Shown one piece after another: positions 1-62,436 of a stretch of DNA of 62,436 nucleotides. This DNA is from Ardenticatenia bacterium (GTDB lineage Bacteria; Chloroflexota; Anaerolineae; 4572-78; NAK82). The notes beneath the pieces are model-generated. The model ran no database searches and was not told where the DNA came from. It was given only the letters and a program-made list of their open reading frames with translations. Numbering within the stretch: the stretch's first letter is position 1; each line of letters starts with the position of its first letter. Made by a program: the position numbers and the translations under genes. The stretch spans positions 1 through 62,436 of the forward strand of contig QEXY01000047.1 in NCBI GenBank assembly GCA_003130875.1, written 5' to 3'.

Positions 1-373
1 GCCGCCCGTTCGCTCCGTTGGCTTCCACGCCGAGATTGCGCATCCCAACTGACCACCCGCACCGCTCCCCCGTCCTCCGCCCAGGCGTGCGCCGCCGGCC
101 GCAACGCGCCCACATCCAGGTGTCGTAACACCTTCCGCGATGTCGTTAACCCTGGCACACGCCCTGTCACCTAGAAGTCCAACGGCGCAGCCAGAGGGAT
201 TGATGTGCCTGCGCCCATCACCACATCCCGCGCAGATGGCTCTCTCCGTGCAATGCCGCCAGGATCAGCAACGCCCACAACCCGGCCGAAGGGTAGCGCC
301 GCCCCTGGCGGCGGCGCGGATCGGGCACCGTGCGCAGATAGTCCAGCAAACGCTCACCCCGCTGGGATGGCAT
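1..373 (-). pseudogene. ISAs1-type transposase remnant (runs off the left edge)
   Basis: Read on the minus strand from an ATG at 373, the frame begins MPSQRGERLLDYLRTVPDPR and continues through a GLWALLILAALHGE segment. This resembles the N-terminal DDE_Tnp_1-associated region of ISAs1-family transposases. The frame stops at 218-220 (TGA, just after RGMW). Further in, a different frame carries VPGLTTSRKVLRHLDVGALR and VSWDAQSRRGSQR, which continue the same kind of protein, so at least one frameshift and one stop have broken it. The catalytic part, if any remains, lies outside the window. Family assignment is from motif memory, not a search. Confidence 0.7.
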
Positions 374-467
374 CTGGCTCACGCCTCTCCTTCATCCGTT
401 GCCCCAATGCTGGCACATCTATTCTTTCTATGAGAAGGGAAAAGCCCTGGACATTCCCGCCAAACGC

Positions 468-496
468 TTGACTCATTCCGGTTTCCCTGTTATAAT
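468..496 (+). promoter_or_regulatory. Sigma-70-type promoter for the sortase gene
   Basis: TTGACT (468-473), a 17-nt spacer and TATAAT (491-496) match the housekeeping consensus with one mismatch. It lies about 50 nt before the GTG start of the sortase gene and just downstream of the transposase remnant. Confidence 0.75.
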
Positions 497-544
497 AAGT
501 TATGGTAAACATTTTTATGTCGCCTATATTCGGAAGGAAAGATT

Positions 545-1498
545 GTGGCCGACCGCAGAACAGTCGATGAGCTCTCACTGGAAGAGTTGGAAGAGCTGCT
601 GATCATCAAGCGACGCGAGGCGCGTATGTGGCGTCTGCGACAGCTCGCTGCTCAGGGGCGTGTAGTCCATACGTCCTCATCGTCGCTTGCGCAAACGTCC
701 GCTTCTCATTCCGATCCTGGATATACAAGACCGACCGGTAAGCGCTTCTCCGCTGTGCCGCTCAAGCCTCTAGATGCTGCGGTGCGTCCCTCTCCATCTG
801 GAATGAACCGAGGACAGCGCCTGCGTGACCGTATCTTGCTCGGGGTCGAGATTCTGGCTCTTGCCGGCTTGCTTTTTGTCTTTTTCAGCGCCTATGAGAC
901 ACTACGCACCTTAAACCAAGAAGTGATCACAGCACGTGCTGCAGAGCGGGAGATGTTAGTGCCCACCCCAACACCGCTGGTACACTTTGAGCGTCTGCCC
1001 GGAGGGCACACACCGCCCAATCAGCTGGGTGGCACGACACCGGATGTACCTTTGCACTTGCAACAGTGGGTGCAGCCTGCTCCTCCTCAGCCACTACCTA
1101 CCCCCAGTGTCGGCAAACCAACGCGCATTGTTATTCCAGCCATCGGAGTAGATGCGCCCATCGTCGAGGGAGTGACATGGGAAGATCTCAAAAAGGGAGT
1201 GGGACATTTGCCTGGTTCAGCCCATCCAGGTCAGCGTGGTAATATGTATTTGGCCGCTCACAACGATATCTTTGGCGAGATCTTCCGTGATCTTGACAAA
1301 CTGGAACTCGGCGATGAGTTTTTCGTCTACAGTGGAAGCCACCAGTTCCGCTACAAAGTTACCGCCAAACGTGTCATCGAGCCCACCGATGTCAGTGTGA
1401 TGCTCCCCTCCACCAAGCCCATTGCCACATTACAGACATGTTATCCCTATCTGGTTGATTCGCACCGGCTAGTGGTGATCGGCGAATTGGTAGAATAG
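545..1498 (+). CDS. Class D/E-type sortase with long N-terminal extension
   Basis: This is a membrane-anchored cysteine transpeptidase expected to act outside the cytoplasmic membrane, cutting sorting signals and joining proteins to the wall or to each other. The GTG start at 545 follows GGAAGGAAAG at good spacing. Residues 1-95 are charged and probably cytoplasmic, one TM segment spans about 97-116, a Pro/Thr linker follows (about 138-190), and the sortase domain is residues 191-317. The expected catalytic residues are visible: His239 in AAHND, Cys299 in TLQTCYPY and Arg308 in DSHRLVV. Total length exceeds the usual 200-250 residues because of the cytoplasmic extension and linker. No LPXTG-like substrate gene was found next to it; the small membrane protein at 1544 is the nearest neighbour. 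Substrate is unknown. Confidence 0.88.
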   Translation: MADRRTVDELSLEELEELLIIKRREARMWRLRQLAAQGRVVHTSSSSLAQTSASHSDPGYTRPTGKRFSAVPLKPLDAAVRPSPSGMNRGQRLRDRILLGVEILALAGLLFVFFSAYETLRTLNQEVITARAAEREMLVPTPTPLVHFERLPGGHTPPNQLGGTTPDVPLHLQQWVQPAPPQPLPTPSVGKPTRIVIPAIGVDAPIVEGVTWEDLKKGVGHLPGSAHPGQRGNMYLAAHNDIFGEIFRDLDKLELGDEFFVYSGSHQFRYKVTAKRVIEPTDVSVMLPSTKPIATLQTCYPYLVDSHRLVVIGELVE

Positions 1499-1543
1499 TG
1501 CTCTCCTGTGGTATGATATCGTCAATCATATGTACTAGGAGAA

Positions 1544-1807
1544 ATGCCTGTGTCCAGAAAAACTCGCCGTGCTCGCCCTCGCTCCTTGAATTTACAAGCG
1601 GAGCCTCGTCCATCCACCGCAGCACGCGTTCAGGCTGAGCGGCCGGAGGCACCATCACATCTATCGGCACCAGTGACCACAGCAAGCAGCAAGCGCGTCG
1701 ACTTTTCGGCAGAGTATCATTACATCATCGGTGATTTGCGCAAGATGGCCATCATCGCGGCGAGCATGTTTGTCGTGTTAATTGTGCTCTCGCTTGTTAT
1801 CCAGTGA
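1544..1807 (+). CDS. Small tail-anchored membrane protein
   Basis: An 87-residue protein that I do not recognise as a named family. The ATG at 1544 is preceded by AGGAGA. Residues 1-55 are rich in Arg, Pro, Ala and Ser and probably disordered. A short motif (FSAEYHYIIGDLRKM, about 54-68) precedes one hydrophobic segment, about 69-86, that runs to the C-terminus, so the bulk should be cytoplasmic. It begins 45 nt after the sortase gene and is probably co-transcribed with it, which suggests, but does not show, a link to the sortase. Confidence 0.6.
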   Translation: MPVSRKTRRARPRSLNLQAEPRPSTAARVQAERPEAPSHLSAPVTTASSKRVDFSAEYHYIIGDLRKMAIIAASMFVVLIVLSLVIQ

Positions 1808-1890
1808 GGGCAATTCGCGAGCTCAAGAGCGGATACCTTCACCAAGCCTCGCAAAACGTCCTGCCCCTCTGATGTGATATCCAGAGAGTG

Positions 1891-1911
1891 ATAGCAGGAA
1901 TTACCTGCTAT
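1891..1911 (+). terminator. Possible hairpin terminator
   Basis: Perfect 8-bp inverted repeat (ATAGCAGG / CCTGCTAT) with a 5-nt AATTA loop, followed by only a short T-rich stretch (TTCCC). It lies between the small membrane protein and the next promoter, a fitting place for a terminator, but the weak U-tract makes this uncertain. Confidence 0.4.
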
Positions 1912-1940
1912 TTCCCGTGTCCCGTCTGTGCGAATCCCGT

Positions 1941-1969
1941 TTGACTCTCGTGCGCGAGGGTGATATGCT
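1941..1969 (+). promoter_or_regulatory. Promoter with extended -10 for the propeller protein gene
   Basis: TTGACT (1941-1946), a 17-nt spacer and TATGCT (1964-1969), preceded by TGA so that it also reads as an extended -10. It lies about 50 nt before the ATG at 2022. Confidence 0.6.
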
Positions 1970-2021
1970 GCAGCATGGCTCGCTTATAGCCTGTTAGAAC
2001 GAGCCAAACAGGAGGTGTGCT

Positions 2022-3875
2022 ATGGCTCGTCTCTCCCGGGATGAAGATGCGACGCTGATATCTCAGTCATCCAACAACCCCACTTTAGTGGCCGGGGCTT
2101 CGCAACCTGTCTCGCTGGTGCCGCCGCGCCGCAAGGGAACACCTTGGGCAGTTTGGCTGATCATCGTCGGGTTGTTTTTGCTGGTCTGCCTGGCCAGCGC
2201 AGCTGCTCTGTTGCTCTTTTCTCTCCGCACGGATACGCTCGCCATGCCCGATGTGGGAACGTTCAGACCCACTGCTGTGATTGCGCAGACCGTTCTTCCG
2301 TCTGGAGGCACACAACTTCCTGGGGTATCCACTGCAGCGGCCACGGAGACACCCTCGCCAACATCTTTGACCGACACGATGACGACAGCCCCATCCTCGT
2401 CAGCACCGTCGCTGACAGAAGCGGAGGTGACATCTCTCCCAACGGCAAGGTCTCTGTCACCTACAGCATCCCTCGTGTCATTAACTTCTGCACCTCCCTT
2501 ATCACTGTCCACGCCCGACCTGGCATCTACTCCCTCTGTCCAGATGGTAGCGATGGATAGCGGCGATATCATTGCTGCGGTCACACCTTCACCTTTTCCC
2601 AGCCTGGGAACCGTCATCTTCTCTGCCGTCACCCAGGATGGTCGCACCGTAGAAGGGAACGTCTTTTCTGGCAAGGTCACAGAAATTCATGCAGTATTTA
2701 CCTACCAGAACATGATGGACGGCTTGCCATGGGAACGACGTTGGTACTTAGACGGGCGACAGATGGCAAAAGCGGCGGATGTATGGAACAAAGGGGGCAC
2801 AGGCACCTTTCATCTCACCCTGACCGCTGGTGGCAGCCCGTTAGGTGGTGGTCGTTGGCGGCTGGAGCTGTATGTGAATGGTGTGTTGTTACAACAGGGC
2901 GAGTTTGTCATCGAAGCGCCCACATCTGTCCCATCTCCTACGTCGGTGCAGCCACCTACATCCATACCATCCCCGACCTCCTCTGCGACTGCGGCGCCTC
3001 TCGAGACGCCGACTTCGATCGCAGTGTCTGTTTATACGATTGCCTTCAGCCGCTGGGATGGTGGCAAATACGATCTATTTCTGGCGCGCACCGACGGTAG
3101 TGGTGAGAAGTTTCTGTTACAACGCGCCGCTGGACCCTCCTGGTCGCCCGATGGGCGTTATCTGATCTTCGCGGGTCAGGAAGGGGTTGATCGCCAAGAA
3201 TGGGATGGTGTCACCTACCACTTCGAAGGGATCAGCAATGGCATTATCAGTCTGGATATGCGCACTTGGTCGCCTGATCCGACGACGATCGTGTTGCGGC
3301 AACATGTACGCGAGGCCACGGCGCGATGGGCAGATTGGTCACCGCGTGGAGATATGGTCGCTTATGATGCACGGCGCGGCGGACCGGACTGGCGCATCTA
3401 TTTCCTCGGCACGGCTGATAACCAGCAATACCAAGTCGAGATCCCGGGCGAGCAGGCGGACTGGTCACCCGACGGTAACTACTTGGTATATCGTTCCGGG
3501 CGTGACAACCGACAGGGTATCTGGGTTTCCAATCGAGATGATTCGCGCCAAGTACAAATCACCGCGGATGGCAGCGATGCCTTTCCACGCTGGTCGCCCG
3601 ACGGGCGCAAGATCGCCTTCCACCGCGATTCGGGGCAGAATGTGGATATCTATATGATGAACCCAGATGGCAGCCACGTACGGCGTCTCACCGATGCACC
3701 CGGACCGGACACATTGCCTGCTTGGACGCCTGACGGACGTATTGTCTTTCGTAGTGCACGCAGTGGTAGCTGGGGTATTTATATTATGAACGCAGATAGT
3801 AGTGGACAACGCTTGATCATTCCGAATGCAGATCCCGGTCCCGATTGGGCATTCGGGCGTATGGACGTGCGGTAG
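2022..3875 (+). CDS. Membrane-anchored Thr/Pro-rich TolB-like beta-propeller protein
   Basis: A 617-residue protein with a short cytoplasmic N-terminus, one TM segment at about 40-68, a long Ser/Thr/Pro-rich stretch (about 80-200), a small beta domain (about 200-300, GTVIFSAVTQDGRTVEGNVF onward), a second Thr/Pro linker and a C-terminal propeller. The propeller is shown by repeated PDGRYLIF, SPRGDMVAYD, SPDGNYLVY, SPDGRKIAF and TPDGRIVF motifs, typical of WD40-like/TolB PD40 repeats, with DG(S/T)-type turns between blades. It should sit outside the membrane and probably binds a ligand or partner protein; no enzymatic motif was seen. It has its own promoter upstream, and mtaB follows after a single base. 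Confidence 0.75.
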   Translation: MARLSRDEDATLISQSSNNPTLVAGASQPVSLVPPRRKGTPWAVWLIIVGLFLLVCLASAAALLLFSLRTDTLAMPDVGTFRPTAVIAQTVLPSGGTQLPGVSTAAATETPSPTSLTDTMTTAPSSSAPSLTEAEVTSLPTARSLSPTASLVSLTSAPPLSLSTPDLASTPSVQMVAMDSGDIIAAVTPSPFPSLGTVIFSAVTQDGRTVEGNVFSGKVTEIHAVFTYQNMMDGLPWERRWYLDGRQMAKAADVWNKGGTGTFHLTLTAGGSPLGGGRWRLELYVNGVLLQQGEFVIEAPTSVPSPTSVQPPTSIPSPTSSATAAPLETPTSIAVSVYTIAFSRWDGGKYDLFLARTDGSGEKFLLQRAAGPSWSPDGRYLIFAGQEGVDRQEWDGVTYHFEGISNGIISLDMRTWSPDPTTIVLRQHVREATARWADWSPRGDMVAYDARRGGPDWRIYFLGTADNQQYQVEIPGEQADWSPDGNYLVYRSGRDNRQGIWVSNRDDSRQVQITADGSDAFPRWSPDGRKIAFHRDSGQNVDIYMMNPDGSHVRRLTDAPGPDTLPAWTPDGRIVFRSARSGSWGIYIMNADSSGQRLIIPNADPGPDWAFGRMDVR

Positions 3876-3876
3876 G

Positions 3877-5205
3877 ATGCGGATACGACTGGAGACGTTG
3901 GGTTGTCGGCTGAATACAAGCGAAATGGAACAACTCGCGCGTCAGCTACGTGCTGCAGGTCACGAGGTGACGGATGCAGATGGCCCGTGTGATGTTTGTG
4001 TCCTCAACACATGCGCTGTCACCCACCTGGCCGAGCGCAAATCTCGTCAGCTGATCCGCCGTCTTCAGCAAATGCATCCGCACGCTTTGTTGGTGGTCAC
4101 CGGTTGCTACGCCGAGCTGGCACCGACACAACTCCGGACGATGGGAGTGCCTCTGGTGGTCGGCAATCGACAAAAAGAACACCTTATGGAAATCATCGCC
4201 CAGGAGATGGGCTTGCCCCAGGTGTCGCCGAAACAGCCGTCTATCTGTTCCCGAGGATTGCGTACCCGGGCTTTTGTAAAGATCCAGGACGGTTGCGATA
4301 ACGCGTGCACTTTTTGCGTGGTACGTCTGGCACGGGGCAAGGGACGTAGCCGACCACCGGAAGAGGTGGTCCAGGAGGTGCAGCAGCTAGTGCGCGCCGG
4401 TTACCGTGAAGTGGTGCTCAGCGGTGTGCATCTGGGCGCCTATGGTCATGATTGGGGTGACCGATTGAGCCTTTTCCACCTGGTGCGTCGTCTATTGGAA
4501 GAAACTGATCTGGCCCGTTTGCGTCTTTCATCCTTGGAGCCATGGGATATCATCCCTGAATTTTTCACCTTGTGGGAGGATCGTCGGCTGGCACGCCATC
4601 TGCACTTGCCATTACAAAGTGGGTGTGATGCCACGCTGCGCCGTATGGCACGTCGCACCACCACGCAATCTTTTGCCCAGCTGGTGGCTGAGGCACGTGC
4701 CGTCATTCCCGACCTGGCGGTGACCACCGACATCATGGTGGGCTTCCCTGGCGAGAGTGAGGCCGAATTTGCTGAGAGCCTGGCTTTTGTAGAAGCGATG
4801 CAGTTCGCGCGGCTGCACATCTTTCGCTACTCTCCTCGCCCGGGCACGCAGGCTGCGACTATGCCTGATCAGGTGCCACCCGCCGTGGTGACCGAACGTG
4901 CCCGAAAGATGCACATATTGGGGGCGAAACTGGAACGATCTTTCCGCCGCCAGTTTGTCGGCCGCACCATGGATGTGCTCTGGGAGACGATACAAAGGAC
5001 CATCCAGGGCACCCGATTGTGGAGCGGGTTGACCGACAATTACTTGCGCGTGATAACGTGGAGCCCGGCAGACTTACATAACGTCATTACCCCGACGCGA
5101 CTCATTGCCGATACAGATGATGGTTTGCTTGGAGAAGTAGAATACTCCCACCCTGATGAAAGGGCACTCTTGGTGTCCTGCCCCCGATTACAGGAAAACG
5201 GATAA
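3877..5205 (+). CDS. mtaB: tRNA (t6A37) methylthiotransferase MtaB
   Basis: A radical-SAM enzyme that adds a methylthio group to t6A37 of ANN-decoding tRNAs, giving ms2t6A. The ATG at 3877 is chosen because the protein then begins MRIRLETLGCRLNTSEMEQ, the family's usual start; the frame is open upstream but overlaps the preceding gene. The N-terminal UPF0004 domain has conserved cysteines in LGCRLN, CVLNTCAVT and VTGCYAE (first [4Fe-4S] cluster). The radical-SAM motif CDNACTFC follows at about residues 144-151, and a C-terminal TRAM-like region covers about 365-430. The 442-residue length is normal. It starts 1 nt after the preceding stop, so translation is probably coupled. Confidence 0.9.
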   Translation: MRIRLETLGCRLNTSEMEQLARQLRAAGHEVTDADGPCDVCVLNTCAVTHLAERKSRQLIRRLQQMHPHALLVVTGCYAELAPTQLRTMGVPLVVGNRQKEHLMEIIAQEMGLPQVSPKQPSICSRGLRTRAFVKIQDGCDNACTFCVVRLARGKGRSRPPEEVVQEVQQLVRAGYREVVLSGVHLGAYGHDWGDRLSLFHLVRRLLEETDLARLRLSSLEPWDIIPEFFTLWEDRRLARHLHLPLQSGCDATLRRMARRTTTQSFAQLVAEARAVIPDLAVTTDIMVGFPGESEAEFAESLAFVEAMQFARLHIFRYSPRPGTQAATMPDQVPPAVVTERARKMHILGAKLERSFRRQFVGRTMDVLWETIQRTIQGTRLWSGLTDNYLRVITWSPADLHNVITPTRLIADTDDGLLGEVEYSHPDERALLVSCPRLQENG

Positions 5206-5224
5206 AAAAACTCTAAAGGACAGA

Positions 5225-5253
5225 TTGCACATACGCTACGCTTGTGTTACTAT
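5225..5253 (+). promoter_or_regulatory. Promoter for the cupin/aminotransferase operon
   Basis: TTGCAC (5225-5230), a 17-nt spacer and TACTAT (5248-5253). It falls in the short gap after mtaB, 43 nt before the cupin start, and probably drives the glycan-type genes downstream. Confidence 0.55.
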
Positions 5254-5295
5254 GGCGCCATCGGTGTTTGCTTATCCCTCGAGGAAGGTCTGGTC

Positions 5296-5718
5296 ATGGA
5301 GACAGAACAGTCACACAACGCATCTGTTGAACACATCATGTGGCATGATCAACACATCGCCACAATTATTCGCCGAGATTACTTGCCAGACAAGACCACC
5401 TTTGTCACTCCAGATAGCTACTATCAGCAAGCCGGCTTTGTCGTCTATCCACGCGGCGGGGTTGTGCGGCGGCATATGCATTTGCCCATTCAACGTCACT
5501 TAGTAGGCACGTCTGAAGCGTTGATCGTGCGCAAGGGACGTGTAGAGGCGGAGCTGTTCGCTCTGGACAAGACACCACTGGGCACCTGGATTCTCGAGGA
5601 GGGAGACATTATTCTGTTGGTCGCTGGTGGCCACGGATTTCGCTGTCTGGAGGACACCGTTTTTCTCGAGATCAAACAAGGCCCTTATACCGGCCTGATG
5701 GAGAAAGAAACGTTCTAG
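5296..5718 (+). CDS. Cupin-fold protein of a sugar-nucleotide type cluster
   Basis: A 140-residue single-domain protein. The ATG at 5296 follows GAGGAAGG; an earlier in-frame ATG at 5242 overlaps the promoter and is less likely. Residues about 45-125 have the cupin pattern: a short Gly-rich strand (YPRGGVVRRHMH) with a metal-type HxH, a later GTWILEEGDIILLVAGGHGF segment (cupin motif 2) and a final strand FLEIKQGPY. Similar small cupins (WbuC-like) accompany sugar aminotransferases in surface polysaccharide loci. The stop codon abuts the ATG of the DegT-type aminotransferase, so the two are surely co-translated. Its exact activity (epimerase, isomerase or sensor) cannot be told. Confidence 0.65.
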   Translation: METEQSHNASVEHIMWHDQHIATIIRRDYLPDKTTFVTPDSYYQQAGFVVYPRGGVVRRHMHLPIQRHLVGTSEALIVRKGRVEAELFALDKTPLGTWILEEGDIILLVAGGHGFRCLEDTVFLEIKQGPYTGLMEKETF

Positions 5719-6831
5719 ATGATCCCCGTTTGTGAACCCCTCTTGACTGAGGAAGATGCCGCGTTGGTGCTGGATTGTGTGCGCAGCGGCTGGATCTCCT
5801 CGGCGGGTCGCTACCTGGAGGAGTTTGAGGATGGCTGGGCCGCCTACTGTGGTATGCGCCACGGTGTCGCTGTAAGTAATGGCACGGCAGCATTGGAAAT
5901 TGCCACACGATTGCTTGACCTGCGACCGGGTGATGAAGTGGTCATGCCCACTTTCACTATCATTTCATGCGCTCAGGCGGTCCTGCGTGCTGGGGGGACA
6001 CCTGTATTAGTGGACAGCGATGCACGCACCTGGCAGATGGATGTGCAACAAGTTGCCGATAAGATCACGCCACGCACACGTGCCATTATGGTCGTGCATA
6101 TCTATGGACATCCGGCAGACATGGATCCACTGCGAGAGCTGGCAATCCAGCACAACCTGATCATCATCGAGGATGCCGCAGAGGCCCACGGTGCGGAATA
6201 TCGCGGGCGCAAGTGCGGTGGACTGGGTGATATCAGCACGTTTAGCTTTTATGCTAACAAACTAATCACCACTGGTGAAGGCGGTATGGTGTTGACCCAA
6301 CGTGATGATTGGGCCGAGCGTGCGCGCGCCCTGCGCAATCTATGTTTCCAACGTGCACGGCGTTTTCTGCATGAGGATCTGGGTTACAACTTTCGCCTGA
6401 CCAATATGCAAGCCGCATTGGGGGTATCTCAACTGCGCCGCTTCACGGACATCGTGGCACGCAAGCGTGCGATCGCCGCAGCTTATACCGAGCGATTGAG
6501 GGAATTGCCTGGACTCGATCTTCCTGTGGAAGAGCCATGGGCACGCAGCGTCTACTGGGTATATGGCATTGTCTTGGATGAAAGCACCGGCATCGACGCA
6601 GCTGAGCTGGCACGGCGGTTATATGCGCACGGGATTGAGACACGGCCCTTTTTCTTAGGGGTGCATGAACAGCCGGTCTTCCACAAGTTGGGCCTGTTCC
6701 GAGGAGAACGCTATCCAGTCGCCGAGCGTCTGGCACGCCAGGGTCTATATCTGCCCAGTGGCCTGACGCTCACTGAAGCACAGATCGACCAGGTGTGTGA
6801 TGCCGTGCGCGTAAGTTTGACACATCACTAG
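5719..6831 (+). CDS. DegT/DnrJ/EryC1/StrS family PLP aminotransferase
   Basis: A PLP-dependent sugar aminotransferase, of the type making amino sugars such as perosamine or viosamine from nucleotide keto-sugars for surface glycans. The 370-residue length is usual. Family motifs are in order: SNGTAALEIA near residue 55, GDEVVMPTFTIIS, IIIEDAAEAHGAEY (PLP-ring contact Asp), and FYANKLITTGEGGM with the Schiff-base Lys. The C-terminal GIETRPFFLGVHEQP segment matches the perosamine synthase subgroup. It begins directly after the cupin stop (TAG then ATG), and the methyltransferase follows within 15 nt. The sugar substrate is not evident. Confidence 0.88.
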   Translation: MIPVCEPLLTEEDAALVLDCVRSGWISSAGRYLEEFEDGWAAYCGMRHGVAVSNGTAALEIATRLLDLRPGDEVVMPTFTIISCAQAVLRAGGTPVLVDSDARTWQMDVQQVADKITPRTRAIMVVHIYGHPADMDPLRELAIQHNLIIIEDAAEAHGAEYRGRKCGGLGDISTFSFYANKLITTGEGGMVLTQRDDWAERARALRNLCFQRARRFLHEDLGYNFRLTNMQAALGVSQLRRFTDIVARKRAIAAAYTERLRELPGLDLPVEEPWARSVYWVYGIVLDESTGIDAAELARRLYAHGIETRPFFLGVHEQPVFHKLGLFRGERYPVAERLARQGLYLPSGLTLTEAQIDQVCDAVRVSLTHH

Positions 6832-6846
6832 TGCTTGCTCTCCTCT

Positions 6847-7635
6847 ATGGACTCGTCTACGGGATCCGACAATTTTAGCTCCGTTTACGCCCGCGCGTAT
6901 GACGCAACGTACTGCGACAAAGATTACGAGGCGGAATGCGACTTCTTAGAGGAAATATTTTGTCGCTATAAGGGGGGGACGGTGCAGAGTGTGCTCGATC
7001 TGGGATGCGGCACAGGTGGTCATGCACTTCTCCTAGCACGCCGTGGTTATCAAGTATGGGGCATCGATCGCTCGCCTGAAATGATTGCTATCGCGCGTGA
7101 GAAAGCACGCACTGCAGAATTGGCAAACTCCATCCACTTCGAAGTGGCGGATATTTGTTCCCTGGACCTTCGACGCGTGTTCGATGCTGTCATCTGCATG
7201 TTTGCGGTGCTCAGCTACCAGGTTAGCAATGAAGCGCTTGTGGCGGCTATGTGCTCAGCACATCGACACTTGACATCTGGCGGTCTCTTGATCAGCGATT
7301 TTTGGTATGGTCCCGCTGTTCTTGTTCAGCGGCCAAGCGAACGGGTGAAGATTGTGCAAGACGGTGCGGAGCGACTGGTACGCATCACCCAGCCCGCGCT
7401 GGATACGGAACACAACGTGGTGCAGGTGCGGTTTCATATTATGCGTCTACGCGGAAAAGAAGTGGTCGAGGAGGCCAATGAAGAACATGAGCTGCGCTAT
7501 TTCTTTCGCCCCGAGCTGGAGTTTTACCTGGCACACACGGGCTTCGTCATAGAGCACTTCTGCCCGTTTCCTCAATTGGATGAGAGGCCAGGCGAGCGCA
7601 CCTGGAATGTCACCCTTATTGCCCGGGCGTGTTGA
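6847..7635 (+). CDS. Class I SAM-dependent methyltransferase
   Basis: A 262-residue Rossmann-fold methyltransferase. The ATG at 6847 is chosen over the in-frame TTG at 6835, which has no better ribosome site. Motif I is LDLGCGTGGHALLLARRG (about residues 50-67), the acidic ribose-binding residue is in VWGIDRSPEM, and the motif II region is VFDAVICMFAVLSY. The C-terminal part (RYFFRPELEFYLAHTGF) is common in the Methyltransf_25 / YcgJ-like group. Given the aminotransferase just upstream, N- or O-methylation of a sugar is a reasonable guess but is not shown by the sequence. Confidence 0.8.
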   Translation: MDSSTGSDNFSSVYARAYDATYCDKDYEAECDFLEEIFCRYKGGTVQSVLDLGCGTGGHALLLARRGYQVWGIDRSPEMIAIAREKARTAELANSIHFEVADICSLDLRRVFDAVICMFAVLSYQVSNEALVAAMCSAHRHLTSGGLLISDFWYGPAVLVQRPSERVKIVQDGAERLVRITQPALDTEHNVVQVRFHIMRLRGKEVVEEANEEHELRYFFRPELEFYLAHTGFVIEHFCPFPQLDERPGERTWNVTLIARAC

Positions 7636-7682
7636 AAATATAAAGACCTTCGTGTAGACGTGACGTGACAAGGTTCGTACGA

Positions 7683-8915
7683 ATGGGAAAATCGTGGCTT
7701 ATCAGCAACATTTATGCTTACGCCCGCCGACTGATTCGGCCTTTGTTGCTTCTGATGATTGGTCTCTTCTTTGCCTATCGTGCCTGGGATTTAAACGAAC
7801 GTTTTCATCTAGTGGTTGCGACCATTTTCGTGTCATTGGCTGTGGTGACCTTCGTCGACCACATCCGCAACACCGGGGAAAAGAACTTACGTAGCCGATT
7901 AGGGACACGCTGGCACGGAGTAGCGCTCAACCTGGGCATCATTCTCGCCTTCCTGGACCTCGTCTTCGCCCAGATCGAATGGGCGCAAATGGGGCGGGTG
8001 TTGGTGCAGGCGCAGTACGAAGTGTTGTTACCTGCCTTTGTCGTTGTGGTGCTCAGTTTGTTCTTGCGCGCTTGGCGTTGGCAGTGGCTGTTGCGGGTGG
8101 TGGGAGAGATCCCATTTGCATTTGTGTTTCGTGCCAGCTGCATTGGCATTGGCGCTAATATGGTGTTGCCCGCGCGTGCCGGTGAATTTCTGCGCGCGTA
8201 TGTGCTTGGTCGTCGCACTGGCCATTCCAAGATGGCTATCTTCGCGACGCTGGTGATGGAACGCATCCTAGATGGTTTGTCCATCTTGTTCATCCTGGTG
8301 ATCGTAATGCTGTTCGGGGTGCGCAGCGAGGAAATACACATTCTGGGGGCTGTGGGAGGTGCCTTTTACCTGATTGCCTTGGGAGGCCTGGTGTTGTTCT
8401 ACCATCGCCAGGCCTGGATGATGCAACAAGTCCAGCGCATCCTGTCGAAGGAGTGGGCGGGGCGCATGGTGCCGTTGCTGAGCGCCTTTGGAGAGGGATT
8501 GCATACGCTGCGCAGTGCACGTCAGTTGTTGATCGTGGGCGCCCAATCATTGTTGATCTGGCTGGTTATCAGCGGGTCCTTTTACCCGGTGATGCTCGCT
8601 TTCGATTTCGGTGCTCCCGTGCCGTTGTTCACCCCTTTCCTGCTCACCGCGCTGGTCGCTTTGGGGCTGACCGTGCCAGGCACTCCGGGTGGCCTTGGAA
8701 TTATGCAATATATGGCAGTGTTGTCCTTGCAGCTGAGCTTTGCGGCTGCAGCCATCACGCCAGCACACGGTTTCGCGGAGCAGGCAGCAGCCTTCTCCGT
8801 GTTGATGCACATCTCCCAGGCACTGCCGGAGATCGGGTTTGGTGCCTGGGCCTTTATCGCTGAAGGGATGCGCTGGCGCGAGGTGAGTCAACGCGAAGGA
8901 GAGGCTGTGATGTGA
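7683..8915 (+). CDS. UPF0104 / YbhN-type flippase-like membrane protein
   Basis: A polytopic membrane protein of the lysylphosphatidylglycerol-synthetase TM (UPF0104, YbhN/AglD-like) superfamily, about 410 residues, with around eight to ten TM segments and no cytoplasmic aminoacyl-transferase domain. The ATG at 7683 sits 9 nt after AAGG; a GTG at 7665 is in frame but lacks a ribosome site. Family signatures include ASCIGIGANMVLPARAGEFLRAYVLGRRTG (the P-R-x-GE-x-RA region), ATLVMERILDGLSI, and GLTVPGTPGGLGIMQY near the C-terminus. Such proteins are linked to lipid or lipid-glycan translocation. Its 3' end overlaps the convergent glycosyltransferase gene by 28 nt. Confidence 0.8.
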   Translation: MGKSWLISNIYAYARRLIRPLLLLMIGLFFAYRAWDLNERFHLVVATIFVSLAVVTFVDHIRNTGEKNLRSRLGTRWHGVALNLGIILAFLDLVFAQIEWAQMGRVLVQAQYEVLLPAFVVVVLSLFLRAWRWQWLLRVVGEIPFAFVFRASCIGIGANMVLPARAGEFLRAYVLGRRTGHSKMAIFATLVMERILDGLSILFILVIVMLFGVRSEEIHILGAVGGAFYLIALGGLVLFYHRQAWMMQQVQRILSKEWAGRMVPLLSAFGEGLHTLRSARQLLIVGAQSLLIWLVISGSFYPVMLAFDFGAPVPLFTPFLLTALVALGLTVPGTPGGLGIMQYMAVLSLQLSFAAAAITPAHGFAEQAAAFSVLMHISQALPEIGFGAWAFIAEGMRWREVSQREGEAVM

Positions 8916-11143
8916 ACTGTGGTGATAACAATGAGGTTAGCACCGTCTTGCGTGCGTAGTCTCGTGCCACTTTCCGGGAGATACATACCTACCACTAACC
9001 GATAGTCACCGGGAGAGCGTTCCGGCAAAAGCAACACCGCGTGACGGTCGACGAGACTTTCGCCAGGTCGCCAGTGAGACGTGGGTCGCTGAGATTGCAT
9101 AGGGGCACCATCAGCGCCGGCGAGGCGTTCTCCCATTGTGTCCAGTAGCTGTACGAACACGCGATAGTCCGCTGCAGGCTGCCGCAATGCTTTCCACGTC
9201 AGCTCAACTGGCAGTACACTGCCCCACGACACCGTATCCAATGTGGCAACATGCTGTAGCACGATTTCGTCACCCAGGGTGACGCCCACCGGATGCACGC
9301 GTAACGGTTGCCGTGGGAAAAAGTAATGCACCAACCTTCGTCCTTCAGATGTTCCTTCGCGCCGTGGGAAGAAATGTTCTTCGACACGAAACCCGTGCTG
9401 CGTGAGCCAGCGTTCTACATCGCTTTGCGCTGGCGGAAGCCAGTTGGGCAACCACCACACGTGTTCATAAGTGGCAGCGATGCGTTGCAAGGCACTGAGC
9501 GCGTGTGTCTCACGTGCCAGTGTGCCTGGATTAAGGCCGAGCACTTCTGCGTGGCCGCGATACAGGTCGGTGAAGGCTGTTGTCTCTTCGGGTGTCGCCG
9601 TGACGGTGGCATCCGCTGCGCTAGTATGCGTGTTCAACCACTCTACCGCGTGGCGCAGGTCCTCAGGCCAATGTTGATGGGCAACCGTCAGTACTGCCGC
9701 GTTTAGTGCTATCAGCAGTGTTACGGCGCCCGCTATTTTCCACGGACCGCTAGAGCGCGCCACAGAAGCACGTGTCGTGTGCACGAGCAGCCATCCCATC
9801 AGCACACTGCCTCCCAGCAGTGCGATCAGTAATTTCCAGTCCACGGAGCCTTGCGCCACCCAAACGAAGTCAAGGTGCTCGAGTCGCACAAATTCCAGCT
9901 GTCCGATCAACGGTGAGTAATGTGGATCCCAAAAGGTGATTGGCGCAAAAAGAGGAAGACCCGTCTCAAGCAGACGTGTCTGAAAGAGTTCAAAATGTAC
10001 ACTGAGGCCCAACACTTGGATCAACCCGCTGAGGACGACCAGCACCCCCAAAGCACTCCGCCAGAGGGATGAATGCCGCACCCACACCATGGCCGGCAGA
10101 CTGCCCAACACCAGGAAGGGCACAGCAGGCACCATAAAACGTGGTCCCCAGGCGTAACCCCCGTGCCACATGAACCATTTGCCGTAGAGCAGTACATGCC
10201 CCAGAATGACGGCATAGACAAGCGCGGCAACGAAACGGTGACGACGCCAAAAGGCGGTCACAGCGGGAAGAGCGAGCAACAATACCGGTGCATAGAGGAA
10301 CAGACCACGCCCTGGACTTACAAGCAGACCAAGGATGCCTTGTACCCAATCGCCGTCAAAACGTTCCTCTGCTAAGTAACCGGTGTTCAGAGGATTGCCA
10401 TAGCGTGCCGTGTTATAAAGTGCCAATAGCGCGGCTCCTGTTGCCAGAGGCAGCGCAAAGGCACCCATAACACGCCATAGGATCGAAGTGTTCTGGCCGG
10501 ATGACGCCATGTGTTGCCACGTCTGGTATATGAGAAACATGCCAAAGAAGGGTATCATCACAACGTTGGCATAGCGCGTGGCAACAGCAAATGTCAGAGC
10601 AATCCCGCAGATTGCCACAGCGGCAAGGCCACCAGCATCGGAAAAGCGCAGCGTCGCCCAGAAGGCGACCAACAAGCACAGGCCGGCAAGCGGCTCGCTG
10701 AAACATGTCTTAGCGTAGGGCCATGCCAGCGTAGCCAGGCCGAACACCAGCCCAGCTGCCAAAGCCTCATATTCGGCATACCTCAGCTGTCTCGCTATAT
10801 GAAACAGAACCGCCGCCGAGGCAGCTGTCACTACACTATTGAACAGAAGTGCACTCGTCGCGCCACCCCAGCCGGGAACGTTGCGTCCTAGCCAGACCAG
10901 CGGGACGAGCAACAATGACATTCCAATACCCTTGCGCGAATAGAGATGGCCATCCAGTCCAAAGGTACCCTGCTGCAGCCCCATCCAGCGAATCAGATCA
11001 ATGTGCAGCGCACCGCGCCGCACCAAGTTTTCAGCCACGGAGAACATGGCCAAACCGTCCGAAGAATGGAAACGGGGACTATAGGTGACCAGATAAATGG
11101 AAAAAAGAAAGCAAAACAGCGCCCAGCCGAGACAGCGCTTCAG
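8888..11143 (-). CDS. GT39-type polytopic glycosyltransferase with C-terminal beta domain; apparent CTG start
   Basis: A large membrane protein (751 residues from the proposed start) of the GT-C superfamily seen in Chloroflexota. About ten TM segments occupy residues 1-500; a soluble C-terminal part (about 640-750, with ELTWKALRQPAADYRVFVQLLD and DYRLVVGMYLP) resembles the domain at the end of the protein at 52548. The first ordinary start codons in frame are TTG at 11053 and ATG at 11047, but they would delete a TM helix and loop (LVTYSPRFHSSDGLAMF) whose Asp-containing loop is typical of the family. The frame is open upstream to a TAA at 11150-11152 with no ATG, GTG or TTG, so CTG at 11143 (11 nt after AGGGAG) is proposed. 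It follows the GerW-like gene by 6 nt. Confidence 0.75.
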   Translation of the reverse strand: MKRCLGWALFCFLFSIYLVTYSPRFHSSDGLAMFSVAENLVRRGALHIDLIRWMGLQQGTFGLDGHLYSRKGIGMSLLLVPLVWLGRNVPGWGGATSALLFNSVVTAASAAVLFHIARQLRYAEYEALAAGLVFGLATLAWPYAKTCFSEPLAGLCLLVAFWATLRFSDAGGLAAVAICGIALTFAVATRYANVVMIPFFGMFLIYQTWQHMASSGQNTSILWRVMGAFALPLATGAALLALYNTARYGNPLNTGYLAEERFDGDWVQGILGLLVSPGRGLFLYAPVLLLALPAVTAFWRRHRFVAALVYAVILGHVLLYGKWFMWHGGYAWGPRFMVPAVPFLVLGSLPAMVWVRHSSLWRSALGVLVVLSGLIQVLGLSVHFELFQTRLLETGLPLFAPITFWDPHYSPLIGQLEFVRLEHLDFVWVAQGSVDWKLLIALLGGSVLMGWLLVHTTRASVARSSGPWKIAGAVTLLIALNAAVLTVAHQHWPEDLRHAVEWLNTHTSAADATVTATPEETTAFTDLYRGHAEVLGLNPGTLARETHALSALQRIAATYEHVWWLPNWLPPAQSDVERWLTQHGFRVEEHFFPRREGTSEGRRLVHYFFPRQPLRVHPVGVTLGDEIVLQHVATLDTVSWGSVLPVELTWKALRQPAADYRVFVQLLDTMGERLAGADGAPMQSQRPTSHWRPGESLVDRHAVLLLPERSPGDYRLVVGMYLPESGTRLRTQDGANLIVITTVHITASPSR

Positions 11144-11149
11144 CGGTAC

Positions 11150-11632
11150 TTATTCTCCCTTGAGCTGTTTCAGCATTCGCTGAGGGCTGAGAAAGCCCAG
11201 CAGGGTTGCCATCATAAATCCGGCAGCGGTGATCGTGGCCAGGGCGACTTTGGTAATGTCCACCACCGGCTCAACATAAACATTGCCCTGTGAGACGACC
11301 ACGACGGCTACAGGGCGTGAGAAGCTCTTCCCTGCGCCACCACCACCTCCACCACTTCCACTGGCCACCGCGGCATCGTCTGAATGTTGCTTCTCCTCCC
11401 CTTCCACTGGGCCGCTTCCGGCACCGAAACCCATCCCAAAACCCAGGCCGGCGATCACCTCAGCAGTCGGAATGATGGTGACCTCATCCTCGCGAATTGG
11501 TTCACCGTACACGCGATTGACGTTCGCAACATCCAGAAAACGGCTCAGTGTTCCCTGAATGGCCTCCATTGCCGGCGTCGCGTCCAAAGCTTCAACCGGC
11601 GGGCGATCTGAATCAGATTTTCTGGCAACCAT
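11150..11632 (-). CDS. GerW/YtfJ-family protein
   Basis: A 160-residue protein of the GerW (YtfJ) family, named for a Bacillus spore protein but also present in non-sporulating bacteria; its biochemical role is unknown. The pattern is characteristic: VYGEPIREDEVTIIPTAEV (about 42-60), a Gly-rich stretch, then SFSRPVAVVVVSQGNVYVEPV, followed here by a C-terminal hydrophobic helix (about 128-148). A strong GAGGAGG site precedes the ATG at 11632. It lies in the minus-strand run with a second GerW-like protein and the S49 peptidase, and its stop is 6 nt before the proposed start of the glycosyltransferase. Confidence 0.8.
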   Translation of the reverse strand: MVARKSDSDRPPVEALDATPAMEAIQGTLSRFLDVANVNRVYGEPIREDEVTIIPTAEVIAGLGFGMGFGAGSGPVEGEEKQHSDDAAVASGSGGGGGGAGKSFSRPVAVVVVSQGNVYVEPVVDITKVALATITAAGFMMATLLGFLSPQRMLKQLKGE

Positions 11633-11728
11633 AACATGCCTCCTCAGTGTGCTCTACTCTCTTATTGTAAATTCTTGCGAACGATTAGCGATCCACATGC
11701 CCTTTGGTTTATGGATTCCCTGATTCGA

Positions 11729-12007
11729 TCATTTGCCTCGATGCAATAGCCACAGCAACAGTGCACCCAGCACGCCGGCGGTCAAAATCAAGGCCTGCAA
11801 TCGCCGCGTCACGTCGTGTACTAGCAGGGTGTACTCTGTTCCGTCGCTGTGGCGAACCAGCACAGCAATGGGACGGTTCCAGATGAGACCTCCATGTACC
11901 CAAGGCAATCTGATATGCACCGAGCGCGCTATGGGCACAATCGTGCTACCGTTGATATTGATAGCCTTACCCACGTTTGTGCGAATGGAAATGAAAGGTT
12001 GGGCCAC
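11729..12007 (-). CDS. Small GerW-like membrane protein
   Basis: A 92-residue protein. The GTG at 12007 is chosen because AGGAGG lies 7 nt upstream; the frame is open to 12046 but without a ribosome site there. Residues 1-65 follow the order seen in GerW proteins (NVGKAININGSTIVPIARSV, then a Gly-containing turn, IWNRPIAVLVRHSDGTEYTLLVHDVTR), and residues about 68-88 form one C-terminal TM helix. The likeness to the neighbour at 11150 suggests an old duplication, with this copy having lost the Gly-rich insert. Function is unknown. Confidence 0.6.
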   Translation of the reverse strand: MAQPFISIRTNVGKAININGSTIVPIARSVHIRLPWVHGGLIWNRPIAVLVRHSDGTEYTLLVHDVTRRLQALILTAGVLGALLLWLLHRGK

Positions 12008-12095
12008 TAGCACACCTCCTCTGTCGGGACACACCTCTCTGGACAATGTGCCCTCCGGTGCTGCGCATTATGCCTTATACACTCCGCTATAGCGG

Positions 12096-14561
12096 TCACC
12101 GCTCCAACATCCAAGAGGCCATGTTGCGCACCAGTTGGGCAGAGTCCGCATCGCTCAGCCAGTTCAGCGCCATTCCCAGGATGATGACACGCCGTACCTC
12201 TCCTTCTGACGCATCACTGCTCTCCAATGCCACCAGCACCGGTGCGTCGGCATCGGCGCTGTTAGGGCCGCGACGCATAGCCACCTTTGCGTCACTTCCC
12301 CACTGGTCACCCAATGGAACAGCAGGCGGCAGGTCAGGTGACAACGTAATAGTTGAGCTGGACAATCCCACCACCAGGGGAGGCAGTTCATTGGTCAACA
12401 CAACATCTGCAATCACCGATGCGGGACGATTGCTACCTCCCAGGACAGGTGTACGCCCGCTGATGGTCAGGTGTCCTCCCCGCTCCAGATAGAGTGCCAG
12501 TGCTGTCAGCGTTTTCGTCTGGGCGGGCTCGCCGCGATAAACTCCTCGGCTCCAGATCACCCAACGATAGCCCACCAGATCTTGAACACCAGGATCACCA
12601 TCACTCTTCGTGTACCATAATACAGGAGCGTACCCCATCTCCTCCAGAGTGCGTAAATAGAGGTCTGCTTCACGGGCTTCATCTGCGGTGGCAGTCCGAT
12701 CGTCATCCACCACCAGGATATCCCCTTTGCTACCCAACGGAGCAGCTGGCGTCTTCTCAACTGTCGGCGTTTCGGTGGGCTGTTCTGTGGCCTCTCCAGA
12801 CGTAGGGGGCGCACTGGGGAGCCGCTCGGGCGCAACGGCACCTTCTTCAAACCTGAAAGGACATATCAACACATCAGGATGAGAGACACAATCGACAAAG
12901 TTGCGCGTCAACAGACGATCCAGCGCTGCTTCAAGCGCGGCAAGGTCGCTGCCTAACACGGCTGTCACTTGTTTTTCGCCCGGCAGCTGCCGACGCAGGA
13001 TCAAAATGGTTTCGTCAAGAAGTAAGGGAGGACTAAAGGAAGCTTCCAACACACGCGTCGCCGCCGGAGTCGGAGTCGCTGTCGGGGTCAGTTCCTCACC
13101 CGGAGTGGGTGAAGGTGTTGGCGTTGCCTCAGAAGTGGGAAGAAAAGCGAGCCCCTCCGCTTCTGAGGTAGCAGGCGACCCAGGAGATGAAGTGCCGGGC
13201 GCGACAGAATTGGGAGTGACGTTGGGCGTTGGTGTGGCCGAAGCGGTTGGGGTAGAGGTGGAGATGGGAGTCGGGGTGATTTCGGCCAGGCGAATGCCCA
13301 TCTCGCTGAGCAAATTGGTCTCACGTTCTGCAACCTCATAGGAAGCCACATAAATCAGATCGTTCAATGGTGCAGAATCTAGAGCCGCTTGAGACGGAGG
13401 CGTGGCAGTCGAGGGGCTAAACGTCACCGTGGCGGTCAGCAGCACGTTGTGGGGGTTCAATAGCTCTAGCGTACGCCCGCTGGTTTGCATCATTTGCTGC
13501 AGCTGGCTCACCTGTGCCAGGAAAGGTGCATCAAGTGGCAGGTCACCACCGAAGGTCAGCCCCACCCGGGCACCCAGATAGGCAGGGAAGTCGACAAGCT
13601 CTTGTTCCCGTTGTGCGGCTGCTAGGAAGTCAGCCACGAATTCGAGCATTAGGCGGTTGTCATAGCGGCTGACATAGGGTTCGGTCAGCACGTCAAAATC
13701 CCCCATGGCCAATACCCTGCCTGTGCTACGGTTGGCAGCCAGCCCGGCGATGGCCACTGTGGTAAAACCGCTGAGCCCACTGCGCAGACTACTCTGCACC
13801 GTATCGCCGGTGCGCACCTGGCTGACGATCGGCCCGCTCAGGCTACGTACGCCGTAAAAAACGATGGTCTTGCCTTGTAGCTTGGCCGCGCGATCATGGA
13901 ACTGACCTTGGTATACGTGGGTAAAGTTGTGGTCGTTGTGACTCAGGTCGTAAAGATAATCGTCATGAAAGACGACACCGAAGCGCTCCGCCAGCCGGTT
14001 GAGATCGCGCAAGAAGCGATCCGGCACCTCCGGTATATCGGGGTCACTGATCAGCAGCAGGCGACCGCCATCGGCGACGAAACGCTCTACGACAGCGATC
14101 TCGGCGTCCTTCCATAAAAACAAGGGGCTGACCACTATCAGCGCGATGGCGTCGCGCAGCTGGGGCGCCAGCTGATCTGATTGATCGGGCAAGCCAGCCA
14201 GATTCGTCTTGTCTACACTTGCCATCGGGGTAGGGTTAGTCCAGAAGCGCAACGCAACACCGCGCGCTGCCAGCTGGGCAGAGAGTGCCTGGAATTGGCT
14301 TGGACTCACCATGTTGAAGTGAGCCAGGTCCACCACGACAAATCCGCGGCGCAAATGGGTGACCGGAGCAGAAGGCTCCCGCGGCGCCGGAACAGCTGTA
14401 GGGGTTGGTTCTGGCGTCGCCGCTAACTCTATCTGACCGGTTATAGCAAGCCGATAAGGGCTGGTGCGCCAGTTTGTCAACGCGCTGTGCACGGCGAATG
14501 GCAAGACAAGCAGCAAAATACCCAGGAGGAGAATCAACAACCAACGATGTGAGCTACTCAT
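12096..14561 (-). CDS. Exported two-domain protein with Thr/Pro linkers (DUF4350-like)
   Basis: An 821-residue protein of unclear function. One TM or signal-anchor helix (about 6-26) is followed by a Thr/Pro linker and a first alpha/beta domain (about 70-340). VVVDLAHFNMVSPSQFQALS, RDAIALIVVSPLFLWKDAE and VADGGRLLLISDPDI there resemble the DUF4350 / class I glutamine-amidotransferase-like fold of GldG-type proteins. A second Thr/Pro region (about 435-510) and a third linker precede a C-terminal domain (about 635-821) of a similar fold: ILVVDDDRTATADEAREADL, RWVIWSRGVYRG and LYLERGGHLTISG. No catalytic Cys-His pair is evident. Its ATG overlaps the stop of the S49 peptidase gene by 4 nt, so the two proteins are made together and may act together outside the membrane. 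Confidence 0.65.
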   Translation of the reverse strand: MSSSHRWLLILLLGILLLVLPFAVHSALTNWRTSPYRLAITGQIELAATPEPTPTAVPAPREPSAPVTHLRRGFVVVDLAHFNMVSPSQFQALSAQLAARGVALRFWTNPTPMASVDKTNLAGLPDQSDQLAPQLRDAIALIVVSPLFLWKDAEIAVVERFVADGGRLLLISDPDIPEVPDRFLRDLNRLAERFGVVFHDDYLYDLSHNDHNFTHVYQGQFHDRAAKLQGKTIVFYGVRSLSGPIVSQVRTGDTVQSSLRSGLSGFTTVAIAGLAANRSTGRVLAMGDFDVLTEPYVSRYDNRLMLEFVADFLAAAQREQELVDFPAYLGARVGLTFGGDLPLDAPFLAQVSQLQQMMQTSGRTLELLNPHNVLLTATVTFSPSTATPPSQAALDSAPLNDLIYVASYEVAERETNLLSEMGIRLAEITPTPISTSTPTASATPTPNVTPNSVAPGTSSPGSPATSEAEGLAFLPTSEATPTPSPTPGEELTPTATPTPAATRVLEASFSPPLLLDETILILRRQLPGEKQVTAVLGSDLAALEAALDRLLTRNFVDCVSHPDVLICPFRFEEGAVAPERLPSAPPTSGEATEQPTETPTVEKTPAAPLGSKGDILVVDDDRTATADEAREADLYLRTLEEMGYAPVLWYTKSDGDPGVQDLVGYRWVIWSRGVYRGEPAQTKTLTALALYLERGGHLTISGRTPVLGGSNRPASVIADVVLTNELPPLVVGLSSSTITLSPDLPPAVPLGDQWGSDAKVAMRRGPNSADADAPVLVALESSDASEGEVRRVIILGMALNWLSDADSAQLVRNMASWMLER

Positions 14562-15469
14562 GGGCGTTTCACTCCTGGGAAGACGACATCGGGGGCGGCT
14601 TCAAGCGGCGCCGCTCTGATCTCTTGATGGGTGAGTGGGATGAAACGGGTGTCTAAGAGCAGAACTTCGCCAGGCAACGCGTGACGTAGCGCGCTGAGCA
14701 TCTGGAAAGGGTCAACCGGCTGGAAGGGCAAGCCCAAGTATTCGGTCAGATCACGCACTTCATACTGCTCCACCCCTGCCAACGCCGCGACATCCGCGAT
14801 GGCATCGCTTATACCGCCCAGTGCATCCACCATACCCAATGCCAATGCCTCGCTGCCCAAGTAGATATGCCCCTCTCCTAAGACACTGCCGTCAATGCGC
14901 AAGGGGTTGTAGGGTGATCGTGTGCGTTCATGAAGCACAGTGGTGACAAAGGCATCCTTGACCATCTCCAACTGACGGATATTGTCGAAACGGCTGCCAC
15001 CGCCCAGCTTGTAGGGGCCTGTGCTCAAGACCTCAGGCACAATCATGGGGTCTGTTGGGCGTGACATCCAGACGCCGATGTTGCCCACGGCAGCAGCGGC
15101 AGGCGCATAGATCTTGTTGGCAGCAATAGCCGCATAATAGCCACCGCTGGTCGCTTCACTGTCGATGACCACTACAAGCGGCTTTTCCTGGCGAAATTTG
15201 GCCATAGCATGGTAAAGCTTCTCACTGCTGCTGGCGTCTCCACCAAAGGAGCTGATCTCCACGACAATGCCAGCCACGCGCGAGTCACGGCGTGCTGCCT
15301 CCAGAATGTTCCACATTTGCTGGGCGCTCGGAGGCACAATCAATCCTTCAAAGCGCATCGTTCCGATGATCGGACGTGGTGCAAAACGCATACCTAGCAC
15401 CAGCCCGACCACCAAGCAGATGAGCAGGAAGGCAACTTCGACCCCGATGCGCCAAAAGCTTGGTCGCAT
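14558..15469 (-). CDS. S49-family (SppA-like) membrane serine peptidase
   Basis: A 303-residue ClpP-fold peptidase. An N-terminal TM helix (about 9-28) anchors it with the domain outside. Domain motifs are IVVEISSFGGDASSSEKLY (oxyanion region), VVVIDSEATSGGYYAAIAANKIYA with the likely nucleophile Ser in TSGGYY, GNIGVWM, and STGPYKLGGGSR, whose Lys is at the place of the SppA general base. The likely substrates are remnant signal peptides or membrane proteins. It heads the minus-strand run and overlaps the 821-aa protein gene by 4 nt (ATGA). Confidence 0.8.
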   Translation of the reverse strand: MRPSFWRIGVEVAFLLICLVVGLVLGMRFAPRPIIGTMRFEGLIVPPSAQQMWNILEAARRDSRVAGIVVEISSFGGDASSSEKLYHAMAKFRQEKPLVVVIDSEATSGGYYAAIAANKIYAPAAAAVGNIGVWMSRPTDPMIVPEVLSTGPYKLGGGSRFDNIRQLEMVKDAFVTTVLHERTRSPYNPLRIDGSVLGEGHIYLGSEALALGMVDALGGISDAIADVAALAGVEQYEVRDLTEYLGLPFQPVDPFQMLSALRHALPGEVLLLDTRFIPLTHQEIRAAPLEAAPDVVFPGVKRP

Positions 15470-15515
15470 AGATGTCTCCTATTAACGCTCTGATCGGCAA
15501 ACAATGCTCATGTCC

Positions 15516-15544
15516 ATTCTACTCTAGCCTGATAGCCCGTGCAA
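15516..15544 (-). promoter_or_regulatory. Promoter for the S49 peptidase operon
   Basis: On the minus strand TTGCAC (15539-15544), a 17-nt spacer and TAGAAT (15516-15521), about 47 nt before the ATG at 15469. Confidence 0.5.
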
Positions 15545-15677
15545 ACAGTCAAAAGAGATCAGATGGGCGCATTGCAATGTGGAATGAGTTGGAGAGAACG
15601 TGCCAGGTGGTAGCGGAGTAGTAGCCCATCACAAGTGCGCGGCATTCGTACGATTCCAGTATGTTCTCGGCACTTTG

Positions 15678-15707
15678 TTGGACATTGGCTCATATTTAGC
15701 TTAAAAT
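15678..15707 (+). promoter_or_regulatory. Possible mscL promoter in the 15470-15850 gap
   Basis: TTGGAC (15678-15683), an 18-nt spacer and TAAAAT (15702-15707). It lies about 145 nt before the mscL start. Apart from this and the divergent S49 promoter, the 380-nt gap shows nothing recognisable. Confidence 0.4.
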
Positions 15708-15850
15708 GAGACGAGGCATCACTCTTCAGGCACAGTATACCCAGGAGGTGCGTTTAACTCTACACAGTGTGCTGAAACATTCATCAACTTTCATATGAAT
15801 CGCTATGCGCATCGGTTGTCTCAATGCGCGCTCTGGTAAGGAGGCCAGCT

Positions 15851-16294
15851 ATGCTCAAGGAATTCAAAGAATTTGCTCTGCGCGGCAACGTGCTCGATAT
15901 GGCGGTTGGCATCATTATTGGCGCCGCTTTTAGCTTGATCGTCAACTCGTTGGTCAACGATGTCCTCATGCCGCCCATTGGTTTGCTGTTGGGAAATGTG
16001 GACTTCTCCAACATCTTTATCTTGCTACAGGCAGGTAAGACACCACCACCCTATGCCTCATTAGCGGAAGCTCAAGCTGCCGGTGCGGTAACCATCAACA
16101 TCGGATTGTTTATTAACACTGTGATCAACTTCCTGATCGTGGCCTTTGTCCTCTTCTTGGTGATCCGCTCAGTCAACCAGCTCAGACGTCAGTCTGAGCC
16201 GCCTGCACCAACCACACGTGAGTGCCCGTATTGTCTATCTCAGATTCCACTTAACGCCAAGCGCTGCGCTTACTGCACTTCCGAGCTACCCTGA
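15851..16294 (+). CDS. mscL: Large-conductance mechanosensitive channel MscL with C-terminal zinc ribbon
   Basis: A pore protein that opens under membrane tension to release solutes during hypo-osmotic shock. The ATG at 15851 follows AAGGAGG and gives the standard MscL start, [20 protein letters not shown]; the frame is open upstream. TM1 is about residues 15-45 and TM2 about 83-108, with a normal external loop. In place of the usual C-terminal helix bundle, residues 125-142 carry CPYC and CAYC pairs (Cys125, 128, 139, 142), a rubredoxin-like zinc ribbon. Length is 147 residues. Confidence 0.92.
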
Positions 16295-16504
16295 GGGCGA
16301 AGATGGCGTGATGACCAGCTGCGTGCACACACTGATGGTAGCATAGGCAATAGGATATTAGTTGCCACGATATTGGCTAACTAGGCGGCTGGGGCATAAG
16401 CCCACGATACATAGGGGGTCTCCGCCCAGCTTAGCTGGATACCTGTAAGTACGTTGAGGCAATGCCGCAACAGCTGCCGTAGAATAAGAGAACAGGAGGG
16501 TGTT

Positions 16505-17089
16505 ATGTCCTGGGTTACTATCGTTATAATCGTAGTGGCGGCGATCATCATCTTGTTGTTGTGGTGGTGGCTGGGCCGCCGTCCGAGTGAGCTGGGTGCA
16601 CCTTATCAGCCGCCATCAGCCGCTATGCGTGGCACGGAACAAGTTGCACCCGAAGCACCGCCGGTGAGGGAGGCTGAGCGCTGGGCAGAGTCGCCGCCGT
16701 CCGTGTCCGAGGCCACGCAGCGGGCAGAGGCAACGGCGCCCATCGTAGAGGTTGAGCGGGAAGCAAAGGTGGAAGCGCCCGCCGAAGTCACACCGCAAGC
16801 GGAAGCAGCAGCACCAGCCGTCGAGATGGAACCTTCGGCTCCGGATGACCTCCAGATGATCGAGGGTATTGGTCCCAAAATTGCCGCCATGCTACAGGCG
16901 CACGGCATCACTACGTTCGCCCAGCTAGCAACGACCGACGTAGAGCGCCTGCGCGACATTATGCTCGCCGCAAACTTGCGCATCGCCGATCCAACTACCT
17001 GGCCGCAGCAAGCGGCGCTGGCTGCCGCCGGAAAGTGGGATGAGCTGCGCGCATTGCAGGACAGCCTCAAGGGCGGTCGCCGGGTGTGA
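16505..17089 (+). CDS. Membrane-anchored helix-hairpin-helix protein
   Basis: A 194-residue protein. The ATG at 16505 follows AGGAGGG; an upstream in-frame ATG at 16454 has no ribosome site. One N-terminal TM helix (about 3-22) is followed by an Ala/Glu/Pro-rich linker (about 30-115). The C-terminal domain is DDLQMIEGIGPKIAAMLQAHGITTFAQLATT and onward (about 116-185), a double helix-hairpin-helix like those in DUF4332 and ribosomal-L21-associated proteins. Such domains bind DNA or proteins without sequence preference. The membrane anchor suggests a structural or scaffolding role, which is inference. Confidence 0.75.
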   Translation: MSWVTIVIIVVAAIIILLLWWWLGRRPSELGAPYQPPSAAMRGTEQVAPEAPPVREAERWAESPPSVSEATQRAEATAPIVEVEREAKVEAPAEVTPQAEAAAPAVEMEPSAPDDLQMIEGIGPKIAAMLQAHGITTFAQLATTDVERLRDIMLAANLRIADPTTWPQQAALAAAGKWDELRALQDSLKGGRRV

Positions 17090-17102
17090 TACGCACGAGA
17101 AG

Positions 17103-17147
17103 CAACCAGGACATAGGGCTTTCGAAGAAACCATAATGTCCTGGTTG
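17103..17147. repeat. 12-bp inverted repeat in the 17090-17579 gap
   Basis: CAACCAGGACAT (17103-17114) and its exact complement ATGTCCTGGTTG (17136-17147) with a 21-nt loop, just after the helix-hairpin-helix gene. It could be a terminator without a U-tract or the end of a small element. The rest of the 490-nt gap has no recognisable gene; a minus-strand frame is open from 17424 but has no family resemblance. Confidence 0.5.
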
Positions 17148-17500
17148 ATCCAACTCGGGGATGCACCATCACTTCACAATTGCTGGTAGGTAGGTCGTGC
17201 GTGGCCAGTAAAGACGCGCAAAAAATGTGGCTCTTTACAGTGGGGTCGCCTAGAGAGTCTGAATCGCAGGCGATCAGAAATGGCCCACCCACTGCCAAAA
17301 CGGGGTGTATGTTGTTCCAAAACGTCGCACTGGCCACGTCCAGCGGCCATGTGTGACCCGGGTCACCCCATCTCACGGCCACGACCCGCTGACCACTTGC
17401 AGCGGCACGTTGCCAAGCAACCAAACCATGTAGTCGCGCGTCGTTCCAGGTCGCGCAGTTGCTATAGGAGACTCTTCGTCGTCAGTGGTCCTTGCAACGC

Positions 17501-17546
17501 TGTAGGAATGACACACCTCCGACTGGTGTGGTCGGATGTTCCTACA
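17501..17546. repeat. Nested stem-loop downstream of the acyl-CoA dehydrogenase gene
   Basis: Outer arms TGTAGGAA / TTCCTACA (17501-17508, 17539-17546) and inner arms TCCGAC / GTCGGA (17518-17523, 17531-17536) are nested. The inner region can also pair as ACACC/GGTGT. It lies 34 nt beyond the stop of the minus-strand acyl-CoA dehydrogenase gene, so a role in transcript ending is possible; there is no U-run. Confidence 0.5.
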
Positions 17547-17579
17547 CACTCATCGTATTGCTACGTTGCATAGCGCTAT

Positions 17580-19304
17580 TTACAGTTGGGCTACCAAAAA
17601 GCGTTCGCGCAGCTGCAGAGGGGTTTCATCCGCTGCCATGATCGCGGCGGCGTGGACGCGCGCTTTGGGCAAAACCTCGGCCATATACATACGCGCGATA
17701 TCAGCCTTGGATTCCGAGTGGCGTGCATCCTGCAGCAAAAGCCAGCTGTTGATCGTGTACACCGCCAGATCGACCAGGTCATTGGCGTAGTAATCGATGA
17801 CAGCGCGCTCTTTCTCGCGCAAGTGATCTTCGCATTGCTTCAACTGCGCGTTGAGCTCCTCCAGCGACTGCTTGAGTGGTTCCAGCTGAGGGCCGTAATC
17901 CAGGTCGGCCCAGTTGTCCAGCAAATCGTCCAGGCCGTGGGCCAACAGCTTGCCGATCGCAGCCACGATCTGCAGCTGGCTGGTACCTTCGTAGATGTTG
18001 GTGACGCGGATGTCGCGGAAATGTCGTTCGACATTAAAGTCGTGCATATAGCCGACTCCGCCATGCACCTGCATGGCTTGATAGCACACACGATTGCCCA
18101 TTTCGGTGGCATAGTACTTTGCCAACGGAGTGAGCGCTTCGGCCAGTCGTGCGGCATCCTTCTGGCGCTGCCGGGCATTCTTGTCGGGGTTCTCCGTCTC
18201 GGCGAGATACTGTTCATACGCTTTGGCAAGGTCCACCCACAGGCTGGTGTGATAGACCAGGCTGCGCGCTGCCTCGATCTCGGCGCGCATGTTCAATAGC
18301 ATACGATAGACTGCCGGCAAGTGGGCAATGGGCACTCCGAACTGCACTCGTTCGTGGGCATACTTATACGCTTCGCGGTATGCCGCTTCGGCGATGCCGA
18401 CCGCCTGTGCTGCCACGGCGAGACGCGCACCGTTCATCATCGCCATAGCATAGCGGATCAGCCCAAAGCGCTGCTTGCCGATGAGTTGCGCAGGCGTGTT
18501 GTCGAACTGTAGCTCGCACGTGGGAGAGGCGTGCAACCCCATCTTGTCCTCGATGCGGCGCACCTTCACCGTGTCATCGCGCTCGACCAGGAAGAGGGAG
18601 AGACCACGCGCGTCAGTGCTGCCCTCTTCGCTGCGCGCCAGCACGACCAGCACGTCGGCGCATCCATTGGTGATGAAGCGCTTGACCCCGTTGATGCGCC
18701 ACACACCTGCCACTTCGTCCCACGTGGCGCGTGTCCGCACCGAACCCAGATCCGAACCGGCATCCGGCTCGGTGAGCACCATCGCACCACTCACCTCACC
18801 GCGCGCGAAACGAGGCAAGATGCGCGCCTTCATCTCCTCACTGCCAAATTCGGCGATCGTTGAGGCAATCTCCTGCAACCCAAAGACGGTCATCAAGCCC
18901 GCTTCAGCGCGTGAAAGGATTTCGACCATCATTTGGTAGATCGTCCCTGGCACGTTCAATCCGCCGTATTCCCACGGCAACATGACACCCATCAGCTCGG
19001 CTTGTTTGAGTGCCTGGAGCGCCTCTCGGGTCGCTGCAGCATATTGCACCTTGCCGTCGCACAGTTGCGCACCCTCCTTATCCGCCTCGGCGGCACGGGG
19101 CGCCACGATATTGGCACAGATATCCCCCAATACCTCCAAGAGGATGCGATAGTTGTCCATCGCGTCCCGATAGTTGCGTGGCGCGTGCGGATAATGCGCA
19201 CGGTAACTGTAACCCTTTTCCTTTAGCTCCACGACCTCGCGCAGATCGATGCGCTCGAAGTAGAACTGCAGGTCAGGATTGTCCAGGAAGAAATTATCAG
19301 CCAT
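17580..19304 (-). CDS. Acyl-CoA dehydrogenase (long form)
   Basis: An FAD enzyme that makes the alpha,beta double bond in acyl-CoA esters and passes electrons to electron-transfer flavoprotein, which is encoded nearby at 20166-22114. The 574 residues exceed the usual 380-400 because of an N-terminal extension (FFLDNPDLQFYFERIDLREV) and a C-terminal helical extension. Core motifs are GAMVLTEPDAGSDLGSVRTRA (FAD/substrate region), the RFITNGCADV region, QVHGGVGYMHDFNVERHFRD and NIYEGTSQLQ, whose Glu matches the catalytic base of medium-chain enzymes. GGGAGGGAG precedes the ATG. Chain-length preference is not predictable. Confidence 0.88.
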   Translation of the reverse strand: MADNFFLDNPDLQFYFERIDLREVVELKEKGYSYRAHYPHAPRNYRDAMDNYRILLEVLGDICANIVAPRAAEADKEGAQLCDGKVQYAAATREALQALKQAELMGVMLPWEYGGLNVPGTIYQMMVEILSRAEAGLMTVFGLQEIASTIAEFGSEEMKARILPRFARGEVSGAMVLTEPDAGSDLGSVRTRATWDEVAGVWRINGVKRFITNGCADVLVVLARSEEGSTDARGLSLFLVERDDTVKVRRIEDKMGLHASPTCELQFDNTPAQLIGKQRFGLIRYAMAMMNGARLAVAAQAVGIAEAAYREAYKYAHERVQFGVPIAHLPAVYRMLLNMRAEIEAARSLVYHTSLWVDLAKAYEQYLAETENPDKNARQRQKDAARLAEALTPLAKYYATEMGNRVCYQAMQVHGGVGYMHDFNVERHFRDIRVTNIYEGTSQLQIVAAIGKLLAHGLDDLLDNWADLDYGPQLEPLKQSLEELNAQLKQCEDHLREKERAVIDYYANDLVDLAVYTINSWLLLQDARHSESKADIARMYMAEVLPKARVHAAAIMAADETPLQLRERFLVAQL

Positions 19305-19371
19305 CTACAATACTCCCTCCCTACATTAAGATAACTCAAGTTGCCACCTTTGACTGGGTGCATTTCATTCT

Positions 19372-19452
19372 GAGACAAGGTTTGTCTCAATCCGAGCCGC
19401 GCGCGTCCGCAAGCGGCATTGTGACCGCTCCCTCACGGTCGCGGCTCGGATT
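19372..19452. repeat. Two adjacent hairpins in the 19305-19634 gap
   Basis: GAGACAA/TTGTCTC (19372-19378, 19382-19388) with a 3-nt loop is followed at once by 13-bp arms AATCCGAGCCGCG (19389-19401) and CGCGGCTCGGATT (19440-19452). The 38-nt loop holds smaller pairs (CCG/CGG and GTGA/TCAC). The 330-nt gap has no gene. The block may be a structured RNA, a protein-binding site or a repeat element; no family was recognised. Confidence 0.55.
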
Positions 19453-19600
19453 ATGCTATTGCCATTTCGCGTCACTCGCCCTCCGCGGTGACCACCCACC
19501 AGTTGGAGCGAAAAGTCACACTTCTTATGCCGGCCTGTAGTCTCAACTTCCCTGGGTAGCAACTTGGGTTAAGATACAATTTGCCCTCATCCTCCATCCT

Positions 19601-20140
19601 CATCGGCGACAGGGGCGCCTCTGCCGAGGAATTCTTACACCCTGCCGAAAGCCTCTTTCACGTGCTTCGTGTTCAAGTAGTACAGCACGATGGCGGAGAT
19701 CACGATCGAAACGATCTGTGAACCCCAGTCGCCATATAGCGCGCCATAGACGATGGACAGGACGATGCTAATAACCAGTATGACCACACCCAACGTCCAC
19801 GCCCACGCCTTCAGCGACCATGCACCTATGGCAAAGACGATCTCCCCGACGCCAATCACCAGGGCTACAAGGCCCAAGATGATGGTGCCCACCCCGGCGC
19901 CCAGCTCACCCATGCCGGCACCCAGTGCGCCCAAACCCAGCAAGCCAATTCCGCCGATGATCCCGAAAATGCCGCCGATCACCGCCAGAATGGCGATGAT
20001 TGTTACACCGGTAGGCCTTTTTCTTTCCATCTCTTCTCCTCCCTTATTAATTTAGGACAGATGGGCAAGCGAATGTTCTTTCGTCACTCTGCCGGACTCT
20101 ACCCCTGATGATAAAAATGGAGGCGCCCCTGTCTCCGACG
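19601..20140. repeat. 540-bp unit bounded by 21-bp inverted repeats
   Basis: The sequence at 19601-19621 (CATCGGCGACAGGGGCGCCT then C) and the complement of 20120-20140 match at 19 of 21 positions, including a 14-bp identical core. The unit holds exactly one gene, the four-TM protein. This is the layout of a small mobile or mobilisable element, though no target duplication was found; paired regulatory sites are an alternative. Confidence 0.6.
19635..20030 (-). CDS. Small four-TM membrane protein
   Basis: A 131-residue, Gly- and Ile-rich protein with four predicted TM segments (about 9-31, 40-62, 68-88 and 95-117) and a basic N-terminus (MERKRPTGVTIIAILAVIGG). It resembles small DUF-type membrane proteins common in Chloroflexota and archaea, but I cannot name the family. 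GGGAGGAG precedes the ATG. The gene is enclosed by 21-bp inverted repeats. Function is unknown. Confidence 0.6.
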   Translation of the reverse strand: MERKRPTGVTIIAILAVIGGIFGIIGGIGLLGLGALGAGMGELGAGVGTIILGLVALVIGVGEIVFAIGAWSLKAWAWTLGVVILVISIVLSIVYGALYGDWGSQIVSIVISAIVLYYLNTKHVKEAFGRV

Positions 20141-20165
20141 AAGAGAGGTTCTTCCGGCAAACTGT

Positions 20166-21188
20166 TTAGCGTGTCTTCTCACGCAACGCTTTGATCATCA
20201 GCGGGATAACCTCCTTCGCATCGCCAATGATCTTGTAATGGGCGATCTGCATAATTGGCGCGTTCGGATCAGTGTTGATGGCGATGATCTTGTTCGATTC
20301 ACTCATGCCAGCGCGATGCTGCACGGCGCCCGAGATCCCAGCTGCAATGTAGAGGCGTGGACGCACCGTAGTGCCTGTCTGCCCCACTTGATGTTCACGT
20401 GAGATGAAACCGGCGTCCACCGCGGCACGTGAAGCACCCACCTCGCCACCGAGCAAATTGGCCAACTCATACAGTAGCTGGAAATTTTCCTTGCTGCCCA
20501 TACCGGCGCCACCTGCTACGATCACCGGAGCCTCCTTCAGATTGACGCTCGATTCGCGAGATTCACGGCTGAGCACTTGCATCACCAGGTCTTCTTTCTC
20601 AAAGGAGGGATGGATACGCTCGATAACGCCCTGACGCGCTGGATCCGGCTGCGGTTTGCGAAAGACACCCTCACGCACGGTGGCCATCTGAGGGTGCATC
20701 ACCGGGTTGACAATTGTGGCAATCAAGTTGCCACCGAACGCGGGACGGATTTGGAAGAGCAAATCCTTGTAGGTTTTGCCCTCCCGCCGGGAATAATAAT
20801 CACCGATTTGTAGATCGGTGCAATCAGCTGTCAGGCCAGCACGCACAGCACTTGCCACGCGTGGCGCCAGATCGCGTCCCAGTGGTGTGGCACCGATGAG
20901 CACAACGTAAGGTGCCCGTTCACGGATCAACTGGCTGAGCACCCGCGCGTAGGGCAAGGTGCGGTAGTACTCCAGCTCAGGGTGATCTGCCCACAGCACG
21001 AAATCTGCCCCATGTTCGATGACCTGCTGCGGCAGCGCCTCGACCTGGTACCCGCACAACACACCCCCCACATGGCTGCCCAAAGTGCGCGCCAATTCAC
21101 TTGCCTTGCCCACCAGTTCCAGGCTGGTATCGGCGATTTTGCCATCCTGTTGCTCGATGAAGACCCATATATCACGTCCGTCGGTCAT
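20166..21188 (-). CDS. etfA: Electron transfer flavoprotein subunit alpha
   Basis: The FAD-binding subunit of ETF, which takes electrons from acyl-CoA dehydrogenases and hands them to the quinone pool through an ETF oxidoreductase. Length is 340 residues. An N-terminal alpha/beta domain (about 1-200) contains VVLIGATPLGRDLAPRVA and LTADCTDLQ. The C-terminal FAD domain has VVAGGAGMGSKENFQLL, GASRAAVDAGF, QVGQTGTTVRPRLYIAAGISGAVQH and INTDPNAPI, all standard. It follows etfB by 20 nt and shares its transcript. Confidence 0.93.
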   Translation of the reverse strand: MTDGRDIWVFIEQQDGKIADTSLELVGKASELARTLGSHVGGVLCGYQVEALPQQVIEHGADFVLWADHPELEYYRTLPYARVLSQLIRERAPYVVLIGATPLGRDLAPRVASAVRAGLTADCTDLQIGDYYSRREGKTYKDLLFQIRPAFGGNLIATIVNPVMHPQMATVREGVFRKPQPDPARQGVIERIHPSFEKEDLVMQVLSRESRESSVNLKEAPVIVAGGAGMGSKENFQLLYELANLLGGEVGASRAAVDAGFISREHQVGQTGTTVRPRLYIAAGISGAVQHRAGMSESNKIIAINTDPNAPIMQIAHYKIIGDAKEVIPLMIKALREKTR

Positions 21189-21208
21189 AAGAGCTCCCCA
21201 GAAAGAAT

Positions 21209-22114
21209 TTACCCGATGATGTACTCCTGCACCAGTTCCTGCACCAGTGCCACGATACCGTCGCGTGTAGGGGGGATTTCCTTGGTCTCGGATTTCTCCA
21301 ACACCACCATATTGATCTTATACACCTGAGTGGGTGAACCAGCCAGCCCCACCTTGTCTGGATCGGCACCGATATCGTCCACTGTCCAGACGGGGATGCG
21401 CAAACCCCGTGCTCCCAGGAAACTGTCCAATTGTGCTTCGCTTTCGAATTCGGACCACTTCTGCAATAACGCCGGATACTCATGTGGCGCTGCAGCCAGC
21501 TTGTACTCAATGCGTCGCCTTGCCGAAGGAGGACGGGGACGGTTGGCCGACGCCACCACGGTTAATAGACACGGCAAGGAACATCGCACCATTTCCCGAC
21601 CGTGCTCCAGGGCGCGCATCACTACAATCTCGTCTTTTTCCAACTGCACGATGCGCTCTGCGTAAGTGATCTGCGGAATACCCAGCTTCTCTGCCGTCTG
21701 GGGGCCCACCTGCGCTGTGTCACCGTCGATCGCCTGTCGCCCGCAGAACACCAAATCAATCGGGCCCAGCCGCTTGACGGCGCAGGACAACGCGTAGGAA
21801 GTCGCTAGCGTGTCAGACCCAGCAAAGCGCCGATCAGTGAGCAGGATGACCTGATCGGCGCCGCGATAGAGTGAATCGCGCAATACCTCTGCTGCCGAAG
21901 GGGGCCCCATCGTGATTACTGTAATGTGTCCTCCCTTCTCATCACGCACCTGGAGCGCCATCTCCAGGGCATTTAGATCTTCCGGGTTGAAGATGGCGGG
22001 CAGCGCAGCTCGGTTCACCGTGCCGTCCGGTTTCATCACCTCACCACTGAGGTGGCGAGTATCTGGCACCTGCTTCACCAGCACCACCATCCGGTATCCC
22101 TTTTCAGACACCAT
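21209..22114 (-). CDS. etfB: Electron transfer flavoprotein subunit beta
   Basis: The partner subunit of EtfA, binding AMP and forming the heterodimer. Length is 301 residues, slightly above the common 250-265 owing to extra C-terminal sequence. Signatures are VVLVKQVPDTRHL near the N-terminus, NPEDLNALEMALQVRDEKGGHITVITMGPPSAAEVLRDSLYRGAD, and DLVFCGRQAIDGDTAQVGPQTAEKLGIPQITYA, the ETF beta signature. AGGAGG lies 7 nt before the ATG at 22114. First gene of the etfBA pair. Confidence 0.93.
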   Translation of the reverse strand: MVSEKGYRMVVLVKQVPDTRHLSGEVMKPDGTVNRAALPAIFNPEDLNALEMALQVRDEKGGHITVITMGPPSAAEVLRDSLYRGADQVILLTDRRFAGSDTLATSYALSCAVKRLGPIDLVFCGRQAIDGDTAQVGPQTAEKLGIPQITYAERIVQLEKDEIVVMRALEHGREMVRCSLPCLLTVVASANRPRPPSARRRIEYKLAAAPHEYPALLQKWSEFESEAQLDSFLGARGLRIPVWTVDDIGADPDKVGLAGSPTQVYKINMVVLEKSETKEIPPTRDGIVALVQELVQEYIIG

Positions 22115-22150
22115 GCCAACCTCCTCGGGCTATCGGATTACAAAGCCAAA

Positions 22151-22179
22151 AGTATAACATTCTTGGTGCAGGCCCGCAA
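22151..22179 (-). promoter_or_regulatory. Promoter for etfBA
   Basis: On the minus strand TTGCGG (22174-22179), a 17-nt spacer and TATACT (22151-22156), about 37 nt before the etfB start. Confidence 0.5.
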
Positions 22180-22353
22180 AGCGATAAGGGACTTGCTACT
22201 AGGACAACACCTAGCAAGCCGATGGGTCACGCCAAAAACACCCTATAGTGTCGTCCAATGAAGGTGAGGCGCAAACCGACATAAAAAGCGCATCTTTGAG
22301 TCTCCAGTCCGGGGGGTTATAGTACTTTGCCCGAAAAGTCTTCTGTGCCAGAA

Positions 22354-22382
22354 TTGACTTTATCCACCAAAGAGGATAAGCT
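22354..22382 (+). promoter_or_regulatory. Possible promoter for the M23 peptidase gene
   Basis: TTGACT (22354-22359), a 17-nt spacer and TAAGCT (22377-22382), about 50 nt before the ATG at 22433. The -10 is weak. With the etfBA promoter it accounts for the 318-nt intergenic stretch. Confidence 0.4.
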
Positions 22383-22432
22383 CCAACATATGGAACCGGA
22401 GAAAAAAGGCAAACATAGGAAGGCAATTCAAT

Positions 22433-24241
22433 ATGCAATTCTTTCGTCTCCTCGAGCTTTCGAGTGTATCAAGATTACTGACTTTGGGAAGTTTGTTAAC
22501 GCTTGTGTTCTTCGGCAAAGCAGCCGAAGCGAAGACACAGCTACCCTCCCCAGAACGACCGTTCATTCTCCCTTTTTCTGGAGAAGCGGGCCCTTCTACT
22601 TGGTTGCTTGCACAACCTTATGGCAACACGGTCGGAGCGTTTCGACAACGTCACACAACTTATGCCGGTAGCGGTGGCATCCATTTCGGCGTTGATCTAG
22701 CAGCGCCATGTGGCACACCAGTGGTAGCTATGGCCGATGGTATGGTGTTCGCCGTTGACGCAATGCGCTTTGGTTCAGCTCCGCATAATCTGATGATCGA
22801 CCATCCCGATTTGGGATATGCCACTTTCTACGGTCATTTGCTGGAAAAACCTTCCCTGAAACCTGGCCAGCGTGTCAAGGCAGGGGAGGTGGTGGCGCTA
22901 AGTGGTGACCCGGCCGAGACGTGCTTTGGACGACCCCATCTTCATTTTGAGATTCGCGATCTTGCCCATGTACGCAAATACAATCCGGTAAAACTCGTCC
23001 AGGCAAACTGGGACAACCTGGCCTTGGCTGGTGCTTTCAGTCAGGCATTTCAATATGATTTGGATGAACCACGCAAGTGGCAGCATCTGGATGACCAACC
23101 CGAGGCCAGTGCGGGTGGTCCGTTGCTCAACGACTTTGTCAATCCCTGGCCGCCTGACCTTCCGGCGGACATGCGCCTGAGCCCCCTAGTACTATCCGAT
23201 ATCTCTGCTGGCTGTACCTCTCCACCTGACCCAAAGACTGGCATCATAGCATCCCTGAATCCACCGCCCAAAGAGAACACCATCACAGCGCCGTCATCCT
23301 TGCAGATGCTCACCACAGGCGGGTGTTGTACCCAACCGTTCTGGTCTCCCGATGCTCGCCAGGTGCTGTTCATTGATCGTCCTTCATCGGCACAGCCGGC
23401 GGCGATTTGGGCTGTCAGCACGGATGCACCCGAAGCAGGTGTCTATCCCTTCAGCGACCATATCGGTTTCTACACCTCCGACCTATCGCATCGCGTTGTG
23501 CTTCAAGGGAAGACCACCCTGATAGAGAAACTCGTGTGTCCGGCGGGCCCGGCGTACAAGCGTTGGACCGTGCCGGCTGGTGGCCGGCCGGTGATCATCG
23601 CACCTGGCCAGACGCGCATTGCCTGGCAAATCAGCAATGACAACCTTCCAGTTGAACGCCGTATCACGGAAATATGGGTGGCCAACCTGGACGGCAGCCA
23701 GGCGCATAGAATCGCAAAGTTGGCACGCGGAAGCATACTGGGATGGGCAACGGATACCATTTTGGTCGTGAGTGGACGTGAAAATTTGTCGGCACGGGAA
23801 CAGGTACTATGGGCACTGTCACTCCCCGATGGCAATCGCCTTGAGCTGGCGCGCTCAGATCGTTTGCGTGCAGGAAGCATCTCGCCCAAGGGCACCTGGT
23901 TGGCCTATTCGATTGCGCTTAGCCAGGAGCGTAACCAGAATGGCATTTGGCTGGTACGCATCGACGGCTCACAACGTCAGCAGCTGCCTGGCACGCTGTT
24001 TGGCTCCTACCGCTGGCGCGATGACCGCCGTCTGCTCATCGTCCCACTACGTCCGACAGCTACCTTCCACGAGCTATGGGAATTCGACACGCAGAACGGA
24101 ACGGCGCGTGCCCTTACCGATCCGGAGACAATCCCCTTTAAAATCGCTAATAACGACTGGGCGGTGGCACCCGATGGACGCTCTATCGTTTTTGTAAGTG
24201 CATTGGATCATAATCTATGGCTGTTGGCATTACCCGAGTAG
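22433..24241 (+). CDS. Secreted M23-type metallopeptidase fused to a TolB-like propeller
   Basis: A 602-residue exported protein. An N-terminal signal peptide (about 1-33) ends at an AEA site. The M23 (LytM-like) domain covers about 55-185 with the zinc ligands in GIHFGVDLAAPCG (His84, Asp88) and the HxH of GRPHLHFEIRD (His169, His171); His135 in YGH is the other catalytic residue. Such domains cut peptidoglycan cross-bridges. From about residue 290 there are propeller-like strands (FWSPDARQVLFID, ISPKGTWLAYSI, WRDDRRLLIVPL, VAPDGRSIVFVS). AGGAAGG lies upstream of the ATG. All catalytic residues are present, so an active wall hydrolase is likely, with the propeller for binding or targeting. 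Confidence 0.85.
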   Translation: MQFFRLLELSSVSRLLTLGSLLTLVFFGKAAEAKTQLPSPERPFILPFSGEAGPSTWLLAQPYGNTVGAFRQRHTTYAGSGGIHFGVDLAAPCGTPVVAMADGMVFAVDAMRFGSAPHNLMIDHPDLGYATFYGHLLEKPSLKPGQRVKAGEVVALSGDPAETCFGRPHLHFEIRDLAHVRKYNPVKLVQANWDNLALAGAFSQAFQYDLDEPRKWQHLDDQPEASAGGPLLNDFVNPWPPDLPADMRLSPLVLSDISAGCTSPPDPKTGIIASLNPPPKENTITAPSSLQMLTTGGCCTQPFWSPDARQVLFIDRPSSAQPAAIWAVSTDAPEAGVYPFSDHIGFYTSDLSHRVVLQGKTTLIEKLVCPAGPAYKRWTVPAGGRPVIIAPGQTRIAWQISNDNLPVERRITEIWVANLDGSQAHRIAKLARGSILGWATDTILVVSGRENLSAREQVLWALSLPDGNRLELARSDRLRAGSISPKGTWLAYSIALSQERNQNGIWLVRIDGSQRQQLPGTLFGSYRWRDDRRLLIVPLRPTATFHELWEFDTQNGTARALTDPETIPFKIANNDWAVAPDGRSIVFVSALDHNLWLLALPE

Positions 24242-24276
24242 CAGCTGATGCGCATCGGGTGCACATTCTGCCGGGG

Positions 24277-24975
24277 TCACTCCCGAAGAGCCATATTCTG
24301 GCAGTAGTAATCACACCAATCCTTTAGTACACAAGCGGCACAGCGAGGTCTGCGCGCTTGACACACCTCGCGACCATGGCGGATAACGTTCAAATGGAAT
24401 GGATAGTACATCTCTGGGTCGAGCAGCTGTTCCAGGATGTCGTGCGCTTTCTCCACTGACATATGAGGATCAACCAGGCCTAACCGACGCGTAACGCGAT
24501 AAATGTGCGTATCGACGGGGAAAGCAGGCCGCCCCAATGCAAACAGAAGCACGATGGCCGCCGTCTTGGGACCGATCCCTTTGATCTGCATCAGCCACTC
24601 TTTCGCCTGCTGTACCGGCATATCCTTAAGGAAATCCAGATCGAGTGTGCCGCGTTGCGTGGTGATGAATTGCAACGCCTGCTTGATACGCGGTGCCTTC
24701 TGAGGTGCCAGACCAGCAGGGTTTATCGCCGCTGCGATTGCCTCAACTGGAGCGTCGCGCACCATCTCCCAGGTGGGAAAAGCAGCGCGCAGTTGGTTGA
24801 AAGCCCGGTCGCGATTCCCGTCGTTCGTGTTCTGGCTCAGGATCGTGCTGACCACCTCAGAGATGGCATCCAAATGGGGCCGCCACGTGGGCTGACCATA
24901 CGCCTGGATCAGTTTCTCGTGCACGATGCGCGCCTTAGCGCGTAGAGGATCTATCTCCCTTCTCTCTCCCTTCAC
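24277..24975 (-). CDS. nth: Endonuclease III-like DNA glycosylase
   Basis: A base-excision repair glycosylase/AP lyase of the Nth family, 232 residues with a GTG start. It shows the helix-hairpin-helix [12 protein letters not shown] with the catalytic Lys137, the catalytic Asp155 in [15 protein letters not shown], and the C-terminal [4Fe-4S] loop with Cys205, 212, 215 and 221 (spacing 6-2-5, as in Escherichia coli Nth). The substrate is probably oxidised pyrimidines, though some members of this clade act differently. It is separated from pgk by a strong terminator, so it is transcribed on its own. Confidence 0.88.
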
Positions 24976-25042
24976 GCCAATGCACCCTAGTAGCGATGGC
25001 CTTTTGTATTACTCTAAGCTTCAATGATACACGATGTGGACG

Positions 25043-25083
25043 AAAAAACCACCACACCCTCGCACACGCAAGGTGTGGTGGTT
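25043..25083 (-). terminator. Rho-independent terminator after pgk
   Basis: On the minus strand AACCACCACACC (from 25083) pairs perfectly with GGTGTGGTGGTT (to 25047) across a 13-nt loop, followed by a run of six T (25048-25043). It lies 32 nt past the pgk stop codon and closes the yvcK-gapA-pgk transcript. Confidence 0.88.
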
Positions 25084-25114
25084 CCCTCTGCTCTCTCAGG
25101 ATCGTGCCGGCCTG

Positions 25115-26293
25115 TTACTTGTCCTGCAGCGCTGCCACGCCGGGGAGCACACGGCCTTCGAGGAACTCCAGTGAAGCACCGCCGCCGGTGGAGATGTGGC
25201 TGAACTTGTCGGCAAGCCCGCTTTTTTCCACTGCGGCTGCTGAGTCGCCGCCGCCCACAATGGTTGTGGCACCTTGCAGGCCAGCCAACACCCTGGCAAT
25301 GGCAAAGGTGCCCTCGGCAAAGCGCGGAAATTCGAACACACCCATCGGCCCATTCCACACAACGGTCTTAGCACCTTGCAGGCGGTTGCCGAAGTGCGCC
25401 ACTGTGGCTGGCCCGATATCCAGGATGCGCCATCCAGCGGGCACTTCATTGACTGCCACTACCTTGGACTGGGCATCCGCGTCAAAGCGATCTGCCACAA
25501 CGCAATCCACTGGCAGGACAAGCTTATCGCCGCCCTCGCGAAGCAGCTCACGGGCAGTATCCAGCGCCTCATCTTCGACCAGCGAGTCCCCCACGCTATA
25601 CCCCTGAGCTTTGAAAAAGGTGTTGGCCATTCCACCGCCGATGAGCAGCGTATCCACCTTGCTCAAGAGATTGCGAATCACGGCGATTTTATCAGAGATC
25701 TTGGCACCCCCCATAATGGCCACAAACGGACGCTCTGGGGAGGCCAATGCCTTGCCCAGATAGTTGAGTTCCTTCTCCATTAAAAACCCAGCGACCGCTG
25801 GCAGGAAGCGGGCCACGCCCTCGGTGCTTGAATGAGCACGGTGGGCTGAACCGAAGGCGTCGTTCACGTAAATGTCCGCCAGATGGGCCATTCCCTGGGC
25901 CAGCTCCAGGTCATTTTTCTCCTCGCCAGCGTGGAAACGGGTATTTTCCAGCATGATCACCGATCCTGGCGGGGCGGATGCGACCGCTTTCTCCACCTCG
26001 GGTCCTACGCAGTCGTCCAGCTGGATCACTGGGCGCTTGAGCAGCTCGCTGAGTCGCGCCGACACTGGTTTCATGCTAAATTCGGGCGAAGGACCACCTT
26101 TGGGCCGCCCCAGATGACTCATCAGGATGACCGCTTTTGCCCCGTGATCAAGCAGATACTGGATAGTAGGCAAAGCGGCAACAATGCGGCGATCATCGGT
26201 GACCACCCCATTTTTCAGCGGAACATTGAAGTCCACGCGTACCAGGACGCGCTTGTCCTTCACATCGATATCACGGATGGTTTTCTTGTTCAT
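25115..26293 (-). CDS. pgk: Phosphoglycerate kinase
   Basis: Transfers phosphate between 1,3-bisphosphoglycerate and ADP in glycolysis. The ATG at 26293 is preferred over the one at 26299 because AGGGG then sits 6 nt upstream. The 392-residue length is normal. Signatures are [20 protein letters not shown] (substrate binding), [54 protein letters not shown], and the nucleotide-site [17 protein letters not shown] and [11 protein letters not shown] near the C-terminus. It is the last gene of the yvcK-gapA-pgk run, ended by a clear terminator. Confidence 0.97.
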
Positions 26294-26330
26294 CGGCATC
26301 CCCTATCCTATGAGGTTCGCGGATCCGCCC

Positions 26331-26367
26331 TCCTCCCTCTCCAAGACGGATAGTTGGAGAGGGAGGA
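26331..26367 (-). promoter_or_regulatory. Perfect 14-bp hairpin between gapA and pgk
   Basis: TCCTCCCTCTCCAA (26331-26344) and TTGGAGAGGGAGGA (26354-26367) form a perfect stem with a 9-nt loop. No U-run follows on the minus strand, so it is more likely an RNA-stability or processing element between gapA and pgk than a terminator. Confidence 0.55.
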
Positions 26368-26400
26368 CGAGACGGAAACTCCCTGAAGGTGAGTGTCTGG

Positions 26401-27450
<1,050 letters not shown>

Positions 27451-27463
27451 TTATTCCAACCCG

Positions 27464-28804
27464 CTAAAGCTCATGTGGAATTGATTCAGTTCCAACTGAT
27501 TCGCGAGATTGCTTCCCATACCAGTTCATAAGCGCACGGGCCAGCTTTTCAGGATGATGCCGCCACGGACGTTGTTCATCCACGACGTCTGCTGTAATGA
27601 CACGGTATCCTGCCTCTAATGGTTTGCGCAGCACCACTTGTTGAAAATTCCAGCCAGACGGCGGATTGTTCACCAGATTGTCGTTCACGAGCACATAAGG
27701 GAACAGCCCTGGCCCGGTATGTCGCTCCAAAGCTGCCACATGGTCTGCCACTTCAAATTCATCTGTTTCACCCGCTTGGGTTGCCACGTTGCAGATGTAC
27801 ACTTTGAGCGCAGTACTGGCCCGGATCGCGTTCACGATATCTTCAACCAACAAGTTAGGCAACACACTGGTGAATAAACTGCCCGGACCGGCCACGATCA
27901 AGTCTGCTTCGAGAATGGCACGCACCGCAGGAGGATAAGCGGGCACATTATCCGGTTCTAAGTATACGCGTCCGATGGGTCGACGTGCCTTTGGGATGGC
28001 GCTTTCCCCTGACACGACCCAGTTGCCAGACGTGTCATCAACCAGTTCGGCGCATAAGGTTACATCTTCCAGGGTTGAAGGGACAATCTGTCCCCGGATG
28101 GCAAGCACGCGTCCTGACTCTATAAGGGCTTTCTCGAAGCTTCCTGTGACACCTGTCATCGCGGTGATGAATAAGTTGCCAAAGCTGTGCCCATTGAGTG
28201 CACTGTCATCGATCTCTCCAGAACGGGAGGAGAAACGATATTGGAAGAGTTGGGTGATCAATGCCTCGTCGTCGGCCAATGCTGTGATACAGTTACGGAA
28301 ATCGCCTGGCGGCAGTACTCCGAGCTCGCGGCGCAGCCTTCCGGAGCTGCCACCATCATCCGCCACGGTGACAATAGCGGTAATGTTATCTGTGTAATGT
28401 TTCAGACCGCGCAGGAGCGTGTTAAGCCCATTGCCACCCCCGATTGCCACCACCTTGGCACCGCGTTGTCTGAGACGGTGGCGATAGAGCGTATCCACCA
28501 CGCTGACGCTGCCCGGGGGCACAAAGGCGCCCAACAAGGCATGATTAAATCGGTAAATGGCAATTGCTGCTAGGCTCAGACCAACAAGGACACCCCCTAG
28601 CGAGCGCGCCCAGCCGGGCAAGAATGTCAGGGTGAGCATCTGCCATGTGGACCGCGAAATCCACCCAGAAATGTACAGGTCGTGTAAAAGATATGCAATC
28701 CCCAAGCTCAGGAACGCTATCCCAATCAGCAACAATGCAAGCCAGCGTTTGACCCCCAAGCCCGGATATAACCATTTCTGGGCGGAGCCCACCTTTCGGC
28801 TCAT
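27464..28804 (-). CDS. yvcK: YvcK/CofD-like gluconeogenesis factor with two TM helices
   Basis: Member of the YvcK (gluconeogenesis factor, UDP-GlcNAc-binding) family, which in Bacillus is needed for growth on gluconeogenic carbon sources and affects wall synthesis. The ATG at 28804 is chosen for its GGCGGAGAG site; 28822 is an alternative. The N-terminus has two TM helices (about 20-42 and 66-88), an addition seen in some phyla. Conserved core: VVAIGGGNGLNTLLRGLK (GGGNG at 122-126), VTVADDGGSSGRLRRELG, PPGDFRNCITAL and DLIVAGPGSLFTSVLPNLL. Its place ahead of gapA and pgk fits a role in carbon flow control. Confidence 0.92.
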   Translation of the reverse strand: MSRKVGSAQKWLYPGLGVKRWLALLLIGIAFLSLGIAYLLHDLYISGWISRSTWQMLTLTFLPGWARSLGGVLVGLSLAAIAIYRFNHALLGAFVPPGSVSVVDTLYRHRLRQRGAKVVAIGGGNGLNTLLRGLKHYTDNITAIVTVADDGGSSGRLRRELGVLPPGDFRNCITALADDEALITQLFQYRFSSRSGEIDDSALNGHSFGNLFITAMTGVTGSFEKALIESGRVLAIRGQIVPSTLEDVTLCAELVDDTSGNWVVSGESAIPKARRPIGRVYLEPDNVPAYPPAVRAILEADLIVAGPGSLFTSVLPNLLVEDIVNAIRASTALKVYICNVATQAGETDEFEVADHVAALERHTGPGLFPYVLVNDNLVNNPPSGWNFQQVVLRKPLEAGYRVITADVVDEQRPWRHHPEKLARALMNWYGKQSRESVGTESIPHEL

Positions 28805-28848
28805 AACTCTCCGCCTTATCATCCAGAGCTTCTCGAATGACCAAACTG

Positions 28849-28877
28849 ATTATATCTAGACCAAGACCGTCAGTCAA
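28849..28877 (-). promoter_or_regulatory. Consensus promoter for the yvcK-gapA-pgk operon
   Basis: On the minus strand TTGACT (28872-28877), a 17-nt spacer and TATAAT (28849-28854), one mismatch from the sigma-70 ideal, about 45 nt before the yvcK ATG. Confidence 0.8.
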
Positions 28878-28913
28878 GGAAACGTAGTACTTGCGCCAAG
28901 AGATCGTTACCCG

Positions 28914-29330
28914 GTGATCGAGAGGATTTTGACAAAGGGCGGCACTCCTCGCATCCACGGGTTGTGGCAACACCTACGCCAGGCGGAGTACCGTATGGCC
29001 GAACGGGATTATCGGGAGAGATACGCGATGCACTCGATGAAGGCAAGGAAACAGTTGGTGCATCCGTACCACAAGTTGGGCAGCATCCGCGCCACGGCGC
29101 GAACGTGAACGTGGTGCACCGCGCATCCGGTGGTGCGCAAACGGGTGGCGCGCTATCAGGCTGGGGGAGCGGCAGGGCTGCAAGACCGCTCGCGCCGCCC
29201 GCAAACTGCACCACGTCGCACGCCGGCGGAGTGAAACAGCCGGTGGTGCCGGCCCATCAAGCGACGGGTCTGGGACGACGCCTGGCGTTGTATGTGCCGC
29301 CGCACCGTGGGGGAGCGGTTTGGGCCGCTT
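28914..29330 (+). pseudogene. Degenerate IS481/helix-turn-helix type transposase N-terminus
   Basis: One frame reads MKARKQLVHPYHKLGSIRAT, a TGA at 29106, then VVRKRVARYQAGGAAGLQDR and SRRPQTAPRRTPAE, then another TGA. The likeness moves to the next frame (VKQPVVPAHQATGLGRRLAL). This is the N-terminal helix-turn-helix and linker of an IS481-like transposase ('Y-G-AGLxDRSRRP'), with two in-frame stops and a frameshift. No DDE catalytic domain follows, and clear inverted ends were not found. It fills most of the 640-nt space between yvcK and the histidine phosphatase gene; the rest (29331-29466) has nothing recognisable. Confidence 0.7.
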
Positions 29331-29466
29331 GCTGACGCGCGCGGCACGGATGTATGAATCTTGTGATGTGCCACACAGGCGCAGGGAGACAGAGGAGGCG
29401 CGATCATATGCCCTTACGCTCCGAAAACCTGTTCATAAGAGACCGCGAGCAGGGGCTCAATCTCTT

Positions 29467-30144
29467 TCACGAAACCATCTCCGGCGGCAGATGGTCTACC
29501 CGATTGAGGTAACACACATCCAGGTGCCCTTCTGCGCTGAAGGTCAGATAAGTGACCGCCGTGTTGGCATGATGGTAGAAGATGGGCCACTCCACTTCTT
29601 GCTCGAAAAGCATCTTCAGAAAGGAGCTCAGAAAGCCTCCATGGGAGACCATCAAAATGCGCTCCTCACTGGGGAGACGGGCGCGCAGTGCCGCCGCCAC
29701 ACGCGCCGCGCGCATGTAACACGCCTCCAATTCCTCGCGGCCGCCATGCCACCAACCCTCCTCCGTCACCTCGGGCGGCAGGATGACATCGGGAAAGGCA
29801 GTCAGGATTTCCGAGCGCGTCTTGCCCGGATAGCCTACCACACCACCGTCCTCCCCATAGTCCATGTAGATGCCACCGTGTTCGTGAATGTCCACCCATA
29901 CCTCAGGCTTCAATCCGGTCGCGCGCGCGATAATGCTGGCAGTATGCAATGCGCGCCACATGGCACTGCAGTATAGTCGGGTCGGTCTTCCATCATGCAA
30001 CGGCAAGATGCGCGCCAGATGTTCGGCCAGCAATTCTGCCTGGCGCACCCCCAGCTCGGTCAGCAGCGGATCCATGGTGCGCAGTCGCTCATCGTCGAGG
30101 ATGTTGTTGGTGGATTGAGCGTGACGGATGAGAAAAAGCTCCAT
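29467..30144 (-). CDS. Histidine phosphatase (phosphoglycerate-mutase-like) family protein
   Basis: A 225-residue member of histidine phosphatase branch 1. The phospho-acceptor His is in LFLIRHAQSTNN at the N-terminus, the second catalytic His is in ILMVSHGGFLSS, and CSAMWRALHTASIIARATG is the usual middle motif. Candidates include cofactor-dependent phosphoglycerate mutase, sugar phosphatases and others; the sequence does not decide, and several residues typical of true mutases were not seen. It lies 7 nt after rpiA, so it probably shares the pentose-phosphate transcript. Confidence 0.85.
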   Translation of the reverse strand: MELFLIRHAQSTNNILDDERLRTMDPLLTELGVRQAELLAEHLARILPLHDGRPTRLYCSAMWRALHTASIIARATGLKPEVWVDIHEHGGIYMDYGEDGGVVGYPGKTRSEILTAFPDVILPPEVTEEGWWHGGREELEACYMRAARVAAALRARLPSEERILMVSHGGFLSSFLKMLFEQEVEWPIFYHHANTAVTYLTFSAEGHLDVCYLNRVDHLPPEMVS

Positions 30145-30151
30145 AACCGCT

Positions 30152-30838
30152 TCACGTTGTGCGTTTCAGAATGCGCACGCCTTCCACGCCCGCCACCACC
30201 ACTTCGCTGGCAATGCCCAGGAAGAGACCGTGCTCGACAATGCCGGGCCGTGTGTGCAGCACCTGATCCAGGGCATATGGGTCAGCGATTCCCTGCGGGA
30301 AGGTGCAATGGACGATGAAGTTGTGGTTGTCGGTGACATAGGGCGAGCCGTCGAAGTTGCGGCGCAATTCGGCGCGGCAGCCCAGCGTGCTCAGCCAGCG
30401 CGCATGCATCTCCCAAGCGAACGGCACCACCTCGACCGGCAGGGGGCCGCGCGTACCCAGCCGATTCACCAGCTTGGACTCGTCCACGATGGCGACAAAG
30501 CGCCTGGCGGCAATGGCGACGATCTTCTCGCGCAGGAGAGCGCCCCCCAGCCCCTTGATAAGGTCGAGCTGGGGGTCTACCTCATCTGCGCCGTCGATGA
30601 CCATGTCCAGCTCAGGGTGCTCTGCCAGGGTAGTCAGCGGGATGCCCAGCTCGCGCGCCCGGTGAGCGGTCGCTTCTGAAGTGGGCACCCCTACAATGGA
30701 TCGCAGCCGACCCGAGGCAACGCGCGCCCCCAGCTCTTCCAGAGCATAGGCGAAGGTCGAGCCGGTGCCCAACCCGAGCACCATGCCGTCTTCCACCATG
30801 TCCACCGCATAGACAGCCGCTTGCTGCTTGAGGTTCAT
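30152..30838 (-). CDS. rpiA: Ribose-5-phosphate isomerase A
   Basis: Interconverts ribose 5-phosphate and ribulose 5-phosphate. The ATG at 30838 gives the usual start (MNLKQQAAVYAVDMVEDGMVLGLGTG); an in-frame TTG at 30850 is less likely. Length 228 residues. Signatures are GLGTGSTFAYALEELG, VIDGADEVDPQLDLIKGLGGALLREKIVA (catalytic Asp and Glu region) and VDESKLVNRLG. Located just downstream of the transketolase gene, the two supplying the non-oxidative pentose phosphate pathway. Confidence 0.95.
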   Translation of the reverse strand: MNLKQQAAVYAVDMVEDGMVLGLGTGSTFAYALEELGARVASGRLRSIVGVPTSEATAHRARELGIPLTTLAEHPELDMVIDGADEVDPQLDLIKGLGGALLREKIVAIAARRFVAIVDESKLVNRLGTRGPLPVEVVPFAWEMHARWLSTLGCRAELRRNFDGSPYVTDNHNFIVHCTFPQGIADPYALDQVLHTRPGIVEHGLFLGIASEVVVAGVEGVRILKRTT

Positions 30839-30856
30839 GGCTCTGCACAATGCCGC

Positions 30857-32860
30857 CTATGCCTTGCCGAGCAGCTGGAGTGCTCGTTGGGTCACGTTCT
30901 CAACGGTGAAGCCGAACTTCTCCAGCAACACCTGATAGGGCGCCGAGGCGCCGAAGCGCTCCATCCCGATGACAGCTCCATTGTTGCCCACGTAGCGCTC
31001 CCAGCCCAGTGGGATGGCTGCTTCCACGGCCAGACGCTTGGTCACCTGCTGTGGCAACACCTGAGCACGATACTCGGGCGGTTGCGTCTCGAAGAGCTCC
31101 CAGCTGGGCATGCTGACGACGCGTGCCTGCACACCATGCTGTGCCAGGGATTCCCGCGCGCCCAGTGCCAGTGCAACTTCGGAGCCGCTGGCAATCAGGA
31201 TGATGTCCGGTTGCCCCGCGCTGTCGGCCAGCACATAAGCACCACGGCGCAGACCGCTTGCCGGCGCCAGCATCGTGCGGTCGAAGATAGGAATTTTCTG
31301 GCGTGTCAACAACAGGGCGGTGGGGCCTTCGCGCCGCTCCAATGCCACACGCCACGCCTCACTGGTCTCGTTGGCATCCGCCGGCCGGATGACCACCAGG
31401 TTGGGGATGGCGCGCAGCGAGGGCAAATGCTCGACCGGCTGATGGGTTGGTCCGTCCTCACCCAGGCCGATGCTGTCATGCGTGAAAACGTAGATGACGG
31501 GCAGCTCCATCATCGCCGCCAGACGAATGGCAGGTCGCATATAGTCGGAGAAGACCAGGAACGTGCCGCCATAGGGGATGACACCGCCGTGCAAGGCCAT
31601 GCCGTTGAGGATGGCGCCCATAGCATGTTCGCGCACGCCAAAATGGATGTTGCGACCGGCATAGTTGCCCGGCTCCATCCATGGGATGCCCTTCAGCTCG
31701 GTGTTGTTGGATGGGGTCAGATCGGCCGAGCCGCCGATGAGCGTCGGCAGCACCGGCGCCAGCGCGTTGAGCACCATGCCCGAGGCGACGCGCGTCGCCT
31801 CACCGCCGGCGGACGGTGCGAAGACGGGCAACACCTTCTCCCAATCCAGCGTTATGTCGCGCGACCAGACGCGCTGCCATAGCTCGGCCAGCTCGGGATA
31901 CTCTTGGGCATAGCGCTGGAACATCTGGTGCCATTCGCCCTCCAGTTGCTGGCCATGCGGCACCGCCTGGCGGAAGACCTGGAGCGCCTCTTCAGGCACG
32001 TAGAAGGTTTTGTCCTCCGGCCAACCCAGGTTGCGCTTGGTCAGGATCACTTCTTCCTCGCCCAGCGGCTCACCGTGCGCTTTGGCGGTGTCCTGGCGGT
32101 TGGGGCTGCCGTAGCCGATGTGCGTGCGGCAACAGATCAACGACGGGCGTTCCGTCTCCGCCTGCGCAGCCCGGATGGCCGCCGCCACAGCGGCGCGGTC
32201 GTGGCCATCCACCTGTTGCACATGCCAATTGTAGGCGGCGAAGCGCGCCGCGCGATCCTCGGTGAAGGTGATTTCGGTGGGGCCATCGATCGAAATGTGG
32301 TTGTCATCGTAGAGGTAGATGATCTTGCCCAGCTTGAGGTGACCGGCGAGCGAAGCGGCTTCGTGGCTGATGCCTTCCATGAGGTCGCCGTCGCTGACGA
32401 TGGCGTAAATGTAGTGATCCACCAGATTGTAACCGGGACGGTTGAAGGTAGCTGCCAGAAAACGCTCCGCAATCGCCATGCCGACGCCGGTGGCAAATCC
32501 CTGCCCCAGCGGGCCGGTGGTTGTCTCGACGCCGGGCGCCAGGCCGTATTCCGGGTGGCCTGGTGTGCGGCTGCCCCACTGGCGGAAGCGCATCAGCTCT
32601 TCGAGCGGCAGATCGTAGCCGGTCAAGTAGAGCAAGCTGTAGAGCAGCATGGAACCATGCCCAGCTGACAGGACGAAGCGATCGCGATTAGGCCATTTCG
32701 GGTTGGCAGGGTTGTGCCGCAAGAATTGTGTCCACAACACATAGGCGGCATCGGCCATGCCCATCGGCATGCCTGGGTGACCTGATTTTGCCTTCTGCAC
32801 CCCATCGACGGCCAGGAAGCGGATCGTGTTGACACATAGTTGCTCGAGATCTTTGGACAT
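30857..32860 (-). CDS. tkt: Transketolase
   Basis: A thiamine-diphosphate enzyme moving two-carbon units between sugar phosphates. The ATG at 32860 is chosen: GAGGTG lies upstream and the protein then starts [20 protein letters not shown], as is usual; the open frame reaches 33070 but that part is not conserved. 667 residues. The TPP motif is [27 protein letters not shown], followed by [31 protein letters not shown] (N-terminus), [20 protein letters not shown] and [12 protein letters not shown] are all canonical. First gene of the tkt-rpiA-phosphatase run. Confidence 0.97.
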
Positions 32861-32992
32861 TGTAGCACCTCGTGTGAAAGGATGTGGCAGGGAACAAAGA
32901 CAGACCGCAGCATGCAGGATGAGCTTTGCGCGGGACATCCTTGTGCGTGTTGATTTGCGCTTAGGTATACGGGGCGCACCCGTGTCGAAGTC

Positions 32993-33021
32993 ATTGTAAC
33001 ACAGCATGCGCCGAGGGTCAA
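32993..33021 (-). promoter_or_regulatory. Promoter for tkt
   Basis: On the minus strand TTGACC (33016-33021), a 17-nt spacer and TACAAT (32993-32998), about 130 nt before the tkt ATG. The 340-nt stretch 32861-33202 also holds a weak 7-bp hairpin (33143-33164) just past the C11 peptidase gene. Confidence 0.6.
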
Positions 33022-33202
33022 CCAGATAGCGTGGGAAGTGTTGAGAAAGTTCTGGGATGTCCCGGGACACACTGCGAACGCGGAGAGAATATGGAAAACT
33101 CCTGCGCTTCCGGCGGTGAAAGAATTTTCCGCAGACTGCCGCTCCAATCCGCCCCCTGATTGGAATACGCCTGTGAGGGCGCGGTGTGTTCCAAGGCGAG
33201 AT

Positions 33203-36200
33203 TTATTCCATTCCCAGCTCCAGACTGTCAAGCACCCGACCGATGGTCTCCTTCTGCGTCTGAGGAAGGGTTACTGGAATGAGGGTGTCCACCAGGTAAA
33301 CGGTGCCCGCGCCGTCTTGCAGGATCACATAGCGCGCATGAACCAGCTCATTGCCACGATATACGGCCAAGAAGGTGGCGCTGCGCCCCTGCAGCCCAGC
33401 CAGTTGGGCGTCCGTTGGCTCTCCGATGTCTCTCAAGGGACGCAAGACTCTCTCTTCCATCGCTTGCGCCTGTTCGATCAGCTGTCCCAGGGCAAGGTCC
33501 ATTTCGTCCTGCGATAAAGCTGCCTCCTGTCCCAACCGGACGATTTCGAGCTGATAGCTGGGCATGGGGCGTCCGAGCGCGTCGGTTCCTATCCACACGA
33601 CTCGATCGTTCTCCTCGAAGAGCCGCCAGATACGCGGCACGGCCATCCGCACGCCCAGTCGAGCGTTCAGATAGAAGCGCAGCAATTGGCCCGTTGCGTC
33701 GATCTGCCCGACCGGTTGCAGGCCCTCCAGCAGCGGGGTAAAGGTGCCCAGCAAGTAGGGCACTACGCCAGCGTCGACCGGCGAGTCCCTGGTGAGCTGG
33801 GTGGGCAGAAAGACATTAACCACATACGCAAAACCATAAGGGGTAGGGGCGGCGAGCACACTCCCTTCCATTTCCCCTTGTCCGCCCGGCGTGGCGAGCG
33901 TCGCCTTGTACCACCCATAGCTGGCCCCACGGGCCGGGATGCCGCCCAGCTCCATATCCGCGATGGTGCCAATTTGCATATCCGGATATATCTCCTGGAG
34001 TTGTTCAAGGCGCTGCCGCACCAATCGGTCGGCCACGCTGAGACCCGGCGGGACGTCGGATGGGAGTGGCACCACAGCGATCTCGACGTTCACCAGATCC
34101 TGGTACGAGAACTTCACGATGCGAAACTCGGGATCGCTGAAGTCCTCGGTGACCTCGAAGATATCAAGGTACGCCACGCCGAAATGCAGTTCAGGGTTCT
34201 CATAGATGCGCCACCCCTCTCCAGGCAACGGCACTGGGCTGGCATCGGGCGCCACGATGGTGAAGCTGGTCAACATCGTCTGCAGGTCGCTCTGGAGCAG
34301 GTCGCGTTCCGGCGAAGAGGTGTCCAACTCGCTGTTCAGGATATAGACGCGCCCATCGCGCGTCGTGACAACCGCTACACTGCCCTCGAACGTCACGCCT
34401 TCCTCATCCTGGAAGGAGTAGGTAAGCTCTCTGCCGGGCAAGCTGCTCAACTGCACATCTTTCGGTCGTGTGGCGTTCAGATTCGGCTGCTGTCGCAACC
34501 AGTCTTCCACATAGATAAACAGTTGGGCGTCGTTGTCCTGAGGAGTGGGTTGTCGTTTGCCCAGGCGCTGTTGGATGCGCAACGCTGCATCGCCAGCCGG
34601 GGTGTGGAAGAAGACGTCCCCACTGGCCGGTTGCTCGATTACTTGCCAATAGTCATTGTAGGACAAGCTAAAACCCATCGCCTGATTGCGGTATACGCGG
34701 TTCAAGGAGATCGAGGGCAGGAGTTGGAGATTGTCCCGTATCAGGTCAAGCGCTGCTTGCTCTTCAGCCAGTGTGCGGGTAGGCGCCTCGGCGATGAAGA
34801 CAAACAGCTGCTCGCGGGTTGAATCGATAAATGCTGTCAGCGAGCCGGAAATCTGACCTCGATCGATTCGTTGATATGTGTAATCGATGCGCTGTGCTCC
34901 CTGGCCAGCCAGAGTCGCTTCGTGCACTGGGCCAGGTTGCACATCGCTGACCTCTTCATCGGCGGACAAGATGTCGAGCAGTGCCGGCAGGATTTGTTCG
35001 AGAGGCTGACGTCCGACGACACTCAGCCGCGACAGCGGGATCACCCCAACTTGTGCCTTCACTGCCGACAGGTCGTCTAGGGTAAAGGTCACCGTCCCCA
35101 CTGTTTCTTCGACCAACCATCCTGTCGGCTGGAGCGTGGAGAACGAAAGCGAGCGGCTGCGATAGGGCTGTGGCTGCATGTCCTCTGTCTCGACACGCAA
35201 TTCAGCCAGCTCCATCGCGCCGTCGTCTGCCAGGTTCACAGCGCGGATGCCGAATTGATAGAGGCCGGCTGGCACAGGTGCGCTCACCAGCTGGGGAGGC
35301 GTTTCCCCGATCACCAGCGCGCCACCTGGCATGTTCCGCACACTGCCGTCTGTCAGGTAGATCACCTGGCGTTTCGCCGTGAAGCGATCTCCCTCCTCGA
35401 AGAAGTAAGGACCAAGCAATCCGTTCTTCTGACGGGTGAATGCTCCGACATAGGTCGTGGTGCCGCTTTCCAGGTCCACACGGTACTGAATCTCGCCCTC
35501 CAGTTCGCTGCCGCTGAGCGCGCTGCGGAAGTAGCCCGGCACGGCGAAGATATCGCTGCCAGGCGCCGTCGCATAGAGCGAGACGCGTACGCTGCGTTCG
35601 CCATTGCTGAGCGCCCAACCGCTGCCGTCCCACCGCGCCTGTATCGGATTGCGCTGGGCATCCCACACCGGCACCATCAGCCCTTCCTCGATTTCCTGTT
35701 GACGCGATATTAAGCGGTTCGAATCGACGATGATCAACAAGTCACCTTCGACCCGGCCGACCACCAGCTCCACCTCGCGCAAGCCGATCCCTCCCACAGT
35801 AGTGGTGACCTCTGCCCGCTCTCCTTGCGAGAGGCTCTCACGGTCTAGCTTGAGCGGCGCAACCGTTGGCAGCTCTACGACGCGCTCGAGCGCTTGGGGG
35901 TAGAGGCGGAGAAATTGAATCCACGGACTTTGCCTCGCCCCCGGCATGGGATCCAGCACATCCTGGTATCCCTCGGTGTAGAGGGTGACCAGTCGGGACA
36001 AGGCGGGGAAAAAGAAGGAGAGCCCCCCTACGGAGGGAATGTCTTGACCGGCATAGCGTGTCAGCACAGCACGTTCCAATGTGGCGCGTGCTTGTCGGGT
36101 TGTCTGGGTGATCTGGGCATTCGTGCTCAGCTTCTCAACGATCAGCAGGAAGCTGCGCAGGTCGATCATCCCGAAGAATGCGCGATCTGTATCGGCAAAG

Positions 36201-37141
36201 GAAGGGGCATGAGCCAAGCCACGCGCGACGGCGAGGATGGTTTCCGGCTCATCCGCTGCAGCGCTTAACATGCCAGCGAGATGATCGACTGCCCGTTGTA
36301 CGACGGGCACCTGTTCCAGGTCGACCTGGGACATCGTCAAAGTATTGCCGGTTTCATCTCCCGCGTAGTTCTCTTCGAAATACTGCACGATGCGCGCACC
36401 CAGTTCCGCTGCGTCCATCGTAGGGTCCTCCACCAGATCCCGCATCGCGCGGTCGAACCCCTTTAAGCCGTAGGTGATCTCTTCGGAGGCGATTCCGTAG
36501 CGCGCATACGGTGATAACAATGCCCACACTTCCAGCTGGGCCATTAGACAGGCGTCGAAGACCAGCAGGTCGAGGCGGTCTATCCCGGCGGTGCGCAGTC
36601 CCTGTTCCAGAGCTTGCGCCAGCCCGGCCGGGCTGATCATCTGGCCTGCGGACGTCTCATCCGATGCGGCGCCTTGCCAACCGCCGCCGTGGTCGGAAAT
36701 GACCAGGGCATAGTTTTGGGCGGGATAGGTGGTGATGCCCCACGCGATGAAACGCTCGAGCGTCTCAGCAGAGCCTGTGTTTAGCTCGCCCAGCTTGCGC
36801 ACGACCGGCGAGGTGATGGTGAAGAGGTTGGGATCCTTTTCGATGTGCAACAAACGTGTGTCGCTCCAGTTATCACTGCCCGTCCAATAATAGGGATTGC
36901 GGTCCACCAGCGCGATGAAGTGGACCTCCGAAGTTGAGCCGATCAGTTCCAGGCGGTTCAACTCGCGCATGATAAACGCTTCCAGATTGTTGTCGGCGGC
37001 GTAGTAGAGCAGTACTGTCCATTGAGCCATTTCTGTCCGACCTTGCACGGCGGGCGGACACAGAGCCAGGATGAGTCCTATGATGATCACGATCACCCTG
37101 AAGTGCCGGTTGCACCGGATGAAATCGAGACAGCGCTTCAT
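33203..37141 (-). CDS. Very large exported clostripain-family (C11) cysteine peptidase
   Basis: A 1312-residue exported protein with a hydrophobic signal or anchor at about 14-32. The N-terminal catalytic domain (about 40-420) is of the C11/clostripain family: the start WTVLLYYAADNNLE is the family's usual opening, His151 is in VISDHGGGW and Cys198 in LLVFDACLMAQ, the expected dyad. The remaining 850 or so residues hold beta-rich segments and several repeated globular units of similar order (YRNQAMGFSLSYNDYW near 815, ENPELHFGVAYLDIF near 980, NARLGVRMAVPRIWRLFE near 1150), which look like copies of one domain. Its own promoter lies upstream. It probably cuts after Arg or Lys outside the membrane; substrates are unknown. 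Confidence 0.8.
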   Translation of the reverse strand: MKRCLDFIRCNRHFRVIVIIIGLILALCPPAVQGRTEMAQWTVLLYYAADNNLEAFIMRELNRLELIGSTSEVHFIALVDRNPYYWTGSDNWSDTRLLHIEKDPNLFTITSPVVRKLGELNTGSAETLERFIAWGITTYPAQNYALVISDHGGGWQGAASDETSAGQMISPAGLAQALEQGLRTAGIDRLDLLVFDACLMAQLEVWALLSPYARYGIASEEITYGLKGFDRAMRDLVEDPTMDAAELGARIVQYFEENYAGDETGNTLTMSQVDLEQVPVVQRAVDHLAGMLSAAADEPETILAVARGLAHAPSFADTDRAFFGMIDLRSFLLIVEKLSTNAQITQTTRQARATLERAVLTRYAGQDIPSVGGLSFFFPALSRLVTLYTEGYQDVLDPMPGARQSPWIQFLRLYPQALERVVELPTVAPLKLDRESLSQGERAEVTTTVGGIGLREVELVVGRVEGDLLIIVDSNRLISRQQEIEEGLMVPVWDAQRNPIQARWDGSGWALSNGERSVRVSLYATAPGSDIFAVPGYFRSALSGSELEGEIQYRVDLESGTTTYVGAFTRQKNGLLGPYFFEEGDRFTAKRQVIYLTDGSVRNMPGGALVIGETPPQLVSAPVPAGLYQFGIRAVNLADDGAMELAELRVETEDMQPQPYRSRSLSFSTLQPTGWLVEETVGTVTFTLDDLSAVKAQVGVIPLSRLSVVGRQPLEQILPALLDILSADEEVSDVQPGPVHEATLAGQGAQRIDYTYQRIDRGQISGSLTAFIDSTREQLFVFIAEAPTRTLAEEQAALDLIRDNLQLLPSISLNRVYRNQAMGFSLSYNDYWQVIEQPASGDVFFHTPAGDAALRIQQRLGKRQPTPQDNDAQLFIYVEDWLRQQPNLNATRPKDVQLSSLPGRELTYSFQDEEGVTFEGSVAVVTTRDGRVYILNSELDTSSPERDLLQSDLQTMLTSFTIVAPDASPVPLPGEGWRIYENPELHFGVAYLDIFEVTEDFSDPEFRIVKFSYQDLVNVEIAVVPLPSDVPPGLSVADRLVRQRLEQLQEIYPDMQIGTIADMELGGIPARGASYGWYKATLATPGGQGEMEGSVLAAPTPYGFAYVVNVFLPTQLTRDSPVDAGVVPYLLGTFTPLLEGLQPVGQIDATGQLLRFYLNARLGVRMAVPRIWRLFEENDRVVWIGTDALGRPMPSYQLEIVRLGQEAALSQDEMDLALGQLIEQAQAMEERVLRPLRDIGEPTDAQLAGLQGRSATFLAVYRGNELVHARYVILQDGAGTVYLVDTLIPVTLPQTQKETIGRVLDSLELGME

Positions 37142-37208
37142 ATTGCCTTCTCCTTCTCCCGACGGATGCCGGGTTCACCGAGAGATGGAAGCATCGGATT
37201 TAACTTTC

Positions 37209-37236
37209 ATCATAGCCCCGCTTGGTCAGGTGTCAA
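37209..37236 (-). promoter_or_regulatory. Promoter for the C11 peptidase gene
   Basis: On the minus strand TTGACA (37231-37236), a 16-nt spacer and TATGAT (37209-37214), about 70 nt before the ATG at 37141. Confidence 0.6.
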
Positions 37237-37314
37237 GGTCTGATGCAGAGGTGGGTGCATTTCGTTTTTCTTGTGATCACATTGTCTGCGAATATGCCGC
37301 TGCTCTGGCTCCTA

Positions 37315-37323
37315 TGGTATAAT
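37315..37323 (+). promoter_or_regulatory. Extended -10 promoter for comM
   Basis: TGGTATAAT: a perfect TATAAT (37318-37323) preceded by TG one base upstream. No good -35 is seen, as is common for extended -10 promoters. It lies 78 nt before the comM ATG. Confidence 0.5.
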
Positions 37324-37400
37324 CGCGACACTGGCAGACAAAGGATGAAGGGGCTTACGTGGTGCCTTGCAGTCTTCCGTGTTGATGAAGGAGTTCCTCG

Positions 37401-38978
37401 ATGCTTGCCAAAGTCACCTCCTGCGCCGTGGTGGGGTTGGATGGCGCGCTGATCCAGGTCGAAGTCGATATTGCCCGTGGGCTGCCCAACACCACGATTG
37501 TTGGACTGCCTGACGCTGCGGTGAATGAAAGCAAGGAACGTGTGCGTTCGGCTGTGCGCAACAGTGGCTTCTACTATCCCAACACACACGTGACGGTGAA
37601 TCTGGCGCCTGCCGACCTGCGCAAAGAGGGGCCTGCCTACGACTTGCCCATTGCCCTGGGAGTGTTGATCGCTTCGGAACAGATCGTGGCGGATGTAGAG
37701 GGCGCCATCGTGGTGGGTGAGCTCTCTCTGGACGGGACGGTGCGCCATGTGAGCAGCGTACTCCCCATGGCTGCCTCGGCGCGCGAACAAGGTCTCACCA
37801 CCCTCTACGTGCCGGCCGATGATGCCGCCGAAGCCAGCCTGGTGGAGGGCTTGACCGTCTATCCGGTCTCGAGCTTGCTCGCGTTGGTGGATCACTTAAC
37901 CGGCCATGCGCGCCTTCAGCCATACGAACGCCAGTCCTCTTGGTTTGACCAGAGCGATGAAGCGCCCTACGTGACCGATCTGGCCGAAATCAAGGGGCAG
38001 GAACACGTCAAACGGGCGTTGGAGGTGGCGGCTGCAGGTGGGCATAATGTGATGATGGTCGGTCCGCCCGGAACGGGCAAGACGTTGCTGGCACGTGCCA
38101 TGCCGGGCATCTTGCCACGGTTGACTTTGGAGGAAGCGCTCGACATCACCCGCATCTATTCTGTGGCGGATGCCCTGCCACGCGGAGAGCCGCTGATCCG
38201 CCATCGCCCTTTCCGCGCGCCGCATCACACCATCAGCTATGCCGGGCTGATCGGCGGCGGCCACTGGCCGCGCCCGGGCGAGATCAGCCTGGCTCATCGC
38301 GGCGTCCTATTCCTGGATGAGCTGCCCGAGTTCGGCCCACGGCTGCTCGAGATGCTGCGTCAACCGCTGGAGGATCGGGTGGTCTCGATCAGCCGTTCTT
38401 CGGGCTCGCTGACCTATCCAGCGAACTTCACCCTGATTGCGGCGATGAACCCGTGTCCCTGCGGCTATTATGGCGACCCCGAAAAGGAATGCACCTGTTC
38501 GCCCGGCATGATTGCCAAGTACCAGAAGCGTATCTCCGGACCGTTGTTGGACCGTATTGACATTTACGTGGAGGTGCCGCGCTTGCATTACGACAAGCTC
38601 AGCAGTGACCGACTTGGGGAACCGTCCAGCGCGGTGCGAGCGCGTGTGGAGGCGGCGCGCCAACGCCAGCGCGAGCGCTTCGAACGCCTGCAGTGCGAGC
38701 GCCAATCTGCCGACGCGGCACAACACGAGCGACGCAGTGCAATGCCGCAGTGCAATGCCGATATGGGGCCTGCCGAGGTGCGTATGTTTTGTCGCATCGA
38801 CGAAACCAGCAATCAGCTGCTCAAAGCGGCGGTGGCCCAACTGCAGCTCAGCGCGCGTGCTTACCATCGCGTCCTCAAAGTGGCGCGCACCATCGCCGAT
38901 CTGGCCGGCAGCGAGGAAGTCCAGACGGTCCATATCGCGGAAGCTCTCCAATATCGCCCACGTCGGCTGCTCCTGTGA
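37401..38978 (+). CDS. comM: YifB/ComM family AAA+ ATPase (Mg-chelatase-like)
   Basis: A hexameric helicase-type AAA+ protein that in naturally competent bacteria helps extend branches during recombination of incoming DNA. Length 525 residues. The N-terminal ChlI domain begins MLAKVTSCAVVGLDGALIQV with GLPNTTIVGLPDAAVNESKERVR. The Walker A is GPPGTGKTLLARAMPGILP and the Walker B GVLFLDELPEF. A zinc-type cysteine set follows in AMNPCPCGYYGDPEKECTCSPG, and then the Mg_chelatase_C domain with SARAYHRVLKVARTIADLAG. All expected parts are present. Confidence 0.93.
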   Translation: MLAKVTSCAVVGLDGALIQVEVDIARGLPNTTIVGLPDAAVNESKERVRSAVRNSGFYYPNTHVTVNLAPADLRKEGPAYDLPIALGVLIASEQIVADVEGAIVVGELSLDGTVRHVSSVLPMAASAREQGLTTLYVPADDAAEASLVEGLTVYPVSSLLALVDHLTGHARLQPYERQSSWFDQSDEAPYVTDLAEIKGQEHVKRALEVAAAGGHNVMMVGPPGTGKTLLARAMPGILPRLTLEEALDITRIYSVADALPRGEPLIRHRPFRAPHHTISYAGLIGGGHWPRPGEISLAHRGVLFLDELPEFGPRLLEMLRQPLEDRVVSISRSSGSLTYPANFTLIAAMNPCPCGYYGDPEKECTCSPGMIAKYQKRISGPLLDRIDIYVEVPRLHYDKLSSDRLGEPSSAVRARVEAARQRQRERFERLQCERQSADAAQHERRSAMPQCNADMGPAEVRMFCRIDETSNQLLKAAVAQLQLSARAYHRVLKVARTIADLAGSEEVQTVHIAEALQYRPRRLLL

Positions 38979-39165
38979 TGGGCTGTGCGGTTTCTGAGAA
39001 GTTTTCTAGAATAGTTGTGCATCCTTTCTAATCACACGGTGTTATAAACTATAGAATAACCAGGAAATCGCAGACATAAGTGGAGCAACTTGTAGGTCGC
39101 GAGTTGATCCAACATTGCAAGTCACCTATTGGGTGATTTGAGAGTGCGAGAAAGGAGAGGATCAG

Positions 39166-39579
39166 ATGAGCGAGACACGGAGTGCTTCTGCGTTTCCCGG
39201 TATTGCCCGCGTGACCTTTGTCATCCACTTCGTCGTCGCACTCGTCATCGGCGTGCTGCTGCTGTTCATACCGGCCGTGTTCGGAGGGTGGTTTGGCTAT
39301 CCCGAGACTCCGGACTTGGTGCCAGTGATTCGTGCCTTTGGCGCGATACTCCTCGGCCTTGGCGCAGGCACTTCGCTGTGCGGCATGTTCGCTAGCCGTT
39401 GGGAGCCGGTGGAGTACGTCGTGCGGGGCGAGATCGCCTACTTGGCATTGCAGACCATCGTCTTCATCGTGTCGGCGATCATCGGCAGCGGCCCACTTGT
39501 CGGCAACATCGTCTTCGCGGTTATCTCCGTCATCCTCCTGGTGCTCTTCATCATCAGCTGGGCAAGCCGGCCGAAGTAA
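39166..39579 (+). CDS. Small four-TM membrane protein
   Basis: A 137-residue protein with four predicted TM segments (about 17-39, 48-70, 85-105 and 110-130) and short soluble ends. The pattern FIPAVFGGWFGYPETPDLVPVIRAFGAILLGLGAGT resembles DUF4345-like families, which I cannot confirm. GAAAGGAGAGG precedes the ATG. It stands alone between comM and the convergent arfB; no functional clue beyond membrane location. Confidence 0.6.
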   Translation: MSETRSASAFPGIARVTFVIHFVVALVIGVLLLFIPAVFGGWFGYPETPDLVPVIRAFGAILLGLGAGTSLCGMFASRWEPVEYVVRGEIAYLALQTIVFIVSAIIGSGPLVGNIVFAVISVILLVLFIISWASRPK

Positions 39580-39677
39580 TTGTCACCGCCGTCCCTTTGT
39601 ATCATCCATAGGTTATCCAAAACCCTGGCCGCGGAGCTCCGCCAGGAGAAAATGGGATTTTGCGTCCTCTCTGGATG

Positions 39678-40100
39678 CTAATCCCACTCTGTTGGTGGCC
39701 GACGATAGCGTTTGATCAAGGCGCGACGGCGTTTCTCTTCGCGGCGTGCTGCCCGGGCAGCGGCGCTGGGATGGGTCGCTTTGCGTTTTTTAGGCTGTGC
39801 ACCGGCCTTGCGAATCAATGCTATGAGGCGTTGGAGGGCGTCCTGGCGGTTTGCTTCCTGGTTGCGGTAACGCCGTGCGTCGATCACCAGCACACCCGCC
39901 TGCGTTATGCGTCTTCCGGCCAGGTGCATCAGTCGTTCTTTGACCTCTTCCGGCAAAGAAGCGCTGCGACGCACGTCGAAACGCAACTGCACCGCGCTGG
40001 ATACCTTGTTGACATTCTGACCGCCCGGGCCGGAAGCACGGATGAAATCCCACTCCAGCTCCTCCTCATTTAAGCTGAGCTGTGCCGTAACTGGGATCAT
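39678..40100 (-). CDS. arfB: Alternative ribosome-rescue factor ArfB (peptidyl-tRNA hydrolase)
   Basis: A class I release-factor-like protein that frees stalled ribosomes. The ATG at 40100 is chosen: AGAGG precedes it and it leaves a 16-nt gap after the kinase gene, while the longer frame to 40127 overlaps it. 140 residues. The catalytic GGQ is at 26-28 in ASGPGGQNVNKVSSAVQLRFDV. The basic C-terminal tail (about 110-140, AARREEKRRRALIKRYRRPP) is the part that enters the mRNA channel. Probably cotranscribed with the kinase. Confidence 0.9.
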   Translation of the reverse strand: MIPVTAQLSLNEEELEWDFIRASGPGGQNVNKVSSAVQLRFDVRRSASLPEEVKERLMHLAGRRITQAGVLVIDARRYRNQEANRQDALQRLIALIRKAGAQPKKRKATHPSAAARAARREEKRRRALIKRYRRPPTEWD

Positions 40101-40116
40101 GGATGCCTCTTCCCTG

Positions 40117-43100
40117 TCAATTGGCACGTCCTATCACACTTTCCACAGCCCGACGCAGCTCCTCCAGGGGATAAGGTTTGTGCAGGAATCCATCCGGCTT
40201 CTGCCCTTCCAAACGCTGGAGCACCTCCTGTAAGCTGTAGCCGCTGGTGAGGATAATCGGGATATCGGGTCGAACCGCACGTAATGCGTGGTAGGTGTTT
40301 GCGCCATCCTGGCATGGCATGGTCAGATCGAGGATGACGCAGGCAATCTCGGTGGCATGTTCCTGAAACAGACGGACTCCCTCCTCTCCGTCACTTGCTG
40401 TGAGGGCTTGAAGCCCCATTAGGCGTAATGCGTCCGCCACCAGCTCACACACCATGTCCTCATCGTCGATCACCAAAATGGTGCCTGTTGTAACGGTCTT
40501 TTCTCGTGCTTCTGGCAGAGCGACAGGAACCGCAGGAGCAGGGACAGAGAAATCGGAGGGTTGTGCGACCGGTAATAAGATGCGAATCGTGGTGCCATGC
40601 CCCGGCTGACTGTCTACCATGATGGCACCCTGAAGAGCGCGTACGATACCTTGCACCGCTGCCATGCCCAATCCGCGTCCAGTGAATTTGGTGGTGAAGA
40701 AGGGCTCGAATATGCGCTCTCGGGTGCGTTCATCCATGCCACAGCCCGTGTCGCTCACCTCGATGAAAACATAAGGACCTGCGGGCGGTTTTTCCTCCAG
40801 ACCGCTGCGCTGCAGATACGCTGCATCGCAGATCTGCACTCCCGTTCGCAATGTGATCACCCCATGTCGATCGCCGATCGCTTCGGAGGCATTGGTGATC
40901 AGGTTCATGATAACCTGCTGCAGCTGGCCGACATCGGCGCGGACGGGTGGAAGCTGTGCCGCCAATTGCAGGTCGAAGGTGATAGAACGCGACAAAGCAG
41001 CGCTGAACATCGCGCGATTTTGCTCGATCAGCGCGTTGAGGTCAACCTCTTGGACAATAAACTGCCCTTTGCCGGCATAGGCCAACATCTGACGCGTGAG
41101 ATCGGTGGCGCGCCCCACCACCTGGAGTGCAACATCGAGGTGCCAACGCACGCTTGTTGCGTTGCTGATCTGTTGTTGCGCCATCTCCAGGTGGCCTTGT
41201 ATGGCGGTCAATAAGTTGTTGAAGTCATGGGCGACACCGCCTGCCAACACCCCCAGACTCTCCATCTTCTGAGCACGCAACAGGCGCCGCTCGAGCTCCA
41301 GCCGTTCCTCTTCCGCATGCTTCTGCTCGGTGATGTCAATCAGGATACCCTGGTGAAGAGGAGGCTCGCCTGCCCGTGCACTCAGGATATGAGCAACTTC
41401 GTGCACCCACACGACACGCCCATCGCGCGCAATTGTGCGATATTCGCAATTCATCGGACCGCCGCTGGTGCGCATTGTCTCGTATGCTGCAAGGACGCGT
41501 GCGCGATCGTCAGGATGCAGGCAACGCTGCCAAAGGTCGGGCTGAGCGATCCATTCCTCCGGCGTGTATCCCAACAGCGTGGTCAGCTGGGGGCTGATGT
41601 AGAGCGTCGTGCCCAACTCGTCCAGCAGGCTGAGATACACCACTGCCGGCACTTGTTGCACCAGGGTACGGAAACGCTCCTCGGTCTCTTGCAGAACCGC
41701 GGTACGCTCGCGCACTTGCTCCTCGAGCATCGCCTTTTGGCGCAGCTGAGCGGCCACAAATGCGCTGCCGATACCAGTCAGCAGAAGACCAGCCAATCCG
41801 ACCAGCCATCCCGCCCGCAGAGGATAAGCACTGTAGAACCCCTCTCCCGGACAGGCAATGATCGCCCAGGCACGCCCAAAGACAAAAACGGGGTGGACGG
41901 TGACCATTGCCGGTGCTTGAGAGGAAAACCAATCGGCCTCGACACGGCACAGCTCAACGGCGTTGCCCGGATACGCTGCCAATAGCAACGGCTCGGGCGA
42001 GGATGCCAGATCCACCAGGCCAATCCGCACATCCTGCTCAGGGGACACATAACGCGATAGGAGCTGGTCCAACATAGATTGTAAGTTCATCACCCCTATG
42101 ATGAACCCCGGCACCCGTTTCTCGATTGATCGATCTTCCTCCGCGTCTTCTAGGATCGGTTGGTAGACCACTATGGCTTTCTGCCACAGCCTGCCTTGCA
42201 CGGTCACCAGGGGATCCGTAGCGGTGACCAGCCCTGTGCGCATTGCTGTCTCCAGTGCAGCGCGCTGGACAGGATCCGCCCCCAGGTCGAGCCCCAGCAC
42301 ATCCCGGTTTGTGGCCAGCGGTTCGATGTAATAAATAGGATAATAGTATTCCGTTCGATCTGATCCGTGCCACGCGGTCTCATGCGTGGCACGCTGGAAT
42401 ATGGAAAAATGTTCCAGCCCATCTCGCTGAGCCCTTGTTTCGTACACACTTTTCTCAATGGAAGGCACACGCGGTACCCACCCGATTGCCTGCACTCCGG
42501 AACTCACTATCAGAGGGACAGTGAAGGTATGAAACTCCTGGCGCGTTACCTGCTCACTTCCCTGATGAAAGCGTGCGGTAGTGGCTAAAGTCCTGCGCAA
42601 ACTGAACAGGTGATCGCGTAACAGAGCCGTGCGCGATTCGGCCAGGCGCTGAAATACCAGCCAGCGTTGATAGCGCTCACCTTCCGCGATATGCAACACG
42701 CCGAAACCGGTCAACACCAGTCCGAATGTGACAGCAAGGGCGACGCCTCCGTAGCGCGGCCAGCCCACGAGTCGGCGCGTGACGCGCTTTTCGTGCCACT
42801 GCAACAGCGCCAAGATCACCGGGAAAATCAAAAGAGGAGACAAGGTGACCAGGTTAGGCAATAGACGGCTGCGTTCTATGCGCACATTCCATTCGGTAGC
42901 GTCCACGTCCATGCCGACCGCCATCAGCACGTGACCACTTTGTGGGTCGAACACTGGGGCTTGAGCGGAGAAGAAGGTGCCATATTCGTCTTGGTGCGGA
43001 CCCATAGTGGCCGGTTTACCCGAGTGGAGTACGGCGAAATCCTCGGGCGAGGGTTGCTCATAAACCGTTCCGGGCGGTGATGCCCAGGGATCATCTTCGG

Positions 43101-43461
43101 CGAGACTTTCCGGCCCGAAGACGATGTGACCGTCGCGCAGCGCCATCGTGTAAATGCTGCGCTGTCCCACATAGCGACTGTAGGCGATCAGTTGGGCACG
43201 CAGGCGCTCGAAGGCGGGCGTGCCCTTGTCTGCAGCCGTGAAAGTGAGCGATTTGACCAAATCTGGATCAATGGTCGCCGCAACCTGATGTACCTGATAG
43301 AGCAACTGCTCGCGCATGCGCTTTTCCGTTTGAGCGGCGTACCAATTGGTGGTGAACCATCCCAACAGCAGGATCAGCACAAATGTCAGCGCGAGCAGCC
43401 AGAGGTGCCATTTCCTCACGATCTGACCTGGACGGCCGTTCTCGATCGCTCTATGCTCCAA
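40117..43461 (-). CDS. Hybrid sensor histidine kinase with Cache-like, CHASE, PAS, HisKA, HATPase and receiver domains
   Basis: A 1114-residue membrane sensor. The TTG start at 43461 is preceded by AAGGG at 7 nt; no ATG is available after the upstream stop. TM helices lie at about 21-36, 203-221, 236-257 and 552-572. The first external domain (41-200) is Cache-like; the second (about 300-470, WVPRVPSIEKSVYETRAQRDG and EPLATNRDVLGLDLG) is a CHASE domain. A PAS domain (about 593-715) is followed by HisKA with His745 in GGVAHDFNNLLTA, the ATPase domain (N-box NLITNASEAI, DTGCGMD, GRGLGMAAVQG) and a C-terminal receiver with Asp1045 in VILDLTMP. The ligand is unknown. A separate output protein is not encoded here, so phosphorelay to an unlinked partner is likely. 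Confidence 0.88.
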   Translation of the reverse strand: MEHRAIENGRPGQIVRKWHLWLLALTFVLILLLGWFTTNWYAAQTEKRMREQLLYQVHQVAATIDPDLVKSLTFTAADKGTPAFERLRAQLIAYSRYVGQRSIYTMALRDGHIVFGPESLAEDDPWASPPGTVYEQPSPEDFAVLHSGKPATMGPHQDEYGTFFSAQAPVFDPQSGHVLMAVGMDVDATEWNVRIERSRLLPNLVTLSPLLIFPVILALLQWHEKRVTRRLVGWPRYGGVALAVTFGLVLTGFGVLHIAEGERYQRWLVFQRLAESRTALLRDHLFSLRRTLATTARFHQGSEQVTRQEFHTFTVPLIVSSGVQAIGWVPRVPSIEKSVYETRAQRDGLEHFSIFQRATHETAWHGSDRTEYYYPIYYIEPLATNRDVLGLDLGADPVQRAALETAMRTGLVTATDPLVTVQGRLWQKAIVVYQPILEDAEEDRSIEKRVPGFIIGVMNLQSMLDQLLSRYVSPEQDVRIGLVDLASSPEPLLLAAYPGNAVELCRVEADWFSSQAPAMVTVHPVFVFGRAWAIIACPGEGFYSAYPLRAGWLVGLAGLLLTGIGSAFVAAQLRQKAMLEEQVRERTAVLQETEERFRTLVQQVPAVVYLSLLDELGTTLYISPQLTTLLGYTPEEWIAQPDLWQRCLHPDDRARVLAAYETMRTSGGPMNCEYRTIARDGRVVWVHEVAHILSARAGEPPLHQGILIDITEQKHAEEERLELERRLLRAQKMESLGVLAGGVAHDFNNLLTAIQGHLEMAQQQISNATSVRWHLDVALQVVGRATDLTRQMLAYAGKGQFIVQEVDLNALIEQNRAMFSAALSRSITFDLQLAAQLPPVRADVGQLQQVIMNLITNASEAIGDRHGVITLRTGVQICDAAYLQRSGLEEKPPAGPYVFIEVSDTGCGMDERTRERIFEPFFTTKFTGRGLGMAAVQGIVRALQGAIMVDSQPGHGTTIRILLPVAQPSDFSVPAPAVPVALPEAREKTVTTGTILVIDDEDMVCELVADALRLMGLQALTASDGEEGVRLFQEHATEIACVILDLTMPCQDGANTYHALRAVRPDIPIILTSGYSLQEVLQRLEGQKPDGFLHKPYPLEELRRAVESVIGRAN

Positions 43462-43646
43462 CCCAATGCCCTTGTTGAGAAGATTGTCACAGAGTGATTA
43501 TATTCTGCACACCATCATACTACGGAACGCAATCCAATCCAATAGGAAATCTTTCCCAATCGTGATGCTTTCTGAGCGAAGGACGGGATGATCAGGGAGA
43601 CAATGGCATTCTCGGATGAGCCCATAGGTCTTGACCTGGCTCGAGG

Positions 43647-45155
43647 CTATGGGGTGCGCGGTACCATCCCCTCCGTCTGGGCGCGCAGGGCACGGGCGAG
43701 TCGGTAGAGATCGACATAAGCGCGCGCCGAAGCTTGCCACGAGAAATCCTGCTGCATGCCGCGCTGTTGCAGTCTGCGCCAGACGTCGGCATAGCGATAT
43801 GTCTCCACCGCGCGCACGACCGCGGCGTAGAACGCCCATGCGTCATAAGCGCGGAAGAGGAAGCCGGTGCCTGTCTGAGTGGCCGGGTCGTAATCTTGCA
43901 CTGTATCCACCAGACCGCCCACCGCGCGCACCAGCGGCACACTGCCGTAGCGCATCGCGATCATCTGCCCAAGGCCACACGGCTCAAAACGCGAGGGCAT
44001 CAGGAAAATATCCGTCCCGGCATAGATGCGGCGTGCGAGAGGAGTATTAAAGGTCAGGAAGACGGCCACGCGGCCGGGGTGGCGCTGCGCCAGATCCAGA
44101 AAGAAACGGTGATAGCGCTCCTCACCAGTGCCCATCAGCACGAACTGGATGGGTAGATGTTGCAGCATCGGTTCCAATGCCGCCTGGATCAGGTCGAAGC
44201 CCTTATCGTCTGTCAGCCGTGAGATAGCGCCGAGCAGGGGGACGTCAGGCACCACCTCCAGGCCGGCGTAGCGCTGCAGGGCGGCTTTGTTCTCCGCGCG
44301 TTGTTCCAGCGTCTCCGCTGTGTAGTGACGTGCTATGTGTGGATCGGTGGCAGGGTTATAGTCCTCCACGTCCAGTCCGTTCAAGATGCCGAACAACCGG
44401 TCTTGACGCTGACGCAATAGCCCATCCAGGCTCTCGCCGAATTCAGGGGTGAGGATCTCGCGGGCATAAGTGGGGCTGACGGTGTTGATCACATCGGCAT
44501 ACGTAATGCCGCGCGCCATGAAGTCCACTACCTGTCCGTCGCGTGTGCCATCGGGACTGGCGGTGAACTCATACTCGGCGATGCCGGCGATCTCGAGCAC
44601 ACGTCGGCCAAAGACACCCCGAAACGCCAAGCTGTGAATGGTGTATACGCTGGCCGTCCGAGCAAAGAAAGGATCCTGGGCATAGGTGGTCTTAAGCCAG
44701 TTGGGCACCAGCGCCGTCTGCCAGTCATGGCAATGGATCACATCCGGCTGCCAGCCCAGTTGACGCACGCCTTCCAGCGCGCCGCGACAGAAGAAGATGA
44801 AGCGTTCCGCGTCGTCGGGGTACATGTAGAGGCCTTCGCGGTCGAAGTAACGCGCATTTTCCACGAAATAGATGGGCACGTCATGGGCCAGACGGCTCTC
44901 ATGCAGCTGTCCGAGTTCCGTACGATTGTCAATCGGCACTGCGAAGGTCGTCGGCAGCAGGGTGAGATTAAAGCGGCGCGGGTCGATCCGGCTGTAACGC
45001 GGCATAACAACCCGGATGTCGTGGCCCAACGCACGAACGGCAGGTGGCAGCGAACCGGTCACATCGGCCAAGCCGCCCGTCTTGACAAAGGGGACGACCT
45101 CGGCAGCCAGCAACAGGATTTTCAGCGGTTGAGAAACGTTGTTTGTCTCGCTCAT
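43647..45155 (-). CDS. glgA: Glycogen synthase (ADP-glucose type, GT5)
   Basis: Extends alpha-1,4-glucan from ADP-glucose. The ATG at 45155 overlaps the HAD stop codon as ATGA and gives the usual start (ILLLAAEVVPFVKTGGLADV); the frame is open 30 nt further upstream. 502 residues. The KTGGLADVTGSLP motif binds ADP-glucose. The GT-B C-terminal half has PLLGAISRLTDDKGFDLIQA, FLMPSRFEPCGLGQMIAMRYGSVPLVRAVGGLVDTV (with the catalytic E-x7-E region) and GTGFLFRAYDA. Tight coupling with the HAD hydrolase suggests joint expression. Confidence 0.94.
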   Translation of the reverse strand: MSETNNVSQPLKILLLAAEVVPFVKTGGLADVTGSLPPAVRALGHDIRVVMPRYSRIDPRRFNLTLLPTTFAVPIDNRTELGQLHESRLAHDVPIYFVENARYFDREGLYMYPDDAERFIFFCRGALEGVRQLGWQPDVIHCHDWQTALVPNWLKTTYAQDPFFARTASVYTIHSLAFRGVFGRRVLEIAGIAEYEFTASPDGTRDGQVVDFMARGITYADVINTVSPTYAREILTPEFGESLDGLLRQRQDRLFGILNGLDVEDYNPATDPHIARHYTAETLEQRAENKAALQRYAGLEVVPDVPLLGAISRLTDDKGFDLIQAALEPMLQHLPIQFVLMGTGEERYHRFFLDLAQRHPGRVAVFLTFNTPLARRIYAGTDIFLMPSRFEPCGLGQMIAMRYGSVPLVRAVGGLVDTVQDYDPATQTGTGFLFRAYDAWAFYAAVVRAVETYRYADVWRRLQQRGMQQDFSWQASARAYVDLYRLARALRAQTEGMVPRTP

Positions 45156-45940
45156 CTTGCGTTTTGCGGGCCACCCCTGGACCAATCTGCAAGCAGCGCC
45201 GGCAGCTCACTGATGCGCTGGATCGTCGCATCCGGAACTATGACATCGCAGTACAGCTGATTGCTGGGCACGTCGTCTGCCGTGATGAGCACGGTGTGCA
45301 TGCCGACCTGCTGGGCACCCAAGATGTCGATCTCCAGTCGGTCACCCACCATCACCACCGATTCGGGCGGCAGATTCCAACGTTTCAGCAGCGTCTCGAA
45401 GACTTCGCGCCGTGGCTTGCGCAGACCTAAAGCCGCGGAAGTCCAAACCGGTGAAAGCCAGGGACGCAGCCCCAGGCGGTTGACCAACCGCTGAATGATG
45501 GCATCGTCGGTGGCGTTGGAGAGCACGCCCATCCGATAAGCAGGCCTTCCATCAGACGTGCGGATAGCAGCCAGCCGGCGTAAAGTGTCCTTCGCATCGG
45601 GATAAGCATGCCAAGCGGTTTCCTCAGGCGCAAAGTAGACGCGCAGTGCTTCAGGGATCAGATCGAACGCAGCCGATGGAGCGGCTATCCGTTGCAGCGC
45701 TATCCGCAGGCACTCCGCACCCGAGACTTCACGCTGCGTCTCCCCGGCGCGCGCAAAGCCAGCCTGTCGCTCTGCCAGGAAGGTGTGCACCAGTTGCTCC
45801 TCGTCAATCGCTATGCGGTGCTGTCTGAAAAAAGCGGCCATCTGGACGGCACCGCGCCGCTGAACCTCATCCCAGTCACCGGTGAAGGTCATCAAGGTGC
45901 CACCTAGGTCGAACAGGATTCCGCGTATAGTATGGTCCAT
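45152..45940 (-). CDS. HAD-superfamily hydrolase
   Basis: A 262-residue haloacid-dehalogenase-fold phosphatase. Motif I is GILFDLGGTLMTF (nucleophile Asp; the usual second Asp position has Gly, as in some subfamilies), motif II is MGVLSNATDD, the motif III Lys is in LGLRKPRREVFE, and motif IV is MVGDRLEIDILGAQQVG. The helical cap lies between motifs I and II (C1 type). Substrate unknown; its coupling to glgA hints at a sugar phosphate. It follows purH by about 40 nt. Confidence 0.82.
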   Translation of the reverse strand: MDHTIRGILFDLGGTLMTFTGDWDEVQRRGAVQMAAFFRQHRIAIDEEQLVHTFLAERQAGFARAGETQREVSGAECLRIALQRIAAPSAAFDLIPEALRVYFAPEETAWHAYPDAKDTLRRLAAIRTSDGRPAYRMGVLSNATDDAIIQRLVNRLGLRPWLSPVWTSAALGLRKPRREVFETLLKRWNLPPESVVMVGDRLEIDILGAQQVGMHTVLITADDVPSNQLYCDVIVPDATIQRISELPALLADWSRGGPQNAR

Positions 45941-45981
45941 CGGCGATTTCTTGGCTTACAATTGGGCTTGATAACTGGTGT

Positions 45982-47511
45982 CTAATGGCGGAAGTGACGC
46001 ACCCCGGTGAACACCATCGCGATGCCCAACTGGTCTGCGGTGGCGATGACTTCTTCATCACGCACCGAGCCACCGGGCTGGATGATAGCGGTCACACCCG
46101 CCTGCGCAGCGACCTCCACACCATCTGGGAACGGGAAGAAGGCATCCGAAGCCATCACGGCGCCACGTGCACGCTCACCCGCCTTGGCGACTGCTAACCG
46201 TGCGGCATCCACTCGGCTGGGCAATCCTCCGCCGATGCCAACGGTGGCGTTGTCGCGTACTAGGACAATGGCATTGCTCTTGACGTGTTGACATACTTTC
46301 CATGCCATCCGCAACGCTTCCATCTCGCGTTCGTCCGGAGCCCGTCGTGTCACCGTGCGCCAAACGGTGCCGGGTGGATCACCATGATCCACTGACTGCA
46401 CCAGGACGCCGCCTGCCACGGAGCGCAATTCCCACTGTTCCAGCACGACCTGGGCGATTTGGAGCAGTCGACAGTTGGGCTTGTGGGCAGCGAGATGCTC
46501 ACACGCTGCCGGGGCGAAAGATGGCGCGGCGATTGCTTCCACAAACAGGTCTCCAAGAGCCGCTGCGGTATCCAGATCGAACGGACGGTTGACCGCGATC
46601 ACCCCACCGAAGGCGCTCACCGGATCGCTGGCCAAAGCAGCACGGAAAGCCTGCGGCAGCTGCTCTGCCGAGGCAATGCCGCACGGGGAGAGATGCTTGA
46701 CGATCACCACCGTCGGAGCATCGAAGCTGCAAGCGGCGCGCCAGGCCGCATCCAGATCAAGCACATTATTATAGCTGAGCGGCTTGCCTCGGAGCAGCAC
46801 ACCGCCCAACGGGCCACCGCCCTCGGCTGCGTAGAACGCAGCATTTTGGTGGGGATTCTCGCCGTAACGCATTGTCTGCAGCAGTGGCAGTGATAGCTCA
46901 AGACGGGGCGGCAACGCAGCTTCTGCCTGTCCCTCGAATTGTCGCTCCAAATAGGCCGCAATGGCGCTGTCGTAGTCGCGGGTGTGCCGGAAAGCTTTGA
47001 GGGCCAGGCGGCGGCGCGTCACCGGGGAAGTCGCCCCGTTATGGCGCAACTCTTCCAACACGATGACATAATCTTGAGGGTCACACAGCACAGTCACACG
47101 GTCGAAATTCTTGGCCGCCGCGCGCAGCAGTGTCACACCGCCGATGTCGATCTGTTCCACTGCTTCCTCGAGTGAGACATCCGGGCGTGCCACTGTCTCG
47201 CGGAAGGGGTAGAGATTGCAGACCACCAGATCGATGGGTTGAATGCCATAGAGAGCCAGCTCGGCGCGGTCCGCGGCGTTGTCACGCGCCAAGATCCCAG
47301 CGTGGATGGCCGGGTGGAGCGTTTTGACGCGGCCGCCCAACATCTCGGGCGCGCCAGTCACCGCGGCAACCTCGGTCACCGGTAAGCCCGCTTCGCGCAA
47401 GGCACGCGCGCTGCCACCGCTGGCGATGAGCCGCCAGTTGAGAGCGGCCAGCCCGCGTGCGAAATCCACCAACCCGCTTTTATCCGAGACGCTGATCAGT
47501 GCCTGGTGCAC
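45982..47511 (-). CDS. purH: Bifunctional AICAR transformylase / IMP cyclohydrolase
   Basis: Carries out the last two steps of IMP synthesis. A GTG start at 47511 follows GGAGGGAG. 509 residues. The N-terminal MGS-like cyclohydrolase domain begins [18 protein letters not shown] with [19 protein letters not shown]. The C-terminal transformylase domain has [61 protein letters not shown] and [23 protein letters not shown] replaces the common KHTNPCG; all other marks are standard. Confidence 0.96.
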
Positions 47512-47619
47512 GTTCTCCCTCCATTTGTTGTATTATGTGGAAAGGGAATCCCTCTTCGAATGCGCGTCCACCGCTGCCGAAATCTCGTGTGACTGCACTT
47601 CGACCGCCACGCAGTGGCC

Positions 47620-49104
47620 TCATTGTTCCCTACTACGCAGGTGAGGGAACAAGATGACCTCGCGAATCGAGGTTTGGTCGGTGAAGAGCATCGTCAGCCG
47701 ATCCACCCCGATGCCCAAGCCTCCGGTGGGAGGCATGCCATGCATCAGGGCCAGCAAGTAGTCCTCGTCCATCGGATGGGCCTCGACATCTCCAGCGCGC
47801 GCGATCTGGGCCTGTTGTTCGAAGCGCTCGCGTTGTACCAGCGGATCGTTCAGCTCGCTATAGGCATTGCCGGTTTCCAGTCCGCCTATGAAGAGCTCAA
47901 AGCGTTCGACGTGGGTGGGGTCATCAGGGGAGGACTTGGCGAGCGGCGAGATGTCCACCGGATAGTCCTTGATGAAAGTCGGCTGGATCAGCGTCGGTTC
48001 GACAATCTCGCCCAACAGCTCCTCGATCAGCTTCCCCCAGGTCGGTTGGGGGCTGACGTCCAGACCGCGGCGTCGGACCTCTTCCCACAGCGCCTCCAAA
48101 GTGGGAAACTCTTTGTAGTCGATCCCGGTCATCTCTTGGATCGCGTCGCGCAGCGACCATCGCCGCCAGGGGGGCGTCAGGTCAATCGTGTGGCCCTGGA
48201 ATGTAAGCTGAGTGCCGCCGAGCACCTGTTCCGCCATCGTGGCGATCATGTTTTCGGTCAGCCACATCATGTCGTTGTAATCGGCATATGCCCAATAGCA
48301 CTCCATGGCGGTAAATTCGGGGTTATGCCGGGTGCTGATTCCTTCGTTGCGGAAATCCTTGCAAATTTCATATACCTTCTCGAAGCCGCCCACGATGAGG
48401 CGTTTGAGGTACAACTCATCTGAAATGCGCAGATAGAGGTCCATATCCAGTGCGTTGTGATGGGTGATGAAGGGTTGTGCCATAGCACCCCCGTAGATCG
48501 GCTGTAACGTGGGAGTTTCTACCTCCAGAAAGCCTTGACGGTCCAGGAAGCTGCGCATTGCGGTGATCAGACGGCTGCGTGTGATGAAAATACGGCGTAC
48601 CTCTTCGTTGGCGATCAGGTCGAGATAGCGCCGCCGATAGCGCGTTTCCACATCGCGCAGGCCGTGCCATTTTTCCGGCAAGGGGTGCAGTGCTTTGGCG
48701 AGCATCTGATACTTGTGCACGCGTACAGTAGCTTCGCCGGTTTGGGTACGAAACATGTGGCCGCTCACGCCGATGAAATCTCCCAGGTCGAAGTCGCGCT
48801 TGAAATTGGCATATGCTTCCTCACCCAGGTCATCCTGCCGCAAGTAAATTTGCAGGCGGCCGCTGCCGTCCTCGATGTGGGCAAATGTGCTGCGCCCCAT
48901 GATGCGCAACGCGCGGATGCGACCCACGACGTGTACGAAGGGGGCTGGGTTGCCGTCTGCCTCGGATTGCTCCAGCGCATGGATGGCCTGCGCGTTAGTA
49001 TGGCTGCGCAACGTGCGCGCAGGGTAAGGGTCAACGCCTCGCTCACGCAGTTGCCTGAGCTTGGCCAGGCGTTGTTGTACCTGATCACCTAGGTTTTCCA
49101 GCAT
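47620..49104 (-). CDS. lysS: Lysyl-tRNA synthetase, class II
   Basis: Charges tRNA-Lys. The ATG at 49104 follows AAGGAA and gives MLENLGDQVQQRLAKLRQL, a typical start; the frame extends to 49239 but that part is not conserved. 494 residues. An N-terminal OB-fold anticodon domain (HVVGRIRALRIMGRSTFAHI) precedes the class II core: motif 1 region VETPTLQPIYGGAMAQPFIT, motif 2 FRNEGISTRHNPEFTAMECYWAYADY, and motif 3 GLGIGVDRLTMLFTDQTSIREVILFP. Follows greA in the same direction. Confidence 0.95.
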   Translation of the reverse strand: MLENLGDQVQQRLAKLRQLRERGVDPYPARTLRSHTNAQAIHALEQSEADGNPAPFVHVVGRIRALRIMGRSTFAHIEDGSGRLQIYLRQDDLGEEAYANFKRDFDLGDFIGVSGHMFRTQTGEATVRVHKYQMLAKALHPLPEKWHGLRDVETRYRRRYLDLIANEEVRRIFITRSRLITAMRSFLDRQGFLEVETPTLQPIYGGAMAQPFITHHNALDMDLYLRISDELYLKRLIVGGFEKVYEICKDFRNEGISTRHNPEFTAMECYWAYADYNDMMWLTENMIATMAEQVLGGTQLTFQGHTIDLTPPWRRWSLRDAIQEMTGIDYKEFPTLEALWEEVRRRGLDVSPQPTWGKLIEELLGEIVEPTLIQPTFIKDYPVDISPLAKSSPDDPTHVERFELFIGGLETGNAYSELNDPLVQRERFEQQAQIARAGDVEAHPMDEDYLLALMHGMPPTGGLGIGVDRLTMLFTDQTSIREVILFPHLRSREQ

Positions 49105-49174
49105 GGACGGGTTCCTTCTTTTTTTGCTTGTCGAGATCGTCCTTGTTCTCTGGGTTTCGGGGAGGCAGCGGAAA

Positions 49175-49645
49175 TCACCGGATGTCAAGGATCTTGATGC
49201 GAATAGTGCCCACCGGTGCCGTGTAGGTGACAGTGGCATTCACAGGCTGCCCCATCAGAGCGCGACCTAAGGGGGATTCGTTGGAGATGCGGCCGTTCGA
49301 GGGATCTGCCTCGGCAGAACCCACGATGGTGTAGACCTCTGGATGCGTAGCCCCTTCTTCCAGGACGGTCACGCGCGAACCAAGCCGCACCACTTCCGAA
49401 GGGCCTTCCTCCTCGATGATCACCGCGTTTCGGATCATGTTGCGCAGGGTCAGGATACGTCCTTCGACAAAAGCTTGTTCGTGCTTGGCGTCGTCGTACT
49501 CAGCGTTTTCGGTGATGTCACCTTCTTCCTTAGCTGCTTGAATACGACTTGCCACCTGGCGACGTTTTTCCTCCTCTAAATAGCGCAGCTCTTCCTCGAG
49601 TTTTCTCAACCCCTCGCGCGTTAAGAACACCTGTTTTTCCGACAT
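49175..49645 (-). CDS. greA: Transcription elongation factor GreA
   Basis: Rescues backtracked RNA polymerase by stimulating transcript cleavage. 156 residues. An N-terminal coiled coil contains GDITENAEYDDAKHEQAFVEGRI with the acidic tip residues (Asp and Glu of GDITENAEY). The C-terminal FKBP-like domain holds VRLGSRVTVLEEGATHPEVYTIVG, NGRISNESPLGRALMGQ and RIKILDIR. It is the first of the greA-lysS pair, diverging from the YfhO-like gene. Confidence 0.96.
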   Translation of the reverse strand: MSEKQVFLTREGLRKLEEELRYLEEEKRRQVASRIQAAKEEGDITENAEYDDAKHEQAFVEGRILTLRNMIRNAVIIEEEGPSEVVRLGSRVTVLEEGATHPEVYTIVGSAEADPSNGRISNESPLGRALMGQPVNATVTYTAPVGTIRIKILDIR

Positions 49646-49885
49646 AGCGATCTCACCACACTTACAAGGAACTTGATATTAGGTGCGGTTTGCTCTTTCT
49701 CCCGCTTGAATGGGACAGACAAACAGCAAATCACAAAGGGCAGCCACACGCGAGCTTCTCACGATGGGAGGCTGCCGGGCTGCCAAAAACAACAAAGGAG
49801 ACGAGCTGTGTACGCGTCTCAATTTGATATTGTACTCAGGCCGCGGAAATATGCAAGCCATTTGCGCCGTGGTAGAATGGGCCTT

Positions 49886-52282
49886 ATGGAATGGCGCAAT
49901 CTATTGCGATGGTGGTGGCCGGAAGCCCTCATCGTTTTGCTGCTTGCCCTGTCACCTTTCCTCTTCTTTTGGCGTGTGGTGACACCCAACCCTGCCGATT
50001 CGATGAGCATCGCCGCGGGAGACTTTCTTGGGCAATATTATCCCCTGCGCGCCTTGACAGTGCGCGCGCTGGCCAGTGGCCGATTGCCCCTCTGGAACCC
50101 ATACTGGTATGCCGGCCAGCCTGCCCTGGCCGACATCCAGGCCGGTGCCTTCTATCCTCCTCAAATGTTTCAAGCGCTGCTTCTAGCAGTTGCGCACGTG
50201 GATTTTTCACCACACGCACTGGAATGGCAGGTGCTATGGCATTTCTCCTGGACAGCGGTGGGAACCTATCTCCTGGCTCGACGGTTAGTACGCACAGATG
50301 AACGCGCCTCTGTACGTCGGGTACGTTGTGCCGCCGCTGCGACTGCATTGGTCTTCACCTATAGCGGCTATCTCACCAGCTTTCCGGTCCAACAGGTGAC
50401 CATCCTCGAAGTGAGTGCGTGGCTGCCGTGGACATTATGGGCTGTGGACCTCTTGGCCGCACGGATCGGTTTCGGGTGGCGCGCGGCTGCACTGCCGATA
50501 GCCGGGACTGCCCTGACGGTGTGCCTGGCGTTGTTGGCTGGACATCCCCAGACATGGATGTATCTACTGTATACGGCGGTTGCCTTTTATCTCTGGCGCG
50601 TGTGGACGGTGTATGGTTCGAAAAGTACCTCGCGGATATATTTCTGGTTGCGCGCGATGGGACGTCTGGCCGTCGGGCTGCTCCTTGCTCTGATGCTCGG
50701 CGCTATCCAGTGGCTTCCCACTGTCGAGCTGATGGCGCGTTCCCCGCGTGCTGCTATGGGCTATCAAGAGGTCAGCTTCGGGCTCCCTGTGCATGAGTTC
50801 GTCGCATTGATCTACCCCGGCTACATGGGGGGGTCACCGCAGTATATGGGTATCTTACCACTCGTGCTGATCGGACTGGCCTGGGCCATCGGACGGCCAC
50901 GCCGTCAGATCGCGTTTTGGAGTGCGTTAGGCGCTTTGGCACTGCTGCTCTCATTCGGAGGCAACACCTTCCTGTATGCTCTTTTCTACTTGGTGGTGCC
51001 AGGATTTGCACTGGTACGCCATCAGGAGCGCGTCTATCTGATCTATGCGCTGTGCGCTGCGATATTGAGTGGCTATGGCACTCTGGCGCTTACAGCGCCA
51101 TTGGAACGAGCGCGGCGGACGGTCCTGGAACGTTTCGTGCGCACGACGCGTTACGTTTTTCTCGCTGCGCTCGGAGTCACATTTCTCTTTGTCTATGGCT
51201 CGTTAGCCACGGAGCAACGCGATCTATTTGCCGGTGTGTTGCGCCATCACATCTTTGCGCTGCTCATCCTGGGAATCAGCTTGTCCCTGCTGGCGTTGCG
51301 TGTGCGGCGCCATCTGGCACAACCATGGGGGATGGTCCTTTTAACAGGCTGTATCGCATTGAACCTGTTTACGGTCAATTGGCGTTTTAACCTCCGATCA
51401 ACCACGGATTGGTTCCCCTCCACCCCAGCCATCGAAACGTTGCGCGAGCAGCTGGCACACCAACCGGGAGTGGTACGTATCGCCAGTGGGGGTCTGCTGC
51501 CCCAAGGACCGGGCGCAGCAGCGGTTTATGGATTCGAGGACATCACTGGCAACAGCCCACTCCATTTGGCAGCCTGGGAGGAGTTCCAAGCAATCGTGCC
51601 AGAGTGGCGACGCTGGCAGCTGGGTAACGTGCATTATGTCTTGAGCGATCGGGCACTGGACGGCCCTGGTCTGCGTCGGCTGTTCCCTCATGAACCGCCC
51701 CAAGAGGAAGACGTGATATATGTATATGCCGTCACCGACCCATTTCCGCGTGCCTGGGTGGTGCATCAGTGGGAGGTGGTACGCGACCGGGCAGCTGCGC
51801 TGCAGCGCATCAGCCAGGACGACTTCGACCTGCGCCGGATGGCTGTGGTCGAGCATCCGGTGGATGTGGATTCATCGCCACATCCGGTGGAAGGATCCCG
51901 TGCGCAGGTGACCTCTTTCTCTGTCGAGGCACTCGAGCTGGACGTACAAGCGGTCGCCGATGGACTGCTCGTGTTGAGCGAGATTAACTATCCTGGATGG
52001 CACGTCAGCGTGGATGGGCATGCGGCGCAGATCGTGACCGCCAACGGGATATTCCGTGGCATTCCGCTCGCAGCCGGTCGGCATCACGTGCGCCTGTGGT
52101 ATGCTCCCACCAGTGTGCAGATCGGCATGGGCATCGCCGCGGTGACGTGGGTCGGCGGGGTGATCACTGTGTTGTTCCTCCTTCTCTACCGCCCGCTGTC
52201 GCAGCGCAGCCCTGTAAGGCACAATAGCACAGAGGCGCTAGCGTGTGGGATAGTTGTGGACAAAGAGGCATATACTGGATAA
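49886..52282 (+). CDS. YfhO-family polytopic membrane protein
   Basis: A 798-residue protein with roughly 12-14 TM segments and a C-terminal extracytoplasmic beta domain (about 670-770, ending before a last TM helix). The ATG at 49886 gives MEWRNLLRWWWPEALIVLLL; a longer open frame (to 49673) has no family character, and an ATG at 49877 is also possible. The WNPYWYAGQPALADIQAGAFYPPQMFQALL segment in the first external loop is the YfhO (DUF6044-like) signature; in Gram-positive bacteria YfhO is involved in glycosylating lipoteichoic acids. The C-terminal LVLSEINYPGWHVSVDGHAAQIVTANGIFRGIPL segment is also standard. The sugar and acceptor are unknown. Confidence 0.85.
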   Translation: MEWRNLLRWWWPEALIVLLLALSPFLFFWRVVTPNPADSMSIAAGDFLGQYYPLRALTVRALASGRLPLWNPYWYAGQPALADIQAGAFYPPQMFQALLLAVAHVDFSPHALEWQVLWHFSWTAVGTYLLARRLVRTDERASVRRVRCAAAATALVFTYSGYLTSFPVQQVTILEVSAWLPWTLWAVDLLAARIGFGWRAAALPIAGTALTVCLALLAGHPQTWMYLLYTAVAFYLWRVWTVYGSKSTSRIYFWLRAMGRLAVGLLLALMLGAIQWLPTVELMARSPRAAMGYQEVSFGLPVHEFVALIYPGYMGGSPQYMGILPLVLIGLAWAIGRPRRQIAFWSALGALALLLSFGGNTFLYALFYLVVPGFALVRHQERVYLIYALCAAILSGYGTLALTAPLERARRTVLERFVRTTRYVFLAALGVTFLFVYGSLATEQRDLFAGVLRHHIFALLILGISLSLLALRVRRHLAQPWGMVLLTGCIALNLFTVNWRFNLRSTTDWFPSTPAIETLREQLAHQPGVVRIASGGLLPQGPGAAAVYGFEDITGNSPLHLAAWEEFQAIVPEWRRWQLGNVHYVLSDRALDGPGLRRLFPHEPPQEEDVIYVYAVTDPFPRAWVVHQWEVVRDRAAALQRISQDDFDLRRMAVVEHPVDVDSSPHPVEGSRAQVTSFSVEALELDVQAVADGLLVLSEINYPGWHVSVDGHAAQIVTANGIFRGIPLAAGRHHVRLWYAPTSVQIGMGIAAVTWVGGVITVLFLLLYRPLSQRSPVRHNSTEALACGIVVDKEAYTG

Positions 52283-52294
52283 GAGGCGGTCTAG

Positions 52295-52367
52295 CTCCTC
52301 GGGTAGGACTCGAACCTACAACCAACCGGTTAACAGCCGGCCGCTCTGCCTATTGAGCTACCGAGGA
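52295..52367 (-). tRNA. tRNA-Asn (anticodon GTT)
   Basis: Read on the minus strand it folds as a full cloverleaf: acceptor stem TCCTCGG / CCGAGGA (seven pairs), D arm with GCTC, anticodon stem CCGGC/GCCGG around CTGTTAA (anticodon GTT), and T arm with GTAGGTTCGAGTCCTAC; discriminator base G. No CCA is encoded. A near-perfect promoter lies just upstream. Confidence 0.95.
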
Positions 52368-52381
52368 TTGTCACTATAATT

Positions 52382-52410
52382 ATTATAGAGCGGGGATGCC
52401 AAATTGTCAA
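52382..52410 (-). promoter_or_regulatory. Perfect consensus promoter for tRNA-Asn
   Basis: On the minus strand TTGACA (52405-52410), a 17-nt spacer and TATAAT (52382-52387), the exact sigma-70 consensus, 14 nt before the mature tRNA. A 92-bp inverted-repeat element begins only 3 nt beyond the -35. Confidence 0.85.
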
Positions 52411-52413
52411 ATG

Positions 52414-52505
52414 AGAGGGTGTTGAAAAAGTCTTTAGTTACCCGCTTTATTGGCCCATTTTCCTATGAAAATCTGAGCGGTCAAGGGACTTTTTCAACAC
52501 TCTCT
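52414..52505. mobile_element. 92-bp MITE-like element with 19-bp inverted ends
   Basis: The ends AGAGGGTGTTGAAAAAGTC (52414-52432) and the complement of 52487-52505 match at 18 of 19 positions. The inner 54 nt has no coding capacity. TGTTGAAAAAG-type ends are common for IS-type elements, so this may be a MITE or an IS left with only its ends. It could also form a strong hairpin in RNA. Confidence 0.65.
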
Positions 52506-52547
52506 ATGATCTATGATCCAGTGCTCTGGACACGCTCTGCACACGGA

Positions 52548-55178
52548 TCACCCGCTCACGTCGATGGTGGTCACATCCAGGAAGGTCCCCCGTGGATTTC
52601 CGGCGATGTCCAGCACATCCATCTGCTGCTGAGTCTGGAGCTCATATAACCCCACGCGCAGGATGTATGCGCCAAGAGATAGGTCATCCGGCAGTGCTAT
52701 AACGTGACGATCCGGGACGACCTCGCCGATGCGCCAGCGTGCGGTGGGACGCGTGCCGCATGCCGGTACATTGTCCGCCTGGGCTACTGTGCGCGCAGCT
52801 GCCGCATCCACCAAATGCACAAATACTTTGTAGGGCAGATTCACCGTGTCCGCTGCCTGCCAGTATAGCGTGATGACCAACACCCCACCTGGCTTGAGCC
52901 ATTGGGTGTCCATATCGTAACCCAATAGCGCCACTTTGTCGCGCACCTGGGTGATGCGGGGATCGTGGTAGTGCATAGCGACCTGTTGCAGCGCCTTCGG
53001 GGCGGGGCGGAAGACCGCCGGGCTTTCCAGAGGATGGGAAATGGTAGGACTGGGTTCTGTGTAGGGTGGTGTGCGGAAGTCATCCGGCGTGATGAAAGAG
53101 GTGTATACCTCAGGCTCCGGCCAGCGCGTGATCTGCCCTTTCGAGCCACCCAGCGGAGCGAATTCATAGACATCGATCTGCAGCCGCTCACGGTTCCACA
53201 CCTGGCCGATGTGTGCATAGTGGTTCAGGTCGAAGGCTGGAGGTGTGGTCGCCTCTTCCCGCCCCTTCTGCTGGAATTGGGTGGCGAAGTAGTAGCGCGG
53301 GTAACACGGATTGCGCGGCCAGCCCAGCGTGTACCAAAAGAGGTTGGTGCCGTGATCATTGCTATCCCAATCGCCTTGCAGCGTGCCCGCGAGAAAAAGT
53401 TGCTGGATCATCTGCCAGCCCAGGCGGTGGGGCATACCATATGGCCGCCGTGAGCCAAAGGGGAAGGCAGGATCTTCCCAATAAAGGGCGCTTTTGTTCT
53501 TCGGATAGGTGAAAATGTACTCTGTGTGCGTGGCCGCAAAAAGCATATACTGGTAGTTGGTGGACAAAGCCAACAGCAGTGCACCGAGCGCAACCGGAAC
53601 GGGCCAAAGCCGATGCCCTATGTGAGGAGGTAAGCGAACGCGCAGGGCCTCGAACGCCTGAACGATCCCCACTGCCGCCAGGATCCCGGCACCTGGCAGG
53701 ATCATTTGTAAGTGGGTGCGCGGATGGTCTACAAAGAACACGTAGCCAATGAAGGCGGTTCCCACCCAGGTGTAGATGACCTTGAGCTCAGTTGAAATGG
53801 CCGCAGCGGTCAACATGGATCCCAGCCAAAGGCAAGACACGATCAAGGGCAGGTAGCGCTGTGCACCGGCCGTATAGGCAACGAAACCCGCCAGAACCAT
53901 CGCGACAATCATCACCACGGTACGTCTACCCTGGACTCGTCCGCTTGCCGCTGCGATGAAGTCGTATCCGATTTTGAGCAGCACCGCTGCGCTCAGAGTG
54001 GCGACGTAGTAAACCGAGTTATACAGCACATTGAATACATACAGCTCGCCGAAGTTATTGGCCGGCCATTTGGCGACGCCGATGACACGCCCCAGGTAGG
54101 TCGCCGTCTCGGAGATGCGCGGATGGCACAGGTAGGGATAGTAAAACAACGCGATCACCCCGACTGCCAGCAACGCAGCGCCGATCAGCGCGCGATGGTG
54201 TGTGCGCAATTCGGCGGGGTGTTTGACATAGCGTTGCCCTACCAGAAAAGCGCACACCGGCACGATCACCAGCGCATCGTAATGTGCCAGGAGACCTACA
54301 CTGCCCAGAAAGGCGGCCATGGCGAGGTACCACACATTGCCATTGCGGTAGAAATGAAATGCGAGCAGCAAGGCCAGCGTCGTGACGAGGAACACGATGG
54401 ACTGATATTGGACGATGCGCCCGAAGGCAACATAGAGACCGTTGATAGCAATTAGCAACGCTGCCAGCCATGCCACGGCGCGGCCGAACATCGAGCGCGC
54501 CAGCAGGTACAGCGCTACCGTCCCGGCGATGTGCGCCAGAGCGAACGGCAGGCGCACGGTGAACGCGTCCCAATTCCCTGCCAGCAGTCCAAAAGCTGCT
54601 GGTACTAGGACTTCAGCCGGTCCTTTGGTATGCTCAAAAAGAACCTCTCTATGACCCCCAACCACTGCCAGGGCGCGCAACAAGCCGTTCATCTCGTCGC
54701 CCCAGTGATCGGCATAGTGCAAGTTGGTCACGGTGAGGAAGGCGGCAATGGTCACGCATACGCCCACTGCGATCATATCGTGGGCGTATAAGCGGCGCCT
54801 CGGGGGAGATGGGGTGGTGCCGTGCAGATGGATGGCTAAAAGCGCGAGAGAAGCGAATCCCAACGTCAGCAGCAAGGTCGAAGTGGTCACCCTCCCTTGA
54901 GTATATACTAAGACCAGCGAGACCAGAACCGTGAGGGCGAAGCTCAGCCCAACCGCCAGGGTCAGCCGCTCGAAGATCTCCTCGAATGGACAGGGGAGTA
55001 CACTGACCAACGCCCAGCCGGGCAGGAAACATGTTAGCAGGACAACACCCCACAGGCTTACCTCAGGAGGGGTGGGGGCCAGAACGAGTCCTACCGAGGC
55101 AATGAGCAGAGCGATGCTCCAAAATCTTACCCAGCGGCGAATGCCCAAAAAAATAGCCCTTTCTTCTCTCAGCTTCAA
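52548..55178 (-). CDS. GT39-type polytopic glycosyltransferase-like protein
   Basis: An 876-residue membrane protein with about 12 TM segments (residues 1-570) and an extracytoplasmic C-terminal part (about 720-876). An acidic first-loop motif (YADHWGDEMNGLLRALAVV, with Asp-Glu) and the following VPAAFGLLAGNWDAFTVRLPFALAHIAG are typical of dolichyl/polyprenyl-phosphate-mannose-protein mannosyltransferase-like enzymes (GT39/PMT_2). The C-terminal stretch (LVITLYWQAADTVNLPYKVFVHLVD) is the same kind of beta domain as in the protein at 8888. The start is uncertain: TTG at 55178 or TTG at 55148. The gene stands alone. Confidence 0.75.
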   Translation of the reverse strand: MKLREERAIFLGIRRWVRFWSIALLIASVGLVLAPTPPEVSLWGVVLLTCFLPGWALVSVLPCPFEEIFERLTLAVGLSFALTVLVSLVLVYTQGRVTTSTLLLTLGFASLALLAIHLHGTTPSPPRRRLYAHDMIAVGVCVTIAAFLTVTNLHYADHWGDEMNGLLRALAVVGGHREVLFEHTKGPAEVLVPAAFGLLAGNWDAFTVRLPFALAHIAGTVALYLLARSMFGRAVAWLAALLIAINGLYVAFGRIVQYQSIVFLVTTLALLLAFHFYRNGNVWYLAMAAFLGSVGLLAHYDALVIVPVCAFLVGQRYVKHPAELRTHHRALIGAALLAVGVIALFYYPYLCHPRISETATYLGRVIGVAKWPANNFGELYVFNVLYNSVYYVATLSAAVLLKIGYDFIAAASGRVQGRRTVVMIVAMVLAGFVAYTAGAQRYLPLIVSCLWLGSMLTAAAISTELKVIYTWVGTAFIGYVFFVDHPRTHLQMILPGAGILAAVGIVQAFEALRVRLPPHIGHRLWPVPVALGALLLALSTNYQYMLFAATHTEYIFTYPKNKSALYWEDPAFPFGSRRPYGMPHRLGWQMIQQLFLAGTLQGDWDSNDHGTNLFWYTLGWPRNPCYPRYYFATQFQQKGREEATTPPAFDLNHYAHIGQVWNRERLQIDVYEFAPLGGSKGQITRWPEPEVYTSFITPDDFRTPPYTEPSPTISHPLESPAVFRPAPKALQQVAMHYHDPRITQVRDKVALLGYDMDTQWLKPGGVLVITLYWQAADTVNLPYKVFVHLVDAAAARTVAQADNVPACGTRPTARWRIGEVVPDRHVIALPDDLSLGAYILRVGLYELQTQQQMDVLDIAGNPRGTFLDVTTIDVSG

Positions 55179-55287
55179 AGTGGGAAAGCAGTTGTCCTCT
55201 CACGCACTCGGATGAGCTCTCTTACGAAACGCGAAAGGCCAAAATCCAGCGGCCCTGGCGTTCCGGAGACTGTACGCAGAACTTGGT

Positions 55288-55315
55288 TTGACGCCCGATG
55301 TGCATATGCTATAAT
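55288..55315 (+). promoter_or_regulatory. Strong extended -10 promoter for the 55508-59578 operon
   Basis: TTGACG (55288-55293), a 16-nt spacer and TATAAT (55310-55315) with TG one base before it. It lies 193 nt before the first start codon. The long leader (55320-55507) shows no recognised riboswitch or tRNA. Confidence 0.7.
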
Positions 55316-55507
55316 AGCCACCCGTAGAGAAGTGCGCATATTCAACACGGGATTCAAATCACATACCCACCCGGGTGTTTTGCAATTCAGCAAACCCCAG
55401 CGATCTTTTTCATCGCGGGTGTTCTTGGGAGATTGTCGAGCGGTAGTCTACTCGGTCCCGTCGGAGATGGCAATTCGCTGTTGGGTGGTTCGGTGGATAG
55501 GAGATAG

Positions 55508-56809
55508 ATGTCTATTGTGAGCGAGGGAGTGCAAGCGACATCCGCGGGGCTGGGACCAGAAGAGCGTATCCGCGCTGCCCTCTTCTCCGGAGATGATGAG
55601 CAGATCGTGGAAGCGTGTCGCGGCAACGAACGACACCTGCACGCCTTTTCGGATGAGGAGAGGAAACGCATCGCCCTGGCATTTGAGCGCGTCCAGGTGT
55701 TGACTGAGCTGCGCGCCGCATTTGCCCGCCAATCGCCTGACGAGATCGTGCGTATTTACTCGAAGCATATTGACATCCTAGAAGGATGTCGCAACTTCAG
55801 CCGGGAAGAGCGACAGCGTGTGATCCAGGCCAAGCGCGCCCTTCTGCTGCGTGACCTGGAACTGGCAATGCGCGTGGGTGATATCTTCTGGATCGAGCGC
55901 GCTGGGCGTAGCGCTGCCGAGGGCGGTTGCCAGTTGTCACAAGAGCAATACCTTGCCATAGAACGTGCGCGTCAGACCATCACAGCGCTGCGTCAGTTGC
56001 AACAAGCGATCCAGGTGGATGACGATGTCGCCATTGTGCAAGCGTACAATGCCGAGCTGCTGGATAATTGTCGTCAGATCAGTGCTCAGGAGATGAAACG
56101 AGTGCGCCAGGCGCAAGATCGCTTGCGCCGCTGGCAACTCCTCCAGATGGCATTGGCCCGGGAAGATGATCGCCGCATTGCTTCCCTGTACGATCCTGTC
56201 TTGTTCGATGAACAGTTCAAACCGATGAGCGCGGAGCAGCGCGCGCGCTGTGAGCTCGCCATCCAGCGCGTCCGAGCATACGAACGGTTACAACAAGCAT
56301 TTCAGACAGGCGATCCCCAGCATATTGTGGATGCTTATGACCCTGAATTGTTGGATGCGTCCTCGTTGCTGACCGCGCAGCAACGCAGGCGCATTGAGGA
56401 AGCCCGTTATCAGGTGCTGATGCTCAAAGCTTGGAAAAGCGGCGACCTCGAGCGCATTATGGATGCGTATCGGGCGTTGCGGCAAGCACACGTGAGCTTG
56501 CCTGCCGGTGTGGATCGAGAGGCGCTGATAGAGGCGGAACAGCTGTGGGGATTGCTGGAACAATTTCGCACCGCATTGCGCTATCCGATAGCGCGCGACG
56601 AGGAAATTGTACGCTTGGGGGAACGTTTGTTGGATCGATCCCCCGATCTGGTGACGCCGGAGGAACGCGAACGTATCACCGACGCCAAAAAACGTTTAGG
56701 CGCCCGGTCGCGTCTGTTGTGGGCGACAGCCTCTGGGGATGACACGCGGATCACGTTGGTGCGGCGGCATCTGTCCTCCTTGGTCGCTTCGCGCTCCGGA
56801 CAGGGGTGA
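55508..56809 (+). CDS. Soluble protein of about nine ~48-residue helical repeats
   Basis: A 433-residue protein that I do not recognise as a named family. It lacks a signal peptide or TM segment and should be cytoplasmic. AGGAG lies 6 nt before the ATG. About nine units repeat, each with an acidic turn (SGDDEQI, SPDEI, GDIFWI, DDDVAI, EDDRRI, GDPQHI, GDLERI, RDEEI, GDDTRI at about residues 27, 76, 124, 171, 219, 268, 312, 362 and 410), then a helix with (I/V)..aYdpeLL, then LsxeqrrRiexAxxrv and a linking helix, so the period is close to 48. The layout suggests an alpha-solenoid for protein binding. First gene of a three-gene run. Confidence 0.75.
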   Translation: MSIVSEGVQATSAGLGPEERIRAALFSGDDEQIVEACRGNERHLHAFSDEERKRIALAFERVQVLTELRAAFARQSPDEIVRIYSKHIDILEGCRNFSREERQRVIQAKRALLLRDLELAMRVGDIFWIERAGRSAAEGGCQLSQEQYLAIERARQTITALRQLQQAIQVDDDVAIVQAYNAELLDNCRQISAQEMKRVRQAQDRLRRWQLLQMALAREDDRRIASLYDPVLFDEQFKPMSAEQRARCELAIQRVRAYERLQQAFQTGDPQHIVDAYDPELLDASSLLTAQQRRRIEEARYQVLMLKAWKSGDLERIMDAYRALRQAHVSLPAGVDREALIEAEQLWGLLEQFRTALRYPIARDEEIVRLGERLLDRSPDLVTPEERERITDAKKRLGARSRLLWATASGDDTRITLVRRHLSSLVASRSGQG

Positions 56810-56903
56810 ACATATCGCTGCTCTCATGTCACGTTGCGTTGACGCGGAGGGAGGATAAAACCAATATATATGGACGACATACCGGTTGAAAGGTAAGGTG
56901 CGC

Positions 56904-58664
56904 ATGAGCAATGCTGAGCTGACCGCTAAAATCCAAGCGCTTGCCACACAGTTGGAAGAAGTCGATAGCGACGCAGCGCGTCGCCTGCGCGACATCCAAG
57001 CGGCGCTGGAGGAGACACCCCCACGACGTGATCTCGCCTATCTAGATGCCCGTGCTATTTTGGATCCGCAAGGAATTGAGGAACGAGTCGTTGTACGGCG
57101 CCGACCGGGTTACCTGAGCTGGATAGAATGGCTGCGCAATGTGCTCGTGCTCTTCCCCATCGCGTTTACCTGGATTGGGCTGTCCCAGGCATCGGCGAAT
57201 TATGAGCGCGTGATCACTCTCTACCCCAATCTGATCGATCAACCTTTCCTGCTCCTCTGGGAGCGCGGCTTCCAGGAACTGGGAGGACGCCATGGGCCGA
57301 CTTTCAGTGAGGTGGCATTGGTGGACTTCCTTGTTCTGTCCGTCGTGATCTTGCTGACAGTGATGGTGCATCGTTGGCGCGATGTGCAGGAGACGAGGGC
57401 GGAACGGGAAGCAGCCGAGCTGCGCAGTCAGGTTGAGGAAATCATCTGGGATTTGGATCGCTATGTGGCCGCCCAGCGCAGCAGCCAGGATGTCAATCAA
57501 CTGGCTATCACGATGAGTGAGGCGGTGGATCGCTTTCGCATCCATGCCAACGAACTGCTTGATCTGATGCTGGCGGAGCGCCAACGCCTCGAGAGCATTG
57601 CCGCTTCGCGTGAACAGGAGCTCGATCATCTGCAGCTGGTGGGCGAGGCAGCGACAAAGCTCACTCAGTACGGACAATCGGTCGAGCAAGTGTATGAACG
57701 GTTACAAAGCTCGATCGACCGTTTCTCCGATGAGATCCAGCGTGTGGGTCAACAACAAGAGCTGTTGCTCAGAGCGTTGGACTCAGCGGACGTCGGATCT
57801 CACGAAATGGCAGAAGCGGTGCGCGTGTTGCGTCAAAGCTTGGCTACAGCGGTCAGCGAGCTAGGTGTGGCGGCATCGCGCAGCAGTGACAATATCACCA
57901 GTTTGGCCACCGCAATAGACGAAATGCGCGACTTGGCCTCGCGCTTGATGGAAGAGGACACGGCATTGCGGCGTGCCCTGTTGGAGACGCGCGAAGCGCA
58001 CCGCGAAATCACGCGCAACCTGCAGACTGCCACCAGCGAATTCCGCGACACCACCAGCATCAACCAAATTGCCGCCTCGACGTTGCGCCAGGCGGTCGGC
58101 GAACTGACACGCCTCATCCAGTCCAATGCCGAGATGTCGCGCCAGCTCACCCAGTCCGCCGAGCAGATGTCGCGTGCTGCGGAGGATCTGAGCGCCACAA
58201 CTTATCAAGCGATCAACCAGCTCAAGAGCACGGCCACGGTGAACCAGCAGACGATTTCGGCACTCGCCCACGTGGCGGACGAGCTGACCCGCGCTATCCA
58301 GGCCCACGCAAGCTTGGCGCAGCAACTGGCGCAATCGGCCGGCCAGATTGTCCGTGTCTCGGACAGCTTGAGCACGGCGACGGAGACGGCCGGTGCCACA
58401 TTCCGTGAACTCCAACCCGCCACTAGTGACCTGCGCGGAGCGATCGACATGCTCTCAGAGCAGACACGCCGCCTGAGTGAGCTGATCAGCAGCCCAGATC
58501 AAGCGGGGGCGCGCTGGCTACTCTATCGCGGTCGGCCTGCTTATGCGACTCCGGCACCGCGCTCACGCTTGCTCTTCCTGGGCATCGGTTTAGGCTTCGG
58601 CCTGGGGGTTGGCGCTGGAGCGTATATCCTGTTGATGATTGGCTTGCTTCCGGTGCTGCGATGA
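56904..58664 (+). CDS. Membrane protein with long coiled coil
   Basis: A 586-residue protein of unknown family. The ATG at 56904 follows AAGGTG; TTG at 56886 is an alternative. Two TM helices lie at about 76-96 and 134-156, with a loop of about 37 residues between them. Residues about 160-530 are charged, Gln/Ala/Leu-rich and heptad-like ([20 protein letters not shown] and onward), predicting a long coiled coil; a third TM helix (Gly-rich) lies at about 557-580. If the N-terminus is inside, the coiled coil is cytoplasmic. It resembles the layout of MotA/ZorA-type or chemoreceptor-like proteins only in general shape. It overlaps the next gene by 4 nt. Confidence 0.7.
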
Positions 58665-59578
58665 CCATCCGCGTGCCTCGCCGCTCCCGCTATCGTGACA
58701 CCATCGCCTTGGCCGGGTGGTTGTTCGCCGATCTGTTGCTCGGCCTTGCCATGTTATTCTTCGTCTTCAACACGGTGGGGGTGCGCCCGACTCCCACGCC
58801 CGGCCCGACGCCAACGCCCTACCCGACCTACACCCCTGGCCCGACGCCCACACCGTATCCAACCTACACACCCGGTCCGACCTATACACCCGGTCCGACG
58901 TATACGCCCTATCCGACCTACACGCCGGGGCCGACACCGACCCCTTACCCGACCTATACACCCGGCCCGACACCCACACCTTATCCGACGTACACGCCCG
59001 GCCCGTCGCCAACCCCTTATCCAACGTATACACCCGGTCCGACCTACACACCTTATCCGACGTATACGCCGGGTCCATCGCCCACGCCCTATCCGACCTA
59101 CACGCCCGGCCCGTCACCGACACCGTATCCGACCTATACGCCGGGACCATCACCGACACCGTATCCGACCTATACGCCATGGCCGACGCCGCGCCCATTG
59201 CCGACATATACACCGTTGCCGCGCACCGGCCTGGACCCCCGCTCTTCGACCATCACCCTGGTGGCCGATGCGGACGCCTTGCTCGCGCCAGGAGGGCCAG
59301 AGAAGGCACGTGCGGTCGAGCAACTGCGCGTTCAATTGCGTGAACGAATCGGACTCATCGGAGCGCGCAAGGCAGGCATCGTGTTGACGTTTGGCGTCTC
59401 GCCTGATCCGTTTGAGGGTAATCGCATCGCGCGTGAGGTGAATCGCGTGTTGCTCGAAACGTTCCCGGAGGTTTTCGAGACGGCCATTTTGCGCGACTAT
59501 CACACGATTGATCCGAACCGTGCCAACCGGGGCAACGTCGAACTGGAGATCTACTTCTTGCTCGAGACACCGCGCTGA
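58661..59578 (+). CDS. MotB/ZorB-like single-TM protein with PTYTPGP repeats and OmpA-like end
   Basis: A 305-residue protein. Residues 1-15 are basic; one TM helix (about 17-38) follows, with Asp24 near its start in [15 protein letters not shown], like the ion-binding Asp in the TM of MotB and ZorB. Residues about 43-188 consist of [12 protein letters not shown]-type repeats of 12 residues (with shorter PTYTPG variants), a stiff linker that could span a cell wall. Residues about 195-305 form a beta-alpha-beta-alpha-beta domain ([48 protein letters not shown]) resembling an OmpA-like domain without its usual GHTD motif. Function not known; the ATG overlaps the preceding stop (ATGA). Confidence 0.7.
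58785..59225 (+). repeat. Tandem Pro/Thr-coding repeat inside the MotB/ZorB-like gene
   Basis: About 440 bp of near-tandem units coding PTYTPGP(T/S)PTPY, mostly 36 bp with shorter 18-bp units mixed in; third-codon positions vary, so the array is kept at protein level. Length differences between strains would be expected. Confidence 0.85.
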
Positions 59579-59708
59579 GCGCGACTCCCTGGCATATGGC
59601 TCTAAGAACGTCGTGCACTCGCCTCACCTGCCTGCGTGACACCCGGTTGACCTGTGTACGGTGTCCGGTTGCGCTGTGGCCCAACCCTAAGCACTGAGGA
59701 GTTACCGC

Positions 59709-60668
59709 ATGCTCGTATCCACCCTTGCCCTGCTGAAGGTCGCCTACGGCCGTTTCATCATCGGAGCGTACAACGTGCAAAACATGGAGCAGGTGCTGGC
59801 GGTCTTTCGGGGCAGCCTGGCAGCGCGGGCACCGGTCATCGTCGCCACAGTGCCGTTTGCGCGCGACTATGCGGGTGCAAGGATGCTCCAGGCGATGGTG
59901 CGCGCTGCGGATGAGATGTATCCCGAAGCGGTTGCAGCTATGCATCTTGACCACGGCGATGAAGCACACTGCCTGGATGCCATCCAATCTGGTTTTTACC
60001 ACTCGGTGATGATTGACGCTTCCCATCTGCCGTTCGAGGAAAACATCAGCATGACCCGGCGCATTGTGGAGCGCGCCCATGCGGCTGGCCTGGCGGTGGA
60101 GGCAGAATTGGGCGTCGTGGCCGGGCAGGAGGCAAGCCACAGCGCAAGTACACGCCTTGCATTGACCGATCCCGATCAGGCAGCGGAGTTCGTCGCGCGC
60201 ACTGACTGCGACAGCTTAGCAGTTGCCATCGGCACCAGCCACGGCGCCTATAAGTTTCAGGGGGAACAACGTCTGCACCTCGATCGGCTGGCCGAGATCC
60301 AGGCACGTCTCCCGCAAGGCTTCCCCCTAGTGCTCCACGGCGCGTCATCGGTGCCCTCTGATGAGGTAGCGCGGATCAATGCTGCCGGTGGGAAGCTCAA
60401 TCCGAACGCGCGAGGTGTCGATCCTGCCGATTTTGCGCGGGCGTGGCCGCTGGGGGTGGCAAAGATCAACATCCACACCGACGCCCACCTCGTATGGTAT
60501 CGTGTGCACCGCGAACATTTTCGTGACCATCCCGAAAACTTTGATTTCCGCCATCCTGGCAGCATCTTTATGGAGGAATTCGAGAAGCTGATCATCACGC
60601 GCAGCGAACAATTGGGCTGCGCTGGCAAGCTCGACGAGGTGCGTGAGAAGATCTATGCGGCAAATTGA
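59709..60668 (+). CDS. Class II ketose-bisphosphate aldolase
   Basis: A zinc aldolase cleaving fructose- or tagatose-type bisphosphates (or a relative) to dihydroxyacetone phosphate and an aldehyde. GAGGAG lies upstream of the ATG at 59709. 319 residues. The zinc and catalytic region is AAMHLDHGDEAHCL (Asp and His), then GVVAGQEASHS, DSLAVAIGTSHGAYKF, PLVLHGASSVPSDEV (zinc His) and KINIHTDAHLVW (phosphate binding). The gene overlaps glpA by 14 nt; both enzymes share dihydroxyacetone phosphate. The precise sugar is not evident. Confidence 0.88.
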   Translation: MLVSTLALLKVAYGRFIIGAYNVQNMEQVLAVFRGSLAARAPVIVATVPFARDYAGARMLQAMVRAADEMYPEAVAAMHLDHGDEAHCLDAIQSGFYHSVMIDASHLPFEENISMTRRIVERAHAAGLAVEAELGVVAGQEASHSASTRLALTDPDQAAEFVARTDCDSLAVAIGTSHGAYKFQGEQRLHLDRLAEIQARLPQGFPLVLHGASSVPSDEVARINAAGGKLNPNARGVDPADFARAWPLGVAKINIHTDAHLVWYRVHREHFRDHPENFDFRHPGSIFMEEFEKLIITRSEQLGCAGKLDEVREKIYAAN

Positions 60669-62211
60669 GACCGAAGTGCTGGTGATCGGGGGCGGTGCCA
60701 CCGGCACCGGTGTGCTGCGTGATCTGGCCATGCGTGGCTTCCGCGCCATTCTGGTAGAGCGGAACGACCTTGCCCACGGCACCACCGGTCGCTACCATGG
60801 ATTGTTGCACAGCGGTGCACGTTATGCTGTGCGCGACCCCCAAACGGCTGTCGAGTGCATCCAGGAGAATCGCATCCTGCGGCGCATCATGCCCCATTGC
60901 ATCGAAGACACCGGCGGGTTCTTCGTGGTTACCCCTTGGGATGACGAAGCATTTGTCCCTCAGTTCTTGGAAGGATGTCGCAAGGCAGGCATCCCAGTGG
61001 AAGAAATCCCCATCGTGCAGATGTTGCGTGCAGAACCTCTGCTGAATCCGCGCATCACGCGTTGCTTTCGCGTGCCGGATGGGGCAGCCGACTCGTTCCG
61101 CGCCGCTGAAGCCAACGTGGCGTCCGCCCGTGCCTATGGCGCCCAGGCGTTCACCTACCATCGTGTGGAGCGGCTGCTCGTCTCGGCAGGCAAGGTGAGC
61201 GGTGCGGTGTGTCGCAACTTAATCCGAGATGAAGAGGTAACCATCCGCGCCGACATGGTGGTGAATGCCGCAGGGGCTTGGGCAGGACGGATCGCCGCGC
61301 TGGCAGGCCTCGATGTGCCAGTGCGATGTGGCAAGGGCACTATGGTGGCCATCAATCACCGCGTCCTCAACACGGTGGTCAACCGCTGTCGTCCGCCCTC
61401 GGATGGCGACATTATTGTGCCGACACACACCGTCGCCGTGATCGGCACCACCGATGTTCCGGTCGACGATGCCGACGACTATCACATCGAGCCGTGGGAA
61501 GTGGAGCGCATGCTGGCGGAGGGGGCCAAGCTGCTGCCCGGTCTGCCTGAAATGCGCATTCTGCGCGCGTGGGCGGGCGTGCGTCCCCTGTATGCCGCTG
61601 AACCAACGCAACACGATCGCGGCATCAGCCGCGGGCACGTGCTGCTCGACCACACCGAGCGAGACGGCGTCGTCGGCTTGGTCACCATCGTGGGTGGGAA
61701 GTGGACCACATACCGCCTGATGGCGCAGGACACAGTGGATCTGGTATGCCGTTTATTAGGCACGCAACGCGCGTGTCGTACCCATCTGGAAGCATTGCCG
61801 GCGGTGGAAAAGGACCATGCCACTGACCATCACCGCCTGGGCGTACCGCTCGCACACGTTGAAGGGAGAAACGCATCGGGGGAGCTGGTGTGTGAATGTG
61901 AGCTGGCAACGCGTCACGCCGTGGAACGTGCCATCGCCACAGGAGAGGTTACCAGCCTGGACGACTTGCGGCGTGACGTGCGCCTGGGAATGGGACCGTG
62001 CCAAGGAGGTTTCTGTAGCTACCGCGCCACTGGTATCATGCACCGGATGCATTCCCGAAATGGCGCTCGAAGCACCCTCCTGTGGCGCGACTTCGTACAG
62101 GAGCGCTGGAAGGGCTTGCTGCCTGTGGTGTATGGAGATCAGTTGCGTCAAACACGTCTCAACGAGCTGCTGTGTCGCACGCTCTTCAGTCTCGATCGCG
62201 GGATGCGCTAG
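60655..62211 (+). CDS. glpA: Anaerobic glycerol-3-phosphate dehydrogenase subunit A
   Basis: FAD enzyme oxidising glycerol 3-phosphate to dihydroxyacetone phosphate. The ATG at 60655 gives MRQIETEVLVIGGGATGTGV; a further upstream ATG (60643) lacks support. 518 residues. The Rossmann motif is VLVIGGGATGTGVLRDLA, and the FAD region ends in RYHGLLHSGARYAV. The C-terminal bfr-like [2Fe-2S] cysteines are ELVCECEL and MGPCQGGFC. It overlaps the aldolase by 14 nt, and glpB follows after about 43 nt, as in the glpABC set. Confidence 0.93.
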   Translation: MRQIETEVLVIGGGATGTGVLRDLAMRGFRAILVERNDLAHGTTGRYHGLLHSGARYAVRDPQTAVECIQENRILRRIMPHCIEDTGGFFVVTPWDDEAFVPQFLEGCRKAGIPVEEIPIVQMLRAEPLLNPRITRCFRVPDGAADSFRAAEANVASARAYGAQAFTYHRVERLLVSAGKVSGAVCRNLIRDEEVTIRADMVVNAAGAWAGRIAALAGLDVPVRCGKGTMVAINHRVLNTVVNRCRPPSDGDIIVPTHTVAVIGTTDVPVDDADDYHIEPWEVERMLAEGAKLLPGLPEMRILRAWAGVRPLYAAEPTQHDRGISRGHVLLDHTERDGVVGLVTIVGGKWTTYRLMAQDTVDLVCRLLGTQRACRTHLEALPAVEKDHATDHHRLGVPLAHVEGRNASGELVCECELATRHAVERAIATGEVTSLDDLRRDVRLGMGPCQGGFCSYRATGIMHRMHSRNGARSTLLWRDFVQERWKGLLPVVYGDQLRQTRLNELLCRTLFSLDRGMR

Positions 62212-62254
62212 ACCGCTATGATGGCAAAGTTGTTCAGGAAGGCGTAGATCTCGT

Positions 62255-62436
62255 ATGGAAGCTGCCATCTTGGATGTTGTGGTCATCGGAGCCGGCTTAG
62301 CCGGGTTGACGGCCGGTTGGCACGCTGCTGTGAAAGGGTGCCGCGTGCGTGTGGTCGCTAAGGGTTGGGGCACGACGTACTGGCATGCCGGTTGCATCGA
62401 TGTGTTGGGCTACTATCCGGTCGACCGTCAGATACC
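62255..62436 (+). CDS. glpB: Anaerobic glycerol-3-phosphate dehydrogenase subunit B (5' part only)
   Basis: The first 60 codons of a flavoprotein, cut by the window end. The ATG at 62255 lies about 12 nt after AGGAAGG. The protein begins MEAAILDVVVIGAGLAGLTA, an FAD-binding Rossmann motif, followed by RVRVVAKGWGTTYWHAGCID, the GlpB signature. It is expected to join GlpA in the membrane-bound glycerol-3-phosphate dehydrogenase complex. Confidence 0.88.
   Translation, partial: MEAAILDVVVIGAGLAGLTAGWHAAVKGCRVRVVAKGWGTTYWHAGCIDVLGYYPVDRQI

What the first reader, a model, noticed from the sequence alone, without database searches (positions are those of the whole stretch)
55508..56809. About nine repeats of 48 residues in the first protein of the operon
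Acidic turns recur at about residues 27, 76, 124, 171, 219, 268, 312, 362 and 410, spaced 44-50 apart, each followed by similar helices. This regular repeat does not match the TPR, HEAT or ankyrin periods (34, about 40, 33) I know.
Basis: seen in the sequence. Interest (0 to 1): 0.55.

Follow-up and report, generated by a model that had tools for sequence, protein, structure and literature searches.

The report
Helical repeat scaffold beside membrane anchor
A bacterial protein is built from about eight and a half copies of a 45-50 residue two-helix unit that is not in the family and structure libraries searched, and relatives elsewhere in the phylum sit next to, or are fused to, kinases and phosphatases of known or candidate anti-phage systems beside a wall-anchor-like membrane protein pair, so it is most likely a scaffold that ties signalling enzymes to the cell envelope.

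Summary
ORF 55508-56809 (433 aa) has eight full units of 45-50 residues plus a half ninth. Leave-one-out profiles score each of the eight units above at least 1997 of 2000 shuffles. AlphaFold gives a confident all-helix array, pLDDT 88.7. No Pfam, NCBIfam, PADLOC or PDB-sequence match was credible.

A profile of these units alone finds the repeat in about 10 of 301 phylum genomes. It forms stand-alone proteins (Herpetosiphon giganteus, Ca. Chloroploca mongolica) or arrays fused to TerY-P-type kinases (PADLOC STK_OB) and a PP2C phosphatase. Usually a two-gene membrane pair lies beside it: gene 2 (two TM helices plus a long tail) and gene 3 (one TM with an invariant Asp, a PT-rich linker and an OmpA/MotB-like domain by predicted fold). 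In one lineage the whole set is kinase, TerY, PP2C, kinase-plus-repeats, DO-GTPase, GAP1-N2, gene 2, gene 3.

Best reading: a cytoplasmic helical scaffold that docks phospho-signalling partners on an envelope-anchored, possibly Zorya-like, membrane complex. Scaffold role inferred. The window genome itself has no TerY or STK_OB hit.

The parts
55508..56809 (+). gene 1: 433-aa protein, eight full helical units plus a half unit
55568..55708 (+). unit 1 (residues 21-67)
   Evidence: 0 of 2000 shuffles reach it
55709..55855 (+). unit 2 (68-116)
   Evidence: 0 of 2000
55856..55996 (+). unit 3 (117-163), divergent
   Evidence: 3 of 2000
55997..56140 (+). unit 4 (164-211)
   Evidence: 0 of 2000
56141..56287 (+). 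unit 5 (212-260)
   Evidence: 0 of 2000
56288..56422 (+). unit 6 (261-305), closest to consensus
   Evidence: 0 of 2000
56423..56563 (+). unit 7 (306-352), divergent
   Evidence: 3 of 2000
56564..56713 (+). unit 8 (353-402)
   Evidence: 0 of 2000
56714..56785 (+). half unit 9 (403-426)
   Evidence: helices 384-409 and 412-427 in model
56886..58664 (+). gene 2: 592 aa (TTG start; ATG at 56904 possible): N-terminal region conserved in the phylum, two TM helices, long coiled-coil-like tail, C-terminal TM
57141..57380 (+). gene 2 TM hairpin (residues about 86-165)
   Evidence: hydropathy; alignment A3
58661..59578 (+). gene 3: 305 aa, one TM, PT-rich linker, OmpA/MotB-like C-terminal domain
58691..58774 (+). 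gene 3 TM helix (residues 11-38) with invariant GW..AD motif, Asp24
   Evidence: invariant in 18 of 18 rows
58785..59215 (+). DNA tandem repeat encoding the disordered [12 protein letters not shown] linker of gene 3
   Evidence: low pLDDT
59228..59563 (+). gene 3 OmpA-like domain (residues 190-301, strand-helix-strand-helix-strand-strand)

Best explanation
Gene 1 is a cytoplasmic scaffold made of tandem two-helix units of a previously uncatalogued repeat family. It gives an extended helical surface that docks partner proteins next to a membrane complex formed by gene 2 and gene 3. Gene 3 crosses the membrane once and puts an OmpA/MotB-like domain into the envelope on a long disordered tether; gene 2 reaches into the cytoplasm with a long helical tail. 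In relatives the docked or fused partners are a TerY-type vWA protein, a PP2C phosphatase, a Ser/Thr kinase and sometimes a DO-GTPase with GAP1-N2, so the assembly probably couples an envelope event (damage or phage entry) to phospho-signalling. Shown: repeats, helical prediction, conserved neighbourhood, fusions to kinase and PP2C, predicted fold of the gene 3 domain. Inferred: scaffold role, physical contact with gene 2 or 3, orientation in the membrane, envelope sensing, defence.
For: Repeats real; confident helical model with no TM and no known catalytic domain. A profile of units from the window and its orthologue only finds G131, G347, G219, G226, G146, G203, G119, G240 and G164. Order repeat gene, gene 2, gene 3 is kept in the window, G001, Herpetosiphon giganteus, Ca. 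Chloroploca mongolica, Chloroflexi 54-19 and Anaerolineae SJ719, although the repeat proteins of the last four are only 24-30% identical to the window's. A repeat ORF lies within about 5 kb of gene 3 in 15 of 28 loci fetched by gene 3 alone (11 of 28 with the profile not iterated). Of 10 strong repeat genomes, 7 have gene 3 on the same contig within 10 kb. The same units are fused C-terminal to STK_OB kinases (E 3.8e-48, 8.1e-43, 9.9e-46) and to a PP2C, with TerY (E 3.3e-64, 4.1e-68) and, in L040, DO-GTPase2 and GAP1-N2 in the locus.
Against: The window genome and its close relative G001 have no TerY or STK_OB match and G000 has no DO-GTPase2 over cut-off, so there the three genes stand alone. 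Gene 3 also occurs without a detected repeat ORF in 13 of 28 loci (two of these contigs, L049 and L056, are cut close upstream of gene 3). No contact between the proteins was tested. No structural neighbour points to a binding mode.
Confidence: 0.55

Rival explanations
1. The protein is a very diverged member of an existing alpha-solenoid family (HEAT or TPR-like), and the 48-residue unit is only drift.
For: Best Foldseek rows include TPR-type proteins (IFT70 E 0.021, LGN, P58IPK). HEAT units range up to about 47 residues (recalled).
Against: None of these rows is significant (no E<=0.001); VIA-align best Z 6.7 at rmsd 17.4, within the range that the tool gives for helical models without a clear match. 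No Pfam repeat family at E<=1 for the window protein, nor any over its cut-off in the seven repeat-bearing relatives scanned (one HAT-type row at E 0.092).
Confidence: 0.2
2. The array is a ruler or spacer within an envelope complex of housekeeping type (cell wall or division), unrelated to defence; the kinase context elsewhere is secondary.
For: In the window genus the operon sits beside an aldolase-like and an FAD-dependent glycerol-3-phosphate-dehydrogenase-like gene in both genomes, not in an evident defence island; no triad in G000 or G001; no plasmid hits.
Against: In other families the repeat is fused to STK_OB kinases and PP2C and lies with TerY, DO-GTPase, GAP1-N2. TerY-P is a reported anti-phage system (PMC7699616, passage).
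Confidence: 0.3
3. The repeats are the by-product of a charged helical composition, not homologous units.
For: Composition is rich in A, R, E, L, Q (sequence); units 3 and 7 are weak.
Against: Shuffles of the same composition almost never reach the scores; 360 shuffled ORFs of the window and 28 loci give nothing below E 0.6.
Confidence: 0.02

Closest known systems
TerY-P phosphorylation triad (TerY vWA, PP2C, STK with OB fold or zinc ribbon)
   Same: In G203, G219 and G119 (family f63) the repeat follows the kinase domain of a triad-type kinase, and also lies in the PP2C protein of G219 and G119; PADLOC TerY, PP2C and STK_OB models match in the loci tested.
   Different: The window operon has none of the three genes; G000 has no TerY or STK_OB match.
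GAP1-N2 DO-GTPase conflict systems (Kaur et al. 2020, PMC7159879, passages read)
   Same: L040 carries DO-GTPase2 and GAP1-N2/M between the repeat kinase and gene 2; the paper describes a kinase, PP2C, vWA theme and TM components.
   Different: In the passages found this helical repeat and an OmpA-like partner of GAP1-N2 are not described; the window has no DO-GTPase gene in its operon.
Zorya ZorAB / MotAB stators
   Same: Gene 3: one TM with a conserved Asp, then an OmpA/MotB-like domain (VIA Z 8.6 to H. pylori MotB, 7.2 to ZorB 8vvn_B). ZorB D24 is needed for defence (PMC11890865, passage). Gene 2 has a long tail as ZorA has.
   Different: Gene 2 shows two N-terminal TM helices plus zero to two C-terminal ones, no MotA domain; its PADLOC ZorA hits lie in the coiled-coil part only.
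TPR, HEAT and other alpha-solenoids
   Same: Tandem helix pairs.
   Different: Unit of 45-50 residues with one long and one short helix; no family match.

Membership tests
TPR repeat | 34-residue unit | tested here: not met
   steps 45-50
TPR, HEAT, ARM, ankyrin, PPR (Pfam models) | match to the family's profile | tested here: inconclusive
   no Pfam family at E<=1; distant relation not excluded
alpha-solenoid class in general | regular array of stacked helix pairs | tested here: inconclusive
   regular long-short helix pairs, pLDDT 88.7, but pTM 0.59 and no coordinates for geometry
TerY-P triad (window operon) | TerY vWA, PP2C and STK_OB genes together | tested here: not met
   no such gene in the operon; 0 TerY and 0 STK_OB matches in G000
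TerY-P triad (relatives L040, L039) | TerY, PP2C, STK_OB in one locus | tested here: met
   L039 all three; L040 TerY and PP2C; L040 STK_OB
GAP1-N2 DO-GTPase system (window operon) | DO-GTPase and GAP1 genes | tested here: not met
   not in operon; PF19993 over cut-off in 0 of 1, G000; GAP1 was not searched in G000
GAP1-N2 DO-GTPase system (relative L040) | DO-GTPase2 and GAP1-N2 | tested here: met
   PF19993 E 5.9e-11, PF20013 E 2.5e-16
Zorya / MotAB (genes 2 and 3) | B subunit: TM with conserved Asp plus OmpA-like domain | tested here: met
   (predicted fold only; RusA ties at Z 8.8; no sequence match)
Zorya / MotAB (genes 2 and 3) | A subunit: MotA/ExbB/TolQ domain | tested here: not met
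   no MotA_ExbB hit for gene 2, TM layout differs, no PDB sequence relative of its N-terminal region
OmpA-like peptidoglycan binding | ligand-binding residues of the domain | not tested
   residues not mapped

The most novel reading that the evidence does not exclude
The repeat defines a new adaptor family that wires TerY-P/GAP1-type phospho-signalling to an ion-driven or tension-sensing ZorAB-like membrane pair, that is, a hybrid defence or stress system of Chloroflexota in which a helical scaffold takes the place of the soluble partner of Zorya; the window's three-gene operon is its minimal form.
Probability: 0.2. Interest if true: 0.75.

Novelty: new variant of a known kind. Interest (0 to 1): 0.5.

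Why it matters
It adds an undescribed helical repeat that can be turned into a profile, and this profile reveals a shared but uncatalogued membrane module (genes 2 and 3) beside several signalling systems (TerY-P, GAP1-N2). If the stator-like reading holds, it would suggest how such systems sense the envelope, and the three-gene operon would be the simplest version to study.

Tried and rejected
Plain protein searches found only the genus: 3 of 100 relatives, none in viral contigs or plasmids (a second query). The profile hits in G284 and G363 are ABC transporter ATPases (the match lies about LSGGQRQRVALARAL) and were dropped from the count (12 of 301 becomes 10, own genome included). Two single-unit hits in 246 genomes of the phylum of G386 were not followed and are treated as probable chance. 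Loci L068-L075 showed no repeat, and of 16 genomes behind fetched loci 6 matched. In one search, 18 of 301 genomes match; only the 10 at E<1e-5 were used, and six of these (G000, G131, G347, G219, G203, G119) supplied units to the profile A7. PADLOC ZorA hits of gene 2 were rejected as coiled-coil matches. Gene 3 has no Pfam, PADLOC or PDB sequence match; only the predicted fold places it, and RusA and chorismate mutase rows score close to OmpA. In one search, 64 of 301 genomes match the gene 3 profile, but many rows cover only its PT-rich linker and were not counted as gene 3. Fold search of gene 1 gave no significant neighbour; the 14-3-3 rows there concern residues 340-432 for the most part. 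Iterating the profile risks drift, so the uniterated counts are also given. Papers: PMC7159879, PMC7699616, PMC11090510 and PMC11890865 were read as found passages only; Gao et al. 2020 and Anantharaman et al. 2012 were seen only as cited there. The four searches meant to find the repeat or its system in print listed no title or abstract on this repeat; two searches were on TerY-P.

Full report
Observation. The ORF at 55508-56809 encodes 433 residues. Unit starts are spaced 45-50 residues. Autocorrelation peaks at lags 94, 97, 47 and 44. The strict test is the leave-one-out profile: each unit was scored by a profile of the other units, with its orthologue in G001 also left out, against 2000 shuffles of itself. 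Six of eight units beat all shuffles; units 3 and 7 were reached by 3 of 2000 each. Codon-position differences against the G001 orthologue (76/48/233) show a translated, constrained gene.

Anatomy. The AlphaFold model (six sequences in the alignment) has pLDDT 88.7 and is all helix: each unit contributes a long helix of about 22-26 residues, which runs from the conserved E/R-A-R stretch of one unit into the start of the next, then the acidic turn, then a short helix of about 7-14 residues. pTM is 0.59, so long-range geometry is uncertain. Foldseek gave no match at E<=0.001 (best 0.021, IFT70), VIA-align no Z of 8 or more. There is no TM segment by hydropathy.

Family. Pfam, NCBIfam and PADLOC do not know the protein. 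A profile from the window and G001 units (A1) matched 12 of 301 phylum genomes, of which two are ABC ATPase artefacts. Loci L055, L057-L060, L063-L065 and L067, several titled Thermomicrobiales, carry one to a few units near the C-terminus of ORFs of 476-961 residues; the three that were scanned (L055, L060, L067) match STK_OB at the N-terminus. In L052, L061, L050 and L051 the order of the units, including the divergent unit 3 and the LPAG-type unit 7, can be followed in the alignment at 24-30% identity, so these look like orthologues of the whole array and not only shared units (my reading of the alignment).

Neighbourhood. Gene 2 and gene 3 follow the repeat gene directly in the window, in G001, L050, L051, L052 and L061. 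In the Thermomicrobiales-type loci the repeat kinase is divergent from gene 2 and gene 3. Fetching by gene 3 alone gave 28 loci; 15 hold a repeat ORF within about 5 kb, or 11 with the profile not iterated and E<0.01 (360 shuffled ORFs gave none below 0.6). In 7 of the 10 strong repeat genomes gene 3 lies on the same contig within 10 kb (G000, G131, G146, G164, G203, G240, G347). In G226 the two are on different contigs; in G119 and G219 a diverged gene 2 is adjacent but the gene 3 hits lie elsewhere. L050 reads vWA, PP2C, a small ORF, kinase, repeat, gene 2, gene 3. L040 reads kinase-like gene, TerY, PP2C, kinase with repeats, DO-GTPase2, GAP1-N2, gene 2 (cut by the locus end); gene 3 follows on the contig. 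G093 has genes 2 and 3 with a DO-GTPase, a PP2C and a WD40 kinase but no repeat (L054).

Gene 3. The 18 aligned sequences (window and 17 others) share an invariant GW..AD.L in the single TM helix. The modelled C-terminal domain (residues 190-301, strand-helix-strand-helix-strand-strand, pLDDT mostly above 90) matches OmpA-like domains: Foldseek E 1.4e-4 to Salmonella OmpA, VIA-align Z 9.3 (rmsd 3.0, 96 aligned), MotB 8.6 (rmsd 4.6, 100), ZorB 7.2 (rmsd 4.9, 112). RusA at 8.8 (rmsd 3.2, 104) is a tied row of another family, so the assignment rests on the number of OmpA-like rows and on the TM-linker-domain layout. Sequence searches do not see it.

Mechanism. The scaffold role is inferred from three facts: tandem helical units without a known catalytic domain, fusion of the same units to kinase and phosphatase, and frequent company of a membrane pair with an envelope-type domain. 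ZorB D24 is reported as crucial for defence and ZorA has a long cytoplasmic tail (PMC11890865, passages); gene 3 has an invariant Asp in its TM and gene 2 a long tail, which is the basis for the stator-like reading. Against it: gene 2 lacks a MotA domain and has another TM layout. Against a TerY-P reading for the window itself: no TerY or STK_OB in G000 or G001, though G002 of the same genus has both on contig C143, apart from its repeat gene on C63.

Verdict. A real, uncatalogued repeat family with a telling context; moderate interest. The class (helical repeat scaffold) is known; the family and its membrane partnership appear undescribed in the libraries and the papers searched.

Noticed in passing
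window 58785-59215: DNA tandem repeats of 18/36/72/108 bases encode the [12 protein letters not shown] linker of gene 3; its length differs between genus members (305 and 311 aa proteins).
   Followed up: partly
window 58661-58664: Gene 3 starts inside the stop codon of gene 2 (ATGA overlap), suggesting translational coupling.
   Followed up: no
window 59709-62211; L004 4768-7285 (reverse): A class II aldolase-like gene and an FAD-dependent glycerol-3-phosphate-dehydrogenase-like gene follow the operon in both genus members; the upstream genes differ (PMT_2-type glycosyltransferase in the window, a similar protein in L003, DUF6920 protein and then an rpoB-like gene in G001).
   Followed up: partly
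L008 1326-6848: A 571-aa and a 938-aa protein flanking the DO-GTPase in G093 match no Pfam family well; the larger may be a diverged GAP1 by position.
   Followed up: partly
L069, L072, L073, L075: Gene 3 relatives occur in actinomycetes (Glycomyces, Actinomadura, Spongiactinospora) without the repeat; in L073 a vWA-like ORF follows gene 3 (by eye).
   Followed up: no
G347 C83:78637-86200: A TerY and an STK_OB hit lie about 27-35 kb from the repeat operon on the same contig of G347.
   Followed up: no
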